This document shows positions 1 to 64,000 of a stretch of DNA of 64,000 nucleotides, piece by piece (position 1 is the stretch's first letter; each line of letters opens with the position of its first letter). A program made the translations under genes and the position numbers. A model generated the notes under the pieces. It was not told where the DNA came from, did not search any database, and was given only the letters and a program-made list of their open reading frames with translations. The stretch is taken from assembly GCA_947258585.1 (NCBI GenBank), contig CAMYIZ010000074.1:1-64000 (forward strand), written 5' to 3'. The DNA is from an uncultured Haliea sp. (GTDB taxonomy: Bacteria > Pseudomonadota > Gammaproteobacteria > Pseudomonadales > Halieaceae).

Positions 1-1409
1 GCAGGGCGCTCACGCTCGCGGTGCGGCCGCTCCTCGCGGTCCCGAGGCGCCTCCACGGGCCCGGCTCCGGGCGCGGCAGCGGCAACGCTGCCCGGTGCTT
101 TGCTGTCCCCCTGTGCCAGTAGTGCCAGGGCGGCGGCAACGTCGACCATGGGGACACCGAACTCCTGCTGGTAGTCGCTCACCAGCTGTCGTGCAGCGTC
201 CAGGTCCCGGGTGTCCAGGGTGGCGGTAATGAGTTGCTTGAAACGGTCGCTGCGGCGGTTGCTTACTTCCTGCGCGCTGGGCAGTTGCATGGGAACGATC
301 GTGTTGCCGGTGGCCCGCTCGATGGCTTTCAGCAGGCGCCGCTCGCGGTTGGCCGCGAACAGGATGGCCTGGCCGGTACGACCGGCGCGACCGGTGCGCC
401 CGATACGGTGAACATAGGCCTCGACATCCGTGGGGATGTCGTAGTTGATGACGTGGCTGATGCGTTCAACGTCCAGGCCCCGGGCGGCGACATCGGTCGC
501 CACCAGAATGTCCAGCTGGCCCTTCTTCAGGCGCTCGACGGTTTTCTCGCGCTGCTGCTGGGGGATGTCGCCGTTCAGCGGTGCCGCCGAGTAACCGCGG
601 GCCGAGAGCTTCTCGGCCAGTTCCGTGGTCGCGATGCGGGTGCGCACGAACATGATGATGGCGTCGAAATCCTCCATCTCCAGGATCCGGGTCAGGGCGT
701 CCAGTTTCTGCATTCCGGAGATCATCCACACCCGCTGCTGGATGGACTCATTGGCCATGGACTTGACCTGGATGGTCACTTCCTGTGGATTCTTCAGGTG
801 CTGCTGGGCAATCCGGCGGATGGCCTGGGGCATGGTGGCGGAGAACAGGGCGATCTGGCGCTGCCCGGGAGTCTGCTCCAGGATCCACTCGACATCGTCA
901 ATAAAACCCATGCGCAGCATTTCGTCCGCTTCATCCAGCACCAGGGTCTGCAATTGCGACAGGTCCAGGGAACCCCGGCGCATGTGGTCCATGACCCGGC
1001 CAGGGGTGCCGACGATGACATGCACGCCACGCTGCAACTGGCGCAGCTGGCCGCGATAATCGGAGCCGCCGTAGATCGGCAGGACGTGGAAGCCGGGCAG
1101 GTGACTGGCATACTTCTGGAATGCCTCGGAAACCTGGATGGCCAGCTCCCGGGTCGGGGTGAGTACCATGACCTGGGGCAGCTTGCTGGACAGTTTCAGC
1201 CGCGCCAGCAGTGGCAGGGCGAAGGCTGCCGTCTTGCCCGTGCCGGTCTGGGCCTGGCCCACCAGGTCGGAGCCCGCCAGCAGCGGCGGAATGGTGCGGG
1301 CCTGAATCGCCGAGGGGGTCTCGTAGCCGACTTCGGTTAGCGCACGGAGGAGGAAATCGGGCAGGTTCAGGTCCGCGAAACTGGTCGCGTCGGAGGACTC
1401 GGCGGTCAT
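1..1409 (-). CDS. deaD: DEAD/DEAH-box ATP-dependent RNA helicase (DeaD/CsdA-like), 3' end beyond window
   Basis: Reverse-strand translation MTAESSDATSFADLNLPDFLLRALTEVGYETPSAIQ...AQTGTGKTAAFALPLL...VLDEADEML...SATMP...HRIGRTGRAGR; open to window edge so absent from the ORF track. Confidence 0.93.
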   Translation of the reverse strand, partial: MTAESSDATSFADLNLPDFLLRALTEVGYETPSAIQARTIPPLLAGSDLVGQAQTGTGKTAAFALPLLARLKLSSKLPQVMVLTPTRELAIQVSEAFQKYASHLPGFHVLPIYGGSDYRGQLRQLQRGVHVIVGTPGRVMDHMRRGSLDLSQLQTLVLDEADEMLRMGFIDDVEWILEQTPGQRQIALFSATMPQAIRRIAQQHLKNPQEVTIQVKSMANESIQQRVWMISGMQKLDALTRILEMEDFDAIIMFVRTRIATTELAEKLSARGYSAAPLNGDIPQQQREKTVERLKKGQLDILVATDVAARGLDVERISHVINYDIPTDVEAYVHRIGRTGRAGRTGQAILFAANRERRLLKAIERATGNTIVPMQLPSAQEVSNRRSDRFKQLITATLDTRDLDAARQLVSDYQQEFGVPMVDVAAALALLAQGDSKAPGSVAAAAPGAGPVEAPRDREERPHRERERP

Positions 1410-1584
1410 GGGGAAGGTACCTTGGGGGGTGGGGCTGTAATCGGGGCCATAGTATACAGGGTCGTGTGGACAGGACAACGGCGGGGCGGCGTAAATATGC
1501 CGGCTTTGCGCTTCACGATTCGCTTCCGCGGGCCCGGCATTGGGCTATACTGGCGCCATAAACACCAGAACCGGAGACCGTACC

Positions 1585-2013
1585 ATGCCCCAGCCGAGCA
1601 CTGTCAACGACTGTATGCACCGCCAGCCCCTGACCATTCGCCCGGACGCGAACCTGGTGCAGGCGGTAGAGCTCATCGTCGAGCACAGGTTGACGGGCCT
1701 TACCGTGACGGATGACGCCGGTGCTGTACAGGGTGTGCTGTCGGAGCTCGACTGCCTGCGTGGCATTCTCGCCTCCATCTACAATGACGGTGATCCGGAA
1801 CACGCCCTGGTCAGCGAAGTGATGACCAGCAACGTAAATTTCTGCAGCACCAGCGACAGCATTGTCGAGGCGGCGCAATCGATGCTGGATACCCGGCAGC
1901 GCCGCCGCCCCGTGGTAGAGGACGGGCGGCTGGTGGGGCAGGTCAGCTCCCGCAACATACTCTGGGCACTGATGGAACATTCCCGACGCAAGGTGCAGGA
2001 CCAGCGCAAATAA
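1585..2013 (+). CDS. CBS domain-containing protein
   Basis: MPQPSTVNDCMHRQPLTIRPDANLVQAVELIVEHRLTGLTVTDD...; two CBS-like repeats; internal start in ORF 1540..2013. Confidence 0.85.
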   Translation: MPQPSTVNDCMHRQPLTIRPDANLVQAVELIVEHRLTGLTVTDDAGAVQGVLSELDCLRGILASIYNDGDPEHALVSEVMTSNVNFCSTSDSIVEAAQSMLDTRQRRRPVVEDGRLVGQVSSRNILWALMEHSRRKVQDQRK

Positions 2014-2027
2014 CCGGCCCGCTCACC

Positions 2028-4769
2028 TCAGCCCTCGTCGTCGGCGGTACCGGCGAGGCGGCGCAGCACATAGTGCAGAATCCCGCCATGGCGGTAGTAA
2101 CTGAACTCATTGGGCGTATCGATGCGGATCCGCGCCTCGAAGCTGTGCGATTTCCCGTCCACCGCTGACACGGTCACGGTGACCGTTTCCTGGCCGGGAC
2201 TGATGGCCGGAATGGCGAATGTTTCCTCCCCGGTGAGGCCCAGCGTCGCCGCCGTGTCGCCCCTGGAATACTGCAGTGGCAGGATGCCCATACCCACCAG
2301 GTTGGAGCGATGAATGCGCTCGAAACTCTCCGCGATCACGGCGCGCACACCCAGCAGTGAGGGTCCCTTGGCGGCCCAGTCCCGCGAGGATCCGGTGCCG
2401 TATTCCTTGCCCGCCAGGATCACCAGTGGCACGCCGTGTTCGCGATAGCGTTCGGCGGCGGCAAAGATGGAGGTCGTTGATCCATCGAGGAAGCAGGTAG
2501 TCCAGCTGCCTTCGGTGCCCGGCGCCAGTTCATTGCGCAAGCGTATATTGGCGAAAGTGCCGCGCATCATGACTTCGTGGTTACCGCGGCGGGAGCCATA
2601 GGAGTTGAAGTCCGCGCTGGCCACGCCATGGTCCTGCAAATACTCGCCGGCGGGGCTGTCTGTTGCAATCGCTCCGGCCGGAGAAATGTGATCCGTGGTC
2701 ACGCTGTCGCCAACTTTGATAAGGCAGCGCGCTGCTTCAATCGCGGTGACGGCCGTTGCCCTGGGTGTCATCCCCTCGAAGAAAGTCGGTTTGCGCACAT
2801 AGGTCGACTCTGGCCAGGGATAGCGTTCACTGTCCGCCACCGGCAGCTCGTTCCAGGTGCGGTTGCCACTGTAGACATCGGCGTACTTGCTGCGGAACAT
2901 GTCCGCATCGACCGCGTCCGCGACGATTGCGCTGATTTCCGCATTGCTGGGCCAGAGCTCGGCCAGGGTGACCGGCTTGCCGCTCGCGTCCTCGCCCAGC
3001 GGTTCCCGGTAGAGGTCTACACCCATATTGCCCGCCAGGGCGTAGGCCACGACCAGCGGCGGCGAGGCCAGGTAGTTGGCGCGAACATCCTGGTGGATCC
3101 GGCCCTCGAAATTGCGGTTGCCGGACAACACCGACGTCACCAGCAGGTTGCCCTTGTGGATGGCGGCGGTGATATCCTCCGGCAGCGGGCCGGAGTTGCC
3201 GATGCAGGTGGTGCACCCATAGCCCACAAGGTAGAAGCCGAGCGCCTCCAGGTCGTCCATCAGACCGGTTTTCTCCAGGTACTCGGTGACCACCTTGGAG
3301 CCGGGAGCGAGGCTGGTCTTGACCCAGGGGCGGGTCTTGAGGCCGCGCTCCCGGGCCTTGCGCGCCAGCAGGCCGGCGGCGATAAGCACCGCGGGATTGG
3401 ACGTGTTGGTGCAGCTGGTGATGGCGGCGATGACCACGGCGCCATGTTGCAGCTGAAATTCCTCGCTGCCGCGCCGGATGGTGACGCCGGTGTGGGCAGT
3501 TGCCTCGGCCTCGGTCACGGTGCCGCCCTCTTCCTCCCAGTCGCCCTCCTCACTGGAAACCAGTATCAATTCCTGGAATTCAGCCAGCACCCGGGTAAAG
3601 CTGTCCTTGCTTGCGGTCAGCGGCACCCGGTCCTGGGGCCGCTTGGGGCCGGCCAGGCAAGGCACGACCTGGGCCAGGTCCAGCTCCAGCCTGGCGCTGT
3701 AGCGGGCCTCCACACTGTCCTGGTCGTGCCACAGGCCCATGGCCTTCATGTAGGTCTCCACCAGGGACAGCTGTTCCTCACTGCGGCCGGTCAGGCGCAG
3801 ATAGTTGATGGTTTCCGCATCGACCGGGAAGATACCGCAGGTGGCACCGTATTCCGGCGCCATATTGGCGATGGTGGCGCGGTCGGCGAGGCTGAGATAC
3901 GCGAGCCCGGGACCAAAAAATTCGACAAACTTGCCCACCACGCCGTGTTTGCGCAATTGCTCGGTAACCGTGAGCACCAGGTCGGTGGCGGTGGCGCCCT
4001 CAGGCAGCTCGCCGCTGAGCCGGAAGCCGACCACTTCGGGAATCAGCATGGTCACGGGCTGCCCCAGCATCGCCGCCTCGGCCTCGATGCCACCCACGCC
4101 CCAGCCCAGTACGCCGAGGCCGTTGATCATGGTGGTATGGGAGTCTGTGCCCACCAGGGTATCCGGGTAAGCGAGGTGCTTGCCATCCTGTTCGCGGGTG
4201 AACACACCGCGGGCGAGGAACTCGAGATTGACCTGGTGCACAATACCGGTGCCGGGCGGAACTACCCGAAAATTGTCGAAGGCTTCCTGGCCCCAGCGCA
4301 GGAACTGGTAGCGTTCAAGATTGCGTTCAATCTCGATCTCTGTGTTGCGGGCGAGTGAATCCTCGCCGCCGAAGTGGTCCACCATCACCGAGTGGTCGAT
4401 GACCAGTTCCACGGGTGACAGCGGATTGATCTTGCCGGGCTCGCCGCCCAGGTCGACCATCGCGTCGCGCATGACTGCCAGGTCGACGATGGCGGGAACC
4501 CCGGTGAAATCCTGCAACAGCACCCGCGCCGGCACAAAGGCGATTTCCTGGCTGGGCTCGGCGGCGGGATCCCAGTTGGCCAGGGCCTCGATATCGCCGT
4601 CGCTGACAAAATCCTCAGCGCCGTGGCGCAGCAGGTTTTCCAGCAGCAGTTTCAGCGAGTAGGGCAGGGTGGCCGTATCACCGGGGGTGTCCAAAGCGTC
4701 AAAGGGGAAAATGGTATAGTCGTTGCCGTTGACGGTCAGGGTGTGTTGCTTGCGATAGCGTGTGCTCAT
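2028..4769 (-). CDS. acnA: aconitate hydratase AcnA
   Basis: 913 aa; aconitase motifs [55 protein letters not shown]. Confidence 0.97.
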
Positions 4770-4903
4770 GCGTTGATCTCGTTGCCAGTGGCCGGGCGGG
4801 ACGCTGCTGCCCCGGGTTGCTTACCGTACTATAGCAGCCCGAAAGCGGCGTTGCGCTGATACGCGGGCGCGCTGCGGCCGTACCAAGCCATCACCGGCGG
4901 CGT

Positions 4904-6064
4904 GTGCCGCTGCCGGCGAGCATTGCCCCCATGGTGCAGGCAAACAGGAAGGAGGGTATTTTTTTGCGACAGATCCCGTTGGTGTTCCCCGGCCATTCGC
5001 TGCGGTATGGGGTGCTGGCCATGCTTCTGGTACTGACCCCCGCCCGTGCCGACAGCCCGGTGCCGGTCGTGGTGACCTCGGCCATGGAGGTGCCGATTCT
5101 GCGGGAACTGAGTCTGCATGGGACCGTGACCGCGGAGCGCAACGCCCGGCTGTCGGTGGCCACGGAAGGCCTCGTATGCGCCGTCAATGTCGATACCGGG
5201 GACCGGGTGCCGGCGGGAGCCCTGCTGTTGGAGCTGGATCCGGAGCTGGCCCGGTTGCGACGGGATGCTGCACAGGCCAGTGCTGCCCAGGCCCGGATCC
5301 GGCGCGATGATGCCCGGCGCCGCTTGCAGGAAGCCCGCGTCCTGCTGCCCCAGCGCAGTATCGCGGAGACTGCCGTGCGTGAGCTGGAGGCGGCGCAGGA
5401 AGAAGCGGCCATGTTCGCGCAGCAGGCGCAGGCCGAGGCGGCACTGCAGGAGGCACTGCTGCAGCGGCACAGTCTGCGAGCGCCTTTCGCCGGCGTCATC
5501 AGTACCCGCCTGACCGATCTGGGGGAGTGGCTGGCGCCAGGGCAACCGGTTTTCGAATTGGTGGGGCTGGAGGGGTTGCGCCTGGATTTTGCGGTACCCG
5601 AGGATCACCTGGAGAGTCTGCGCCCGGGTGCCGAGGTGGACTTCGTCACCGGAGCGCAACCTGCGGTGCGCCACCGCGGCAGGATCGACAGCATTGTGCC
5701 GGTGGCGGAACCCGGTGCGCGCACCTTCCTGCTGCGGGTGCAGCCGGACGCGGAAGCGGCCCGGGTCCTGCTGCCGGGCATGTCGGTGACCGCGCTGCTG
5801 CAGCTGGCGACCGGCCGGTCCGGGGTGACAGTGCCGCGCGATGCGATCCTGCGCCACCCCGACGGCAGGGTGGTGGTCTGGTCGGTTGACGAGGCCGCCG
5901 GGGGTGCCGCGGTGGCGCTGGAGAACGTGGTCAAGACCGGCCTCGCCTTTGGTGGGCGTATCGAGATCAGTACCGGGCTGGCCCCCGGTCGGCGGGTGGT
6001 GGTGCGGGGAAACGAGGCCCTGCGGCCGGGACAGCTGTTGTCGGTGACCGAGGCTGCCCCGTGA
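4904..6064 (+). CDS. RND efflux periplasmic adaptor (membrane fusion protein)
   Basis: 386 aa; lipoyl/barrel-sandwich and coiled-coil organisation (VNVDTGDRVPAGALLLELDPELARL... LRAPFAGVIS). Confidence 0.88.
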   Translation: MPLPASIAPMVQANRKEGIFLRQIPLVFPGHSLRYGVLAMLLVLTPARADSPVPVVVTSAMEVPILRELSLHGTVTAERNARLSVATEGLVCAVNVDTGDRVPAGALLLELDPELARLRRDAAQASAAQARIRRDDARRRLQEARVLLPQRSIAETAVRELEAAQEEAAMFAQQAQAEAALQEALLQRHSLRAPFAGVISTRLTDLGEWLAPGQPVFELVGLEGLRLDFAVPEDHLESLRPGAEVDFVTGAQPAVRHRGRIDSIVPVAEPGARTFLLRVQPDAEAARVLLPGMSVTALLQLATGRSGVTVPRDAILRHPDGRVVVWSVDEAAGGAAVALENVVKTGLAFGGRIEISTGLAPGRRVVVRGNEALRPGQLLSVTEAAP

Positions 6065-6085
6065 CGGCGGCAGGAGGCAGCTACG

Positions 6086-9000
6086 GTGTTTGAGCACGTT
6101 GTGCAGCGGGGTACCCTGGTCACGGTTGTCGTGCTGATGGTGCTGGTGGTGGGCGGAATTGCCGCGCTGCGCATACCCGTGCAGATGATTCCTGACCTCG
6201 ATGTACGCGTTATCAGCGTGCGCACGACCTGGCCCGGCGCCACGCCACAGGATGTGGAAAAGGAGATTCTGGTCGAGCAGGAAGAGTACCTGCGCAACCT
6301 GCCCAGTCTTTCCCGCATCGTCGCCACAGCCCGTAGCGGCAGTGCCGAAATAGAGCTGGAATTTCCCTTTGGCACTGACATCACCGAAATGCTCATACGC
6401 GTCAATAACGCCCTGAGCCAGGTGCCGGCCTATCCCGAAAACGTGGATGAGCCGCGAATCTTCGCCAACTCTTTCTCCGCCAATTCTTTCATGTTCTTCA
6501 GCATTGCTCCGCTGGCGGGCAACCCGCGCCAGGTCGAGATGGACCGCGTCCTGGATTTTGTCGAGGATTTCGTCAAACCCAGGGTGGCGCGCGTTACCGG
6601 GGTGTCCGAGGTCAGCGTGGGCGGTGGTGCCGAGCGCCAGATCCAGATACTGGTTGATCCGGGGCGCCTGGCGCAGCGGGGCTTGACCCTCTCCGATGTG
6701 CGGGAGGCGGTGCGCGGGCGCAATCGCGATCGCTCCGGTGGTGACATTGAGTCAGGCAAGCGCGAATACCTGTTGCGCACTGTCGGCCGTTTCGAGAACC
6801 TGGCCGAGCTGGAGCAGCTGATCCTGGTGCGGCGTGGCGACGCCGTGATTCGCCTGCAGGATGTGGCGGTGGTCCAGGCGGGCAGTTTCGAAAAGCGCGA
6901 CCTGTCCTATTTCAATGGCGAAGCGAACATTTCCCTGTCGATACGCAGGGAGACCGGTTCCAATGTCATCGATATCAAGCGGGAGATGCTGCGGGAACTG
7001 GACGCCATTAACGCGGAGCTGCTGGAGCCCGCCGGACTGCAGATGAGCCTGACATCGGACGACGTCCGCTATGTGCAGGATTCCGTGCGCAATGTCTGGC
7101 AGAACCTGATTCTCGGCGCCTTGTTTGCCACCCTGGTCATGTACCTCTTCCTGCGCTCCGCGCGGGCCACCGCAGTGGCGGTGATGGGGATCCCGCTCTG
7201 TATCACGGTAGCCTTTCTCGGTCTGCTGCTGGCGGGGCGCACGATCAATGTCATCTCCCTCGCCGGTATTGCCTTTGCCATCGGTATGACCCTCGACAAC
7301 AGCATCGTGGTGCTGGAAAGTATTGAACTTGAGCGCCGCAGGGGGGCTTCAAGGCTGCGCGCCGCGGTGGACGGCGTGCGTCAGGTCTGGCCGGCGGTAT
7401 TCGCGTCCACCATGACCACTGTCCTCGTGTTCATCCCGGTAGCGCTGGTCGAGGAAGAAGCCGGGCAGCTTTACTCTGATGTAGCGGTGGCGATTGCCGC
7501 GGCAATCCTGGCCTCGATGCTGGTGGCGATTACCGTGCTGCCAACCGCGGCCGCGCGACTGGCTCTGGGCCGCAGCGGCGCGGCCGGGGCGAGTGGCGAC
7601 GGGCGCTGGCGGGCATTCACCCTGGGTTCGGTGGCCTGGCTGCTGGCCACCGCGCGAAGGCGCGTGGGCTGCATTGCGGCGGTGACCGGAGCCAGCCTGT
7701 GGTGCATGCTCGCGCTGACGCCGCCGGCGGAATACCTGCCCGAGGGAGAGGAACCGAAGGTGTTTGCGGTCATGAGTGCACCGCCCGGCTACAATCTTGC
7801 GGCGATGGCGGAAATCGCCCAGGAGGTTGGCGACCAGCTGCTGCCTTTCGTCGGCGCTGATCCCGAGGCCTTCCGCCGCGGTGAGGCCGCAGTGCCTGCC
7901 ATTTCCTACATCAATATGCGTGTCGCGCCCGACCAGATGCGGATTATCTCGGAGACGGTCAATCCGGCAGATATCGAGGCCCTGATGGACGTGCTGACGG
8001 AGCGCTACCAGGGGTATCCCGGGATGCGCGCCTTCGCCGCGCGCGGCTCCATTATCACCAGCAATGACGGTGGTACCCGCAGCGTCAATCTGGATATCTC
8101 CGGCGCCAGGCTGGAGGATATCTACGCGGTGGCGCTGGCGGCCTACCGGCAGGCGGAGCAGGTCTTCGATGATCCCCGGATCCAGAGCCGTCCCTCATCG
8201 CTGACCCTGGCCCAGCCCCTGGTGGAGGTGCGGCCGGATTGGGAGCGCGCCACAGAACTGGGGCTGGATGCCGAGGCCATCGGTTTTACCGTAGCGGCGC
8301 TGACGGACGGCAGCTATGTGGACGAACTGTTCCTCGCCGACGACAAGATCGATATCTACCTGTACAGCGATGTCGGCCAGGGGGCGTCGCTGGACGCCAT
8401 GGCCCGGTTACCTGTCTATACCCCCGCGGGCGCCGTGGTGCCCCTGAGCTCGCTGGCGCGGATCGTGGAAAGCGTTGACACTGCCCAGGTTCGGCGTGTG
8501 GATGGCCGCCGCACTGTCACCCTGAACATCATTCCGCCACGCAGTGTGCCCCTGGAGACCGGTGTCGCCGTGGTTCGGGAGCAGGTGGTGCGCGAGCTGC
8601 AGCGCCGGGGGGAAGTGCCGGCCGGCGTGAGCATGACCATCTCCGGCGCGGCGGACCAGCTCGACGCCACCCGTGAGGCCCTGGTGGGGAACTATCTGGT
8701 GGCGCTCGCCATCGTTTATCTGCTGATGGTGGCGATTTTCAGTCACTGGGGTTACCCGCTGCTGATCATGACGGCCATACCGCTGGGAATCGCCGCAGGC
8801 GTCGCTGGATTATGGCTGCTCAACGCAGCGGGAGCCTGGCTGCCGCTGCTGGGCATGGCGCGGATCGTGCAGCCGTTCGACATGATTACCATGCTCGGCT
8901 TCCTTATCCTGATGGGCACGGTGGTGAACAACCCGATACTGATCGTGCATCGCGCGGTGGAGAACCTGTCGGTGCAGGGCATGGCGGCGGTGGAGGCGGT

Positions 9001-9259
9001 GCAGGAAGCGGTCGAGGCACGCCTGCGTCCCATCGCGATGTCGACGATCACCACCCTCTGCGGCCTGGCGCCCCTGGTCCTGATACCCGGTGCGGGAACC
9101 GAGCTGTACCGGGGGGTGGGTGTCATTGTGATGTCTGGTATCCTTGGTGCGACGGTGGTTACCCTGACCCTGTTGCCGGCCTTGACGGTTTTCGTCCTGC
9201 AATGGCAGCAGCACCGCACAGGCAGCCAGCAGCAACCGGATATCCGAGAGACATCGTGA
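6086..9259 (+). CDS. RND efflux transporter permease (AcrB/MexB-type)
   Basis: 1057 aa; RND signatures (RTTWPGATPQDVEKEI, GIAFAIGMTLDNSIVVLE, GFLILMGTVVNNPILIVH). Confidence 0.95.
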   Translation: MFEHVVQRGTLVTVVVLMVLVVGGIAALRIPVQMIPDLDVRVISVRTTWPGATPQDVEKEILVEQEEYLRNLPSLSRIVATARSGSAEIELEFPFGTDITEMLIRVNNALSQVPAYPENVDEPRIFANSFSANSFMFFSIAPLAGNPRQVEMDRVLDFVEDFVKPRVARVTGVSEVSVGGGAERQIQILVDPGRLAQRGLTLSDVREAVRGRNRDRSGGDIESGKREYLLRTVGRFENLAELEQLILVRRGDAVIRLQDVAVVQAGSFEKRDLSYFNGEANISLSIRRETGSNVIDIKREMLRELDAINAELLEPAGLQMSLTSDDVRYVQDSVRNVWQNLILGALFATLVMYLFLRSARATAVAVMGIPLCITVAFLGLLLAGRTINVISLAGIAFAIGMTLDNSIVVLESIELERRRGASRLRAAVDGVRQVWPAVFASTMTTVLVFIPVALVEEEAGQLYSDVAVAIAAAILASMLVAITVLPTAAARLALGRSGAAGASGDGRWRAFTLGSVAWLLATARRRVGCIAAVTGASLWCMLALTPPAEYLPEGEEPKVFAVMSAPPGYNLAAMAEIAQEVGDQLLPFVGADPEAFRRGEAAVPAISYINMRVAPDQMRIISETVNPADIEALMDVLTERYQGYPGMRAFAARGSIITSNDGGTRSVNLDISGARLEDIYAVALAAYRQAEQVFDDPRIQSRPSSLTLAQPLVEVRPDWERATELGLDAEAIGFTVAALTDGSYVDELFLADDKIDIYLYSDVGQGASLDAMARLPVYTPAGAVVPLSSLARIVESVDTAQVRRVDGRRTVTLNIIPPRSVPLETGVAVVREQVVRELQRRGEVPAGVSMTISGAADQLDATREALVGNYLVALAIVYLLMVAIFSHWGYPLLIMTAIPLGIAAGVAGLWLLNAAGAWLPLLGMARIVQPFDMITMLGFLILMGTVVNNPILIVHRAVENLSVQGMAAVEAVQEAVEARLRPIAMSTITTLCGLAPLVLIPGAGTELYRGVGVIVMSGILGATVVTLTLLPALTVFVLQWQQHRTGSQQQPDIRETS

Positions 9260-10272
9260 CAACAACGCCAAGTGACAGCTACCGTGCCAGTCAGTGGCCG
9301 ATGCCGCCGCAGACCCAGACCCAGGACGCGCGACCCCGTCGCCTGGGCGTGGAACTGGAGTTCTCCGGTATCGCGCTGGATCGTATTGTCGAGCTGATGC
9401 AGCAGCATCTCGGCGGCGAGGTGGAAACCGTGTCTCCCTATGAGCTGTTCCTGCGGGGAAGCCGCCTGGGAGATTTCGGCGTGGAACTCGACTTCGCCTG
9501 GCTCAAGCGCCGCGGGCGCGAACGGGCGGGTGATGTCCCCGACGAGATCGGCCAGATCGGCGAAAATGTGCTGAAGTTGGCGGCGGAACAACTGGTGCCG
9601 TTTGAAATTGTCAGTCCGCCGATCCCGCTGGCGGAGCTCTGGCATCTGGGAGAGTTGTTCCAGATATTGCGCCAGGCCGGGGCCCAGGGTACCAGCAGCG
9701 CCCCCCACTACGCCTACGGTCTGCACCTGAATCCGGAAATGCCCGATCTGGAAGCCGCCACCATCCTGGCCTACCTGCGCGCTTTCGTCTGCCTGTTCGA
9801 CTGGTTGCGGCAGCGCAGCAAGGTGAATCTCAGTCGCCGACTTACTCCGTATATCGATCCTTTCGAGAAACCCTATGTCAAGCTGTTGTTGCGGGAAGAC
9901 TACGCGCCAGACCTGCCCCAGCTGATCGACGATTACCTGCGGCACAATCCCACCCGCAACCGGGCGCTGGACATGCTGCCGCTGTTTGCACACCTGGATG
10001 AGGCGAGGGTCCGCAGTGCGGTGGATGACCCCCGGATCAAGCCGCGTCCCACATTGCATTACCGGCTTCCCAATTGCGAAATCGATGATCCCAACTGGTC
10101 CCTGGCGCAGCCGTGGCGCGACTGGCTGCAGGTGGAGGCACTCGCCTGTGACAGCCAGCGGCTGCAGCTTGTCGCGGAGCACTATCGCGAGCATTTGTCG
10201 GGCCTTGCGGGAGGTCTGTTTGGCGACTGGGCAGCGCTCAGCGCCGGATTCCTGCTCCCCGAGCTGGCGTGA
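9256..10272 (+). CDS. amidoligase family protein
   Basis: GTG start overlapping the RND stop; RRLGVELEFSGIALDRIVELMQ...GDFGVELDFAWLK, Amidoligase_2-like; in frame with ORF 8812..10272. Confidence 0.8.
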   Translation: MTTTPSDSYRASQWPMPPQTQTQDARPRRLGVELEFSGIALDRIVELMQQHLGGEVETVSPYELFLRGSRLGDFGVELDFAWLKRRGRERAGDVPDEIGQIGENVLKLAAEQLVPFEIVSPPIPLAELWHLGELFQILRQAGAQGTSSAPHYAYGLHLNPEMPDLEAATILAYLRAFVCLFDWLRQRSKVNLSRRLTPYIDPFEKPYVKLLLREDYAPDLPQLIDDYLRHNPTRNRALDMLPLFAHLDEARVRSAVDDPRIKPRPTLHYRLPNCEIDDPNWSLAQPWRDWLQVEALACDSQRLQLVAEHYREHLSGLAGGLFGDWAALSAGFLLPELA

Positions 10273-10955
10273 AGCGGCCGCTGATCGGCGTCACCGGCAG
10301 CGACCGCGGCCTGCCCCTGGCGTGGTGGTTTACCCGCTGGGCGCTGTGGCGCTCAGGGGCGAGGGCGGTGTACCTGACACACTCCAGTCCCGGTGAGCTG
10401 GAGGCACTTGACGGCATCGTGATCAGTGGTGGGGATGACATCGACCGGGGCCTGTACCTGGCCGAACACGATGCGCCCGGGCCAGCCGACCCGGAGCGGG
10501 ATCGCTTCGAGATCCGGGTGCTGGAACACTTGATGGGCAGCCGCCTGCCGGTGCTGGGTATCTGTCGCGGCGCACAGCTCATGAACGTGGTGCGCGGGGG
10601 TACGCTCTATCCGGACCTGCGCAACCTGCGTCGAAAGACCTCCAATCGCCGTACGCCCCTGGCGCGCAAGACCTTGCTGGTGGAGCCGGGTTCCGGGCTG
10701 CAAGGCATGCTGGGGGAGAGTCGCCTGCGGATCAACAGTCTCCATCAACAGGCCATCAAGGATCTTGGCGAGGGGCTGGTGGTCAGCGGCCGGGACCTGG
10801 ATGGCTTTGTGCAGGCTGTGGAGCTACCCGGCGAATCGTTCCTGTACGGCGTGCAATGGCATCCTGAGTACCTCCCTCTGCAGGCACCGCAAAGGAAACT
10901 GTTCACGACCCTGGTGCGCGCCGCTGCGGGCGATGAACCTTGCGCCCCGCAGTGA
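10269..10955 (+). CDS. gamma-glutamyl-gamma-aminobutyrate hydrolase-like class I glutamine amidotransferase (peptidase C26)
   Basis: 228 aa; ISGGDDIDRGLY, LGICRGAQLMNVVRGGTLYPDL, VQWHPEY. Confidence 0.88.
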   Translation: MKRPLIGVTGSDRGLPLAWWFTRWALWRSGARAVYLTHSSPGELEALDGIVISGGDDIDRGLYLAEHDAPGPADPERDRFEIRVLEHLMGSRLPVLGICRGAQLMNVVRGGTLYPDLRNLRRKTSNRRTPLARKTLLVEPGSGLQGMLGESRLRINSLHQQAIKDLGEGLVVSGRDLDGFVQAVELPGESFLYGVQWHPEYLPLQAPQRKLFTTLVRAAAGDEPCAPQ

Positions 10956-10992
10956 TAGACTAGACACTTTTAGCCCGGGAGAGCCCCCAGTC

Positions 10993-11271
10993 ATGAGCGA
11001 ATCTGATTCCGAGAACCACTTGCAGTGCATGGAACGTTTTATCGAGCTGGCCAACACCATGAAGAACGACGGTGTGCCAACCCGAGTTGTGTCGGCGGCA
11101 TTGATGACCGCGTCCGGGGTCTACGCCACCTATTCCGTTGCCGGCAACTCAGGTGGACTCAACCCGTCCGGCGTGGAGAAAGTCGCCGCGGCATACAAGC
11201 AAAACCTGGAGAATATCCAGCGCGCCAAACGCGAGGAAGCGCAGGCGGCAGCGCCTCAATCCAACTCCTGA
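10993..11271 (+). CDS. DUF3144-like small protein
   Basis: MSESDSENHLQCMERFIELANTMKNDGVPTRVVSAALMTASGVYATY... Confidence 0.7.
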   Translation: MSESDSENHLQCMERFIELANTMKNDGVPTRVVSAALMTASGVYATYSVAGNSGGLNPSGVEKVAAAYKQNLENIQRAKREEAQAAAPQSNS

Positions 11272-13604
11272 GTAGACCCGGGGAGAGGCGCCTCCGCGCG
11301 TATCTCCCTGATTTGCTGCATGAAGTAACCGGGGGCCAGCATGGGCCGCAACTCGGCAGCGGTGACCGGACGGCTGAACAGGTAACCCTGTATGACGTCG
11401 GCGCCGTGGCGGGTCAGGAACTGGAATTGCTCGCTGGTCTCAACGCCTTCCGCCACCAGTTCCAGTTGCATGGATTGCCCCATGGCGATGATGGCCCGGA
11501 CCAGGCTGGCGTCATTGGCGCTCTTGTCGAAATCGATCACGAAGCTGCGATCGATCTTGAGCTCGTTGAGCGGGAATCGACTCAGGTAACTCAGCGACGA
11601 ATAGCCGGTACCAAAGTCGTCGATGGACAGCCGCAGCCCCATCGCCTTGAGCTCGTGCAGGGCCTTGACGGTACTGTGGCTGTCCTCCATCAGGATGCTT
11701 TCGGTGAGCTCCAGTTCCAGCGCTGAGGGCGACACGCCGCTGGCCTCGAGAATCTCTTTCACTGTCGGGCAGAAATTCTTGTTGAACTGCAGCGCCGAGA
11801 CGTTGACGGAAATTTTCGGCAGCTCCAGTCCCTCCTTGCGCAGCTCAACCAGCTCGCGGCAGGCTTCGCGTATACCCCAGTTCCCCATTTCCGCAATGAG
11901 TCCGATTTCCTCGGCCACCGGAATGAAGCGGAACGGTGGAATCATCCCCTGTTCCGGGTGATTCCACCGCAGCAGCGCTTCTGCGCCGATCACGGTACCC
12001 GTCCGCGTATCCACTTGCGGCTGGTAGTGGAATAACAGTTCGTTGCGCTCCATGGCTTTGCGCAGATCCGATTCCAGCAACAGTCTTTCCACGCCCGCCG
12101 CATCCATGTCGCTGCTGTAGAAAACGAAGGTGTTCTTGCCACGGGCCTTGGCGTGGAACATCGCTGTGTCAGCCGCTTTCAGCAAGCCTTCCAGGTCATT
12201 GGCATCGTTTGGTGCCAGGGCGATACCGATGCTGGGCGTAATCACCAGCTCGTGGCCATCGATTTCCACTGGCTGCAACAGTGCATCCAGCAGGCGCTGG
12301 GCGACCATGCCCACCGCATCGGCGCTCTCGACCTGGTTGAGCACCACGGTAAATTCGTCCCCACCGAGCCGCGACACATCGATGCGCGAGTCCGATTCGA
12401 CAAAATGGGCTACGACGTCACTGTCGCGAACACAGCTGGCGAGACGGTTCGCGACCTCCCGCAGCAGCATGTCGCCGGCACTGTGGCCCAGTGAATCGTT
12501 GACGCGCTTGAAATTGTCGAGGTCCAGAAAGAGCAGCGCCAGCATTTCTTTATTGCGCTTGGTCAGGCGCAGTAGCAGGTCCAGCTGCTCAGTGAACAGT
12601 CGACGGTTGGGCAGTGAGGTGAGGCTGTCAAAATAGGCCATCTGGCGCAGCCGGTCCTTGGTCTCTGTAACCTGCTGGACCGCCTGATTGAGCTCTGCGT
12701 TGCGCTGGGACAGCTGCGCCGTGCGCTCTTCCACTTTCATGCTGAGCAGCTGATGATCGACGCCGATACGGGTCTTGTAGCTGTTCAGGCCGCCGATGAT
12801 GGCGTTGAGCACGGTGGCGATTTCCTTCACCTCGCCCTCGCCCTCAATGGTCAGTGGCTGGTTTACATTGCCCGCGGCTATATCGTCGGCCATTCGGGCC
12901 AGGCGGGCCAGCGGTGCCGTGAGACGCTGGGTATAGCGACTGACCAGCCAGCTGGCGGCGACAATGACCAGCAGGGCAATGCCGGCCATGATGCCAAGCA
13001 CAGGCAGTATCAACATCAGCAACATGCTGCGGCTGATGCCGAAGTGCAGGTAAGCGACTACGAAACGGCTGCCCTGGGGCATGACCAGGGCGCGGCCAAA
13101 ATCGTATCGGGTGAGGTCGTTGCGCGTGGGATTGACCGGTGAAAACAGGGGCAGGGTCAGGTCGATAAGCTTTTCCCCCCCTGCGAGGCTTGCCAGCACC
13201 GCGCTGGGCGCCGGACTGGCACTGGAGCTGTGAGATGTCAGGCTTTTGTCGACATCCGCTGCATCGGCCCCGCGGATGTCCTTGAAGCCGGGTACGTTAT
13301 CCATTGCGCCGGGGAAGCTTTCCCGTGCCGCCAGCAGCTTGCCTTCGGGACTGTAGAGGCGGACAAAACTGAAGGCAGGGGAGCGCCGAAGGAGGCGGTC
13401 GAGCGTCGCGTCCAATTGTCCGGCGTCGCGCAGATAGATCTCGACCGGCAGCTGGATTTCGCCAGTGACTCCGCTGGTTGCGGTCTGCAGCAGTGCGTCC
13501 CGGCGCAGGCTGAACTCGCGCAGCCCCAGGCCGGTGAGAACGACCACGGCAATAACCGCGGCGCTGGCGAGGACAAGCAGGTTGATGCGGCCAGCCACAG
13601 TCAT
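11256..13604 (-). CDS. membrane-bound GGDEF-EAL bifunctional c-di-GMP protein with HAMP domain
   Basis: N-terminal TM, HAMP, RLGGDEFTVVL, GAEALLRWNHPEQG, DDFGTGYSSLSYL; likely start MTVAGRINLLVLA within ORF 11256..14009. Confidence 0.93.
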   Translation of the reverse strand: MTVAGRINLLVLASAAVIAVVVLTGLGLREFSLRRDALLQTATSGVTGEIQLPVEIYLRDAGQLDATLDRLLRRSPAFSFVRLYSPEGKLLAARESFPGAMDNVPGFKDIRGADAADVDKSLTSHSSSASPAPSAVLASLAGGEKLIDLTLPLFSPVNPTRNDLTRYDFGRALVMPQGSRFVVAYLHFGISRSMLLMLILPVLGIMAGIALLVIVAASWLVSRYTQRLTAPLARLARMADDIAAGNVNQPLTIEGEGEVKEIATVLNAIIGGLNSYKTRIGVDHQLLSMKVEERTAQLSQRNAELNQAVQQVTETKDRLRQMAYFDSLTSLPNRRLFTEQLDLLLRLTKRNKEMLALLFLDLDNFKRVNDSLGHSAGDMLLREVANRLASCVRDSDVVAHFVESDSRIDVSRLGGDEFTVVLNQVESADAVGMVAQRLLDALLQPVEIDGHELVITPSIGIALAPNDANDLEGLLKAADTAMFHAKARGKNTFVFYSSDMDAAGVERLLLESDLRKAMERNELLFHYQPQVDTRTGTVIGAEALLRWNHPEQGMIPPFRFIPVAEEIGLIAEMGNWGIREACRELVELRKEGLELPKISVNVSALQFNKNFCPTVKEILEASGVSPSALELELTESILMEDSHSTVKALHELKAMGLRLSIDDFGTGYSSLSYLSRFPLNELKIDRSFVIDFDKSANDASLVRAIIAMGQSMQLELVAEGVETSEQFQFLTRHGADVIQGYLFSRPVTAAELRPMLAPGYFMQQIREIRAEAPLPGSTQELD

Positions 13605-13792
13605 GCGTGTGGTCCCCGCTCGGCATTGCCGGATCGGGTACTCCGCCCCCGGCTCGCATCCCATGGGATTCCGGGGAGCCCGCTCGCGGTTCCGATTGGT
13701 CCCATGATATTCATCCAGCGTTTTGTCATTTCTCAGCATGAAAGGTACGTTATTTGGCGGGGTTGCGGCAATGGCCAACTCGCCCAAGCGTG

Positions 13793-15319
13793 TTATTTCC
13801 GCCCCCCGTCTGCTACCAGATCGGCGAGATAGCGGAGTTTTCTGCCCGCCCGGAGCCTGGCCCAGGGTGCAAACCAATAGCCAAGAGGTACCAGGTCCGC
13901 CCAGCCGAGGCTGTCCACCACCACGAGACGGGCGGGTTTTCGAGCCCGTCGCTGAACCACGATATTGGCTGGCAGCAGGCGGCGGGAGGGCATTCCCAGC
14001 GCGCGCCACTGGCGGGAAAATGTTGACAGCGCGGCCCGCAATTGCCCATCAGCCCCATGCCGCGCCAGATAGGCCTGGAGTGTCACGGAGATACCGCCGT
14101 CGTCATCCCGGATGAGCTCACAGCGAAGACCAGGCCCAAGGTTGGTGGGCACCAGCTGGTCAATCCTGGCCACCAGCTGGTAGGCGGCTGGTCCGATGCG
14201 GCGTTCGATATGCCGGTAGACCCGAATGTCCTGCAGGTTGTCGTCGAAAAGCCGCACCGGCTTCAGCCTTTTCAGCCAGGGGCTGTCCCTGCGCTTGCGG
14301 TGCGGGGCGCGGTCCGGGCGCAGGACCTTGATGCACCAGGCCGGGTCGGCGGGATCGACGAAGCAGAGACGGCTGTCACCGCCGGCAAAGGCATCGGCAA
14401 CGCCTCCCAGCTGCCGTTTGGTCCCGCCCGCGGGCGTGCCGGCCTGGTCGAGCCAGCGGGTAATGGTCTGCGCAATCCGGGTCGCCTCTTGCAAGGGCCG
14501 CGGCGGTGGGGGCATGTTGCCCCGGGTTTCCAGGTCGTGCAGCCGCAATGGCTGACCCTCTTCGAGCAGCTTTTCAATGCCTCTGCTGACCCGACCGGGG
14601 CGCCGTACCGGCACCGAGAGAACGCCCACCGCGGCGCCACAGCTCAAACTCTCGTAGACCATGGAGGCGCTGTCCTCGGATACCCAGATAACACCGCAGC
14701 GCGCATACTGTTGCAGCAGCCAGTCCGGACTGGTCTCCGCCAGTGCCACGACCTCCAGCCCCGGGTTTGCCAGCTGTCTGGCCAGGCGGATAAAGCTGGC
14801 CGGTGTGCGCGGAGACGTTGTCAGGGTCCAGGCCACTTCCGGCAGGGCGGCCTGCAGCCGCTGCAATTGGCTCGCGAGGTGGGTGTTGTCCCACCGATAG
14901 TGGCGGGAGGGGCCCCCGACAAGGATCAGGCCTCGATTTGCCGCGGCGGCGCTGGCGGGCTTGACCGGGTTCAGGGGGCCCTTGCTCAGGAGCACGTTGT
15001 GGGCAGGCGGGACTCCGTCATGTTCGGGGATTATGCTCAGGTCGAAGAGTGTCCGCGGCAGGCCCGGGTCCATCAGCGCCACCAGCTTGCCGCCGTGGAG
15101 GTGGCGATAGCGCAGGCCGCGCCAGTGGCTCCGGCGTCCGGCGGTCAGGATCAGGTCGGGGGCGGGGAGCTGCGCGGGTGATTCTGTTCTGCCGACCCGG
15201 TAGATGTGCGCCGGCCGCAGGGCCTGCAGGGCCCCGGCGAGGCCGGCGAGCTGGCGCCGGTGTCCAGCCCTGTCATCCTCGATACACCAGATGACCAGCG
15301 CGGGCCGGTCAACTGTCAC
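13793..15319 (-). CDS. ELM1/GtrOC1-family putative glycosyltransferase fused to a YrbL-like (PhoP-regulated, kinase-like) C-terminal domain
   Basis: N-terminus VIWCIEDDRAGHRRQLAGLAGAL...LMDPGLPRTLFDLSIIPEHDG; C-terminus LGGVADAFAGGDSRLCFVDPADPAWCIKVLRP...DIRVYRHIERR...LPANIVVQRR...VVVDSLGWADLVPLGYW. Confidence 0.75.
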   Translation of the reverse strand: MTVDRPALVIWCIEDDRAGHRRQLAGLAGALQALRPAHIYRVGRTESPAQLPAPDLILTAGRRSHWRGLRYRHLHGGKLVALMDPGLPRTLFDLSIIPEHDGVPPAHNVLLSKGPLNPVKPASAAAANRGLILVGGPSRHYRWDNTHLASQLQRLQAALPEVAWTLTTSPRTPASFIRLARQLANPGLEVVALAETSPDWLLQQYARCGVIWVSEDSASMVYESLSCGAAVGVLSVPVRRPGRVSRGIEKLLEEGQPLRLHDLETRGNMPPPPRPLQEATRIAQTITRWLDQAGTPAGGTKRQLGGVADAFAGGDSRLCFVDPADPAWCIKVLRPDRAPHRKRRDSPWLKRLKPVRLFDDNLQDIRVYRHIERRIGPAAYQLVARIDQLVPTNLGPGLRCELIRDDDGGISVTLQAYLARHGADGQLRAALSTFSRQWRALGMPSRRLLPANIVVQRRARKPARLVVVDSLGWADLVPLGYWFAPWARLRAGRKLRYLADLVADGGRK

Positions 15320-16569
15320 GCCGTGGTCAAGCCCGATAGCGCGTCAACGCTCTGCAGGTCGATGCCGTAGGCCCCGGGTTCCAGGCTGCGCATTATGTTA
15401 ACCACTGGCTCGGCTTTCGCGTCTTCCTGTTCCTGCAGGTCTTTCAGCATCGGCGTGGCCAGCATGCGCTTGTTTGGGTCCATCAATATCATCACTTTGG
15501 GGCGCAGTCGGCGGGTTCGGTATTCGGCAACCACCACCCCGATTTCGCCGGTGCTCAGCTCGACCAGAGTGCCTGCGGGATAGACGCCGATCGCCCGGAT
15601 AAAGGCCTCGACCAGCTCGGCCTGGAAATCAACGTCGCGGGCCTCATACAGGATCCGAATGGCGTTCGACGGCGATATGGCCGCCGCGTATTCGCGGTTG
15701 CTGGTGAGAGCGCCGTAGGTATCGACGATTGCGGCAATGCGGGCCACCGGTGGAATCATGTCGCCTTTCAAGCCCAGCGGATAGCCGGAGCCGTTGTGGC
15801 GTTCGTGATGATGGGTGACCATGTTGATCACATCGGGGTTGATAATCCCGCTCTCCTCAATGATCTGCAGGCCGTAGGTGACATGCTCCTGCATGTGCGC
15901 CGACTCCTTGGCGGTCAGTGAACGCTTTGCCTGCAGCAGCTCAGGATCGACACGCAACTTGCCCACATCCATCAGCATGCCACCCATGGCGAGCGAGCGC
16001 AGGTCCTGCCGCGACATGCCCACCTCCCGTCCCAGCGCGACCGCCCAGATGGCGGAGCTCAAGGCATGCTCATAGCTGTAGTGGTCGTGCTGCTTGAGCC
16101 GCGCCACCCACAGGCAGGCATCCGGGTTGCGGCTGATGCTCCCGATGAGGGGCTCGACTGATTTACGCATGTTGATAACGTTGATCTTGCCGCCCCGGCC
16201 GACGTCCTCGAAGATCTCACAAAGATCACTGACCAGCAGGTCCAGTGCGGCCTCCGCCCGGGGCTGCTCCTCCTGGAAGTTCGTCTGGTCGCCGTAGCTT
16301 TTCAGTTCGCGGTCGCGAAAGATCTGGGCCAGCGGCACGCGCTTGTGCGAGACCTTGGCCCTGCGTTGCACCTTTTCCACGGGTTGCCGGCTCTGCCGCG
16401 TGTCGATGAACACGTGGTCGCAGTACTCCTGCAGGCGGTCGATCTGGGCGCGATTCTCTATCCTGAATCCCTGGATCATGAACGGTGTTTCCAGCCACGG
16501 CCGATCCAGGGCACTGACAAACATGCCCACTTCCAGATCAACTGTGGCTATCTTTACCGTCTCCAGCAT
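15316..16569 (-). CDS. HD-GYP domain protein with DUF3391-like N-terminus
   Basis: MLETVKIATVDLEVGMFVSALDRPWLETPF...; HHERHNGSGYPLGLKG GYP motif; stop overlaps downstream ORF start (15316-15319). Confidence 0.88.
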   Translation of the reverse strand: MLETVKIATVDLEVGMFVSALDRPWLETPFMIQGFRIENRAQIDRLQEYCDHVFIDTRQSRQPVEKVQRRAKVSHKRVPLAQIFRDRELKSYGDQTNFQEEQPRAEAALDLLVSDLCEIFEDVGRGGKINVINMRKSVEPLIGSISRNPDACLWVARLKQHDHYSYEHALSSAIWAVALGREVGMSRQDLRSLAMGGMLMDVGKLRVDPELLQAKRSLTAKESAHMQEHVTYGLQIIEESGIINPDVINMVTHHHERHNGSGYPLGLKGDMIPPVARIAAIVDTYGALTSNREYAAAISPSNAIRILYEARDVDFQAELVEAFIRAIGVYPAGTLVELSTGEIGVVVAEYRTRRLRPKVMILMDPNKRMLATPMLKDLQEQEDAKAEPVVNIMRSLEPGAYGIDLQSVDALSGLTTA

Positions 16570-16698
16570 GCCTCGCGACCACTCCCGGACATCCGTCCGC
16601 AACCTATCCGGGTCTAGAGTAGCGCCGGAAAGCGGGTTTGTGGCGGCTTTTCTGGAGAAATCTCTTGAAAATGCGTCGCAATTGGCAGATTTCGGGGC

Positions 16699-16956
16699 TC
16701 AGCGCAGTCGATTGCCCCAGTGGCGGCACTTCAGATCGTCAAACTGGTCCTTGTAAACCTGCCGCTGGCGCTTCCACTGGTCCATCTTCCGCACCGAGCC
16801 TCCGCCCTTGCGGCGCGCATCCAGGCGCTCGATCTGCAGCTGGAGCTGGCGACAGGTCTCCAGGCTGGCATCTGGCTCCTGGGCGGCGCTGCGCGGGCCA
16901 ACCGTCGCCAGGGTGAGAGCCACCCATACCATGGCCGGTCTGTACCTGTTAAACAT
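16699..16956 (-). CDS. small secreted hypothetical protein
   Basis: 85 aa with signal peptide (MFNRYRPAMVWVALTLATVGPRSAAQ) and coiled-coil-like body. Confidence 0.55.
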   Translation of the reverse strand: MFNRYRPAMVWVALTLATVGPRSAAQEPDASLETCRQLQLQIERLDARRKGGGSVRKMDQWKRQRQVYKDQFDDLKCRHWGNRLR

Positions 16957-17183
16957 CACCTGATCCTCCCTGACCCGTTCGTGGTTGCCTGATTCTAGCG
17001 CTGGCCATAGCACTGTTGCAGTGCTGTGGCGGCAGAGGACCGAAAATGTGTCCCTTGTGATGACTGGATACCAAACTGGCGCCGGATAGCGTAACGCGCA
17101 CGCCCCCACGATGGCAGGGGTGGCTAACGGTATCCGGAGAATTTGGTTATAGTGCTCCGCGACTACAATAAACGAGGACTACC

Positions 17184-17972
17184 ATGCCTGCTGCATCGCC
17201 CATAAGCCACGAAGAAAGCTGTTCCCCCGCCAGCGGGGTGGTAGTCACCGGCGCCGCCTCGGGCATCGGCGGTGCCTGTGCGGATCTCCTCGCCAGCCGG
17301 GGGCGGGCGGTGGCGCTGTGGGACCTGGACGAGGCTGCGGCCCGCCGGCGAGCGGAGCAACTCGCTGCGGAATTCGGGATTGCCGCAATCGGTCTCCGGG
17401 TAGACGTTTCCGATCCGGCGGCGATTCGCGCAGCTGCTGACGCCAGCCGCGAGGCCATCGGCACCATTGGCGGGCTGGTGCACGCCGCGGGTATGGTGCT
17501 GGAAATGCCGGTCGCCGATACCGATGTGGCTGCCTGGGACCGGCTCATGAACGTCAATCTCCGGGCCCTGTTGCTGGCGACTCAGGCCTTATTGCCCGAT
17601 CTCGAGCAGACAGGACATGGCGCGGTGGTCGGCATCGGTTCGATCAACGCCACCCTGGGCAATGGCCTGATTCCAGCCTACAGCGCCTCCAAGGGCGGGA
17701 TGATTTCCCTGGTCCGCTCGCTGGCGGATGACCTGGGCCCGCGGGGTATCCGGATCAATGTGGTATCCCCGGGGCAGATCCGCACACCCATGTTGCAACC
17801 GGCAGTGGCGGCCCTGCCCGAGGGAACCTTCGAGCGGCGCATCCTGCTGGGGCGACTGGGAGAACCGCGGGAGGTGGCGAGTGCGGTGGCGTTCCTGCTC
17901 TCGGCTGAAGCGAGCTACATCACGGCTGCGGAACTTGTTGTGGATGGCGGCAATATCTCGTCCCAGCGCTGA
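17184..17972 (+). CDS. SDR family oxidoreductase (SDR 1)
   Basis: VVTGAASGIGGACADLLA, YSASKGGMISLVRSLA, ELVVDGG. Confidence 0.92.
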   Translation: MPAASPISHEESCSPASGVVVTGAASGIGGACADLLASRGRAVALWDLDEAAARRRAEQLAAEFGIAAIGLRVDVSDPAAIRAAADASREAIGTIGGLVHAAGMVLEMPVADTDVAAWDRLMNVNLRALLLATQALLPDLEQTGHGAVVGIGSINATLGNGLIPAYSASKGGMISLVRSLADDLGPRGIRINVVSPGQIRTPMLQPAVAALPEGTFERRILLGRLGEPREVASAVAFLLSAEASYITAAELVVDGGNISSQR

Positions 17973-18029
17973 GGCGCCGGTGGCGGAAACCCGCTGGGGT
18001 GGACAGCGACACCGGGGGCTTCCGACCTG

Positions 18030-19193
18030 ATGCCGCAGGCAGGCAGTGACGTGGATCTGGCACAGTTCAACCAACTGGTGGTTGCGCTTTACAATGGCCC
18101 CCGGGAAAGTTCCCCCTGGGAGGCGTTTCTGCAGCTGCTGCAACCGCTGCTGCGGGCCCGGCTGACAGTGATTACCCTGAGCCGCCCGCGCCCCAATCAC
18201 GCCGGGCTCAGTTTTATCGGTGGCATGCACTTTGACCAGTCCAGCCGCCTGCGCTACGCCAATGACTTCTCCGAGCTGGACCCTTTCGTAGGCCTGCCCG
18301 ACGGCCAGGCCGTCACCCTTGACGATATGGTTTCAAGGGAAGAGTTGCGCCAGTCCCTGTTCTACCAGCGTAATCTTGCCCCCCTCGACAGTGCACAGGT
18401 GCTGGGAGTGGATATCTATCGTGGCGCGTCCGTCGGGATGAGTCTGCGCGCCACCCGGTCGGAGTGTGATCCGCGCTTTGCCGGCACCGAGAAGCGGATC
18501 TTCAACCTCCTGAGCCCGCATCTGCGACAAGTGCTGGACTGGCTGGATCGCGACCGTCATCGGGAGTGGGAGCGCAGCCTCTACGACAGCATGGCGCATC
18601 GCCTGGACGTTGGCATCATTCTCCTCGACCGTGAGCTGCACATCGTGCATTGCAATCCGGTCGCCCGCCACCTGCTCGACCGTGCGGACGCGCTGCTGGA
18701 GGGCCGCGGGCGGCTGGCGGCCAGGGAGACAGGCGCCAATCGCCAGTTGCAGCGCGCCCTGCAGTCCTGTCGCGACATCGGCAGCGCGCGGCCGGCCTTG
18801 ACCGAGGCGCTGTCGCTGCCGCGCCCGGACAGCGAGGGCAGCGTGTACCTGGTGATCAAGCCGCTGGCGGCTGTCGGCGCCGAGGCCTCCGCGGAGCGGC
18901 TGCAACTGGACGATGACGCGGCTCCGCGGGTGGCGGTGTACATCAGCATACCGGAAGTCCTGACCCCGGCCCGGCAGGGGCTTCTGCAGCAGCTGTTCGG
19001 CTTCACCAGCAGCGAGGCCCGCCTGACCATTGCCCTGGCCAACGGTCTCAGCCTGGACCAGATCGCGGAGGACTTTTGCGTCAGCCGCAATACGGTCCGT
19101 ACCCACCTGCGCGGCGCTTTCCAGAAGGCGGGTGTCAGGCAGCAGTCCACCCTGGTCAGTCTCGTGCTGCGGACTATCGCCGGTCTGGACTGA
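18030..19193 (+). CDS. LuxR-type HTH transcriptional regulator
   Basis: 387 aa; C-terminal FTSSEARLTIALANGLSLDQIAEDFCVSRNTVRTHLRGAFQKAGVRQQSTLVSLV. Confidence 0.88.
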   Translation: MPQAGSDVDLAQFNQLVVALYNGPRESSPWEAFLQLLQPLLRARLTVITLSRPRPNHAGLSFIGGMHFDQSSRLRYANDFSELDPFVGLPDGQAVTLDDMVSREELRQSLFYQRNLAPLDSAQVLGVDIYRGASVGMSLRATRSECDPRFAGTEKRIFNLLSPHLRQVLDWLDRDRHREWERSLYDSMAHRLDVGIILLDRELHIVHCNPVARHLLDRADALLEGRGRLAARETGANRQLQRALQSCRDIGSARPALTEALSLPRPDSEGSVYLVIKPLAAVGAEASAERLQLDDDAAPRVAVYISIPEVLTPARQGLLQQLFGFTSSEARLTIALANGLSLDQIAEDFCVSRNTVRTHLRGAFQKAGVRQQSTLVSLVLRTIAGLD

Positions 19194-19295
19194 CTGCCGC
19201 GGTGGCTCCCGGGCCGGGCCCGTATCTCATGCATATGGAGTATGCCGCGCCAGCAGCGTGGAGCTATTCTCCGGGTTTCAGGGGAGGACGCGCGG

Positions 19296-20159
19296 ATGAC
19301 ACAGGCAGGCAAGCTGGCGGGAGCTACCGCCCTGATTACCGGTGGCAGCGGCGCCATAGGTGAAGCCTGCGCCCTGGCGCTGCTGACCGATGGCGCTGCC
19401 GTCGTGCTCACGGGGCGGCGCAGTGACAAGCTGGAGGCCTCCCGGGCCCGGTTGCAGGAGGCCGTGCCGGCAGGCACTGTGGCGACGTTCCCGGGTGATG
19501 CCCTCGACCGGCAACATGTAGAGCAGGCCGTCGCCTTCGCTTTCGAGCTCGGCGGGCGGCTGGACATTGTGGTGCCGACTGTGGGCGGCGGTGCCTTCAG
19601 GCCACTGCTGATGCAGGACCTCGAGGGACTGCGCGCGGAGCTGGACCTGAATATCGGCTCGGCCTTTCTCGCCGTTCGCTACGCGGTTCCGCATATGGCT
19701 CGGGGCGGCGCCATCGTTTGTATCTCCTCGACTGCCGCCAGCATGCCGTTTCCCTGGCTGTCCGGCTACTGCGCCAGCAAGGCCGGCCTGGAAGCCTTTA
19801 TCCGCTCTGCCGCTGACGAGCTCGCCTCGGCCGGAATCCGCCTCAACGCCGTGCGCCCCGGTCTGACCCGCAGCGAGGCTACCGCGGGCATGTTCGCCAG
19901 TGATGCAGTGATCGATGCCTTTTGCGCGCAGATCCCCCTGGGCCGCACCGGGGAGGCCGGCGATATTGCCGCCGGGGTGCGCTATCTCGCCGGGCCGGAG
20001 TCCTCCTGGGTCACCGGCCAGTGTTTCAACATCGACGGTGGCCAGTGCCTGCGCCGGCACCCGGACATGACGGATTCCGTGGCGCAGTACTTTGGCGAGG
20101 ATGCACTGGCGGCGGTGATGTCGGGCAAGCCGGCGCCGACCACAGACAACGACGGTTGA
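19296..20159 (+). CDS. SDR family oxidoreductase (SDR 2)
   Basis: TALITGGSGAIGEACALALL, YCASKAGLEAFIRSAADEL; start MTQAGKLAG inside ORF 19242..20159. Confidence 0.9.
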   Translation: MTQAGKLAGATALITGGSGAIGEACALALLTDGAAVVLTGRRSDKLEASRARLQEAVPAGTVATFPGDALDRQHVEQAVAFAFELGGRLDIVVPTVGGGAFRPLLMQDLEGLRAELDLNIGSAFLAVRYAVPHMARGGAIVCISSTAASMPFPWLSGYCASKAGLEAFIRSAADELASAGIRLNAVRPGLTRSEATAGMFASDAVIDAFCAQIPLGRTGEAGDIAAGVRYLAGPESSWVTGQCFNIDGGQCLRRHPDMTDSVAQYFGEDALAAVMSGKPAPTTDNDG

Positions 20160-20170
20160 GGAGGACGACG

Positions 20171-20923
20171 ATGCAGAAATTCAGCGACAAGGTGGCCCTG
20201 GTAACCGGCGCAGGCGGTGGAATCGGTCGCGCCGTTGCCTGTGCGCTGGCTGCCGAGGGTGCCAAAGTCGTGGTCGCCGATATTGTCGAGGCGGGGCGGG
20301 AGACGGTGGCGCTTATCGAAGCGGCAGGGGGCAGCGCGGTGTTCGTGCGCACGGATGTGCAGAGCAGCGCCGACACGGCGGCCATGGTGCAGGAGGCGGT
20401 CACCCGCTATGGCCGTCTCGACATCGCCGTCAACAACGCCGCTATTGATCCCGAGGTGGCACCGGAGGCGGAGTGGGATGAAGCGGCCATGGCACGGGTC
20501 CTGGGGGTGAATGTGCAGGGTGTATTCCTCTGCCTGAAGCATGAAATTGCGCAGATGCTGGCCCAGGGGAGTGGTGCGATCGTCAACCTGGCCTCCGCGG
20601 CGGGGGTGGTTGGTGTGGCCAACAAGCCTGCCTATACCGCCAGCAAGCATGCAGTCGTGGGTCTGACCAAGGCCTCGGCCCTGCAATACGCCAGTCGCGG
20701 TATTCGCATCAATGCGGTCTGCCCGGGCGCGGTGGACACGCAGATGCTGCAGGAGAACCTGGGTGGTGGAGTCGACAAATCGCTGGTAGGCGCCAATCAT
20801 CCCATCGGCCGGCTCGCATCTGCGGAAGATATCGCCAGGGCAGTCCTCTGGCTGTGTTCAGAGGACGCCGGCTATGTGCTTGGCCACGCCCTGGTTGTAG
20901 ACGGTGGACTGACGGTCCAGTAG
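20171..20923 (+). CDS. SDR family oxidoreductase (SDR 3)
   Basis: MQKFSDKVALVTGAGGGIGRAVACALA, NNAA, YTASKHAVVGLTKASA. Confidence 0.93.
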   Translation: MQKFSDKVALVTGAGGGIGRAVACALAAEGAKVVVADIVEAGRETVALIEAAGGSAVFVRTDVQSSADTAAMVQEAVTRYGRLDIAVNNAAIDPEVAPEAEWDEAAMARVLGVNVQGVFLCLKHEIAQMLAQGSGAIVNLASAAGVVGVANKPAYTASKHAVVGLTKASALQYASRGIRINAVCPGAVDTQMLQENLGGGVDKSLVGANHPIGRLASAEDIARAVLWLCSEDAGYVLGHALVVDGGLTVQ

Positions 20924-20938
20924 GCGGGAGAGAATGCC

Positions 20939-21922
20939 ATGTATGCAATGATTATGGAGGCAACAGGCGGTCCCGAGGTTCTCAGGTACGCCGAGATCGC
21001 GACACCGGTGCCGCAGCCGGGCGAAGTGCTGATCAAGGTCGCCTACGCCGGCGTCAACCCGGCGGACTGGAAAAACCGCCAGGGCTTGCTGGCCGGGTTT
21101 CGGCCCTATGTGTTCCCCTGCATTATCGGCTTTGATGCCGCCGGCGTCGTCGCTGCCCTGGGCGAGGGCGTCACTGGTTTCGCCGTTGGCGACCGCGTGT
21201 TTACCCCAAGCAATCACGGCCAGGGCGGCCAGGGCAGCTACGCCGAATACGTGCTTGCCAGCGAGGACAGGGTTGCGCCCATTCCAGCGGGGCTGGATTT
21301 TGCCCAGGCGGCGGCCCTGCCTGTTGCGGCACTGACTGCATGGCAGGGCCTGTTTGATCGCGGTGGGCTGACCGCGGGACAAACGGCCCTGATTCACGGC
21401 GGCGCCGGCGGCCTGGGCAGTTTTGCGGTGCAGTTTGCGCGCTGGGCCGGGGCCCGGGTGGCGGCGACCTGCTCCACGGCAAATGTGGACTATCTGACCT
21501 CACTGGGCGTGGAGCGGGTCATTGACTACCGGCGGGAGGACATTGCCGCTGCGGTGCAGGATTGGGCTCCCGGTGGCCTGGATTACCTGATGGACGCGGT
21601 GGGGGTGAGTACCCTGCCCGATGGCCTCGACCTGGTGCGCGCTGGCGGGACGTTCGTCAGCATACCGACCCTGACTGATGACGGCGACATTCCCGCCGCC
21701 GCGGCTGCCGCGGCCGGCAAGGGCGTGGAGCGGGTATTTTCGACCATGGATGACGTCGGTTGCAGCGCGACGCTGCGCAAGATCGCTGCGCTGCTGGTCA
21801 GCGGCGACCTCGTCCTGCCGCCCCTGCGCGAGTTCGCGCTGCGGGATGCGGCCGAGGCTCACCGGGTTATTCAGCAGGGTCACAACCGCGGCAAGACGGT
21901 GCTGAAGGTCGCCGATCTCTGA
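20939..21922 (+). CDS. zinc-type/quinone oxidoreductase-like MDR alcohol dehydrogenase
   Basis: MYAMIMEATGGPEVLRYAEIATPVPQPGEVLIKVAYAGVNPADWKNRQG, IHGGAGGLGSFAVQFARWAGARV. Confidence 0.9.
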   Translation: MYAMIMEATGGPEVLRYAEIATPVPQPGEVLIKVAYAGVNPADWKNRQGLLAGFRPYVFPCIIGFDAAGVVAALGEGVTGFAVGDRVFTPSNHGQGGQGSYAEYVLASEDRVAPIPAGLDFAQAAALPVAALTAWQGLFDRGGLTAGQTALIHGGAGGLGSFAVQFARWAGARVAATCSTANVDYLTSLGVERVIDYRREDIAAAVQDWAPGGLDYLMDAVGVSTLPDGLDLVRAGGTFVSIPTLTDDGDIPAAAAAAAGKGVERVFSTMDDVGCSATLRKIAALLVSGDLVLPPLREFALRDAAEAHRVIQQGHNRGKTVLKVADL

Positions 21923-21955
21923 CCGATGCGCGCAGCCTCGCCCGGTACACCCCGC

Positions 21956-22897
21956 TCAGGGATTGAACGCGACCTTGATCGCTCCCTGTTTGCGGTCGGC
22001 GGCGATGGCGAACGCTTCCGCCGCGGCCTCCAGCGGCAGGCGGTGGGTAATCAGGGTAGGCGCGATCAGCGGGTTGCGGGCGAGGACGGCGGCGGCGATT
22101 TCCACGTCCCGCACCAGGCCCTGGCGGGCCTGGGCCATGGAGGCCACCGTGCGCAGCTCCTTCATGGTCATCTGCATGGCGGGCATGGTCAGGCCACTCC
22201 AGTAGGAGGCCAGCATGAGGATAGTGGCGCCCGGGCGGCACAGGTCCGCGGCCTGGGCCATGGCGGCGTCTGTTCCGGCGCAGTCGATGACCAGGTCGTA
22301 GTCGTCGGTGTCGCCGCCCAGGGTGGCACCGAGAATCTCTCCGGCGCGCTTCTGGGCGTCGTGGCGTGCGAACAGGTGCACCCGCGGGGTCGCCTGGCGG
22401 GCGATCGCCACCGCGCACTGGCCGATGCTGCCGCCGCCGATGATCGCGACCTTGTGCCGTTCACTGATGCCCGCCAGGGCGATCCCGCGCACGGCGACGG
22501 ACAGCGGCTCCACCAGGCAGGCATCCTCGCTGCGGATTCCGCCCGGCAGACGTACCAGGCACTGCTCGGGGACGATCAGCTCTTCGGCCATGCCGCCATC
22601 GCGCCCGACGCCGATAATGGCGTCCGAGCCGCGCACGCAGAGATTGTAGTCGCCGCGCACGCAGCGCTCGCAGTGCCCGCAGTACACCATCGGTTCGATG
22701 GCGACGGCGGTGCCGTCCAGGGTGACACCGGCGATTTCATGGCCGAGGGTGACAGCTATCGGCCAGCCCTCCTGCCAGAAGTGCAGGTCGCTGCCGCAGA
22801 TACCGGCCGAGGCGACCTTTACCCGCACGCCCTCACCACTGGGGGCGGGGACATCGTGGACATGGATCTCGTGGTTGTGACAGCGGACGGCCTTCAT
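21956..22897 (-). CDS. zinc-dependent medium-chain alcohol dehydrogenase (idonate/threonine DH-like)
   Basis: MKAVRCHNHEIHVHDVPAPSGEGVRVKVASAGICGSDLHFW, GHEIAGV, CGHCERCVRGDYNLC structural-Zn cysteines. Confidence 0.88.
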   Translation of the reverse strand: MKAVRCHNHEIHVHDVPAPSGEGVRVKVASAGICGSDLHFWQEGWPIAVTLGHEIAGVTLDGTAVAIEPMVYCGHCERCVRGDYNLCVRGSDAIIGVGRDGGMAEELIVPEQCLVRLPGGIRSEDACLVEPLSVAVRGIALAGISERHKVAIIGGGSIGQCAVAIARQATPRVHLFARHDAQKRAGEILGATLGGDTDDYDLVIDCAGTDAAMAQAADLCRPGATILMLASYWSGLTMPAMQMTMKELRTVASMAQARQGLVRDVEIAAAVLARNPLIAPTLITHRLPLEAAAEAFAIAADRKQGAIKVAFNP

Positions 22898-23033
22898 GGT
22901 GTTCTTCCGGTGGCAGCTTGGGAAAACTGTTCGCCGCAGTGTGTTCCCAATACCGGCCGGGGACAAGAGAGAGCGGGCTGCGCGCCCATTTTCCGGCTCC
23001 GTGTCTTGAGAACACGTAGACCGGGATGATTTT

Positions 23034-23915
23034 GTGAACCATAAGCAGGGGGTATCCGGGATGGATCAGGACATGGTGGTTTTCAGGGGCGGCGTCGCCG
23101 TGATCACGGGCGCAGGCTCGGGGATCGGGGAGGGGCTTGCCCGGCTCGCGGCCCGGCAGGGCATGCGGGTGGTGCTGGCGGATGTGGCGCTGGATCGCGC
23201 CGAGCAGGTCGCCGAGGAGATCCGCGCCGGGGGCGCCGAGGCGCTGGCGGTGCACACCGATGTCTCCGAGCCGGAGGCACTGGATCGGCTCGCGGCCCTG
23301 ACCCATGAAGCTTTCGGTGATGTCACCCTGCTGGTGAACAACGCCGGAATCGAAACCCTGGGCTATGTCTGGGAGTTGCCCGCGGCGCTGTGGGAAAGAA
23401 CGCTGAACATCAACATTCACGGCGCGATCCACGGGGTGCGGGCATTCGTGCCGCGGATGCTGGAGGCGGGCAAGCGGGCCTGGATTGCCAACACCTCGTC
23501 CATCGGCGGCCTGGGTATCATGCCGATCCAGACGTCCTACGTGCTCAGCAAGCACGCTATCCTGTCTTTCAGTGAATGCCTGTACCTGGAGATGCAGGTG
23601 AAGAAAGCGCCTATCCACGTTTCGGCGATCCTGCCGGGGCCGGTGACCACGCGGATCTTCGAGGACTCCGAAACCGGGGAGGACCCGGTCAACGCCCGGC
23701 ACCGGGAGGTCATGCGCCAGATGCTGAAGTCAGAGGGCATTAGCGGCGATGAAGCCGCCGCGCGGATACTGCCGCAGATCGCCGGGGGCCAGTTCTGGGT
23801 ATCCACCCACCCGGAAACCACCCGGGAGTTTGCCCATAATCGGGCCCGGCACCTGTCGGGGCTCTGCGATCCGGCGCTACCTCCCGAGGTACTGGCGGCC
23901 CTGGGCGTGGTCTGA
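23034..23915 (+). CDS. SDR family oxidoreductase (SDR 4)
   Basis: VAVITGAGSGIGEGLARLAARQGMRVVLADV, NNAGIE, YVLSKHAILSFSECL. Confidence 0.92.
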   Translation: MNHKQGVSGMDQDMVVFRGGVAVITGAGSGIGEGLARLAARQGMRVVLADVALDRAEQVAEEIRAGGAEALAVHTDVSEPEALDRLAALTHEAFGDVTLLVNNAGIETLGYVWELPAALWERTLNINIHGAIHGVRAFVPRMLEAGKRAWIANTSSIGGLGIMPIQTSYVLSKHAILSFSECLYLEMQVKKAPIHVSAILPGPVTTRIFEDSETGEDPVNARHREVMRQMLKSEGISGDEAAARILPQIAGGQFWVSTHPETTREFAHNRARHLSGLCDPALPPEVLAALGVV

Positions 23916-23941
23916 GCCGCCGCCGCTCGCCAGCCAACCGG

Positions 23942-24571
23942 TCAAGCCCGGGCGATGATACTGTTCTGCAGCGGGCAGAAGGCGTGGCAGAGCTGAGTGT
24001 CCACCACCCACACGAGCGGGAATTCCGGGTCGAAGCGCCGGTCCACCCAGCCCCAGTGGTAAGGGTGTTGCAGGTACTCGCCCACCAGGTCATCGACGGT
24101 GCGGTATTCCTGCTGCCAGACATGGGTCCAGCGGGAGCCCGGGCTGGTCACGCGCCCCAGGCGCCAGTTGCGGATGCCGCGCATATAGCCCGGCATGCCC
24201 AGTAACTCCTGCTCGAACGCCGCCACCTCCGCCGGAGCGGTACCCGCGCGGGTGGTCAGCAACAGTGTGCGCCAGATACCGTCTCCCAGATCCGGTTCCC
24301 GCAAGCCGCTGTCGATGGTGTCATAGCCGACGACATCCGCGCTGGCAACGCCCGGCGCGCAGGTCAAGTCCAGCTCCCTCTGCGGGCCGGGTCGCCGCCA
24401 TATCATGTCCACCGTGAAGTGTCCCGCTCCCCAGCAACCCTCCAGGTTGCGGCCACAGTGCCACGCTGCGAGACCCGCTGCACTGGCCAGCTGCTGGCGC
24501 AGGGCTTGTTCGACGGCGTCGGCGTCAGCACCCGGCTTTAGTGTTATCTGTGCCGTAGTCAATACGCTCAT
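23942..24571 (-). CDS. EthD/Dabb (dimeric alpha-beta barrel)-like protein
   Basis: 210 aa from MSVLTTAQITLKPGADADAVEQALRQQ; C-terminal RVTSPGSRWTHVWQQEYRTVDDLVGEYLQHPYHWGWVDRRFDPE. Confidence 0.6.
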   Translation of the reverse strand: MSVLTTAQITLKPGADADAVEQALRQQLASAAGLAAWHCGRNLEGCWGAGHFTVDMIWRRPGPQRELDLTCAPGVASADVVGYDTIDSGLREPDLGDGIWRTLLLTTRAGTAPAEVAAFEQELLGMPGYMRGIRNWRLGRVTSPGSRWTHVWQQEYRTVDDLVGEYLQHPYHWGWVDRRFDPEFPLVWVVDTQLCHAFCPLQNSIIARA

Positions 24572-24918
24572 GGGGCCTCGAGGGGTTTTGGCAGCGCTTG
24601 CCCTGCGTCCGCCATGACATGGCGTCGGCGTTGCAGGCAGAGGGTGTCCACGGCTGCCCAGAAGGCGGCCACCTCGGGCCCGGCAGTACCCCGCATCGTG
24701 TAATAGCCCATGACGTCGGTGACTTCCCACAGCAGCCACAAAGTGTTCGGCTGCTCCTCCAGCTGTACCGGCGGGGAAATCCAGCGCCGGGACAGCGCCA
24801 GCGTATGGCGGGAAGGGAGTCCCGGCAGATACTGGGTCTCCAGCAGCTGCAGCACCGCAGCGATGTCACCGGGCTGCAGGACGATCTCGTCCAGGATGTG
24901 TACTTCGCTCACGGGCAC
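24568..24918 (-). CDS. small EthD/NIPSNAP-like hypothetical protein
   Basis: 116 aa MPVSEVHILDEIVLQPGDIAAVLQLLETQYLPGL...; 4-nt overlap with the following gene. Confidence 0.6.
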   Translation of the reverse strand: MPVSEVHILDEIVLQPGDIAAVLQLLETQYLPGLPSRHTLALSRRWISPPVQLEEQPNTLWLLWEVTDVMGYYTMRGTAGPEVAAFWAAVDTLCLQRRRHVMADAGQALPKPLEAP

Positions 24919-25079
24919 CTCACGTCATTGTTCCCGCCGCCAGACCGGCACGGCCCGACTGCCCTGCTCATAGGCGCGCAGCAGCCAGCAGCCCTGCAGC
25001 TGTTCTCCCTCATCCACGCTGGCGCACCTCCTCGTCCAGTTGTCCCGCCCGGAGCAGCAGGCCAGGGTGACCCGCCCGT

Positions 25080-25436
25080 TCAGTCGAAGTCCGAAACATG
25101 TTCGTCTACCACATACATCCGGGTGTGCGAGCGGTCCAGGAAGTTTTCCTCGTCCGCGGCGATACGCCCGCCGATCTCCGGCAGGGCGCTGCGCGCCATG
25201 GCCGCGTCATAGGCGGCCCGGTCCGCAAACCAGATTTCGGTAATGACATCGAAGTCCCGCTCCGCGGCTGCGGCATTGATGTAGGCCCCCTCGGGGCGGA
25301 TAAAGTTGCGCCGGTAGCCGCAGACCTGCGGCAGCAGGCTGCGGATCAGCGGTACATGACGGTTTTCGTAGTAGTCGATGAAGGCCTCGCGGGAGAGGCC
25401 CGGTTTGCACTTCAGCAGGGCGATCGATTTGTACAT
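25080..25436 (-). CDS. EthD domain-containing protein
   Basis: MYKSIALLKCKPGLSREAFIDYYENRHVPLIRSLLPQVCGYRRNFI. Confidence 0.85.
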   Translation of the reverse strand: MYKSIALLKCKPGLSREAFIDYYENRHVPLIRSLLPQVCGYRRNFIRPEGAYINAAAAERDFDVITEIWFADRAAYDAAMARSALPEIGGRIAADEENFLDRSHTRMYVVDEHVSDFD

Positions 25437-25458
25437 CTGGAATTATCCTCTCCCTCAG

Positions 25459-26712
25459 TCAACGAGTTTCTGCCCGCACCGGGAACTGCTGGAAATAGAA
25501 GCTGAAGCGCTCCCGCAGGGCCGCCGGGTCCACGCCGAAATCGCCTTGCAGATCGTAGGCCATCTTGCCTTCCTTGCCGCGCGGGTGGGCAGCGATAAAT
25601 GCCTGCATCTCCGCCTTCGCCGCGGTCGTCAGTTCCACGCCCGCCACGTCATAGATTTTCGCCACCGTGGCCAGGTCATCCGCCATGAACTCGTGAAACA
25701 GGACATCGACGCTCTGGCTTGCGGGAAAACATGCCCTGTCCCGCACGCAGGCGCGCAGCAGATGTTCGATGCGATCACTCCAGTACTCGACGATGGCCCG
25801 GGTATCGATCCGTTTTCGGCTCATGCGGTAGCCGTAGGCGACCATGGTCACCGCCGACTGAATCACCGCCACTGGATCGCGGTGGGTTACGACACAGGTA
25901 GCATCGGGAAAAACAGACCGCAGCACCGGCAGTTGCTCCAGGTGCTGCGGACACTTGAGCACCCAGCGGTCCGGACCCTGGCGCCACTGCAGCAGCTTCA
26001 GCACATCGCGCATGTACTGGTAGTGAGGCGTCTGGTCGTGCTGGTAATAGTGATCGCGCCAGCGCGGGCTGGGGGCGAGCCACTCGAAGTTGTAGGACGC
26101 AAAGTCCGGCCCCATCAACTCCAGCTCTTCGTGAATGTGATCCGGGTGCATGGGGTGCATCGCCGCCAGCAGCGGGGTGACCTGCTGCATGCCCTCCCAG
26201 GCCTGTGCGCAGCGCCGATAGCGTGGATCTTCGCCATCCTCAAGCAGCGGCTCTCCCGGCAGGGGAACCGGCTCGTAGGATTCCCACAGCGGCAGCGAGC
26301 GGAAACGGGTATCGGCGGCCAGCAGGTTGAGCAGGTGGGTGGTGCCGGAGCGGGGCAGTCCGGCGACGATAATGGGCCGGCGGATCTCCTGTGCAAGAAT
26401 TTCGGGATGGCGCCGCCACTGGTCCTGGAGCAGCAGGCGATTGCTGGCGTAGCGCACCAGGTAGCCGAACAGGTTGGCGCGCTGGCTGCCGGTCATGTCG
26501 GGATCACCGCCCCATTCCTCCAGCAACAGGCGCAGGCGTTCACGAAAGTCCTGGGGACCGAAATCCGCAAGGCCGGTGCGCTGGCGGGCAGCCTCCAGCA
26601 CGGCCGCCTCGCTGAACTCGATCTCCTGCTGCTCGCCATGGGATATTGCGGCGCGCTGGATGGCGGTCAGCTCCGGGTGGGCGAGGTCGTGGATACGAAT
26701 GGTTTCAGGCAT
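25459..26712 (-). CDS. sulfotransferase family protein
   Basis: PAPS-binding P-loop IVAGLPRSGTTHLLNLLAADTRF; CVVTHRDPVAVIQS. Confidence 0.92.
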   Translation of the reverse strand: MPETIRIHDLAHPELTAIQRAAISHGEQQEIEFSEAAVLEAARQRTGLADFGPQDFRERLRLLLEEWGGDPDMTGSQRANLFGYLVRYASNRLLLQDQWRRHPEILAQEIRRPIIVAGLPRSGTTHLLNLLAADTRFRSLPLWESYEPVPLPGEPLLEDGEDPRYRRCAQAWEGMQQVTPLLAAMHPMHPDHIHEELELMGPDFASYNFEWLAPSPRWRDHYYQHDQTPHYQYMRDVLKLLQWRQGPDRWVLKCPQHLEQLPVLRSVFPDATCVVTHRDPVAVIQSAVTMVAYGYRMSRKRIDTRAIVEYWSDRIEHLLRACVRDRACFPASQSVDVLFHEFMADDLATVAKIYDVAGVELTTAAKAEMQAFIAAHPRGKEGKMAYDLQGDFGVDPAALRERFSFYFQQFPVRAETR

Positions 26713-26891
26713 GGTTTGCTTCAGTTCAAGTTATTGGCTCCGGCTCGCCAATCCGGGCTGGCGGACAGTATTCGGCTGGCGCTGTGTTATTCCTTGCAGT
26801 GTAATGCAAGCGGCAGGAAACGAGCAGGCGGCGAGCTCTCAAGTTGGGATTGTCCGTCAAAGTCCGTGGCAGGATTCAAGGAGTTGAACCG

Positions 26892-27761
26892 ATGAAGTTT
26901 TGGCAGTCCCTGGCGTGGTGTGAACCGGAGCATCTGGTCGCGGTGGCGCAATTCGCCGAGCAGTTGGGCTATGAAGGCGTGCTCAATGCAGATCACGCCG
27001 TCTTTCCCGAGACAGTCAACGCAGCGTATCCCTATTCCGCTGACGGCAAGCCGCCGATGACCCCGGATTCGCCCTACCCGGACTGTTGGGTCAGCATTGC
27101 CTTCATGGCGGCCGCCACCTCCCGCCTGCGCCTGTCGACGTCGGTGTATGTACTGCCACTGCGCAACCCCTTTGAAGTAGCCAAGGCGGCGGGTTCGCTG
27201 GCGATCTTCAGTGGCAACCGCTTCGCGCTGGGGATCGGCGCGGGCTGGATGAAGGACGAGTTTGATATCTATGGCGTGGAATTCAGCGGTCGCGGCAGGC
27301 GCATGGACGACATGATCCAGGTCATGCGCAAGTTGTGGCAGGGAGGCATGGTAGAGCACGCCGGCCCCTACTACAGTTTCCCCCGGCTGTGCATCGAGCC
27401 GGCGCCGTCGCAGCAGGTGCCAATTCTGGTCGGAGGCGCCAATGACGCAGCCCTGAAGCGGGCCGCGTACCGTGGCGAGGGTTGGCTGGGCGCGGGCAAT
27501 GCCCCGGAAGAAGTGCCCGCCATCATGGCCAGGCTGCGCCAGTACCGCGCCGAGGCGGGCCGCGGTTCGGAACCCTTTGAAACCATCGTCGGTCTTACCA
27601 CGCCGCCGGATCTCGATACCTTCAAGGGGCTGGAGGAGCAGGGCATGACCGCCGGCGTGAATCTACCGTTTTCCTTTGCCCTGGGTAAGCGCTCCTCGCT
27701 GGACGACAAAAAGCGGTATATGGAAAGTTTCGCCCGGCAGTTTGTCCAGCCCCTGGGCTGA
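26892..27761 (+). CDS. LLM-class (F420-type) flavin-dependent oxidoreductase
   Basis: MKFWQSLAWCEPEHLVAVAQFAEQLGYEGVLNADHAVFPE..., FALGIGAGWMKDEFDIYGVEFSGRGRRMDDMIQVMRKLW. Confidence 0.9.
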   Translation: MKFWQSLAWCEPEHLVAVAQFAEQLGYEGVLNADHAVFPETVNAAYPYSADGKPPMTPDSPYPDCWVSIAFMAAATSRLRLSTSVYVLPLRNPFEVAKAAGSLAIFSGNRFALGIGAGWMKDEFDIYGVEFSGRGRRMDDMIQVMRKLWQGGMVEHAGPYYSFPRLCIEPAPSQQVPILVGGANDAALKRAAYRGEGWLGAGNAPEEVPAIMARLRQYRAEAGRGSEPFETIVGLTTPPDLDTFKGLEEQGMTAGVNLPFSFALGKRSSLDDKKRYMESFARQFVQPLG

Positions 27762-27766
27762 CGGGA

Positions 27767-28429
27767 TCAGAACGCGTCGGGCGCGTACAGCTCACGCAGC
27801 AGTTCCGGCGGGCTTTCACAGACTTCGGTCAGTACGTCAGCCTGCAGCTCAATGGCGGCAGGTGGGGACAGTCCTCGCAAGGCGTCGGCCTCTGCCGGTA
27901 GCCACAGGCTCAGTACGGCATCGAATGGAAACCGGCCCTGGTCGCTGGCGGCCTGAACCTGGATGTAATCCACGCTGACGCGCTGCAGCTGGTCGTGTGC
28001 CGCCGCCAGCTGCCTGCCCCAGGCACTTGCCGCATCGCGAAAAGCTGCGCTGGCATCGGCGGCTTTAAGCATCAGCAGCTGCCGCCGGGTGCCGGCCGGG
28101 GCAATATCCCGTGCGCTCCCCGAGAGCAGCACTTCCTCGGCGCCTGCGGGGCGAATCAGGCGCTGGTCCATGAACCGCTTCTCGTCCTCGTCGAGAATCT
28201 CCCTGACGCGGCCACTGTGCACGGCGGCCACATCAATGCCATCGTCAAAGAAGAACTCGGTGAGTACGTCAAAGTCCACGTCGTCGACGGATGACAGGAC
28301 ATGATTGCGCACGTATTTGCGGAAGGGAAAATAGCGGCTGCCGAGGCGAAAGTGGTTGTTCTCGTAGTAATCGCGGAACGCTGCACGGGTCGAGCCGGGG
28401 CGGTGGGAGAGCAGGCAGACAGATTTCAT
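27767..28429 (-). CDS. EthD domain-containing protein
   Basis: MKSVCLLSHRPGSTRAAFRDYYENNHFRLGSRYFPFRKYVRNHV. Confidence 0.75.
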   Translation of the reverse strand: MKSVCLLSHRPGSTRAAFRDYYENNHFRLGSRYFPFRKYVRNHVLSSVDDVDFDVLTEFFFDDGIDVAAVHSGRVREILDEDEKRFMDQRLIRPAGAEEVLLSGSARDIAPAGTRRQLLMLKAADASAAFRDAASAWGRQLAAAHDQLQRVSVDYIQVQAASDQGRFPFDAVLSLWLPAEADALRGLSPPAAIELQADVLTEVCESPPELLRELYAPDAF

Positions 28430-28639
28430 GATAGTTCCTTGTTCTGGCCCCGGTTGCAGGCTTGCTATCTTCAGGCGGGTCAGGTGAATGCGGCTGATTT
28501 TCCACTGTCCCTGGATCTTCCGGTTACGTGAATCCCCAGCGATTGTGCCACTGCCAGGGATTGAGCACAGCCCTCCTGGTCCAATCTGTTGGGCCAGGGA
28601 GCTATTCTGTTCGGACTGCCGGAGGACTTGAAGGAAAGG

Positions 28640-30214
28640 CTAAACGCCAGTACTTGCGAAGGTTGTGGCGAAGGTTTCTCGCAGATTGCGCTTGAGGATT
28701 TTGCCGGAGGGATTGCGCGGCAGATTGTCGACGATGTGTACGGCCTTGGGCACCTTGAAGCCGCCGAGGTTGGCGGCACAGTGCTGTATGACAGTCTCAG
28801 GGTCTATGCGGCTGCCGCTTCTGGGTACCACCACTGCCGTTACCGCTTCCACCCAGTGGGGGTGGGGCAGACCGATCACCGCCACCTCGGATACCTCCGG
28901 CAGTTGGTAGATCACTTCTTCCACCTCCCGGCTGGAGACGTTCTCGCCACCGGTCTTGATCATGTCCTTCTTGCGATCGACGATGGTCAGGTAACCTTCG
29001 CTGTCCATGACCCCGAGGTCGCCGCTGTGGAACCAGCCGCCCTGGAAAGCCTCTGCGGTCCGCTCCGGATCGCGAAAGTACTCGCTGAGCAACTGGGGTG
29101 AGCGGTGCACGACTTCGCCAATCTCGCCCACGGCCACATCGTGTCCCTCTTCATCGACTATCCGGGTTTCCGTATACAGCGCCGGACGGCCCGCGGATCC
29201 GGCCTTGCGCAGCTGGTCCGCGGGCTTGAGGATAGTGGCCATGGGCGCCATCTCGGTCTGGCCATACAGGTTCCAGAGGCGGATATTCGGCAGCCTTGCG
29301 TGAATTTCCTTCATGACCTCCACCGGCATGATGGAGGCGCCGTAGTAGCCCTTGCGCAGTGCGCTGAGATCAGACTGGTCGAAATGCTCACTGCGCAGCA
29401 GGGAGATCCAGACCGTGGGCGGGGCGAAGAACGAGCTCACCTGCTCCCCGGCCAGCAGGCGCAACAGGCCAGCGGGCGAGTTGTCATCGGTGATGATGTT
29501 GCGGCCACCGGCCTTGAGGGCCGGGCCAAGGAAGCAGTCGAGCTGGGCGCAGTGGAACAGGGGGAGGGCGTGCAGGGTGGTGTCGTCCTCGGAAATTTCC
29601 GCATCGATCAGGCAGGCGCTGTATTGCCAGAGGATGGCGGCGTGGCTCAGTACCGCGCCCTTGGGTGCAGACTCGGTGCCGCTGGTATAGATGATCTGCG
29701 CCGGGTCATTGGCATCGATACCGGGATTGCCGGTATAGCTGTGACCGCGACACAGGTCGCCGAAAGGCGTCATACCCGCTGGTGTGTCTGCAGCGCTGTC
29801 GCCCGCCAGCCACACCAGTTGCTCCAGCGCCGGGCACTCCGCCGCGGCGGCCACAGCCTTGTCGCCCTCGGTGGCGCCCACAAACAGCAGGCGGGCACCT
29901 GAATGCGCGAGGATATAGGCGGTCTCGCGCACATTGAGCATGAAGTTCACCGGCACCAGAATGGCGCCGATGGCCGCGGCCGCATAGCGCACCGCGGCAA
30001 AGGCAATGGAATTGCGGGAGAGAATGGCTACCCGCTCACCGGGTTCTATCCCCGACTCTGCCATACTGCCGGCAACGCACAGGCACAGGTCCCGAAACTC
30101 GCCGTAGCTCAGGTCGCGTTCGCCCTGACGCAGCGCGAGTTTCCCGGGATGGCGGCGGGCACTGCGATGCAGCGTGTCGAACAGGGTCTGGCGCGATAGC
30201 GTCTGCGTATTCAT
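28640..30214 (-). CDS. acyl-CoA synthetase (AMP-forming, fatty-acid/aryl-CoA ligase type)
   Basis: YTSGTESAPKGAVLSHAAI, LYGQTEMAP, GWFHSGDLGVMDSEGYLTIVDRKKDMIKTGGENVSSREVE. Confidence 0.95.
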   Translation of the reverse strand: MNTQTLSRQTLFDTLHRSARRHPGKLALRQGERDLSYGEFRDLCLCVAGSMAESGIEPGERVAILSRNSIAFAAVRYAAAAIGAILVPVNFMLNVRETAYILAHSGARLLFVGATEGDKAVAAAAECPALEQLVWLAGDSAADTPAGMTPFGDLCRGHSYTGNPGIDANDPAQIIYTSGTESAPKGAVLSHAAILWQYSACLIDAEISEDDTTLHALPLFHCAQLDCFLGPALKAGGRNIITDDNSPAGLLRLLAGEQVSSFFAPPTVWISLLRSEHFDQSDLSALRKGYYGASIMPVEVMKEIHARLPNIRLWNLYGQTEMAPMATILKPADQLRKAGSAGRPALYTETRIVDEEGHDVAVGEIGEVVHRSPQLLSEYFRDPERTAEAFQGGWFHSGDLGVMDSEGYLTIVDRKKDMIKTGGENVSSREVEEVIYQLPEVSEVAVIGLPHPHWVEAVTAVVVPRSGSRIDPETVIQHCAANLGGFKVPKAVHIVDNLPRNPSGKILKRNLRETFATTFASTGV

Positions 30215-30400
30215 TTCTGTTGTTTTCCTGAGGCGTTGTGGTCCGGGCCAGCCGGGCTGCCCGCAAGTGTACTATATGCCGCGATGGCTGCTCACGCGGT
30301 GGCTGCCCGGGAAATGCGGCCCCGTCGGCAATTGCTCAGGCTGCTGCGTGGACAGGGGCTAAGCTCCCGTAGCGTCAGGATGCGCCTCCGCCCCCGTGTT

Positions 30401-30814
30401 TCAGAACAGCGATTTGGCCGCGCCCATGATCCCGCCCAGGCCGCCGACCGATTGCAGCAGGCTGCCGCCACTGCTGGCCTTGTCCATCAACTGCGGCAGC
30501 ACATCCGCCAGACCGCTGGCCGCAGTTTCGGTATCCGTGCCGACCTCGCCGGCAAACTGCGCGACCTGGCTTTTGCCGAACAGGCCCAGAATGGTATCTG
30601 TGGAAATGGGCGAATTCGAACCATCCCCCAGCCAGGAGTTGAGGATACCGCCGAGCTCGCCGCTGGCAGCCATCTTGCTGGCCAGTCCAGCGAAATCCAC
30701 TGAACCCTCGCCATCACCCAGTAGCCTGGAGAGCGCGGAGGTGACGGTACTGGAGTCCACGTTCAATCCGAGTTTCTCCGACAGCAGCTGCGCGCCCAAT
30801 TGCACTATATCCAT
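30401..30814 (-). CDS. YidB/DUF937-like protein
   Basis: 137 aa MDIVQLGAQLLSEKLGLNVDSSTVTSALSRLLGDGEGSVDFAGLASKM... Confidence 0.65.
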   Translation of the reverse strand: MDIVQLGAQLLSEKLGLNVDSSTVTSALSRLLGDGEGSVDFAGLASKMAASGELGGILNSWLGDGSNSPISTDTILGLFGKSQVAQFAGEVGTDTETAASGLADVLPQLMDKASSGGSLLQSVGGLGGIMGAAKSLF

Positions 30815-30981
30815 GATGTCCTTCCTTTAAGTCCGAAGTGTTCATGCTTCAGTATAGCCTCTCCATCGCTGATTTCCCTGCTGTCGTGCGCAATGCCCCT
30901 CGGCCGGGCCCGATCGGCATTTGCAGCGGACTGCAGATGTACTATGCTTTTCCCTGACCATTCCTCAGGAGAGCGGCACCG

Positions 30982-31326
30982 ATGGCTGGAAAATTTGACC
31001 TCAAGAAGAGCCCCAGCGGCAAGTTCATGTTCAACCTCAAATCGGGCAATGGCCAGATTGTTCTCACCAGCCAGCTCTACGAGACCCGGGCGGCGGCGGA
31101 AAAGGGGATTGCGTCCGTGCGCAAGAATGCGCCCGATGACAAGCGTTACGAGCGCAAGACCACCACCAAGGGCGAGCCCTATTTCGTCCTCAAGTCGGGC
31201 AATAGCCAGATTATCGGCAAGAGCGAGGCCTACTCCGGTGCTGCAGCCATGGAGAACGGCATCGCTTCGGTGAAAAAGAACGGCCCGGACGCGACGGTGG
31301 TGGACAGTACCGCAAAGCCCGGCTAA
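30982..31326 (+). CDS. YegP family protein (two DUF1508 repeats)
   Basis: MAGKFDLKKSPSGKFMFNLKSGNGQIVLTSQLYETRAAAEKGIASVRKNA...PYFVLKSGNSQIIGKSEAYSGAAAMENGIASVKKN. Confidence 0.92.
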   Translation: MAGKFDLKKSPSGKFMFNLKSGNGQIVLTSQLYETRAAAEKGIASVRKNAPDDKRYERKTTTKGEPYFVLKSGNSQIIGKSEAYSGAAAMENGIASVKKNGPDATVVDSTAKPG

Positions 31327-32084
31327 AGCACCATGTAGCCGCCGTCGGTAACCAGCGTGTGGCCCGTGGTGAAGCTGGACAGGTCACTCGCCAGATACAG
31401 CACCGGGCCAATGATCTCGTCTGTCTCCGCTACCCGCTTCTGCAGGCTGGCGTTGATTGCGCCTTCCAGGTATCCGGGCATCATGGCGGCGCTGTCGAAG
31501 AGGTCCGAGTGGTAGCTGCCCGGGGCCAGGCTGTTGACACGAATTCCCCTGTTCGCCCACTCGGCGGCCATCACTTTGGTCAGCGCCTCCAGCGCTGCCT
31601 TGGTAGCGGCGTAGAATCCCACCAGTGCCGACGGCTTGAGCCCGGCGACTGAAATGACGTTGATGACGGAGCCGCCGCCGTGTTCCGCCATACGCGGCGC
31701 CATGCGCGAGGCCAGGTACCAGGGGCCCCTGGTATTGACGTCGAACAGCTTCTGGAACAGCTCCGGTTGTAATTCCGACAGCTCTCCAATCACAGGATTC
31801 ATGCCGGCGTTGTTGATCAGGATGTCGACATGGCCGAAGCTGTCGTAAGCGTGTGCAATGACTGTATCCAGGTCCTCGATGTGCCCTACATGGGCTGACA
31901 GCGCCAGCGCCCTGCGGCCCATGCCGCGAATTTCATCCGCCACGGCTTCACAGTTCTCCAGCCGGCGGCTGACAACAATGACGTCGGCGCCCGCTGCCGC
32001 CAGGCCCAGGCTCATGGCTCTGCCCAGCCCGCGGCTGCCGCCCGTGACCAGCGCCACCTTTCCGCTGAGATCGATTGTGTGCAT
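31323..32084 (-). CDS. SDR family oxidoreductase (SDR 5)
   Basis: VALVTGGSRGLGRAMSLGLA, NNAGMNP, FYAATKAALEALTK. Confidence 0.92.
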   Translation of the reverse strand: MHTIDLSGKVALVTGGSRGLGRAMSLGLAAAGADVIVVSRRLENCEAVADEIRGMGRRALALSAHVGHIEDLDTVIAHAYDSFGHVDILINNAGMNPVIGELSELQPELFQKLFDVNTRGPWYLASRMAPRMAEHGGGSVINVISVAGLKPSALVGFYAATKAALEALTKVMAAEWANRGIRVNSLAPGSYHSDLFDSAAMMPGYLEGAINASLQKRVAETDEIIGPVLYLASDLSSFTTGHTLVTDGGYMVL

Positions 32085-32153
32085 GAGTACTTGTCCTCTC
32101 TGTTTGGCGATTGTTGCCTGACGCGACGCAAGTTGTGTGACCCTCCCCCTGGG

Positions 32154-33143
32154 CTACAGGGGGTTGATCGCCACCTTCGGCGCCACCTTGTCGAAGAAGT
32201 TGCGCAGCGTCCGCCAGCTCGTCTCCGCATCCAGCCCGCCCACCAGCGGGTGGAGAATGTAGGCATCGTTCGGCGCCAGTGAAGGCGCTTTCTCCAGCAC
32301 GGTTTCCGGGCGCACCACCTGGTAGGTGCCAAGGGCCTTGAGTGCGTCCGCGTCCATCGCACTGCTGAACAACATGTCCAGGTCGGTGCTGGTCTGCCAG
32401 CGGGCGTAGCAGTTGGTCTCGTACAGCGCACAGGGCGCGAGGCGTTCCCAATCCTGCTCCGGGGTCTCGGAAACGTAGAGAAAGGCGTGGGCCATCTCCG
32501 CCTGGTAGCGCGGTGTCTTGCCGAGTTTTTCGCACTCGGCGACGTAGATGTCATTCAGGTGCGGCATGCCGCCGATAAAGCCGTCGCCCTCCCGGGCCGC
32601 GCGTCGCGCCGCCGGTGCAGCGCTGCCGCCCATCATGATCGGCGGGTGCGGCGTTTGCAGGGGCCGGGGCGTAATGCGCGCGCTGCGCCCGCGGAACTCG
32701 AAAGATTGTCCGCTCCAGGCCTGCTTCAGGGCCTGGACACCCTCTTCCATCAGGGCCCCGCGCCGTTTCGGGTCCACGCCGAACATCTCCATCTCGGAAC
32801 TGACATAACCGCCCAGCAGCAGCACTTCGGCGCGACCGCGGCTGAGGTGGTCCAGTACCGCCACATCTTCGGCCACCCGCAGGGGATCGCTGAAAGGCAA
32901 CAGCACGTTGACCTGCAGGCGCACATTGCGGGTGATGCGTGCCGCCGCCGCCGCGAGCACACTGGGGCTGGGCAGATAGCCGTCCTCGCTGCCGTGGTGT
33001 TCGCAGAAGTTGATGGTGACTGGATAACCCTGGGCATCGATCCAGGCGATCTGCTCCAGGGCCAGATCGAACATGTCCGCCATGGACAGTTGTGTGGTTT
33101 CCGCGGGCGCGCGGCATTCATATTTGACGCAGAGAAAGGCCAT
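32154..33143 (-). CDS. LLM-class flavin-dependent oxidoreductase (luciferase-like)
   Basis: MAFLCVKYECRAPAETTQLSMADMFDLALEQIAWIDAQGY...NVLLPFSDPLRVAEDVAVLDHLSRGRAEVLLLGGY. Confidence 0.9.
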   Translation of the reverse strand: MAFLCVKYECRAPAETTQLSMADMFDLALEQIAWIDAQGYPVTINFCEHHGSEDGYLPSPSVLAAAAARITRNVRLQVNVLLPFSDPLRVAEDVAVLDHLSRGRAEVLLLGGYVSSEMEMFGVDPKRRGALMEEGVQALKQAWSGQSFEFRGRSARITPRPLQTPHPPIMMGGSAAPAARRAAREGDGFIGGMPHLNDIYVAECEKLGKTPRYQAEMAHAFLYVSETPEQDWERLAPCALYETNCYARWQTSTDLDMLFSSAMDADALKALGTYQVVRPETVLEKAPSLAPNDAYILHPLVGGLDAETSWRTLRNFFDKVAPKVAINPL

Positions 33144-33232
33144 TATGTTCTCCATCGAGGGGTGGCCGGCAAGCCGTTCCGGCGGCGTGTGCACGGGCGG
33201 CGCGCACCTGCTCCGGTTCTATGAGTTTCGGT

Positions 33233-34477
33233 TCACACTTCGTCGGGCACCTGGAAGTAATGCTGGTAGCGCTGGAACAGCTGGCGCTTGTGTGCGTTTT
33301 CTTCCTGCTGGCCAATGCTGTACTGGTGGCGGCCGAACTTGCCCTGCGGTTTTTGTTGCAGGTAGTTCGCCATCGCGCGAAGGGCGGTGGGCTCCAGTTC
33401 AAGACCCATATCCCGGTACAGCGTCTCCAGCGCCGGCAGCGGTTGTTCCACCAGCTGCGCGTAGAGAAAGTTGTGTATCTGCGCCGTCGGGACCGCGGCC
33501 GTTTCCAGCAGCGTAACCACCGCGTCCAGCCGTGCGGCCCCCGCTTCCGGCGTCATCAGGTTCTCGAAGGCACCGGCGTCGAAGGGCTGGCTGCTGCGCA
33601 TCCAGTACAGGGTGCCCAGCAGATTGGTGACCGAGGCCTGGGCGACAATCGGGTCGCGGTGGGTGATCACCACCCGCGCGTCCGGAAAGGTGCGAAACAG
33701 TACCGGCAGGTTGCCCAGGTGGGACGGCGCCTTCAGCAACCAGTGCCGACGCGGGTTGCGCCACTGCAGCAGTTTCAGCATGCGCCGGTAATAGGTGTAG
33801 GCGTAGTCCAGGTCCTGTTGATAGAACCACTCGTTGTAGCCGGGAATCTGATACTGACCTGGCAGGTTCTCGGTAAGGAAAGTACAGCTCATGGCGACGA
33901 TGCATTCGTTGGGAATATTGGCACCCATCTCGTGCATGGCGGCATAGGTCGGCACCACCCGGCTCCACTGGGTGACCAGGTGCTGGCAGCGCTCGATACG
34001 TGGGTCGCTGTTGTAGCTTGCGGTTTCCGGCGGCGGGTAGGGAAACATCATCTCCCAGTTGCGCGGCGAGCCGAACTGGCTGTCTTGGGCCAGCAGCTCG
34101 AACAGGATGGAGGTGCCGGCGCGGGGCAGGCCGGTGACGATGACCGGCTGCTCGATCACCTCGTCGTCGATCTCCGGGTGCTGGGCGTAGGCGGCCTCGA
34201 TCCCCAGCCGCGCCTCCAGCCAGCGCAGGATGTCGGAGCGGGTCATCAACCGCCCCAACAGGTGCAGGTCGGCTTCCTGATCGAGAGCCTCGAGGAAGAC
34301 GTGGAAACCCTCCAGCCACTCGTCGCTGCCAAAGTCGTCAAAGCCGGTGTTGTTGCGTGCCGTGGCCATCAGCTCTTCTGCCCGCAGGGGCACCAGGCTG
34401 CGGATGTCCATGTGCCGGCCCTCGTCGATCACCTGCTGTACCCAATCCGGGCGGGGAGGTGGTGTCCAGCTGTTCAT
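33233..34477 (-). CDS. sulfotransferase family protein
   Basis: IVTGLPRAGTSILFELLAQDSQF; RVVITHRDPIVAQASVTNLL; paralogous to the 25459..26712 product. Confidence 0.92.
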   Translation of the reverse strand: MNSWTPPPRPDWVQQVIDEGRHMDIRSLVPLRAEELMATARNNTGFDDFGSDEWLEGFHVFLEALDQEADLHLLGRLMTRSDILRWLEARLGIEAAYAQHPEIDDEVIEQPVIVTGLPRAGTSILFELLAQDSQFGSPRNWEMMFPYPPPETASYNSDPRIERCQHLVTQWSRVVPTYAAMHEMGANIPNECIVAMSCTFLTENLPGQYQIPGYNEWFYQQDLDYAYTYYRRMLKLLQWRNPRRHWLLKAPSHLGNLPVLFRTFPDARVVITHRDPIVAQASVTNLLGTLYWMRSSQPFDAGAFENLMTPEAGAARLDAVVTLLETAAVPTAQIHNFLYAQLVEQPLPALETLYRDMGLELEPTALRAMANYLQQKPQGKFGRHQYSIGQQEENAHKRQLFQRYQHYFQVPDEV

Positions 34478-34508
34478 TGCGTTTGCCTCCGAATGAAACG
34501 TCCCGACC

Positions 34509-35342
34509 TCAGGGCATGTACGCCCCGCCGCTCACCGAAATCAGCTGGCCGGTGATGTAGCTGGAGCACTCCGAGGCCAGGAACAGGGCCAGCCAGGCGA
34601 TATCTTCCGGCCGCCCCAGGCGCGGGATGGGAAGGCCGCTCATGTTATAGAGGGTGCCTTCCTCCAGGGCTTTCTCCATGTCCCCCGGCTTGCCCATGGT
34701 GTCGAAGCCGAAGCGGTTCCAGAAACTGCCTTCGCCCACATCCTGTTCGTCATGGGGGACGATCCAGCCCGGGCAGATATTGTTTACCCGCACGCCTTTG
34801 CCGGCCCACTCCCAGGCCAGGCCCTTGCTGAAACTGTTCACGAAGCCTTTCACGCCGCCGTAATGAACGACATTGGCCGCCGCTTCACCGAGCAGCGATG
34901 AGTTGGAAGAGATGTTGATGATGCTGCCGCTGGCGCGAGACAACATGTTATCCGCCACTGCCTGGCAGCAGTTCACCACGCCATCGACGTTGAGCGCGAT
35001 TTCCCAGCGCCGCGCCTCGGCGTCGAGTTGGTCGAAATCCGCGGGATGGGCGACGCCGCCGGCGTTGTTCACCAGCACATCCACCGGGCCGAACTCGGCG
35101 TTGGCGCGCGCCACCATGGCGTCGACGCTGGTCCGGTCAGTGACGTCGGTTTTTACCGCCAGTACGCGACCGGGCAGGCCCAGGTCAACCGCTTCCGCCG
35201 CCAGTTTTTCGCCGGTGACGACATCCCGCGATGCGCTGACCACATTCAGGCCCTCGCGGGCGAATTCCAGTACCAGGCCGCGGCCGATGCCGCCGCTGCC
35301 GCCGGTGATGATGGCGGTCTTGCCTTGCAGTTGCAGATCCAT
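34509..35342 (-). CDS. SDR family oxidoreductase (SDR 6)
   Basis: KTAIITGGSGGIGRGLVLEFAREGLNVV, NNAGG, YGGVKGFVNSFSKGLAWEW. Confidence 0.92.
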   Translation of the reverse strand: MDLQLQGKTAIITGGSGGIGRGLVLEFAREGLNVVSASRDVVTGEKLAAEAVDLGLPGRVLAVKTDVTDRTSVDAMVARANAEFGPVDVLVNNAGGVAHPADFDQLDAEARRWEIALNVDGVVNCCQAVADNMLSRASGSIINISSNSSLLGEAAANVVHYGGVKGFVNSFSKGLAWEWAGKGVRVNNICPGWIVPHDEQDVGEGSFWNRFGFDTMGKPGDMEKALEEGTLYNMSGLPIPRLGRPEDIAWLALFLASECSSYITGQLISVSGGAYMP

Positions 35343-35441
35343 TTTGTGCCCCCCGTTCAATCCCGTAAAGTTGTCTGCCCTGTAGTGAACAGTTGTTGTA
35401 TCGCGCGACGGTGCCAGCGATCGTCCCTTGTTGAATGGGTT

Positions 35442-36638
35442 CTAGACGCCGAAGCGCTGGATTACCCCGCGGCGGCGGGCGGCGATCTGTTGGGCACGCT
35501 CCGCGCTGGTGACCTTCTGCACCCCGGGCGGCAGGTGCTGGTCCAGCTGCGCCAGTTTCACCTGGGCGGCGCGCGGAATGGGATAGCGGTCCGCCTGCAT
35601 CCAGCGCACAGTGACATAGCCTTCGGTAAAGCCCGCAGGATCCAGCCAGTTGGCGTGGCCGGTATCCACGTGGGAGATCACCAGGATCAGCTCCCCGTCG
35701 TCTTCCAGCTGCGCGTAGTGGCAGTTGGTGTTGCTGAGAATGCTGCGGTAGTCCATGGAGCACCACCAGTAGTTGCCGAACTCCACCGCCCAGTAATGCG
35801 CCTGCGGCGGGGTCACGCGGACGATGATTGCCTCGTCCGCGGGCAGCTGCCAGTAGGCGATAAGCGGTTCGCCACCGGGGGTGGCATCAATGGGGTTGTC
35901 ATCCAGCTGGCGGTAGGAGAGGAAGGTGTTTGGGCGCACTTTCCAGCGTTCGATCATGTCCGCCCAGTAGGTGAGTGAATCGCCGACCCAGCGGGACACG
36001 GCGTCCAGTCCCTGCACCAGCCGCCTGGGGTCCATGACCGGCTTGGGTGCCGCGGCCCCGCTGATGCGCTCGATTCCGGCGTGCATGGGACGCTCGGTCT
36101 CCCAGTCGGCAAAAAACTGGCGGAAGGTCACCCGGAAGGTGTCGGGGGAAGTTTGCAGCCAGTTGCCGGGATGTGGGTCGGGGCTGCAGATCAGCTCGAA
36201 ACTGCCGTCCGGCTCAACCTGTAGATCCTGGCCGAAGAGCGCGTGGGCAACGCCGCCGCCCCAGGGCGTATTGCCGGTTTCCACGGCGGTAACCGCGAAA
36301 TAGCGCGCGCTGCCGCGATTGCCGCTGATACGGTAGGTGTCGGTGCCGTTGATGGGAGCCCCGACGTAGACCGCGTCAGGATTGTCGCCGCCCTGCTTGC
36401 GGATCGGGTCGAAATAGTGGAGCAGCTCCGGATGCAGGGGGTCGTCGTTTTCCAGGAAAAACTGCATGCCGAGGCCAATGTTCTGGGCCAGGCAGCGGAA
36501 GCCTGCGCTGCGGCTCAGGTCTCCGACAGGAACGCCGTCACGGAAGGGGATGCGCCCGGCGGCCTTGAGCTGGTCGCAGAACTGGTCCCAGGCCTGGAGA
36601 AGCTGCTGGTCCCGGGCATCGTGGTCCAGGTTGCTCAC
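35442..36638 (-). CDS. DUF1214 domain-containing protein
   Basis: 398 aa; ...YIGAPINGTDTYRISGNRGSARYFAV-type region and C-terminal YVTVRWMQADRYPIPRAAQ. Confidence 0.7.
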   Translation of the reverse strand: MSNLDHDARDQQLLQAWDQFCDQLKAAGRIPFRDGVPVGDLSRSAGFRCLAQNIGLGMQFFLENDDPLHPELLHYFDPIRKQGGDNPDAVYVGAPINGTDTYRISGNRGSARYFAVTAVETGNTPWGGGVAHALFGQDLQVEPDGSFELICSPDPHPGNWLQTSPDTFRVTFRQFFADWETERPMHAGIERISGAAAPKPVMDPRRLVQGLDAVSRWVGDSLTYWADMIERWKVRPNTFLSYRQLDDNPIDATPGGEPLIAYWQLPADEAIIVRVTPPQAHYWAVEFGNYWWCSMDYRSILSNTNCHYAQLEDDGELILVISHVDTGHANWLDPAGFTEGYVTVRWMQADRYPIPRAAQVKLAQLDQHLPPGVQKVTSAERAQQIAARRRGVIQRFGV

Positions 36639-36865
36639 ACCGTCACTCCTGTTGTTATTGTCGGGTTGGCCATCGTGAGCTGTGCGGGCGCCGTTGACAA
36701 GAAGGTGCGGGGTAAATGCCCCTACCCTGGTCTACATCTTTAGTCCACGACGTCTCTTGCCTGCGGTTGCGCTGTTGCAGCGTCACACCCTGCATTACCG
36801 TTTGTCACGGGCTCGGGCGAATCCGGAGCCCGGATGTGCTTGCCATGAAAGGACGGGAGAACGAC

Positions 36866-37636
36866 ATGCGGGGAAGACTGCAGGACAAAGCCATTATCGT
36901 CGTCGGTTCCGGCACCGGCATTGGTGCCGCAACCGTAAAACAACTCGCGCTGGAGGGAGCGCATGTCTGTGCCGCGGATATCAACGTCGAGGCCGCGAAC
37001 AGAGTCGCGGAGGAGGTCGCTGCCACCGGTGGCCGGGCGTTCGCCGTCCATGTTGATATCGCGGACGAGACCTCGGTCAAGGAAGCTGTCAGTCTGGCAG
37101 TCGCCCAGTTGGGCGGCCTGGATGGGGCTCATGTGAACGCCGCGGACCTCCGGGTCATCTTCGAGGACAGCGATGCCCTGGCCGAAGACCTGGCAGTGTT
37201 TGATCGCACCCTGCAGGTGAATCTGCGCGGCCACCTGTTGTGCACGCGGGCGGTGCTGCCCCACCTCCTGCAGCGGGAGCAGGGAGCCATTGTCTACACC
37301 AGTTCCAGTGCCGCGGATGTGGGGGAAAGCACGCGCCCGGCCTACGCTGTTGCCAAAAGCGGGCTCAATGCCCTGATGCGCCACGTCGCCTCGCGCTGGG
37401 GGCCGGAGGGCATCACCGCCAATTGCGTGGCGCCCGGGTTCGTGTTCACGCCGGAGATGCGGGCCAGCGGCCAGCTGCCCCAGGAGCTGCTGGACGGCAT
37501 GCTGGCACGGGTTCCCGGCACCCGCCTCGGCCAGGTCGAGGACATTGCTGCGGTCGTCGCCCTGCTGCTGTCGGAGCAGGGCCGCTGGATCAACGGCCAG
37601 GTCTACAACGTCAACGGCGGGGCGCTGATGCGCTGA
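36866..37636 (+). CDS. SDR family oxidoreductase (SDR 7), atypical glycine motif
   Basis: MRGRLQDKAIIVVGSGTGIGAATVKQLALEG; YAVAKSGLNALMRHVASRWG; VNGG. Confidence 0.88.
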   Translation: MRGRLQDKAIIVVGSGTGIGAATVKQLALEGAHVCAADINVEAANRVAEEVAATGGRAFAVHVDIADETSVKEAVSLAVAQLGGLDGAHVNAADLRVIFEDSDALAEDLAVFDRTLQVNLRGHLLCTRAVLPHLLQREQGAIVYTSSSAADVGESTRPAYAVAKSGLNALMRHVASRWGPEGITANCVAPGFVFTPEMRASGQLPQELLDGMLARVPGTRLGQVEDIAAVVALLLSEQGRWINGQVYNVNGGALMR

Positions 37637-37671
37637 ATTGTTTCTGTCAATCTGTGGAGAGAGGAAAGCAT

Positions 37672-38889
37672 ATGAGACTACCCCCGAGAGAGATCCGCTA
37701 CGGCGGCGCCATGCTGGACCGGAAGGAAATCGACGCCGTGGTGAAAGTCATGGAGACCAGCATGGTGGTCGCCGGACAGACCTCCACCTTCGAGAGCCGC
37801 TGCGCCAAACTGCTGGGCAAGGAGTACGGGGTGATGGTCAACTCCGGCAGCTCGGCGCTGCTGCTGGCGGTGCGCCTGCTGGACCTGCCGCCGGGTTCCG
37901 AAATCCTCACCCCGACCCTGACTTTCGGCACCGACATCTCCAGCATCGTGCTCAACGGCCATGTCCCGGTGCTGGTGGACGTGGAGCCCGACACTTATCA
38001 GATCGACATCGACCGCATCGAGCCGCTGATTACCGCGAAGACCAAAGCCATGCTGGTGCCCAACCTGGTCGGCGGCATGCCCGACTGGGACCGGCTCCGG
38101 GCCATTGCCGACAAGCACGGCCTGAAGATCATCGAGGACAGCGCCGACACCCTGGGGGGCACTTTTCGCGGTACCCCGGCGGGCACTCGCAGTGATATCA
38201 GCATCACCAGCTTCTCCATCTTTCACATCATCACCTGCCTCGGCAACGGCGGCCTGGTGGCGGTCAATGACCCGGCCCTGTGGGACCGCGGCCTGATGCT
38301 GCGCGCCTGGGGTCGCTCTTCGGAAAAGTATCTGTACGGTTCCCGGCAACAGGACAGCGACGGCCGCTTCCTGGAAGACCTGGGCGATATCGAGTACGAC
38401 GGTATGTTCATCTTCGAGGAGCTGGGCTACGGCTTCATTCCCAACGAGGCCGGCGCCGCCTTCGGTCACGAGCAGCTGAACAAGCTGGATGAGTTCACCC
38501 GGCTGCGCCAGGAGCGCTTCCGCCTGCACGACGAGTACATGGACAGCCATACTGACTACTTCATCAAACCGCGCGTGTCCGACGAGGTCTTTACTACCTG
38601 GATCTGCTACCCGGTAATGCTGCGCCCGGAGCTGGGCTGGAGCCGCCGCAAGCTGCAGGTGCACCTGGAGGAAGCGGGTATCTTCACCCGGGTGATCTTC
38701 TCCGGCCATGTGGCCCTGCAGCCGATGATGAAGGAGGTGAACTACCGCCTGGATCCCGCCGGCTACCCCAATGCGGAGCGGGTCATGCGCCACGGCCTCA
38801 TGCTGCCCTGCCATCCCACCATGACCACCGAGGACTGCCAGTACCTGTACCAGGTACTGGATGATTTCATCGCCCGGCAGTCTGGTTGA
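37672..38889 (+). CDS. DegT/DnrJ/EryC1/StrS-fold PLP/PMP enzyme, RfbH/ColD-like (His at the catalytic Lys position)
   Basis: MRLPPREIRYGGAMLDRKEIDAVVKVMETSMVVAGQTSTFESRCAKLLGKEYGVMVNSGSSALLLAVRLL; DISITSFSIFHIITCLGNGGLVAV. Confidence 0.9.
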   Translation: MRLPPREIRYGGAMLDRKEIDAVVKVMETSMVVAGQTSTFESRCAKLLGKEYGVMVNSGSSALLLAVRLLDLPPGSEILTPTLTFGTDISSIVLNGHVPVLVDVEPDTYQIDIDRIEPLITAKTKAMLVPNLVGGMPDWDRLRAIADKHGLKIIEDSADTLGGTFRGTPAGTRSDISITSFSIFHIITCLGNGGLVAVNDPALWDRGLMLRAWGRSSEKYLYGSRQQDSDGRFLEDLGDIEYDGMFIFEELGYGFIPNEAGAAFGHEQLNKLDEFTRLRQERFRLHDEYMDSHTDYFIKPRVSDEVFTTWICYPVMLRPELGWSRRKLQVHLEEAGIFTRVIFSGHVALQPMMKEVNYRLDPAGYPNAERVMRHGLMLPCHPTMTTEDCQYLYQVLDDFIARQSG

Positions 38890-39667
38890 AGCGGGGGGAG
38901 TTGGTCCGGGCGGAGACCCCTCCGTCCACGCTCAGGCTGGCGCCGTTGATGTAGCTGGCCTGGGATGACGCCAGGAAACAGACTGCGTTGGCGATCTCCT
39001 CCGGCTGCCCCATGCGCCCCGGCACCGTCTGTGCTTCCCAGCCAGCGACGCCGCCAGGGGCCTGTGTGGCGGCCGCCAGCATGCCGGGCGTGGCGATGGG
39101 GCCGGGCAGGAGCACATTGCAGCGAATACCCTCCCGCGCGTGTTCCACTGCGGTGGTGCGGGTCAGGTTGACGAGGGCGGCCTTGGCCGCGCCGTAGGCG
39201 CCCAAGCCTTCCTCCCCGGCGAGCGCGGCGCCAGAGGCAATGTTGATGACGCTGCCGCGGTCTGGGCCCTGATTGCCGCGCATGGCATGGATGGCACTGC
39301 GGATACCGTAGAAGGCTCCGTCCAGCGTCACCCGGAAAACGGCGTCCCAGTCGTCATTGCGACAGTCCGCCACCTGTCCCCAACGCACCAGCGCGGCGTT
39401 GTTGACCCAGACATGAAGTGCGCCGAAAGACTGCAGTGCCAGTGCCGCCAACTCGTCGGCGGTCTCCGGTGCACCGATATCCGCCACCAGCCCGACCGCC
39501 AGATCCGGTGCCACCAGCAGCGCGCGGGTCGCCTCCAGGCTGGCGGCATCGATGTCATTGAGTACCAGCCGGCAGCCTTCCTGGCTGAGTCGCAGGGCGC
39601 ATGCCCTGCCGATTCCGCTGCCCGCACCGGTGATGACGGCAACGCGTGCTTCGAGGTCCTTGTACAT
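38867..39667 (-). CDS. SDR family oxidoreductase (SDR 8)
   Basis: MYKDLEARVAVITGAGSGIGRACALRLSQEG, YGAAKAALVNLTRTTAVEH. Confidence 0.92.
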   Translation of the reverse strand: MYKDLEARVAVITGAGSGIGRACALRLSQEGCRLVLNDIDAASLEATRALLVAPDLAVGLVADIGAPETADELAALALQSFGALHVWVNNAALVRWGQVADCRNDDWDAVFRVTLDGAFYGIRSAIHAMRGNQGPDRGSVINIASGAALAGEEGLGAYGAAKAALVNLTRTTAVEHAREGIRCNVLLPGPIATPGMLAAATQAPGGVAGWEAQTVPGRMGQPEEIANAVCFLASSQASYINGASLSVDGGVSARTNSPRFNQTAGR

Positions 39668-39745
39668 TGAGAGTCTCCGGATTGGTGGTGGGGGCTCACT
39701 CGGAATCACGAGGTCGTCTGTTCGGCGTGCCGGATAGGTCGCGCC

Positions 39746-40453
39746 TCACTTTCTCGCCCGGGTTGCGCGCGCCGCTGTGTCGAGACAGTGAGCAGAGGCA
39801 GCTTGCTGGAGCATGGCGATGATGGTGTCGCGCAGGGTTGCGACGAACAGCTCGGTGTTGTGGGCCGGGTCATCTTCTCCCAGTTGCTCCTGCAGCCGCG
39901 AGTGGTCCGCCAGCCCGTGGAACACCAGGATGGAGGCCAGGTGCAGGCGCTGTTGCCGCACCGCAGCAGGCAGGGCGTCGAGCACCTGGTTCCAGCCGCT
40001 GATCAGGCGCGCAGCGCCGGGTGCCTGCAGTGCGCCCTGGCCGGGTTTCAGCAGGGACAGCATATGCTGTGCGGTCAGCTGCGCGTTGACCCGGATAAAC
40101 TCCCGCCCGCCATCGGGGTCCTGGAGTTTTTCCACCACCGGGTGCAGCCACGCATCCACCAGCCCCTCGAGCGTGATCTGGCCCCGGGCCTCGAGCTCGT
40201 CCAGTAATTCGCCGCGGCGGGCGGCAATCCCGGGCACGTGCTTGTCGATAATCGCCTGCAGCAGACCCTCCCGACCACCGAAGTGGTACTGGCAGGCATT
40301 GGCGTTGCGCTGGCCGGACGCCTTGTTGATGTCGCTGAGGGGCACCCCCTCCACCCCGCGCTCGGCGAACAGGCGTTCGGCGACGCTGACCAGTCGCGCC
40401 CGGGTCGCCGCACTGCGTGGGGTGAGACGCTGGTGTTCTCCAGATCTGCCCAT
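39746..40453 (-). CDS. TetR/AcrR family transcriptional regulator
   Basis: N-terminal TRARLVSVAERLFAERGVEGVPLSDINKASGQRNANACQYHFGGREGLLQAIIDKH. Confidence 0.92.
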   Translation of the reverse strand: MGRSGEHQRLTPRSAATRARLVSVAERLFAERGVEGVPLSDINKASGQRNANACQYHFGGREGLLQAIIDKHVPGIAARRGELLDELEARGQITLEGLVDAWLHPVVEKLQDPDGGREFIRVNAQLTAQHMLSLLKPGQGALQAPGAARLISGWNQVLDALPAAVRQQRLHLASILVFHGLADHSRLQEQLGEDDPAHNTELFVATLRDTIIAMLQQAASAHCLDTAARATRARK

Positions 40454-40464
40454 GACCCTGGCTC

Positions 40465-41763
40465 TCAGCTCTTCAGCTGCTGCTGCAACTCGCCAATGCG
40501 GGTGCGCAGCCAGCCGGTTTCCCAGAAGTTCCCCGCGCCCGAGCGCTCCAGCAGCGCGTTGTGGCAGTCCAGGGCGAGCCTCAGGGCATCGTGGTGCCGG
40601 GGTTCGTGCGCCAGCGCTGCTTCGGCGAGCAGCTCCGCAGCTTCCGGGTCGCCACGCTCCAGGCGTTCGCGACCACGGGCCACCACCGCAGCCATCCCAG
40701 CCAGTTCAACCAGGTCTCCGTAGATAGCCGCCGGCTGCGTCGGATACAGCTCACTGGTCGCCTGGGCCTTGAACCAGCCCATGTAGGACTCCCAGAGCGT
40801 GCGCACCGCCCAGGCCACCCGGCCGTAGCCCTGTCCGACATAGAGTTCCTCGGGCAGCTGTACTTCGCGCATCAGGGTCCAGATATCCTTGCCCGCGTTC
40901 ATGCCTTCCAGGGTCGTGCGATGCACGTGGTCCACCGCCTGCTCCAGGCGGTCCAGGCACTGGCGGATCAGCTCGCTGCCGATGATCGGGTCGAAGCGGC
41001 CGGTGAGCAGCATGGCAGGCTCCAGGGCGCGCACCCGGCGCAGGGAATCCAGGTAGGGTTCCACAAACCGGTATTTGTCGCCGCGAATGGTGTTGAAGTT
41101 GGGAAAATGGGGAAACAGCGGGCCGAACATGTTGCCGCTGAACAGGATCCTGTGCTGCGGCAGCCAGATTGCGCAGCTGTCCAGGGTCTCTCCTCCCGGG
41201 ACCGCGTACAGCTCAATCTCCAGTCCGCCCAGCTCGATGCGGTAGTGGTCCTCGAACACCACGTCGGGCACGGGTACGTCCTGGGTAATTGCGCCGGGAT
41301 GCTGTGCAGCCAGTTTCGCGCTGGCTTCAAACGCGTCCCTGAACCAGATATAGGCCTGGCGTGTGCGCACATCGCGGATTCGCTCGTCATCGCGCTGGCA
41401 GATGCCGTTGTTGGCCTGGGCTATCAGCTGCGTTTCCGGTTCCCGGAACAGTTGTACGCCACCCACGTGATCCACGTGCCCCTGGGTAAGGACAATGTAG
41501 GGGGTGGGACCGGAGCAGACACTGTCGAAAGCCCGCTTGTGCACGGGTGCCTCGAAGCCCATACCGGTGTTGATGATGATACGTCCGGCGTCGGTCACCA
41601 GCATGTAGGCAGCGGAAAGGCCGGGGGACATCCAGATGAAGTCATTGATCCGGACAGGCTCTTCCCGGTGGGCCGGGCGGTTGGCGAAAAAGTCCGGGCG
41701 TTCCTGTACGAGCTGTCTGATCGGGTCCACGACCTTATCCTTATGATTAATTAATGAATGCAT
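40465..41763 (-). CDS. MBL-fold metallohydrolase (alkyl-sulfatase-like)
   Basis: VLTQGHVDHVGGVQLF metal motif; C-terminal alkylsulfatase-dimerisation-like helical region (ELYPTQPAAIYGDLVELAGMAAVVARGRERL...GDPEAAELLAEAAL). Confidence 0.88.
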   Translation of the reverse strand: MHSLINHKDKVVDPIRQLVQERPDFFANRPAHREEPVRINDFIWMSPGLSAAYMLVTDAGRIIINTGMGFEAPVHKRAFDSVCSGPTPYIVLTQGHVDHVGGVQLFREPETQLIAQANNGICQRDDERIRDVRTRQAYIWFRDAFEASAKLAAQHPGAITQDVPVPDVVFEDHYRIELGGLEIELYAVPGGETLDSCAIWLPQHRILFSGNMFGPLFPHFPNFNTIRGDKYRFVEPYLDSLRRVRALEPAMLLTGRFDPIIGSELIRQCLDRLEQAVDHVHRTTLEGMNAGKDIWTLMREVQLPEELYVGQGYGRVAWAVRTLWESYMGWFKAQATSELYPTQPAAIYGDLVELAGMAAVVARGRERLERGDPEAAELLAEAALAHEPRHHDALRLALDCHNALLERSGAGNFWETGWLRTRIGELQQQLKS

Positions 41764-41824
41764 ATTAAAACCAGCTTGCAGCTTATGCCAATAAAAATAT
41801 ACTGTCCCCTTGTATATATTGATT

Positions 41825-41844
41825 ATTGATTACTAGTAGTTAAT
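41825..41844. promoter_or_regulatory. imperfect palindrome in divergent AT-rich intergenic region (candidate operator)
   Basis: attgaTTACTAGTAgttaat with perfect core TACTAGTA between the divergent 40465..41763(-) and 41922..42401(+) genes. Confidence 0.35.
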
Positions 41845-41921
41845 GGCAGTGCATTATTGCTGTCGGGCGCAGCGGCCTCGCTGGGAGATCGTGGAGCCCC
41901 CCGTCACAAGAGGTAGTCGTC

Positions 41922-42401
41922 ATGACCCAGGACCCACAATTGCAGCAGCTGGACCTGCCGCCCATCGACCAGATCGGTTTTGTGGTTAACGATCTCGATG
42001 CGTGGGTGCAACAGTTCGGCCCGGTGTTCGGCCCGTTTACGTTTATGGACGGCTCGGTGAACGGCGCCGAGTTCCGCGGCCGCAACGAGGACGTGAAGCT
42101 CAGGATCGCCTTCGGCCGCAGCGGCGACGTCGAGATTGAGTTGATTGAGTGGCTGGAGGGCACCAGTCCCCACAGCGAGTTCGTCCAGTCCGGTCGTGAG
42201 GGGATGCATCACCTGCGCTACCGGGTGGCGGATACCGATGCCTGGATCAAACAGCTCGCGACCGTGGGATACACCCCTTTTTGGTACAAGCGCTGGAACG
42301 CCGACACCGTGTTCGCCTACCTGGAGAATCCGGAATTTCCGCTCTGTCTTGAACTGTTGCAGATGCCGGAGGCGGGGGCGGGTGCCCCCACCGTGGATTA
42401 G
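41922..42401 (+). CDS. VOC family (glyoxalase/bleomycin-resistance fold) protein
   Basis: LPPIDQIGFVVNDLDAWVQQFGPVFGPF...MHHLRYRVADTDAWIKQL. Confidence 0.88.
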   Translation: MTQDPQLQQLDLPPIDQIGFVVNDLDAWVQQFGPVFGPFTFMDGSVNGAEFRGRNEDVKLRIAFGRSGDVEIELIEWLEGTSPHSEFVQSGREGMHHLRYRVADTDAWIKQLATVGYTPFWYKRWNADTVFAYLENPEFPLCLELLQMPEAGAGAPTVD

Positions 42402-43738
42402 ACAGGCCTTCTGCCGCGCACTCTGGCGAAGGCGGCCAGGCTCATCAGCAGCGCCAGGCCGGCCAGCGCCAGGCTGCTCATGGTCGGGATACCCGGGGGA
42501 GGGAACGCGATCCCTACCGGGTCAGAGATATTGCCGTCGGCAACGCCGTCTGCATCGAAGGGGCCGCCGTCCTCGAGCCTGTAGCTCAGAATCGACCCGT
42601 TGATCGTGGCTCCGGTCAACGGTACCCAGCTCTCGCCGATCTTGTAAGCCACGGCTTTCCGTGGTGGCGCTGCGCCCAGATCGATAGTCACCGTGACAGT
42701 TTCGCCGATGTCGCAGCCGCTCAAGCTGAACGATGCCGCAGTGGCATACGCCAGCACGCCTTCGGGTGGCGCGGGCAGGGACGCCGCGGCTACCGCGCTG
42801 CCTGATACCAGTGTGCAGCTTGAGGCGGCCGTATCGGGAACAATACCGATCACGATACCATCTGCCGGCAATGACTCCCTGGCATTGGGGAAGGGGTCAT
42901 CGATATTGGCTACGCCATCGCCGTCCTGGTCGGCCTGCTCAAGGCTTTCCATTACCGCCGTCAGCGCAGCCAGCTGGGTGCGCAGGCCATCGAGTTCAGC
43001 CTGTTTGTCGGCCAGTGTCGACAGGCCATTGACCTGGCCCACGGTCAGCACGTCCGTAGCAGCCTGCCCGTCGGCGACATGTTTGATTTGGCGCTCGGCG
43101 CCTGTGTCGCCCACGGAAACATGGCCAGCTTTGCGCACACTGCCGTAGCCGACGGTGACAGCTCCCTCGGCTTCCATGGTGAGCAGGGCGCGGCGGGTGT
43201 AATCTTCACGCGGCAGACAGGCATAGGAATCGTCCGGCCCTGTCGCGTCGGGGTTTAGTCCCGGTACGAGAACGACCTCGCCGGGCGGATGTACCCCGTC
43301 CCGTGGTGGTTCTTGACCGGGGAAGTTAAGGTCAAAGGGCTCGGAGCAATCGTAGCGCGGCTCGGTGCCATCGCTGATCAGTACATTGTCTTTGGTCAGT
43401 GACTTCAATTCGAGGCGAAAGTACGATGCCCCATAGTTGAAGGGCGAGTTTGCCCGGAGGTTCCAGACCTTTCCCAATTCGTCCGGCGCCGATTCCTGAA
43501 AGAAGAGAATGCGAAGATTGTTCTCCCGCAGGCTGAACAAGTCCTCCGGGAGGGCAAGGACATCCGCTGTTGGGCAATCGAACCCGACGCAGGCAGGTCC
43601 CTGCACCAGCACATCGTCATTGATGATCGCGGCACCTGCCGTCAGGGAAGTCAGGAGTCCCAGTGCCGTCGCCAGGGCGTGAGTGGGTTTCCGCAGGCTC
43701 CACCTGCGTCGGGGCGGGGTCAGTAGAGAGGCCATCAC
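42398..43738 (-). CDS. secreted protein with YadA-neck-like motif, coiled coil, TSP3-like calcium motif and IPTL-CTERM sorting signal
   Basis: HVSVGDTGAERQIKHVADGQAATDVLTVGQVNGL; DQDGDGVANIDDPFPNARES; C-terminal GIPTMSSLALAGLALLMSLAAFARVRGRRPV. Confidence 0.75.
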   Translation of the reverse strand: MMASLLTPPRRRWSLRKPTHALATALGLLTSLTAGAAIINDDVLVQGPACVGFDCPTADVLALPEDLFSLRENNLRILFFQESAPDELGKVWNLRANSPFNYGASYFRLELKSLTKDNVLISDGTEPRYDCSEPFDLNFPGQEPPRDGVHPPGEVVLVPGLNPDATGPDDSYACLPREDYTRRALLTMEAEGAVTVGYGSVRKAGHVSVGDTGAERQIKHVADGQAATDVLTVGQVNGLSTLADKQAELDGLRTQLAALTAVMESLEQADQDGDGVANIDDPFPNARESLPADGIVIGIVPDTAASSCTLVSGSAVAAASLPAPPEGVLAYATAASFSLSGCDIGETVTVTIDLGAAPPRKAVAYKIGESWVPLTGATINGSILSYRLEDGGPFDADGVADGNISDPVGIAFPPPGIPTMSSLALAGLALLMSLAAFARVRGRRPV

Positions 43739-44439
43739 TCGAGGCCCAGCAGCGTGACAAATCCATCCAGTCGGGTGCTGAGAGCGCTGATCTCGGACTG
43801 CAACAGCACAATTTCATCATCGAGCGCAGCCTTGTCAGCGGCCAGCTGAGCGGCGAAATCGCTGGCTATGCGGGCCTCGGCGGCACTGAGTTGGGCAACG
43901 GTGGCAGCATCGGTGTCTGCGATACCGTCGGCGACGTGCGCCACTCGGCGCTCAGCGCCAGAGGAGCCCACGGACACCGCGCCATCGACCGGCGTGGAGC
44001 CGACGCCCAGGCTTACCGCCCCACCGGCGTCAGGGTCGAGGATGAGTGCATCCCGGCCACCGGTCTCGTCCCGGATCAGGAAACGCGTCGGGCCGGGAAC
44101 GCCATCGTCGGTGATGCCGAGGCTCCAGTCGTTGGTGGGAAATGACGCGGAGTTACTGGTATCGATCAGTTTGATAAGCGGGTTGTCTGCTCTCAGGCGC
44201 AGCGTGTCGAAGTCGAAGTCTTCCGGATCCGTGCAGGCGGCTCCGACACACAGGCTGCCTTTTACGGACAGGTCGCTGTTGATGGTATCGGCGCTAGGCG
44301 CAGTACTCATGGCCGACAGTAACACGCCGGCAACCCAGAACGGAGTTCGCATATTCTTCCCCAAGTGTGATCGCAAGTCTTTTCGGTTTGGGTTGTTGCC
44401 GGACTTGGCGGTCCTTCCGATGGCCGTAGCCGGCAGCAA
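43735..44439 (-). CDS. secreted protein with YadA-neck-like motif and C-terminal coiled coil (paralogous to downstream gene)
   Basis: AVSVGSSGAERRVAHVADGIADTDAATVAQLSAAEARI...; GTG/ATG start of the next gene overlaps its stop. Confidence 0.7.
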   Translation of the reverse strand: MLPATAIGRTAKSGNNPNRKDLRSHLGKNMRTPFWVAGVLLSAMSTAPSADTINSDLSVKGSLCVGAACTDPEDFDFDTLRLRADNPLIKLIDTSNSASFPTNDWSLGITDDGVPGPTRFLIRDETGGRDALILDPDAGGAVSLGVGSTPVDGAVSVGSSGAERRVAHVADGIADTDAATVAQLSAAEARIASDFAAQLAADKAALDDEIVLLQSEISALSTRLDGFVTLLGLE

Positions 44440-44603
44440 GCTGATGGCAATCCGGAATCGCCAGCCGATCGAACCTACAGGGTTTTATGGTTTGCGTCCA
44501 GCATGTGGTGTTGGACTGGGGGCTTTACCCGGCGCCCTGGCGAAGAGGATCATGGGCTGGGGTTGTGGGGACTCATCACAGATCATGGAGAGTCCAACAC
44601 TTG

Positions 44604-44942
44604 TTACCTGTCTAAAGTGAAACCCAGGTTCTTGAGCTGGTTCTCTGAAACAGGTCGTGCAATGTTCTGCAGGACCTCAAAGACCTGCTCTCGCTCCTGC
44701 AGATCGCGTTGATACAGCCATCTGTAGTTCTCTCCGGCATCGATGATGATTCTGCAATAATCTTCATCGCCAACCAGCTCGGCGTTGTAGGTGTCGACGT
44801 AGACCCAGAGCTGGTTATCGAAAAAATAGTGCGGCCAGCTTTCGTCGGCTCGCCAGAATTCGTCCACGTAGACAAAATCGCGCGGCCTCTTGCCTGCCCC
44901 CCTGATTTTGGAGGCAGCTTTCAGACCGTCCTGTTCATGCAT
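44604..44942 (-). CDS. hypothetical protein
   Basis: 112 aa MHEQDGLKAASKIRGAGKRPRDFVYVDEFWRADESWPHYFFDN...; stop-free and operonic with the next ORF. Confidence 0.55.
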   Translation of the reverse strand: MHEQDGLKAASKIRGAGKRPRDFVYVDEFWRADESWPHYFFDNQLWVYVDTYNAELVGDEDYCRIIIDAGENYRWLYQRDLQEREQVFEVLQNIARPVSENQLKNLGFTLDR

Positions 44943-45165
44943 TGAGGCGTATCACCATCGAAACCACAAAAAACAGCGTGAAACAGCACACTACCGTCAG
45001 CACGAAGCCGACCACGATAAAATCCTTCGCCTTGCCGGAGTTAAAGTCTCGCGCGCGGTTCCTGGAGCTTTGTACGCCAAAGAATGATGCGAGGACGCTG
45101 CCCAGCACTTGCCAGAGTGTCAGTTCGTCATTTTTTTGGCGTGCAAGCATTGTGAGTCTACTCAT
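44935..45165 (-). CDS. DUF2970-like membrane protein
   Basis: MSRLTMLARQKNDELTLWQVLGSVLASFFGVQSSRNRARDFNSGKAKDFIVVGFVLTVVCCFTLFFVVSMVIRL. Confidence 0.7.
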   Translation of the reverse strand: MSRLTMLARQKNDELTLWQVLGSVLASFFGVQSSRNRARDFNSGKAKDFIVVGFVLTVVCCFTLFFVVSMVIRLNA

Positions 45166-45297
45166 CCCGTCGTTTTCTTCAGTTCCATAGCGCCCGGCCT
45201 GCCGGGAAACTTGAGGGGCAGGATACTCCCGAGAGCGGTATAGTGTCAGGGACAGTAAAACTATAATTAATAGACACAGTTGTGTACTCTGGCGGGC

Positions 45298-46713
45298 ATG
45301 TTGATGGAATCTGAGTATCTTTACCAGCGGCTGGAAAGGTGGCTTGTTGACGGTATTGAACAGCAACGCTGGGCGCTTGGCGACCGCTTGCCCTCGATCA
45401 GGACCCTGTGCCGGGAGCAGCAACTTTCCCGCGCCACGGTCCAGCACGCCCTGCAGCGCCTGGAAGCTCAAGGTCTGGTGGAGAGTCGACCCAAGGTGGG
45501 CTACTTTGTCGCGTTGCCCCCAAAGAGCGAGGCTCAGCCGGCCAGCCGCGCCCTGATTTCTGCGCCGCGTTTGGTTACCGTCAGTGATGTATTGCAGGAC
45601 ATTATGCGAAGGAGCGGGGCCTTTGACCTGCTGCCGGGCTTACACACAGGCGAGTTGTCCCCCGGCATCATGTCGCTTAACCGTGCAATTGGAAGGTCAC
45701 TGCGTCGCCAGCGCGGGGAGGACTACCAGTATTACGACGAGCCGGCAGGAGATCTCAGCCTGCGTGAGCAACTGGCCCTGCACAATGCACGGCGCGGTTG
45801 GCACCCCGGCCCGGATCAGCTGTGTATCACCTCCGGCTGTCAGCACGCATTGTTCCTCGCGCTGCTCGCATGCTGTGACAAAGGCGATGTGGTTGCTGTC
45901 GAGTCGCCGGGGTTTTACGGCGTTCTGCAGCTATTGGAGCAGCTCGGTCTCAGGGTTGTTGAGGTGCCCACGTCGATCCTGACTGGCATGGATGTCGATG
46001 CCCTGGAGGAGGTACTCAAACGCTGGAAAATACGTGCCTGCGTCCTGTCGCCGTCTTTCGCGACGCCGGGTGGAGCCTTGATGCCCGATGCAGCCAAACT
46101 GCGGATCCTGGCGCTTGCCGATCAATATGACCTTGCGGTCATTGAGGACGATATCTATGCGGACACGGCGCATGGGGCCACGCCGGATCCACTCAAGGCA
46201 CTGGACACGCAAAGTCGGGTCATTCTCTGCAGCTCGTTTTCCAAATCCCTGTCCCGCGATATCAGGCTGGGCTGGATCTCTGGCGCGCGCTGGCACGCGC
46301 GAATCCTGCAATTAAAGCTCGTGACCCAGCTGGCGACCAGTCGCTATCTCCAGAGAGGTGTCGCCGAGTTCATGAGTGATGGCGGCTTTGCGGCACACTT
46401 GCGGAGGCAGCGCAGCCTGCTGCGGGAGCGGCGTGACTGCCTGCTCTCCGCTTTGCGCAAGTGGCCGGGCGAGGTGCGCGTCAGCTGCCCCAATGGGGGC
46501 TTGACGGTATGGGTGGAACTCGCTGCCACTGTCGACGCAATGGCGGCCTATACCGAGGCCCTGGCGAACGGAATCGTGATCACCCCCGGGCCGCTATTCT
46601 CAGTTACGGGACAGTTTACCAACTGCCTGCGTATCAGCTATGAGCACCCCTGGAACGCGGCCAGGCTGAATGCGCTCAAGAGCCTGCCCGCGATTCTGTA
46701 TCCTGAGGGCTGA
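45298..46713 (+). CDS. MocR-type PLP-dependent GntR-family regulator
   Basis: N-terminal GntR HTH (LPSIRTLCREQQLSRATVQHALQRLEAQGLVESRPKVGYFV) plus aminotransferase domain with SSFSKSLSRDIRLGWI. Confidence 0.93.
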   Translation: MLMESEYLYQRLERWLVDGIEQQRWALGDRLPSIRTLCREQQLSRATVQHALQRLEAQGLVESRPKVGYFVALPPKSEAQPASRALISAPRLVTVSDVLQDIMRRSGAFDLLPGLHTGELSPGIMSLNRAIGRSLRRQRGEDYQYYDEPAGDLSLREQLALHNARRGWHPGPDQLCITSGCQHALFLALLACCDKGDVVAVESPGFYGVLQLLEQLGLRVVEVPTSILTGMDVDALEEVLKRWKIRACVLSPSFATPGGALMPDAAKLRILALADQYDLAVIEDDIYADTAHGATPDPLKALDTQSRVILCSSFSKSLSRDIRLGWISGARWHARILQLKLVTQLATSRYLQRGVAEFMSDGGFAAHLRRQRSLLRERRDCLLSALRKWPGEVRVSCPNGGLTVWVELAATVDAMAAYTEALANGIVITPGPLFSVTGQFTNCLRISYEHPWNAARLNALKSLPAILYPEG

Positions 46714-46756
46714 GCCACAATGTTTGGTGCCGGAGGCCAAGCTGCTGGAGAGTGCA

Positions 46757-46945
46757 ATGCCCAAGATAGCGAAGGAACTGACAGACGCCGCCCCAACTGT
46801 TAGCCCCAAGCATGAAACTGCCAGTCGGGTTCGCCTGCACACGGAGCGCGTTTTGGACTTCGCCGGGGTTAAGGGGCTGATCCAACTCAGTGCTCACCCG
46901 GGAGACCTGGGGAGGGCTGACACCAATTGCTGCTGTTGTTCATGA
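46757..46945 (+). pseudogene. P4-type tyrosine integrase remnant, N-terminal piece with internal deletion
   Basis: MPKIAKELTDAAPTVSPKHETASRVRLHTERVLDFAGVKGL matches the N-terminus and then the ETASRVRGRIE.VLDWA..RG block of P4-type integrases. Confidence 0.65.
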
Positions 46946-47050
46946 TGTTGGACGCGCTGGGATCCGGCTGCCACCGCCGCGGGCAGCCCCTTCCCCCGCT
47001 CACGCGGCGATGTCATCATGCTCACCGACCAATAAAAAGGGATAGTCGCC

Positions 47051-48874
47051 GTGAACATCACACCGGCCTTCAACCCTGAACGGCCAAGCGACAGCGAACA
47101 GCGGGTGCTGGATGCGATCGCGGACCGCGATGTCGCCGATTTCACGGCAGAACCCGCCGCGGCCCGCCGACTGCACGGCGCGTTCATCGAGGCGTTGATC
47201 AGCGGTTCGCAGCCGGGGATACCACAACTTTGCTGCCCGCTTCGCCTGCGCGGTGCTGAAATTATAGGGCCGATCCGGGCGCTGCCAGCGGCGGGCAACG
47301 GGGTGGCGATGACCCTGCTGTTTCGTGAATGCTGCTTCGACTCACCGGTCGACTTCAGCGGCGGGGATTTCCTCTCGCTGCGGCTGGTGCACTGCACGCT
47401 GCCGGCTCTGATAGGCATCAGCCTCACCACCCGGGCCGATCTCGACCTGTCCGGCTCGCAGTTTTCCGGCGTGACGGACTACCTCTCCGACCTGGGTGAG
47501 GTGGGTGATTGCGCGGTGTACCTCAGTCACGCCCATATTGGCGGGCGCCTGCTCCTCTCCGCCGGCCCACAGGGGCGCTTTCAGGCCACGGGGAGCGTTC
47601 GTCTGGACGGTGCCCGCATCGACGCCGGGGTGAACTTGAGTGGCGCGTTGCTGCAGGTGGATGGGCAGCCCGCCCTCAGCGCACGATCAGCTACTGTGGG
47701 TGGTAATGTCGACTTGTTGCCCGGCGAGGGGTACCGTTGCGAGGTGCACGGCGAAGTGGCATTGGTCGCGGCGGAGATCACCGGCGACCTGAACTGCGGC
47801 TCCGCGCGCCTGGTCAATCCCGGCGGGCGCACCTTGCATTGCGAGGACCTGGTCGTTGAATCGGTGTTCCTGACGCGCGATTTGCCGGACCTGCCGTTTG
47901 AATCCCACGGCCGCATCAACTTTCTCACTGCCGTGGTCGGCGGCGGTCTGTTTGTGACCAATGCACGACTCAGCCCCGGGCCGGACTATTCGGGCTTGTT
48001 GGGCCGCGGGGGAATGGTGGCGCTCAACGCGCAGCAGATCCGCATCTCGAATTCGCTGGTCCTTTACAACGTCGGCGCGCCGGAAGCAGACGGCGTATTC
48101 CGGCAGGATGTGACTACCCCGGTAGAGGGCTGGTTCCTGCTGGCCGGCGCACAGATGAATGCCCTGATCGATAGCGTGGACTCTGGCTGGCCAGCGCCTG
48201 GCTATATTGACCTCGACGGCGCCTCCTACCAGCGGATCCGACACCTCGATCAGGGCGAGTTGGTGAGCAAGCGAGTTGCGTGGCTAAGGCGCCAGTTTTG
48301 CGCTGGTCGTCCCGGGGCCTCCAGCTACCGCCCCCAGCCCTACGAGCAGCTGACCCGCGTGCTGCGCAACAGCGGCCTGTCGCGCGAGGCGGATGCCATC
48401 GCCGTAGAAAAGATCCGCATGCGGCTTGCGGCCCGGGTCGACCGACCCTGGCTGCGGCTGTTCCCCCAGCTGCTCATGCTGGTCAGTCATCACGGCTACT
48501 CCACCAGTCGCGCAGTGCTGTCCTTTCTGCTTTTCGTGCTGTTCGGTGCAGCCATGTATACGGGGGCCGTTACTGCCTTCGACCAGACGTTTTTTCCCTT
48601 CGAGCAAGCTCCCGAGCCCACAACCTATGTACTGCCATTCGGGCTCGGGACAAAGGCCGTCCCCCTGGGGTGTCCCGGACTCGATACCCTGCACTATGCG
48701 CTGGATTTCGCTCTGCCGGTGATTCACCTCGGCCAGGACGACTTCTGCCGTTTCGTGCCAGACGGTCCCGCGCGCTGGCTGTGGTTGACGTTGCACAGTC
48801 TCTTCGGCCTGTTCGGCGCTGCGCTATCGGCAGTTGTGGTGCTCACACTGACAGGGCTTCTCAGGCGTGATTGA
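47051..48874 (+). CDS. beta-helix/pentapeptide-like repeat protein with C-terminal transmembrane segments
   Basis: 607 aa; repeated LDLSG.QFSG / VRLDGARIDAGVNLSGALL / GEVALVAAEITGDLNCGSARL units; C-terminal hydrophobic helices. Confidence 0.7.
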   Translation: MNITPAFNPERPSDSEQRVLDAIADRDVADFTAEPAAARRLHGAFIEALISGSQPGIPQLCCPLRLRGAEIIGPIRALPAAGNGVAMTLLFRECCFDSPVDFSGGDFLSLRLVHCTLPALIGISLTTRADLDLSGSQFSGVTDYLSDLGEVGDCAVYLSHAHIGGRLLLSAGPQGRFQATGSVRLDGARIDAGVNLSGALLQVDGQPALSARSATVGGNVDLLPGEGYRCEVHGEVALVAAEITGDLNCGSARLVNPGGRTLHCEDLVVESVFLTRDLPDLPFESHGRINFLTAVVGGGLFVTNARLSPGPDYSGLLGRGGMVALNAQQIRISNSLVLYNVGAPEADGVFRQDVTTPVEGWFLLAGAQMNALIDSVDSGWPAPGYIDLDGASYQRIRHLDQGELVSKRVAWLRRQFCAGRPGASSYRPQPYEQLTRVLRNSGLSREADAIAVEKIRMRLAARVDRPWLRLFPQLLMLVSHHGYSTSRAVLSFLLFVLFGAAMYTGAVTAFDQTFFPFEQAPEPTTYVLPFGLGTKAVPLGCPGLDTLHYALDFALPVIHLGQDDFCRFVPDGPARWLWLTLHSLFGLFGAALSAVVVLTLTGLLRRD

Positions 48875-48889
48875 ACGACTGAGTGATCC

Positions 48890-49123
48890 ATGAAAAAAGC
48901 CCCGTGCGATCCTGGATTTCTCGGCGGTACTCAGCAAAGTGAAGAGAACGACTGGGATGAGATCGACCTGCAAGCGCAGCTGTGGACCATCCCGGGCGAG
49001 CGGGTGAAGGGTGGCGAAACCCACAAGGTGTCATTGACCTCTGCGGCCGTAAAGCTGCTGGGATCCCAACCCCGTTTAAGTAAATACGTGTTTCCTGGCC
49101 CCCGCGCCGCGGGGCGGAAGTGA
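48890..49123 (+). pseudogene. P4-type tyrosine integrase remnant, catalytic-domain piece
   Basis: NDWDEIDLQAQLWTIPGERVKGGETHKVSLTSAAVKLLGSQPRLSKYVFPGPRAAGRK matches the (R)WDEIDL..LWTIP..RMK.G..H.VPLS..A..LL.....YVFP block; lacks HxxR/Y. Confidence 0.75.
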
Positions 49124-49319
49124 TGGATAGTGTGCAGACAATCTCATTCAATAGCACCAACTGGCTACCGGTTGGGACCCCGATTCTTGAGGTCATGATA
49201 CATGGTAGATCTCCGGTTTGGCGCTAGGCTGGGATGCTGCCGCTGTTCTGGTATTCTGCGGCTGTGGAGGATGCACCAGCTCCCTGCTCGCGGCGGGGGA
49301 ATCATGGAGAGCAAGACCG

Positions 49320-49766
49320 ATGACCGACCTCGAACGCCTGATTATTGTGAATGCGATACAGCAGCTCAAGGCGCGCTATTTTCGCACTTTGGACAGCAAG
49401 GACTGGTCCGCTTACGAGGCGGTGTTCGCGCCGGATCTGGTAGCGGACATGCGCGACGCTAGCGGCCAGCGGGACGAATCCCAGCTCATCCGCGGCGCGG
49501 CTGTCTATGTTGCCAACCTCGCCCCTGTCCTGCAGGAAGTGACGACCGTGCACCACGGCCATTCTCCGGAGATTGAGGTACTCTCGCCCTCGGAGGCAAC
49601 GGGTGTCTGGGCCATGGAGGACAAGCTTTGGGCCGGTGAGGATTCCAGACTGCCGTTCCGTTACCTTCACGGCTATGGCCACTACCATGAGCGTTACCGG
49701 CTCTGGCAGGGGGAGTGGAGGATCAGCGAAATCCGCCTCTCGCGCCTGCGCGTGGAAAGCAGCTGA
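49320..49766 (+). CDS. nuclear transport factor 2 (SnoaL-like) family protein
   Basis: MTDLERLIIVNAIQQLKARYFRTLDSKDWSAYEAVFAPDLVADM...VHHGHSPEIEVLSP. Confidence 0.85.
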   Translation: MTDLERLIIVNAIQQLKARYFRTLDSKDWSAYEAVFAPDLVADMRDASGQRDESQLIRGAAVYVANLAPVLQEVTTVHHGHSPEIEVLSPSEATGVWAMEDKLWAGEDSRLPFRYLHGYGHYHERYRLWQGEWRISEIRLSRLRVESS

Positions 49767-49814
49767 GAGGTATCGGCACTCCCCCGCCTCCAGAGCTCAC
49801 TGAAGGGAAGGCAA

Positions 49815-50315
49815 ATGGACAACATCGGAAACCAGGTAAGCTTGAGGGAGATTACCGCGGAAACGCTCCCTGCGGTTCTCATGCTCACCGTTACTGAATA
49901 CCAGAACCGGTTTGTGGCGCCAAACGCGGTGTCACTGGCGCAGGCGCTTTTCGCCCCTGAAGCCTGGTACAGAGCTATCTACCTTGGCGATGAACCGGTT
50001 GGCTTCGTCATGTTGTCCGACAGCTCCTTGCTTGATCCGCTGCCGGGGAACCCAGAAATCGCAGTCTGGCGCTTCATGGTCGACGCGAAGCATCAGCGCA
50101 AGGGCATTGGCAGAGCAGCCATGCAGCTCGTCATTGAGCATGCCCGCGGCAAGGGTATCTTCGACAAACTGAAAATCTCTTACGTACCCGGAGAGGGCGG
50201 TCCGGAGCAGTTATACCTGTCGCTTGGGTTCAGACCCAACGGTGAAGTAGATGACGGCGAAGTGGTCATGGAGTTGCCCCTGAACCAAGCAGTTCGGAGT
50301 TTGCATCGCGAATAA
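49815..50315 (+). CDS. GNAT family N-acetyltransferase
   Basis: WRFMVDAKHQRKGIGRAAMQLVIEHARG acetyl-CoA motif. Confidence 0.92.
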   Translation: MDNIGNQVSLREITAETLPAVLMLTVTEYQNRFVAPNAVSLAQALFAPEAWYRAIYLGDEPVGFVMLSDSSLLDPLPGNPEIAVWRFMVDAKHQRKGIGRAAMQLVIEHARGKGIFDKLKISYVPGEGGPEQLYLSLGFRPNGEVDDGEVVMELPLNQAVRSLHRE

Positions 50316-50448
50316 CGCAAAATGCATCCGCAATGTGGGTCGACCGTAGTTCAAAGGCTGAAAACCACTCTGGATGTGTAGGCACGTAGAGGCGATTCGC
50401 AATCACTGTCCGGGGTGTAATCGGAACTGACTGAATTCAAGGGAGTTT

Positions 50449-50504
50449 TGGTACCGGAGGCCGGACTCGAACCGGCACGCTTTTTACGGCGGGGGATTTT
50501 GAAT
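50449..50504 (-). repeat. 3'-terminal fragment of tRNA-Leu(CAA): candidate ICE att repeat
   Basis: Reverse complement ATTCAAAATCCCCCGCCGTAAAAAGCGTGCCGGTTCGAGTCCGGCCTCCGGTACCA: anticodon loop TTCAAAA, variable arm, T-arm GCCGG-TTCGAGT-CCGGC, acceptor strand and CCA; 5' half missing. Confidence 0.85.
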
Positions 50505-50711
50505 AGTTATTTTAATCTTATTCCTCAGCGTTAATTGATGTTTTTCAGTGTCGATTGGCGCTCTCTATGTTGTTGATATAGAAGGATATATCTCTATACC
50601 CTGAATATATTCGGCAACTTTATTGTTACTTCGCGTTGCTCCTGAGAGATCAAAATTACGACCCCGTGTATCCCAGGTGTATCCCAAGTATTCAGTCACG
50701 AGGAATAGAGC

Positions 50712-52070
50712 GTGGGAAAAGCGTCAGCCAATCGATTCAAATTCAGCAGGCAAAGCCTTCGGGTCATAGAGAAGCGAATCGATAAGGGAGAATTTGCCAC
50801 AGAATCGTACCTATATGATTCCGACAGTCACCTGGCCATCCGGGTAAGGCCCAACCAATCATACATCGACAGCGGTTTCTGCCTGTATGCGCGTATTCGT
50901 GTGTGTGGCCAGCTCAAAGGGCAGTTATACAAGCGACAATTAATGAAGGTAGGTGAAGCAAGGAATAGCGCCACCACATTGACTGAGCTACGACAGCAGG
51001 CCGATAACCTATTTCTGGATATCCAGAACGGCCGTGATCCACAGCTTCTCGCCAAAAAAGCGGCAGAACAGCAGGCCAGAGAGGAGGCGCACTCAGAGGC
51101 AAAATCCTCTCTGAGAGAAATGATCCACGGTACTAAATCCAAGAGTGGTGAAGTTTTGACTAATGGCTTTATAGCCGAGCGCCAGTTGAGTCCGCGATAT
51201 ATTTGGGATATTGAGCGCCACAGTCGTCTCTTGTTATTCGATTTGTTGGATGAACCGTTGTATTCAATTTCTCCTGATCAGGTTAAGACGGTTTATTTGC
51301 AGAAAGTAGGGCGGGGCGCAACACAATTACATATAGCAATGCGAATGCTGCGATCAGTGTGGAATTGGGCGCAGGCCAAATATGATGAGTCTGAACTGTT
51401 CATGCGCAACCCTGTCAGCCGGGCGATGAAACAATTGGGTATCAACATCAACCGCACCAATCGACGTTCTGTCAGGCTCGATGATGGTGATTTAGAACCG
51501 TACCTCACTTCAGTGCTTAATCTCAGGAATCATGATCATACCTCTGCGCTACGAAACGGCAGAGATGCATTGCTGTTTATGCTGTTCTCTGGCGTGAGAG
51601 TGACAGGTGCGCTAACCATCCGTATGCAGGATATCGATCTTCAAAAGAGATGTTTTACTATTACCAAGAAGGGTGGAGAAAGGGCTGTGCTGCCCTTGAA
51701 TTCCGTGACTGAGTCGATTGCCCTCAACCGAAAGAAATATCTCCCAGGCGATTCCGTGTATCTTTTTCCAGGTGTTGGTGGGCGAGGGCGTTACCGAGAT
51801 ACGAAAAGCGCCAGGGAGATCATAAAAACACAATCCGGAATAGCCGTTACGAACCATGATCTACGGCGTACCTTCAAATCCTTGGGTACTGAATTGGGCA
51901 TCAACCAGGTTCTGGTTGATGAACTACTCACCCATGCAAGGGAAGGGGTGGATGCGCACTATATTCATCCTTCGATGACAAGGCTCAGGGAAGCTAGCCA
52001 GGACATTGCTGACCACATTATGGGGCAGGCGGGAATTGACGTATGTAAGGAACTATTGGACCGCTGGTGA
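50712..52070 (+). CDS. tyrosine recombinase/integrase (ICE)
   Basis: 452 aa; NHDLRRTFKSLGTELGINQVLVDELLTHAREGVDAHYIHP (HxxR...H...Y). Confidence 0.93.
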   Translation: MGKASANRFKFSRQSLRVIEKRIDKGEFATESYLYDSDSHLAIRVRPNQSYIDSGFCLYARIRVCGQLKGQLYKRQLMKVGEARNSATTLTELRQQADNLFLDIQNGRDPQLLAKKAAEQQAREEAHSEAKSSLREMIHGTKSKSGEVLTNGFIAERQLSPRYIWDIERHSRLLLFDLLDEPLYSISPDQVKTVYLQKVGRGATQLHIAMRMLRSVWNWAQAKYDESELFMRNPVSRAMKQLGININRTNRRSVRLDDGDLEPYLTSVLNLRNHDHTSALRNGRDALLFMLFSGVRVTGALTIRMQDIDLQKRCFTITKKGGERAVLPLNSVTESIALNRKKYLPGDSVYLFPGVGGRGRYRDTKSAREIIKTQSGIAVTNHDLRRTFKSLGTELGINQVLVDELLTHAREGVDAHYIHPSMTRLREASQDIADHIMGQAGIDVCKELLDRW

Positions 52071-52104
52071 AGAAGAGCAGTAAAAAGATCAATTCAAACA
52101 ATAA

Positions 52105-52329
52105 TCATATGTATGTTTCATTAGATGAGGCATGGGTATTCATTTCTTTGAAAGCGAGAACATCCGACTCGAGATAAAAAACACGACGAAAGCGCTTTTT
52201 CCAACTCAAGCTTGGCTGTTCATGGGTGCAGCGCCATTTTCTCAGTGTGCCAGGTGACAGGCCGAGCAGCGAAGCCGCCTCTTTGGTGGTGAGTTCACGC
52301 TCAGTTATAACTGCTACGGTTTCGTTCAT
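52105..52329 (-). CDS. AlpA/excisionase-like helix-turn-helix protein
   Basis: ITERELTTKEAASLLGLSPGTLRKWRCTHEQPSLSWKKRFRRVFYLESDVLAF. Confidence 0.82.
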   Translation of the reverse strand: MNETVAVITERELTTKEAASLLGLSPGTLRKWRCTHEQPSLSWKKRFRRVFYLESDVLAFKEMNTHASSNETYI

Positions 52330-52386
52330 ATTCTGGTTTCCGGGGGAAGAGACAAAATCTCACATTAGTCGTCAGTTGTGCAAAAC

Positions 52387-52403
52387 ATTAGCATTGAGCT
52401 AAT
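52387..52403. promoter_or_regulatory. inverted repeat ATTAGC-N5-GCTAAT (candidate operator)
   Basis: attagcattgagctaat upstream of the AlpA-like gene; shares TTAGC half-site with 53135-53206. Confidence 0.45.
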
Positions 52404-52455
52404 CAATGCGACAAGTGACCCCGCCGACAAAATGCTTATCACCGTGCTAACTGTG

Positions 52456-53124
52456 CTATAGCGCCTCACCCTTGAAGATGATAACACCGCACACGGTGGT
52501 GTTCCTATCTACCTTGATAATTCGATCGGGCCAATCCGGGTTGAGTGTCTTGAGATACTGTTTCCCTTCCTCTTCGATCCACTGTTTGAACGTTACTTCG
52601 CCGCTTGCTTCGAGACGAACGACGACGAATTTGCCGTGACTGACCGGCGCCAGGGGATCGACAAAAATCAGTTCGCCTTCGCGAAACTTCGGTTCCATGC
52701 TGGCGCCACGCACGCGCAGCACAAATGTCTCTTCACTGCATTTGACGGGGCAAATCAGAAGCTCGGTGATGTAGGGGGGCGAGTCATTTTCGATCCGGTT
52801 CTTACCGTGACTTTTCCCCACCTGATCCCATGTAATCAGGCGGTGATGGTTATTGAGATTGGGCCCGTCACCGGCGCCGTAAGCTTGGGTGTCGTGATCT
52901 ACATCCATCCAGCCGGGTGGCTTCTTCATGGCCGCTTCCAACTTGGCGGCCAGATCATCACCGATACTGCGTGGGGTACCTTTCTGCGTGGGCAGTTGAT
53001 TACGTACCTGGCTGAGGTAGGAGCTATTGGTCTGTGCGGCACGGGCCAGGCGCGCTGCCGAACCCGCTTCGCGAATAAGGATCTCGAGGTTTTTGAGCCG
53101 AATAGGGCTGTGCTTTCTAGTCAT
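52456..53124 (-). CDS. S24/LexA-like CI-type repressor
   Basis: N-terminal HTH; C-terminal FVLRVRGASMEPKFREGELIFVDP...GKFVVVRLEASGEVTFKQW with Ser/Lys dyad. Confidence 0.9.
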   Translation of the reverse strand: MTRKHSPIRLKNLEILIREAGSAARLARAAQTNSSYLSQVRNQLPTQKGTPRSIGDDLAAKLEAAMKKPPGWMDVDHDTQAYGAGDGPNLNNHHRLITWDQVGKSHGKNRIENDSPPYITELLICPVKCSEETFVLRVRGASMEPKFREGELIFVDPLAPVSHGKFVVVRLEASGEVTFKQWIEEEGKQYLKTLNPDWPDRIIKVDRNTTVCGVIIFKGEAL

Positions 53125-53134
53125 GTAAGGAAGT

Positions 53135-53206
53135 TTAGCAAAATTTAGCATAATGATAAATAAAAAATTAGCATCAAAAGTTGAGCGTTGATATGCTCGG
53201 TGCTAA
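53135..53206. promoter_or_regulatory. cluster of four TTAGCA/TGCTAA elements in the repressor/Cro-like divergent promoter
   Basis: TTAGCA at 53135, 53145, 53168 and TGCTAA at 53201. Confidence 0.5.
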
Positions 53207-53217
53207 TGTATGTTCGC

Positions 53218-53514
53218 ATGGAGCTAAAGTATTTCTTAAAGATGGCAACGAAGAGGGAGCGAGCAGAAGTTGCCACGGCCTGTAACAACTCTGTTTCCTA
53301 CCTGTATCAGATCGCGGGTAATCACCGCTTCGCCAGTCCGCTGTTAGCCACACAGATTGAGAAATCGACCCGGCTGGTGGCCAAAACATCCGGCGGTAGA
53401 CTCCAGGCGGTACCGCGGGCGTCCATGGTTCGTCACCCTGAAATCTTCTACCCAGGCACTGGTGACGACGATAAAGGCCCGCTGACGGTGGCCGAAGATG
53501 ATGGCGCAGCGTAA
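53218..53514 (+). CDS. Cro-like (YdaS-type) HTH protein
   Basis: MELKYFLKMATKRERAEVATACNNSVSYLYQIAGNHRFASPLLATQIEKST; divergent from S24 repressor. Confidence 0.75.
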   Translation: MELKYFLKMATKRERAEVATACNNSVSYLYQIAGNHRFASPLLATQIEKSTRLVAKTSGGRLQAVPRASMVRHPEIFYPGTGDDDKGPLTVAEDDGAA

Positions 53515-55033
53515 TCCCGTGGCCACGACGGAGGGTTCCACCGAGGATGCACCGGGTGTAACGCGGGTGGCAGTGGACCGCATTCATTATTACGGCAAAA
53601 ATCCCCGCCGCCAGCAAAACCCCGAATACGACCGCATCAAAGCCTCCATCCGCGACGGCGGGCTGGATCAGCCTCTGGTGCTCACCCAACAACCGGGCAT
53701 GGCCGACTACGTGTTGCATAGCGGTGGCAATACGCGGCTGCGCATCCTGAAAGAGCTGTACGAGGAGACTGCGGACGAGTGCTACTACTGGGTGGAGTGT
53801 GTGATTCGACCCTGGTCGCAGGAATCGTCGGTGCTGTTCGCACACCTTCGGGAGAATGAACTCCGAGGCGGATTGCCATTTATCGACAAGGCCCACGCGG
53901 TCTTTGAGGCGAAGTCGCTGCTGGAAGCAGAGCTCGGCACGGACGGCTTATCACAGCGGCAGTTGGAAACGCTGTTTCGTGAGCGCGGATTCAGCCTCAG
54001 CCACAGCACTATTTCGAAGATGGGTTATGCCGTCCACACGCTCTGGCCGGTCATGCCCCAGGCACTCAACGCCGGTCTGGGGCGGCCCCAGATCGAAAAG
54101 ATCCGGTCGCTGGAACGGGCCGCTCGGCAGCTCTGGATACAGCGCGAGCTGGGCGATGAAGGCGAGTTCAATGCGGTTTTTGCCGAGTTGTGCCGACGCT
54201 ATGACGGTGCTGAATGGGACGTGCAGCCGTTGTACACCGCCCTGCAATATGAGATTGCGGTGGCGGCCGAACAGAGTGAACACGTCATTCAGCTCGAGAT
54301 CGAGGCTTGCCTGGCGGGCCGAACGGTTGAGCACGGCATTGTCCCAGTCGACGAGCCTGAGAGCGTGCAGCCGGGTCCGCGTAGAGCGTCAGGCAACGCC
54401 AGTGCCGCGGTAGCGGAATCCCCGGTTGCCACCACCTCCTCTGTGCCCACAGCAACACCGGGCCCGAAGGCGCAGGGCGCGGTTGACGATGAAAGATCCA
54501 CTGCCACGCCTACGCGAAGCTTTAGTACATCCTCGCACAAATCGAGCGAGCCGGAAGCAGTGGCCATTGCGGCATTGCGCAGCCGGATCGCTACGACAGC
54601 AACACGGTTGGCGGAGCACCACGGTCTTGGCGGCCAGATCATGGTCCTTGCCGATATCGGCATGGGGTTTCTGTTAACGGATGTCCCGCCCTCAGAGCTC
54701 ACGGAAACGCTGGACCAGGAGATGTTGGGCCTGGTGTCGGCGCTGTGGTGGCAATTGGCCGCCTGTGCCGAGGTGACAGCGGCGCCGCCTGAGGTCGTGC
54801 TGGCGTTCCTTGAGGAACCTTCGATTTTGCACCAGGCGCTGGCGTCACACGATGCGGATCTGTTGTTCAGCAGCGTCTGGACCCTGGATCCCGGGCAGCT
54901 CGGTTGCCAGTTGTGGCAACAACTCAACCCCGAAGACTGGCAACTGCTGTTGCAGATGATGGAGGCCTACCGTGCACTGAAGCGGCTGGCCATTGAGCGG
55001 GACCATGATCTTTGGGGAGCAGGGGAGCGCTGA
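53498..55033 (+). CDS. ParB family protein (PFGI-1 class ICE)
   Basis: 511 aa; RVAVDRIHYYGKNPRRQQNPEYDRIKASIRDGGLDQPLVLTQQPG...HSGGNTRLRILKELYEET; overlaps downstream ORF. Confidence 0.88.
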   Translation: MMAQRNPVATTEGSTEDAPGVTRVAVDRIHYYGKNPRRQQNPEYDRIKASIRDGGLDQPLVLTQQPGMADYVLHSGGNTRLRILKELYEETADECYYWVECVIRPWSQESSVLFAHLRENELRGGLPFIDKAHAVFEAKSLLEAELGTDGLSQRQLETLFRERGFSLSHSTISKMGYAVHTLWPVMPQALNAGLGRPQIEKIRSLERAARQLWIQRELGDEGEFNAVFAELCRRYDGAEWDVQPLYTALQYEIAVAAEQSEHVIQLEIEACLAGRTVEHGIVPVDEPESVQPGPRRASGNASAAVAESPVATTSSVPTATPGPKAQGAVDDERSTATPTRSFSTSSHKSSEPEAVAIAALRSRIATTATRLAEHHGLGGQIMVLADIGMGFLLTDVPPSELTETLDQEMLGLVSALWWQLAACAEVTAAPPEVVLAFLEEPSILHQALASHDADLLFSSVWTLDPGQLGCQLWQQLNPEDWQLLLQMMEAYRALKRLAIERDHDLWGAGER

Positions 55034-55632
55034 TGTCCTCCAACAAGGAAGCGGATCTCACCACGGCGGTGTTGCTCTACGCATTGCGCTGCCTGGCTGA
55101 GGGGGATCAACAGGCCCTTCGTGGCATGAATTTTGGTCCCAAGGAACTGGACGCGTTACGGGAGATGAACCTCGCGGACCTGTATCGCGCCGATGTTCTG
55201 CGTGTACATTGCCTCAAGATCGACCTCAACAGAGAGGTTTTCTGGCCGATGTTGACTCACCTGCGTCATCAGCGTGAGTCCGAAGAGCTGCAGCGCAGCC
55301 TGCTCGTCACCGATGCGCCCTTGACCATGATGCAGCAGCTGTTTGGCATGAGTTCCCGGGAATACACGCGCTGGCGTCGGCTGCTGACGCTCGAGCCCGC
55401 CGTCGGTAGGCCGGCTGAGCTGGACGAAAGCGATACCCATACCCTGTGGCATGCCTGGCAGGACAGGGTAGAAGCGCGGGGGGATAGTCCGCTGACCGCA
55501 GCAGACTATCTCACGCTCCACCAGGTGACCGGTATCGGGCTGCGGGCCATTTGGGCGCTGGTGCAGCGTTGGGAGGTGTACGGCGACCCCGTGACGCCCG
55601 GCGCCACTCAGGTCGTCGAGAATGGCGCATGA
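55012..55632 (+). CDS. DUF2857 (STY4526-like) ICE protein
   Basis: Position between ParB and STY4528-like ORF; LTTAVLLYALRCLAEGDQQALRGMNFGPKELDALREMNLADLYR. Confidence 0.75.
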   Translation: MGSRGALMSSNKEADLTTAVLLYALRCLAEGDQQALRGMNFGPKELDALREMNLADLYRADVLRVHCLKIDLNREVFWPMLTHLRHQRESEELQRSLLVTDAPLTMMQQLFGMSSREYTRWRRLLTLEPAVGRPAELDESDTHTLWHAWQDRVEARGDSPLTAADYLTLHQVTGIGLRAIWALVQRWEVYGDPVTPGATQVVENGA

Positions 55633-56875
55633 AGAGTCACTGCTGCGACCGGAGACCGTTGCTCTCGACGCACTGATCAAGGCAACGGTTGCCGGTCTGG
55701 TCGGGGAGGGCGAGCAAGCCCCTCCGGAAGCCATGCTGTTTCTGGGGAACTGGCACCAGTCGATCCCGAGTCTGGTCATCCAGGATCCGATTCTCGAACC
55801 GGTCGACAAGGTGGTGTGGATGGTCATCATGTCTCACGCTCGAGAGACCGGTAGCCGAACCGCGTTCCCCGATTACGACACCATCGCCAGCCACACCAAC
55901 ATCGCCTCGACATCGACGGTCGCCCGCGCCATTGCCATCTTGCGCCTGACCCGCTGGCTGACCCTGTGCGCCAGGACGCGTCAAAAATCCGGGCGATTCA
56001 CCGGTAACATCTACGTTCTGCACGACGAGCCGCTGCCACTGCGCGATGCCCTGCATCTCGACGCGGCCTATATGGCCTTTGTTCAACAATCGGAGCAACA
56101 CCACCACGGTCGTGTGCGCGCGGTTGCGCAGTCGGTGCTGGCGAGCCTGGATGAGTCCATTCGGACGCAGGAGTGCCCACTGGCGTCGGAATCTCCTATT
56201 GAGCGGCGTATAAGCGCGGCGAGTGTCGTGCGCAATGCCGGCCAGAAGCCCGGCGCTACCGGTCGCTATTTCGCCTTCACTGGTGAGGCGGTCAATCACT
56301 TGAAACGGACTGCTGCGGTTCGATCTGAGGCGAGTTCTCACCGCAACCAAAATTCGAAGGCGGTGAAAGCTACGCACTACAGTAGTGGTCGTAGTAGTGA
56401 TTATAAAAAAACTACAACAACAACGACGACAACAAACTCCAACAGCGATGAGACCACATTATCCAATCAGGCCCCCTCGCTGGGCGATGCCCCCCTCATC
56501 TATCCCGCCAGGCTGTCGGACAACCAGAAACTGCTGGCGGATCGCTACCTCCACATGATTGCCCCCGAGGACCGGCAGGAGGTGCTGGATGAATTGCAGG
56601 GGCGGCTCGAGTCTGAGCAAAAGGGCATGAAGCCCGTCTACGACGAGCTTCGCTTTCTGCACTCGTTATGCAAGGCCGTACAGCGCAGCGAGTTTGTACC
56701 CAACCTGGGCATCAAGGTGGCCGAAGCGCGGGCATCGCGTGCGCAGCCGCCCCCGCCAGCACCCAATCCCGAACAGGAAGCGATCGACGCCCGGCAGCGG
56801 GAAATCGCCAGAGACTATGGCCTGCAGCAGTTGGCCAAGCTGCGTCAATCCTTCGTCACCGACGACGATACCTGA
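55622..56875 (+). CDS. STY4528-family pathogenicity island replication protein
   Basis: 417 aa; winged-helix-like VVWMVIMSHARETGSRTAFPDYDTIASHTNIASTSTVARAIAILRLTRWLTLCARTRQ. Confidence 0.8.
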   Translation: MAHEESLLRPETVALDALIKATVAGLVGEGEQAPPEAMLFLGNWHQSIPSLVIQDPILEPVDKVVWMVIMSHARETGSRTAFPDYDTIASHTNIASTSTVARAIAILRLTRWLTLCARTRQKSGRFTGNIYVLHDEPLPLRDALHLDAAYMAFVQQSEQHHHGRVRAVAQSVLASLDESIRTQECPLASESPIERRISAASVVRNAGQKPGATGRYFAFTGEAVNHLKRTAAVRSEASSHRNQNSKAVKATHYSSGRSSDYKKTTTTTTTTNSNSDETTLSNQAPSLGDAPLIYPARLSDNQKLLADRYLHMIAPEDRQEVLDELQGRLESEQKGMKPVYDELRFLHSLCKAVQRSEFVPNLGIKVAEARASRAQPPPPAPNPEQEAIDARQREIARDYGLQQLAKLRQSFVTDDDT

Positions 56876-57059
56876 CGAACCCGTATCCCCGTGGGCACCG
56901 GATAGCATCGCCGGCGGCGTGCAACGCGTGGTTCCAGTGGAACCGCTGCGCATCGGCGAAGCGCAACAAAGCTCCGCGACAGCCGGTGGGATAGTCGATG
57001 GTTGCTGCTTAGTAACTGTGGGTTCATTAGCACTCAAGGATTCGACAGGACAGGTGCCA

Positions 57060-57797
57060 ATGAACAGTGACGACGCCCACGCCGATGCCCAACCGCTGGA
57101 CTACGCCAATCACAAGGGCCCAGGCGCTTTGCAGGGTGAGGTTTGGCTCAACGTCCAAACCTACCAGGCGCAAAGTCTCATCCGAGGGCGACGTGGCAGT
57201 GATGAAAAGCCAGCGATCATCGGGCTCGTCGGGTGCGCGGAACGCCTGAAGGTGCTATGGCAGGCGATCAGGCTCGACGACCCCTTCGCGGACTGGTGGT
57301 TGATCAAGGTCGAAGACAGTATTGCCGATGCCCGGTCACGGCTGCATCGCCTCCAGGCGCACATCGAGACCCTGCTGGCCTGCAGCGATTCCTTCGAGGT
57401 CAGTGCTGCCCAGTCCAGCCGTCCCCATCGGGTATCGCTGCAGTTTGCCAATCCCTATGCGTTTCGGGCGGCGCAAATGCTCGCGGATTATGACCGTCTG
57501 ATGTGCAGCTCATTGACAGCCCGGCATCTGGGCATCGCCCTGCCCGGCGATGTGGCTGAGCAGGTCAGGGGCAGTGGCCGCTGGCTGCGACGGGTGTTTG
57601 CCCTGCCGTTGGGTTACCACAGCCTGGAAGTCTGTCGTCGTGATGTGCTGCAGGGGACAGCCCGCGCCGAGAAGGCGCGTGCCTGCATGGGCGAGGTTCC
57701 CCGGGAAGTGCTTTGTGGTGAGCAATTGCCGAGTCTGCGACCAGTGACCTTCAAGGTGCATGGCGTGGACGACACCGCCCCGGAACGGGAGGGCTAG
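57060..57797 (+). CDS. PFL_4669 (TIGR03761)-like integrating conjugative element protein
   Basis: GALQGEVWLNVQTYQAQSLIRGRRGSDEKPAIIGLVGCAERLKVLWQAIRLDDPFADWWL. Confidence 0.85.
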   Translation: MNSDDAHADAQPLDYANHKGPGALQGEVWLNVQTYQAQSLIRGRRGSDEKPAIIGLVGCAERLKVLWQAIRLDDPFADWWLIKVEDSIADARSRLHRLQAHIETLLACSDSFEVSAAQSSRPHRVSLQFANPYAFRAAQMLADYDRLMCSSLTARHLGIALPGDVAEQVRGSGRWLRRVFALPLGYHSLEVCRRDVLQGTARAEKARACMGEVPREVLCGEQLPSLRPVTFKVHGVDDTAPEREG

Positions 57798-57802
57798 GCC
57801 GA

Positions 57803-58183
57803 ATGCTCGCAGCGACACACCACTGCCTGAACGTCTGCCTGGATACACGGGTTCCCCTGGAGGCGGTGATTCTGAATCGCCTCCAGCGCTTGCCGCAGCC
57901 GCGACAGGGCGACTGGTTGAGGAATCTCCTGGTGACCGGATTCAGCGCGGAGTGTCAGACACTCAGATCGCAAGCCGCAGTGCCGAGCCCACAGGGTGTG
58001 TTCGAACACGCTTATCGATCGACATCCGCGCGGACGCCTCCATCGGGCGGCGAGGCTCAGCACCGTGGTACAGCAACGCCCGCTGAACTCGATGACCGGC
58101 GTTCTGTCGAGGCGCCGACAGTGGTCCGCAGCGCCAACGCGGCCAAACCCTTCGCACACCTGAAAAGCATTATCGGCGCCTGA
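57803..58183 (+). CDS. hypothetical ICE protein
   Basis: 126 aa between PFL_4669-like and ParM-like genes; co-directional, tightly packed. Confidence 0.55.
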   Translation: MLAATHHCLNVCLDTRVPLEAVILNRLQRLPQPRQGDWLRNLLVTGFSAECQTLRSQAAVPSPQGVFEHAYRSTSARTPPSGGEAQHRGTATPAELDDRRSVEAPTVVRSANAAKPFAHLKSIIGA

Positions 58184-58213
58184 CGTTGCCGGCGGATTCT
58201 GAGGAGGAAAAGC

Positions 58214-59308
58214 GTGAGCGAGAGCAGTCAAATCAACCAGGCACAGAAAGAACCTTCACAACAACCGCCGCCGGATCCGATGGCGGTGTGTCCCGTGGGG
58301 TTAGATGATGGTTATGCCTATACCAAGGTGGCCCTGGCCGACGGACGACTGTTCTCGGTGCCGTCCAGGGCTCGCATCGGCGCCGCCGGCGTGACCTGGA
58401 TTCGAGCGCAGGAACAACGCATCTTTGAATACGAGACAGGTGGTGCGATCTACTCGGTTGGCGCGGTGGATGGTGAGGAAACCAGTTTTGACGAGTACCC
58501 CGGTTCTGCGCTCAACCGCGTGATTGTGCAGCACGCCCTGCAGGAAGCAGGTCTCTCGGGACGGTCGGTTCATTTGGTCACCGGTTTACCGGTAGGCGCC
58601 TACTACCGCAATGACGGACAGCTGCGCCAGGGCGGGATTGATCAAAAGCGCGACAGTCTGAAGCTGACCGTCGACCCGCGCTCCGCCGTGCGAGGCCGGC
58701 AACAGCCCACCCTAAAAGTCAGCGTCGCGTTTCACGAGGTGATCCCCGAAGCGCTTGCCGCGTGGTATGACCATGTCATTGTCCAGCAGGCGGACGGGGT
58801 GACCCTGGACGCCGATCGACTGAGTGCGCCCATTGCGATCGTCGATATTGGCGGCCGCACGACGGACTACGTAGTGGTGCAGGACCAGGGCATCGTGCAT
58901 GGCTCATCCGGTTCTCTGAACCGGGGTATGCTGCATCTGAAATCCCGCGTTGCGGATCGAGTGCAGGAGCAATTCGACCTGACCGGGCTGGGCGAGCAGA
59001 GCATCGCCAGGGCAGTTGATCGCCAGCAACTGCGCCTGCACGGTCGGGATCATGATATCTCGACCTTGGTCGCCACAGCGAAACGCGAACTGGTCGAGCT
59101 TCTGTACGGTGAAACCCGCCGTAAACTCGGGCTGGGTGCCGAGCTCGATCAGGTGCTCTTTGTCGGTGGTGGCAGTGCCGCACTCGCCGCCGATATCGGC
59201 AACTGGTTTCCGAACCAGATCATTGCGGACCATGCCGCCTTCGCCAACGCCAGGGGCATGCTCAAGTACCTGCAATTCGTCTGCGACGATGTGGAGCGCG
59301 GGTTTTGA
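58214..59308 (+). CDS. ParM/StbA-like actin-fold segregation ATPase
   Basis: GLDDGYAYTKVALADG, PIAIVDIGGRTTDYVVVQD, VLFVGGGSAAL. Confidence 0.85.
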   Translation: MSESSQINQAQKEPSQQPPPDPMAVCPVGLDDGYAYTKVALADGRLFSVPSRARIGAAGVTWIRAQEQRIFEYETGGAIYSVGAVDGEETSFDEYPGSALNRVIVQHALQEAGLSGRSVHLVTGLPVGAYYRNDGQLRQGGIDQKRDSLKLTVDPRSAVRGRQQPTLKVSVAFHEVIPEALAAWYDHVIVQQADGVTLDADRLSAPIAIVDIGGRTTDYVVVQDQGIVHGSSGSLNRGMLHLKSRVADRVQEQFDLTGLGEQSIARAVDRQQLRLHGRDHDISTLVATAKRELVELLYGETRRKLGLGAELDQVLFVGGGSAALAADIGNWFPNQIIADHAAFANARGMLKYLQFVCDDVERGF

Positions 59309-59426
59309 AGGTTTCACACGTGGTCACTGCGGTCTCAGTGACACCAGGTATCGTCGGATTGCGAAATCGATACCGCGGCTATGCCGTCAATCCACCGTTG
59401 GGGTCGCCCCCGACGTTTACTCACCC

Positions 59427-59468
59427 TGCCGGGATTCGATGCCCGTCAGGGCGTCGCATTCCCCGGCA
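59427..59468. other. bipartite stem-loop upstream of DUF3577 gene
   Basis: Outer TGCCGGG/CCCGGCA, inner CGATGCCC-GTCA-GGGCGTCG (one G-T). Confidence 0.6.
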
Positions 59469-59495
59469 GTTCATTAAGCTCAAGGAGAATGTGTT

Positions 59496-59924
59496 ATGAA
59501 CACGAGAACAGCTAGCGCTGAAAAGCCGAAGTTTTTCGATCTTGATATCCACGGTATCGGTTACCTCAATCGCGTCCGTGAGGTGACACCGGAGAACGGG
59601 TTTCCCTTTCTCAGTGTCACCATCGCGGCGCTTCGAGGCTCAGCCGACAATGTCCAGCACACCTATTTTGAATGTGTGGTGGTCGGTGAAGAAGCGAAGG
59701 ATCTGGTACGCCAGTTGACGTTTGCGGTCGAAGCCGGCCTGAAAGTGTTGGTGGGATTCCATCTCAGTGATCTTCAGGCCCAGACCTTTACCTTCAAACA
59801 AGGCGAACGTGCCGGTACGACCGGTGTTGGACTGAAGTCCCGCCTGCTGCGATTCCAATGGATCAAAGTGGACGGTCACCCCTATCTGACATCCCCGTCT
59901 GCTTCCCAGCAGGCAACTGTTTAA
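59496..59924 (+). CDS. STY4534-family (DUF3577) ICE replication protein
   Basis: KPKFFDLDIHGIGYLNRVREVTPENGFPFLSVTIAALRGSADNVQHTYFECVVVGEEA. Confidence 0.88.
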   Translation: MNTRTASAEKPKFFDLDIHGIGYLNRVREVTPENGFPFLSVTIAALRGSADNVQHTYFECVVVGEEAKDLVRQLTFAVEAGLKVLVGFHLSDLQAQTFTFKQGERAGTTGVGLKSRLLRFQWIKVDGHPYLTSPSASQQATV

Positions 59925-59933
59925 TCGACGTTC

Positions 59934-60023
59934 TGGCTACATCCTTAGATGTAGCCAAGCTTTTAATCCCGCGAGGAACCCATTCCTCGCGGAATCGGTC
60001 TCCCCGCACCCTTCAAGGAGACC
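59934..60023. other. three consecutive stem-loops between DUF3577 and radC genes
   Basis: TGGCTACATC-CTTA-GATGTAGCCA (59934-59957); CCGCGAGGA-ACCCAT-TCCTCGCGG (59969-59992); GGTCTCC...GGAGACC (59997-60023), the last containing the SD of the next gene. Confidence 0.75.
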
Positions 60024-60027
60024 TGTT

Positions 60028-60543
60028 ATGGCTTCGAAATCATCGCCCGCAAGGGCGAACACTCAAAACCGTGTCGCGAAGCTGAAGCTGGCTTCACTCA
60101 ACGACCCGGAACGTCAGTCCCTCGTGGAGTTGGCCTTTGCCGTACTCCAGGACCTGCACCAACCAGGTGTCGAGTTACCCGCCCCTGGCCGTACCCGTGA
60201 CTATTTGCGGATGCTGCTGGCGGACCGGAAAGCTGAAGTTTTTGGTTGTGTGTTTCTGGACAATCGGCATCGAGTGATCGAAACGGCCGAGTTGTTCCAA
60301 GGGACGATCGACGGCGCTGCGGTGTACCCCCGCGTGGTGGTGCAGCAGGCGCTGGCGTTGAATGCCGCTGCGGTGATGTTTTTTCACAATCATCCGAGTG
60401 GCGTTGCTGAACCCAGTCATGCCGACGAGGCCATTACTCGTCGCCTGAAGGATGCGCTGGCACTGGTGGATATACGGGTGCTGGATCATTTCATCGTCAC
60501 GGCCGGCGAGTCGCTGTCGTTCGCGGAGCGCGGTTTGTTGTAG
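60028..60543 (+). CDS. RadC-family JAB-domain protein
   Basis: FFHNHPSGVAEPSHADEAITRRLKDALALVDIRVLDHFIV JAMM motif. Confidence 0.93.
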   Translation: MASKSSPARANTQNRVAKLKLASLNDPERQSLVELAFAVLQDLHQPGVELPAPGRTRDYLRMLLADRKAEVFGCVFLDNRHRVIETAELFQGTIDGAAVYPRVVVQQALALNAAAVMFFHNHPSGVAEPSHADEAITRRLKDALALVDIRVLDHFIVTAGESLSFAERGLL

Positions 60544-60598
60544 CCGGTATTCATTCAACCCATCGGGGAGTCACAGTCGTCCCGGTGGGGCGGCGGTA

Positions 60599-60626
60599 CT
60601 CCCTGATTTTCTCACAACTCAGGGAG
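60599..60626. other. stem-loop containing the SD of the downstream gene
   Basis: CTCCCTGA-TTTTCTCACAAC-TCAGGGAG, start codon at 60634. Confidence 0.7.
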
Positions 60627-60633
60627 ATTCCCC

Positions 60634-61059
60634 ATGAAAGAAGCAGAGTTCAAGTCATTACAAGATGTGTTTGGCCCTGTCATTGCAAGTTACAGCCGTC
60701 AGCAGGCCATCGAAGATGGCGTGTTGATCGATGTCACACCGACAGCGCGCGAGGCTGGATTCGTGTTGCCGGTCGCCGTCAGTCACGCTGCCTGGTGTGA
60801 TTGCGTTGCCTGGACAGAGCGGGACAACCGCTTGCAGGTCTACCAGGACGAGTCCGGGCGTTTGTGGGATGTGCTGTTCATGGCGTTCTACGCGATCAAT
60901 GCCACCAGTGACTCCGGCGATCGGTTGACCTACGCGTTGTACCGGGTACCGAAAGACGGCCATTCAACGGAAGCGGAAGAGGTCAGCCTGAAACTGGTGG
61001 TGGGTCCGGGCGATGCGGGTGAACCGGTCGTTACGATCATGCTGCCAAACGAAGTTTAA
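60634..61059 (+). CDS. DUF6573-like ICE protein
   Basis: MKEAEFKSLQDVFGPVIASYSRQQAIEDGVLIDVTPTAREAGFVLPVAVSHAAWCDCV. Confidence 0.75.
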   Translation: MKEAEFKSLQDVFGPVIASYSRQQAIEDGVLIDVTPTAREAGFVLPVAVSHAAWCDCVAWTERDNRLQVYQDESGRLWDVLFMAFYAINATSDSGDRLTYALYRVPKDGHSTEAEEVSLKLVVGPGDAGEPVVTIMLPNEV

Positions 61060-61063
61060 TCTC

Positions 61064-61928
61064 GCCGAGCAATTCGGCTCCTTGCCCTGGCCACTTGGGA
61101 TAAAGTGGCACCTCCAACCTGCCTGCCCGCCGTTCCGGCAATTCCGCTTACCCCGTAAAGACGACTCCGTAGCTCACTGACGCTTTGACACTGGTTCCAC
61201 TGTCACCGTGGCCTGTACCTCCACGGCTGCGCAATGCCCGTGACAGGTCGCAGACCTGGCGTGGGCATTGCCTCGCACGAAGCCCTCGTCACTGCTGAGC
61301 GAAGCGGGGTAGTGACGAGGGCGGCGGAGCCCGGAACGACAGCGGATAGCGCCCGAATTGATGCGTTCCAGGCGAGTTCGGTCTGGCTAGAATGCTGCTG
61401 AGCATTGCCAATCGCTTCAGACGCGGCCACGGCGGTAACGTGGATGAGGGGTCGCCCTTGCCATCCTAACTGGCACAAACGGCAGTCGCGCTAGCAGAGC
61501 TTCACTGGCGCACAGCATTCGCTGCAGCTCGTCTTCAATACCAGGAGGTTTCTCTTTTCTTCCCGCTGGCAGCTGCCAGTGCAATCCCGGCTGGCAAACA
61601 GCCGACACTCAACGCGCCGTCGCATCGACGGGTTCTTTTCACGACAGGTGGGCCAAACGCCCGTCGCTTTCAACAGGAGCTTTAGTTTTATCCTTTTTCA
61701 AGGTCCTTTCGACGTAGGGGGTTCTCCCCGACTTCGGTGCAGCAAACGCTGCGTCTAACCCGACTGGCAAGCAGTCGACCTTCCCCACGCCGGCACACAG
61801 CCGGTTTCTCTCAACCCACGGACCGATGGTTCCGGACATTCAACAGGAGGTGAAGTAATCACCATCAACGCTGGCTCTTCGAGCCACTGGTTCACCTGGC
61901 ACCATCTTCGACAGAAGAGCCGCCAGGT
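61064..61928. other. hairpin-dense ORF-poor region (candidate structured RNA, oriT or sso-like DNA)
   Basis: At least ten stem-loops read directly, including GCCCTCGTCACT...AGTGACGAGGGC (61282-61322) and GCAATGCCC..CAGGTC-GCA-GACCTG..GGGCATTGC (61231-61271). Confidence 0.6.
61586..61849. repeat. imperfect tandem units: covarying hairpin followed ~80 nt later by TTCAACAGGAG
   Basis: Unit A CGGCTG-GCAAA-CAGCCG (61588-61604) ... TTCAACAGGAG (61669); unit B CGACTG-GCAAG-CAGTCG (61761-61777) ... TTCAACAGGAG (61839). Confidence 0.65.
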
Positions 61929-62054
61929 TGCCTGCGACCAGGCTTATCAGGTCGAACGGGAGTAGTGTCCCTTGACCCCTCCGTCTCGGCGGACCCGGTC
62001 AGGCTGCGTGCCTGCTGGTTGGTCACAAACACTTACCAGACTGGAACGTACACG

Positions 62055-62921
62055 ATGCGAGACCTGAACTACCAATTGAAACAGCTGTGTCAGCGCAACC
62101 GGGATGGGAGCTACAGTACCCAGGCAAATCGGGCGCGGATGCTCAACCAGATTGCCAATCAACTGCAGGAGATGGGCTATCGGCGTATGACAACACATTC
62201 GCTCAAGCCCAAGCACGTGGATGTGCTGGTGAAGCGCTGGCTCAGTGAGGGGATGGCGGCCGGTACCATCAAGAATCGCATGAACTGCTTGCGCTGGTGG
62301 GCCGCGAAGGTGGATCGGCGCAATGTCGTCGCACGATCCAACGACTTTTACGGCATTCCTGATCGACAATTCGTCAGCAACACATCGAAGGCAGTCGCCG
62401 TTGATGACAAGGCGCTGTCCGCGGTGCCGGATGCGCATGTGCGCATGAGTCTGGAATTACAGCGGGCGTTCGGATTGCGCCGCGAGGAAGCGATCAAGTT
62501 TGTGCCCACCTATGCGGATCAGGGCGATCATATTCGCTTGAAAGCCTCCTGGACCAAAGGGGGCAAAGCGCGGGTGATACCAATGCTCACCCAGGAGCAG
62601 CGCGATGTACTGACACGCGCACGCCGCTTGGCGGGTAGCGGCTCCCTGATTCCAGCGCACAAAAACTACATTCAGCAGCTGCGAACCTATGAACGTCACA
62701 CCACGCATGCGGGCTTGTCCAAGCTCCATGGGCTGCGCCACGCCTACGCCCAGGCTCGCTACCTGCACCTGGCCGGGTGGGCATGTCCAGCGGCGGGAGG
62801 ACCGACGGCAAACCAGCTAACCGTCGATCAGCGCAAACAGGATTATCAGGCGCGCCTCACCATCAGTCGCGAGCTGGGCCACATCCGCGAGCAGATCAGT
62901 GCGGTGTATTTAGGAAGGTAA
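62055..62921 (+). CDS. second phage-type integrase (Phage_integr_N/Integrase_1-like)
   Basis: MRDLNYQLKQLCQRNRDGSYSTQANRARMLNQIANQLQEMGYRRM...LHGLRHAYAQARY...ISRELGHIREQISAVYLGR. Confidence 0.88.
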   Translation: MRDLNYQLKQLCQRNRDGSYSTQANRARMLNQIANQLQEMGYRRMTTHSLKPKHVDVLVKRWLSEGMAAGTIKNRMNCLRWWAAKVDRRNVVARSNDFYGIPDRQFVSNTSKAVAVDDKALSAVPDAHVRMSLELQRAFGLRREEAIKFVPTYADQGDHIRLKASWTKGGKARVIPMLTQEQRDVLTRARRLAGSGSLIPAHKNYIQQLRTYERHTTHAGLSKLHGLRHAYAQARYLHLAGWACPAAGGPTANQLTVDQRKQDYQARLTISRELGHIREQISAVYLGR

Positions 62922-63043
62922 GTTGTTATGCAAAGTTGAGGCGCGACATCGAACAAGCGCAACAGGTTTTGCCTGGATAAGCCATTCACGTCCGCCGGTG
63001 GCTTGGTGATCATGAAGCCCATCCTGATACCCGAGACCTGCAC

Positions 63044-63538
63044 ATGTTCTCCGCCAAACACCAACGCTCACCGCGCATCCTTCCGAGCCTGTTGTGCTGT
63101 TTTAGCCTTACCACCGTAAGCGATGTGGCCTTCGCCGCAGCGCCGCCCGAGAGGGATCTTGGCGCACTGACGCAGGTTGGCCGCTACAGCGTTCTCGCCG
63201 CGGGGCCCACCAAGGGTCAGCGGGATCTGCTGGCGGTGACCAGTGCAATCGACATTCCCGTCGACGTACAGACAGTCGGGGAGGCATTGCACTGGTTGTT
63301 GCGTGATTCCGGGTATCGCCTGGCGGCGGTCTCTGTCATGCCGCTCGAGGTGAAGGCCATGCTCGAGCTGCCGCTGCCGGGTGTTCATCGCCGGTTCGAG
63401 CCCATGCCACTTCAAACGGTGATCGGGCTGATCGTCGGGCCCGCGTTTGATCTGGTGCAGGATCCGGTTCACCGCCTGCTGGCCTTCGAGCGCTGTGCGG
63501 GAACACCTGATTCAGCTGCTATGGTAGAGGTGCGGTAA
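63044..63538 (+). CDS. PilL N-terminal-domain conjugation protein
   Basis: LGALTQVGRYSVLAAGPTKGQRDLLAVTSAIDIPVDVQTVGEALHWLLRDSGYRLA. Confidence 0.85.
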   Translation: MFSAKHQRSPRILPSLLCCFSLTTVSDVAFAAAPPERDLGALTQVGRYSVLAAGPTKGQRDLLAVTSAIDIPVDVQTVGEALHWLLRDSGYRLAAVSVMPLEVKAMLELPLPGVHRRFEPMPLQTVIGLIVGPAFDLVQDPVHRLLAFERCAGTPDSAAMVEVR

Positions 63539-63777
63539 TGGACGTCTTTCTCTTCGCCGTTGTTCTGGTAGCGGCCCTGGTGGCGGGGGTCGGCGACAAA
63601 CCCGCTGAGCATCAAGCGGACACTGCCGTCCAGACAGCCGTTCCTCCATCCCCAGGAAGCGCACCGGCGGTTGGAAGGGATATCGCTGTGCCCGTGTGTG
63701 ACCCTACGCGGGCCCGCATTCACCAACGTGACCTTTCCGGGGCAGTCGAGCAAGAGATCAAGACTAATGATCGTTAA
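63538..63777 (+). CDS. hypothetical ICE protein
   Basis: 79 aa with N-terminal hydrophobic segment; start overlaps the PilL stop. Confidence 0.55.
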   Translation: MDVFLFAVVLVAALVAGVGDKPAEHQADTAVQTAVPPSPGSAPAVGRDIAVPVCDPTRARIHQRDLSGAVEQEIKTNDR

Positions 63778-64000
63778 CGGCCATTGCGGTGGGTGTTGTC
63801 AGGGGCTTTTCAGCGCCGCATTGGCAGTCAGTCTTTGCGTCGCCATACCAGTCATGGGCCAAGCCCGCGATCCAGCTGCGTATAAATCTTCGATCGAACA
63901 GTCCGTTGAGACGTCGGCGACGAAACGGGTCGATTCCAAGACATTGCGGGCCGAGCTCTGGGGGCTGGATGCATCGGAGTGGCAACGCTACCAGTCCCTG
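63767..64000 (+). CDS. PFL_4693 (TIGR03759)-like integrating conjugative element protein, truncated by window end
   Basis: MIVNGHCGGCCQGLFSAALAVSLCVAIPVMGQARD...LRAELWGLDASEWQRYQSL, open to edge. Confidence 0.75.
   Translation, partial: MIVNGHCGGCCQGLFSAALAVSLCVAIPVMGQARDPAAYKSSIEQSVETSATKRVDSKTLRAELWGLDASEWQRYQSL

What the first reader, a model, noticed from the sequence alone, without database searches (positions are those of the whole stretch)
61064..61928. Hairpin-dense ~0.9 kb noncoding block upstream of the second ICE integrase
Seen directly: no convincing ORF between 61060 and 62055, but many stem-loops: GCCGA-GCAAT-TCGGC (61064-61078), GCCACTT..AAGTGGC (61090-61109), GCAATGCCC..CAGGTC-GCA-GACCTG..GGGCATTGC (61231-61271), the perfect 12-bp GCCCTCGTCACT/AGTGACGAGGGC (61282-61322), AATGCT-GCTG-AGCATT (61391-61406), palindrome CTGGCAGCTGCCAG (61566-61579), CGGCTG-GCAAA-CAGCCG (61588-61604), CGACTG-GCAAG-CAGTCG (61761-61777), CCGGC-ACACA-GCCGG (61790-61804) and TGGCTC-TTC-GAGCCA (61872-61886). 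Loops of GCAAN type recur. Inference: an ICE-encoded structured RNA, an oriT/single-strand-origin-like DNA element, or a recombination target.
Basis: partly seen in the sequence, partly recalled or inferred. Interest (0 to 1): 0.75.

Follow-up and report, generated by a model that had tools for sequence, protein, structure and literature searches.

The report
Widespread oriT–RNA module of recombinase-type relaxase
The hairpin-rich stretch is real and conserved: it pairs a DNA inverted repeat, probably the start point for DNA transfer, with a structured RNA next to a recombinase gene, and it resembles the RNA-dependent transfer module of Salmonella Genomic Island 1 but occurs far more widely and may explain how mobile elements with no recognisable relaxase move.

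Summary
Observation confirmed. Window 61060-62055 is noncoding and has 17 short perfect stems against 3.7 in shuffles (0/200; RNA-fold z -4.4). Two parts recur upstream of homologous PF12834/PF12835 "integrases" across Gamma- and Alphaproteobacteria. (1) An inverted repeat (window 61282-61322) with a GTCACT/AGTGAC core and a covarying outer stem: found upstream in 66/95 loci, 1/77 control windows. (2) A structured element ending in AAACACTTACC (61955-62038), covariation score 0.39 against 0.14 in shuffles; its covariance model finds it in Pseudomonas, SAR86 and plasmids it was not built from. It is in no Rfam family.

The protein is homologous to MpsA, the tyrosine-recombinase-type relaxase of SGI1, whose mobilisation module has the same order: inverted-repeat oriT, essential sgm-sRNA, mpsA. 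The window ICE encodes a TraD coupling protein 2.8 kb further on, but no MOBH, MOBP/Q/V or MOBF relaxase was found in this genome. Small relaxase-less plasmids carry the same gene, often beside a coupling protein.

Best reading: oriT plus a relaxosome-associated structured RNA serving an MpsA-like relaxase, a broad new variant of the SGI1 module. Transcription, nicking and transfer are untested. Hairpins at 61064-61109, 61391-61406 and 61566-61631 are not part of it.

The parts
60634..61059 (+). DUF6573 gene upstream of the block (context)
   Evidence: PF20213, E 3.3e-24
61062..61116 (+). two hairpins that belong to the 3' end of DUF6573, not to the module
   Evidence: this piece (89-93% identical) stays behind DUF6573 while cargo separates it from the rest in L038, L040, L041, L047
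61231..61271 (+). long imperfect hairpin, covarying among ICE copies
   Evidence: 16-18 of 18 pairs kept with 2-4 compensatory changes in most relatives; absent in L017
61282..61322 (.). inverted repeat GCCCTC-GTCACT..AGTGAC-GAGGGC, putative oriT core
   Evidence: counterpart upstream of 66/95 related integrases vs 1/77 control windows; outer stem 373/414 Watson-Crick over 69 distinct repeats, GT 9 vs AC 7, i.e. no strand bias; all 12 pairs kept in every ICE copy compared
61414..61482 (+). conserved segment downstream of the repeat, function unknown
   Evidence: 78-89% identical in L051, L052, L053, L071
61639..61754 (+). approximate extra ~116-nt segment present only in the window and its closest relatives, part of a partial duplication
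   Evidence: query 580-694 missing in other ICE copies; query 527-579 matches twice in L009/L056
61845..61943 (+). middle of the RNA: near-invariant AGGAGGTGA..TCACC hairpin and three further stems
   Evidence: A3: 91% of cells paired, covariation 0.215 vs 0.132 shuffled (0/500)
61955..62038 (+). RNA element R1: GGGAGTNGTGTCCC hairpin, three-way junction, AAACACTTACC tail
   Evidence: covariation 0.318 vs 0.155 +- 0.010 on A1 and 0.394 vs 0.136 on A2, 0/500 shuffles each; cmsearch hits outside the training set
62055..62921 (+). MpsA-like tyrosine-recombinase-fold protein, putative relaxase
   Evidence: PF12834 7e-17 and PF12835 2.2e-14; 32% over 210 aa to SGI1 MpsA, E 8e-22; catalytic R142, K168, H225, R228, H276, Y285 invariant; model matches IntI4, XerH, lambda Int

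Best explanation
The block is the cis half of a conjugative mobilisation module. A DNA inverted repeat with a GTCACT/AGTGAC core is the probable oriT core, bound and nicked by the MpsA-like protein encoded just downstream. The region between it and the gene is transcribed in the gene's direction into a structured RNA that ends near AAACACTTACC. The RNA probably acts as an RNA cofactor in building the relaxosome or docking it to the TraD coupling protein. Shown: the repeat, its covariation and its association with this gene family; the RNA-like covariation; homology to MpsA; absence of the three main relaxase types in this genome. Inferred from SGI1: oriT activity, relaxase activity, transcription, and the RNA's role.
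For: MpsA homology with all catalytic positions shared. Same order and orientation as SGI1, where oriT with inverted repeats and an essential sRNA lie upstream of mpsA (PMC6414798, PMC9299015). In SGI1 the matching repeat CCCCGTCTCTGT..ACAGAGACGGGG is at -418..-381 and CACTTACC about 65-70 nt before mpsA. Repeat association 66/95 vs 1/77. Covariation and CM hits; + strand bias GU 65 vs AC 32 in the RNA element but GT 9 vs AC 7 in the DNA repeat; UNCG and GNRA loops. TraD in 14/16 module-bearing genomes, 2.7-2.8 kb past the integrase in G000, but MOBH in only 1/16, PF03432 in 1/6 and PF08751 in 0/14 over cut-off. Small plasmids typed non-mobilizable carry this gene, several directly next to a VirD4/TraD-like gene. 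Orphan copies keep repeat and RNA without the gene.
Against: No transcript, nicking or transfer data. R1 does not hit SGI1 or its Aeromonas relatives at E<=1, so a shared RNA family with sgm-sRNA is not shown. No MpsB-like gene follows. No sigma-70 consensus promoter in the block. MOBC, MOBV (PF01076), MOBT and other relaxase types were not searched. The recombinase active site is complete, so true recombination is not excluded. 29 of 95 loci lack a detectable repeat, many of them distant family members. L216 keeps R1 but no repeat was found in the fetched stretch.
Confidence: 0.7

Rival explanations
1. Cis-regulatory leader only: the RNA is a long 5' leader that controls expression of the downstream recombinase; the inverted repeat is an operator or attenuator.
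For: The R1 element ends 16 nt before the start codon on the same strand; in most loci it lies directly upstream of the gene. The middle section contains a near-invariant Shine-Dalgarno-like AGGAGGTGA.
Against: Six of 33 genome hits have no integrase nearby and one only a remnant, yet R1 is kept in all seven and the repeat in six of them. Distance from the R1 tail to the start codon varies from about 23 to 125 nt. In SGI1 expressing MpsAB in trans does not replace the sRNA (PMC9299015).
Confidence: 0.13
2. Recombination target: the 62055 protein is a true site-specific recombinase acting on the inverted repeat (integration, inversion, multimer resolution) and the structured part is an accessory site or RNA.
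For: Complete catalytic set and full core-binding plus catalytic fold, best PDB matches IntI4, XerH, Tn1549 Int, lambda Int. The repeat resembles paired core sites. In Pseudomonas only block plus gene (about -732 to +870-899) is shared between islands.
Against: The ICE already has its own Phage_integrase gene. The protein ends 3 residues after the catalytic Tyr, with no helix beyond it in the model, whereas classical enzymes have a C-terminal helix that controls recombination (alphaN; title and abstract of PMC3646895). Homolog MpsA is needed for transfer. Repeated link to coupling proteins without a relaxase.
Confidence: 0.1
3. Replication element: a single-strand or vegetative origin of the excised ICE that folds as ssDNA.
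For: Hairpin density and folding energy; many conjugative elements carry such origins (general knowledge).
Against: GU exceeds AC about two to one in the 3' element, with loop swaps among UUCG/UNCG and GNRA, which points to RNA. Plasmids with their own replicons (RepM) also carry the gene with the repeat.
Confidence: 0.04

Closest known systems
SGI1 mobilisation module (mpsA, mpsB, oriT, sgm-sRNA)
   Same: Homologous PF12835 protein with the same catalytic residues; inverted repeat of the same core type upstream; CACTTACC motif shortly before the gene; RNA-encoding region between repeat and gene, same direction.
   Different: The protein here carries its own PF12834 N-terminal domain and no mpsB follows; the R1 covariance model does not detect sgm-sRNA; here the module sits in an ICE with its own TraD, and in alphaproteobacterial and Moraxellaceae plasmids.
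TcpM of pCW3 (MOBM) and MobK of pIGRK
   Same: Tyrosine-recombinase-like relaxases with oriT upstream of the gene (PMC9299015, PMC8152469, PMC12857230).
   Different: Reported as unrelated in sequence to MpsA (PMC9299015); I met no report of a structured RNA with them. No direct comparison made here.
PFGI-1-class ICEs (ICEclc type)
   Same: The window ICE has the ParB, STY4528, STY4534, RadC and PilL2 genes of this class.
   Different: The class normally uses a MOBH TraI relaxase (general knowledge); PF07514 was found in only 1 of 16 module-bearing genomes.
Integron integrase with attC hairpins
   Same: Tyrosine recombinase fold; nearest solved relative by sequence profile (E 0.005) and by fold is IntI4 from an integron recombination complex.
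   Different: No cassette array was seen; association is with coupling proteins, not with cassettes.

Membership tests
SGI1-type mobilisation module | MpsA homolog with tyrosine-recombinase catalytic residues | tested here: met
   32% identity over 210 aa, E 8e-22; R, K, H, R, H, Y columns invariant in 12 proteins
SGI1-type mobilisation module | inverted-repeat oriT upstream of the gene | tested here: met
   repeat with the same core layout in 66/95 loci and in SGI1 at -418..-381, which falls inside the published minimal oriT by coordinate arithmetic; oriT activity itself not tested
SGI1-type mobilisation module | mpsB gene directly after mpsA | tested here: not met
   next gene is PilL2 at 63044; a PF12834 N-terminal domain is fused instead
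SGI1-type mobilisation module | sgm-sRNA homolog between oriT and gene | tested here: inconclusive
   structured RNA-like element in the same place and a shared CACTTACC motif, but R1 does not hit SGI1 at E<=1
SGI1-type mobilisation module | RNA is transcribed and required for transfer | not testable with these tools
   needs RNA-seq and mating assays
known Rfam RNA family | match at the gathering score | tested here: not met
   0 matches in the whole window; only chance-level matches in the block
ordinary ICE integrase | acts on att sites and defines the ICE end | not tested
   another Phage_integrase gene lies at 50712-52070; att sites were not searched
MOBM (TcpM) relaxases | sequence relationship to TcpM | not tested
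   TcpM was not compared; literature reports MpsA and TcpM as not related to each other (PMC9299015)
IS110-type bridge RNA system | DEDD recombinase with RNA in the element end | tested here: not met
   the protein is a tyrosine recombinase by Pfam and fold

The most novel reading that the evidence does not exclude
The structured RNA is a physical component of the relaxosome: a ribonucleoprotein relaxase, in which conjugation starts only when the recombinase-type relaxase assembles with this RNA on the inverted repeat; and it is the general transfer-initiation system of many ICEs, defence islands and plasmids now typed as lacking a relaxase.
Probability: 0.3. Interest if true: 0.92.

Novelty: new variant of a known kind. 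Interest (0 to 1): 0.77.

Why it matters
The SGI1 authors wrote that its mobilisation module 'seems unique' because of its atypical relaxase and sRNA (PMC9299015). Here the same layout appears in about one tenth of sampled gammaproteobacterial genomes by protein (35/369), in rhizobial, Acinetobacter, Psychrobacter and Aeromonas plasmids, and in Pseudomonas islands with anti-phage defence genes. It would supply the missing relaxase and oriT of elements that typing tools call non-mobilizable, give a computable marker (the inverted repeat plus the R1 model) for finding them, and make the role of an RNA in starting conjugation testable in many hosts.

Tried and rejected
RNAalifold on the raw MAFFT alignment found only the first hairpin, because gaps shift the junction arms; a hand-made structure was used and then checked with shuffles, slides and CM realignment. 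The idea that the RNA loop (GTNGTG) and tail (CACTTAC) copy the DNA repeat core was dropped: where the core becomes GTCCCT, GTCATT or GTCTCT the RNA motif does not follow. Rfam at permissive E-values gave only chance matches. The first ~200 nt of the block were rejected as part of the core module. E. coli genomes held no SGI1 mpsA match. An IS110-like bridge RNA reading was rejected on protein family.

Full report
OBSERVATION. The block lies between DUF6573 (60634-61059) and a PF12834/PF12835 recombinase gene (62055-62921) in a PFGI-1-class ICE. All listed stem-loops are present. Short stems are in clear excess (17 vs 3.7 +- 2.2, 0/200 shuffles; highest of 64 tiles), long stems are not, and the strand folds better than 20 shuffles, z -4.4. 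No Rfam family or tRNA matches.

THE BLOCK IS COMPOSITE. The same genome has a second ICE copy at 75-86% identity and five further places carrying a short piece of the block. In relatives, the first ~57 nt stay with DUF6573 when cargo genes insert behind them (L038, L040, L041, L047), while everything from about 61192 or 61269 on stays with the recombinase gene. Hairpins at 61566-61631 occur only in the closest relatives, and 61391-61406 is not kept. In six Pseudomonas loci only about -732 to +870-899 around the gene start is shared, so block plus gene form one unit.

DNA REPEAT. Upstream of the gene in most relatives stands a perfect inverted repeat with core GTCACT/AGTGAC (58 of 69 distinct repeats; GTCTCT, GTCATT, GTCCCT in others) and an outer stem that changes on both sides together (373 of 414 outer pairs Watson-Crick; these repeats were chosen by pairing, so only the GT vs AC comparison, 9 vs 7, is unbiased, and it shows no strand preference). 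It is present in 66 of 95 upstream regions, 1 of 77 downstream controls and 0 of 47 window tiles. In the own genome the strict pattern occurs at 7 sites against 0 for the reversed pattern.

RNA ELEMENT. Nearest the gene is an 84-nt element: a GGGAGTNGTGTCCC hairpin, a three-way junction and AAACACTYACC. On 48 sequences the hand structure scores 0.318 against 0.155 +- 0.010 (0/500 shuffles) and at most 0.128 when slid. After CM realignment of 65 distinct sequences it scores 0.394 vs 0.136, with 17 of 20 pairs changed on both sides (this alignment leans to the model). Model R1 over 733 kb gave 69 hits, including loci it was not built from: L073 1.5e-5, L164 0.004, Pseudomonas 0.013-0.1, an IncP-type plasmid 0.03, rhizobial plasmids 0.16-0.34; the weak ones count because they fall just upstream of the same gene. 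GU exceeds AC (65 vs 32), and loops switch among UUCG/UNCG and GNRA types, which favours RNA on the + strand. The middle section also covaries. In 369 gammaproteobacterial genomes R1 gave 33 hits in 13 genomes; have the gene, one has only its first 20 residues, and six have none nearby. All but one of these seven still carry the repeat; none was found in L216. Neighbours of the orphans include HsdM, Fic, HipA and Phage_integrase genes.

PROTEIN AND CONTEXT. The gene product aligns to SGI1 MpsA (identified here by its published residues R162, H247, R250, H251, Y319) at 32% over 210 aa, E 8e-22. R142, K168, H225, R228, H276 and Y285 are invariant in 12 relatives. AlphaFold gives a tyrosine-recombinase fold (pLDDT 88.6, pTM 0.63) closest to IntI4, Tn1549 Int, XerH and lambda Int, and ending at the tyrosine helix. 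Small plasmids from Acinetobacter, Psychrobacter, Aeromonas and Oceanimonas carry it with no annotated relaxase; in the Acinetobacter, Psychrobacter and Pleionea plasmids a coupling-protein gene follows closely. Pseudomonas copies lie near KwaB, DruA, CAP12-TIR, reverse transcriptase or TraI_2 genes.

RELAXASE GAP. In 16 module-bearing genomes SXT_TraD is present in 14, and in G000 it lies 2.7-2.8 kb past each of four modules. TraI_2 was found in 1 of 16, PF03432 in 1 of 6, and TrwC in none of 14 over cut-off. Other relaxase families were not searched.

COMPARISON. SGI1 carries oriT with three inverted repeats, an sRNA made from the 3' part of a ~700-nt transcript running toward mpsA, and MpsA/MpsB (PMC6414798, PMC9299015); related islands keep three oriT stem-loops (PMC8409611). 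In the SGI1 copy L109 the repeat is at -418..-381 and CACTTACC about 65-70 nt before mpsA. From published coordinates the repeat falls in the minimal oriT and the motif in the sRNA core; this is my arithmetic, not a reported statement. The papers found by the searches describe the module only in the SGI1 group; subscription papers and preprints are not in that library.

VERDICT. Most likely an oriT plus structured-RNA mobilisation module of an MpsA-like relaxase: a broad variant of the SGI1 system, not found described elsewhere in the papers searched. Sequence evidence for the repeat and the RNA-like element is strong; function is inferred.

Noticed in passing
L038, L040, L041 (insert between query 57 and 133), L047: Cargo ORFs (e.g. 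430 and 176 aa on the minus strand) inserted between DUF6573 and the oriT-like repeat, suggesting a cargo hot spot.
   Followed up: partly
L213, L214, L215, L216, L218, L220: Orphan copies of R1 without an integrase gene, all but L216 with the repeat; in one genome (L213-L215) other intact modules are present that could act in trans.
   Followed up: partly
L060, L062, L063, L068: Pseudomonas copies sit near anti-phage defence genes (KwaB, DruA, CAP12-TIR, reverse transcriptase) and, in L063 and L068, a TraI_2 gene.
   Followed up: partly
window 59323-59342: A second, short GTCACT..AGTGAC repeat between the ParM-like and DUF3577 genes.
   Followed up: no
window 59932-60006 and 60570-60637: Further hairpins in the gaps before radC and DUF6573.
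   Followed up: no
G000:C76:3448-3478 (L079/L221): A copy of the inverted repeat with no integrase and no R1 hit nearby.
   Followed up: no
literature, PMC9769806: A Shewanella baltica plasmid has mcr-4.3 flanked by a PF12834/PF12835 integrase of this kind.
   Followed up: no
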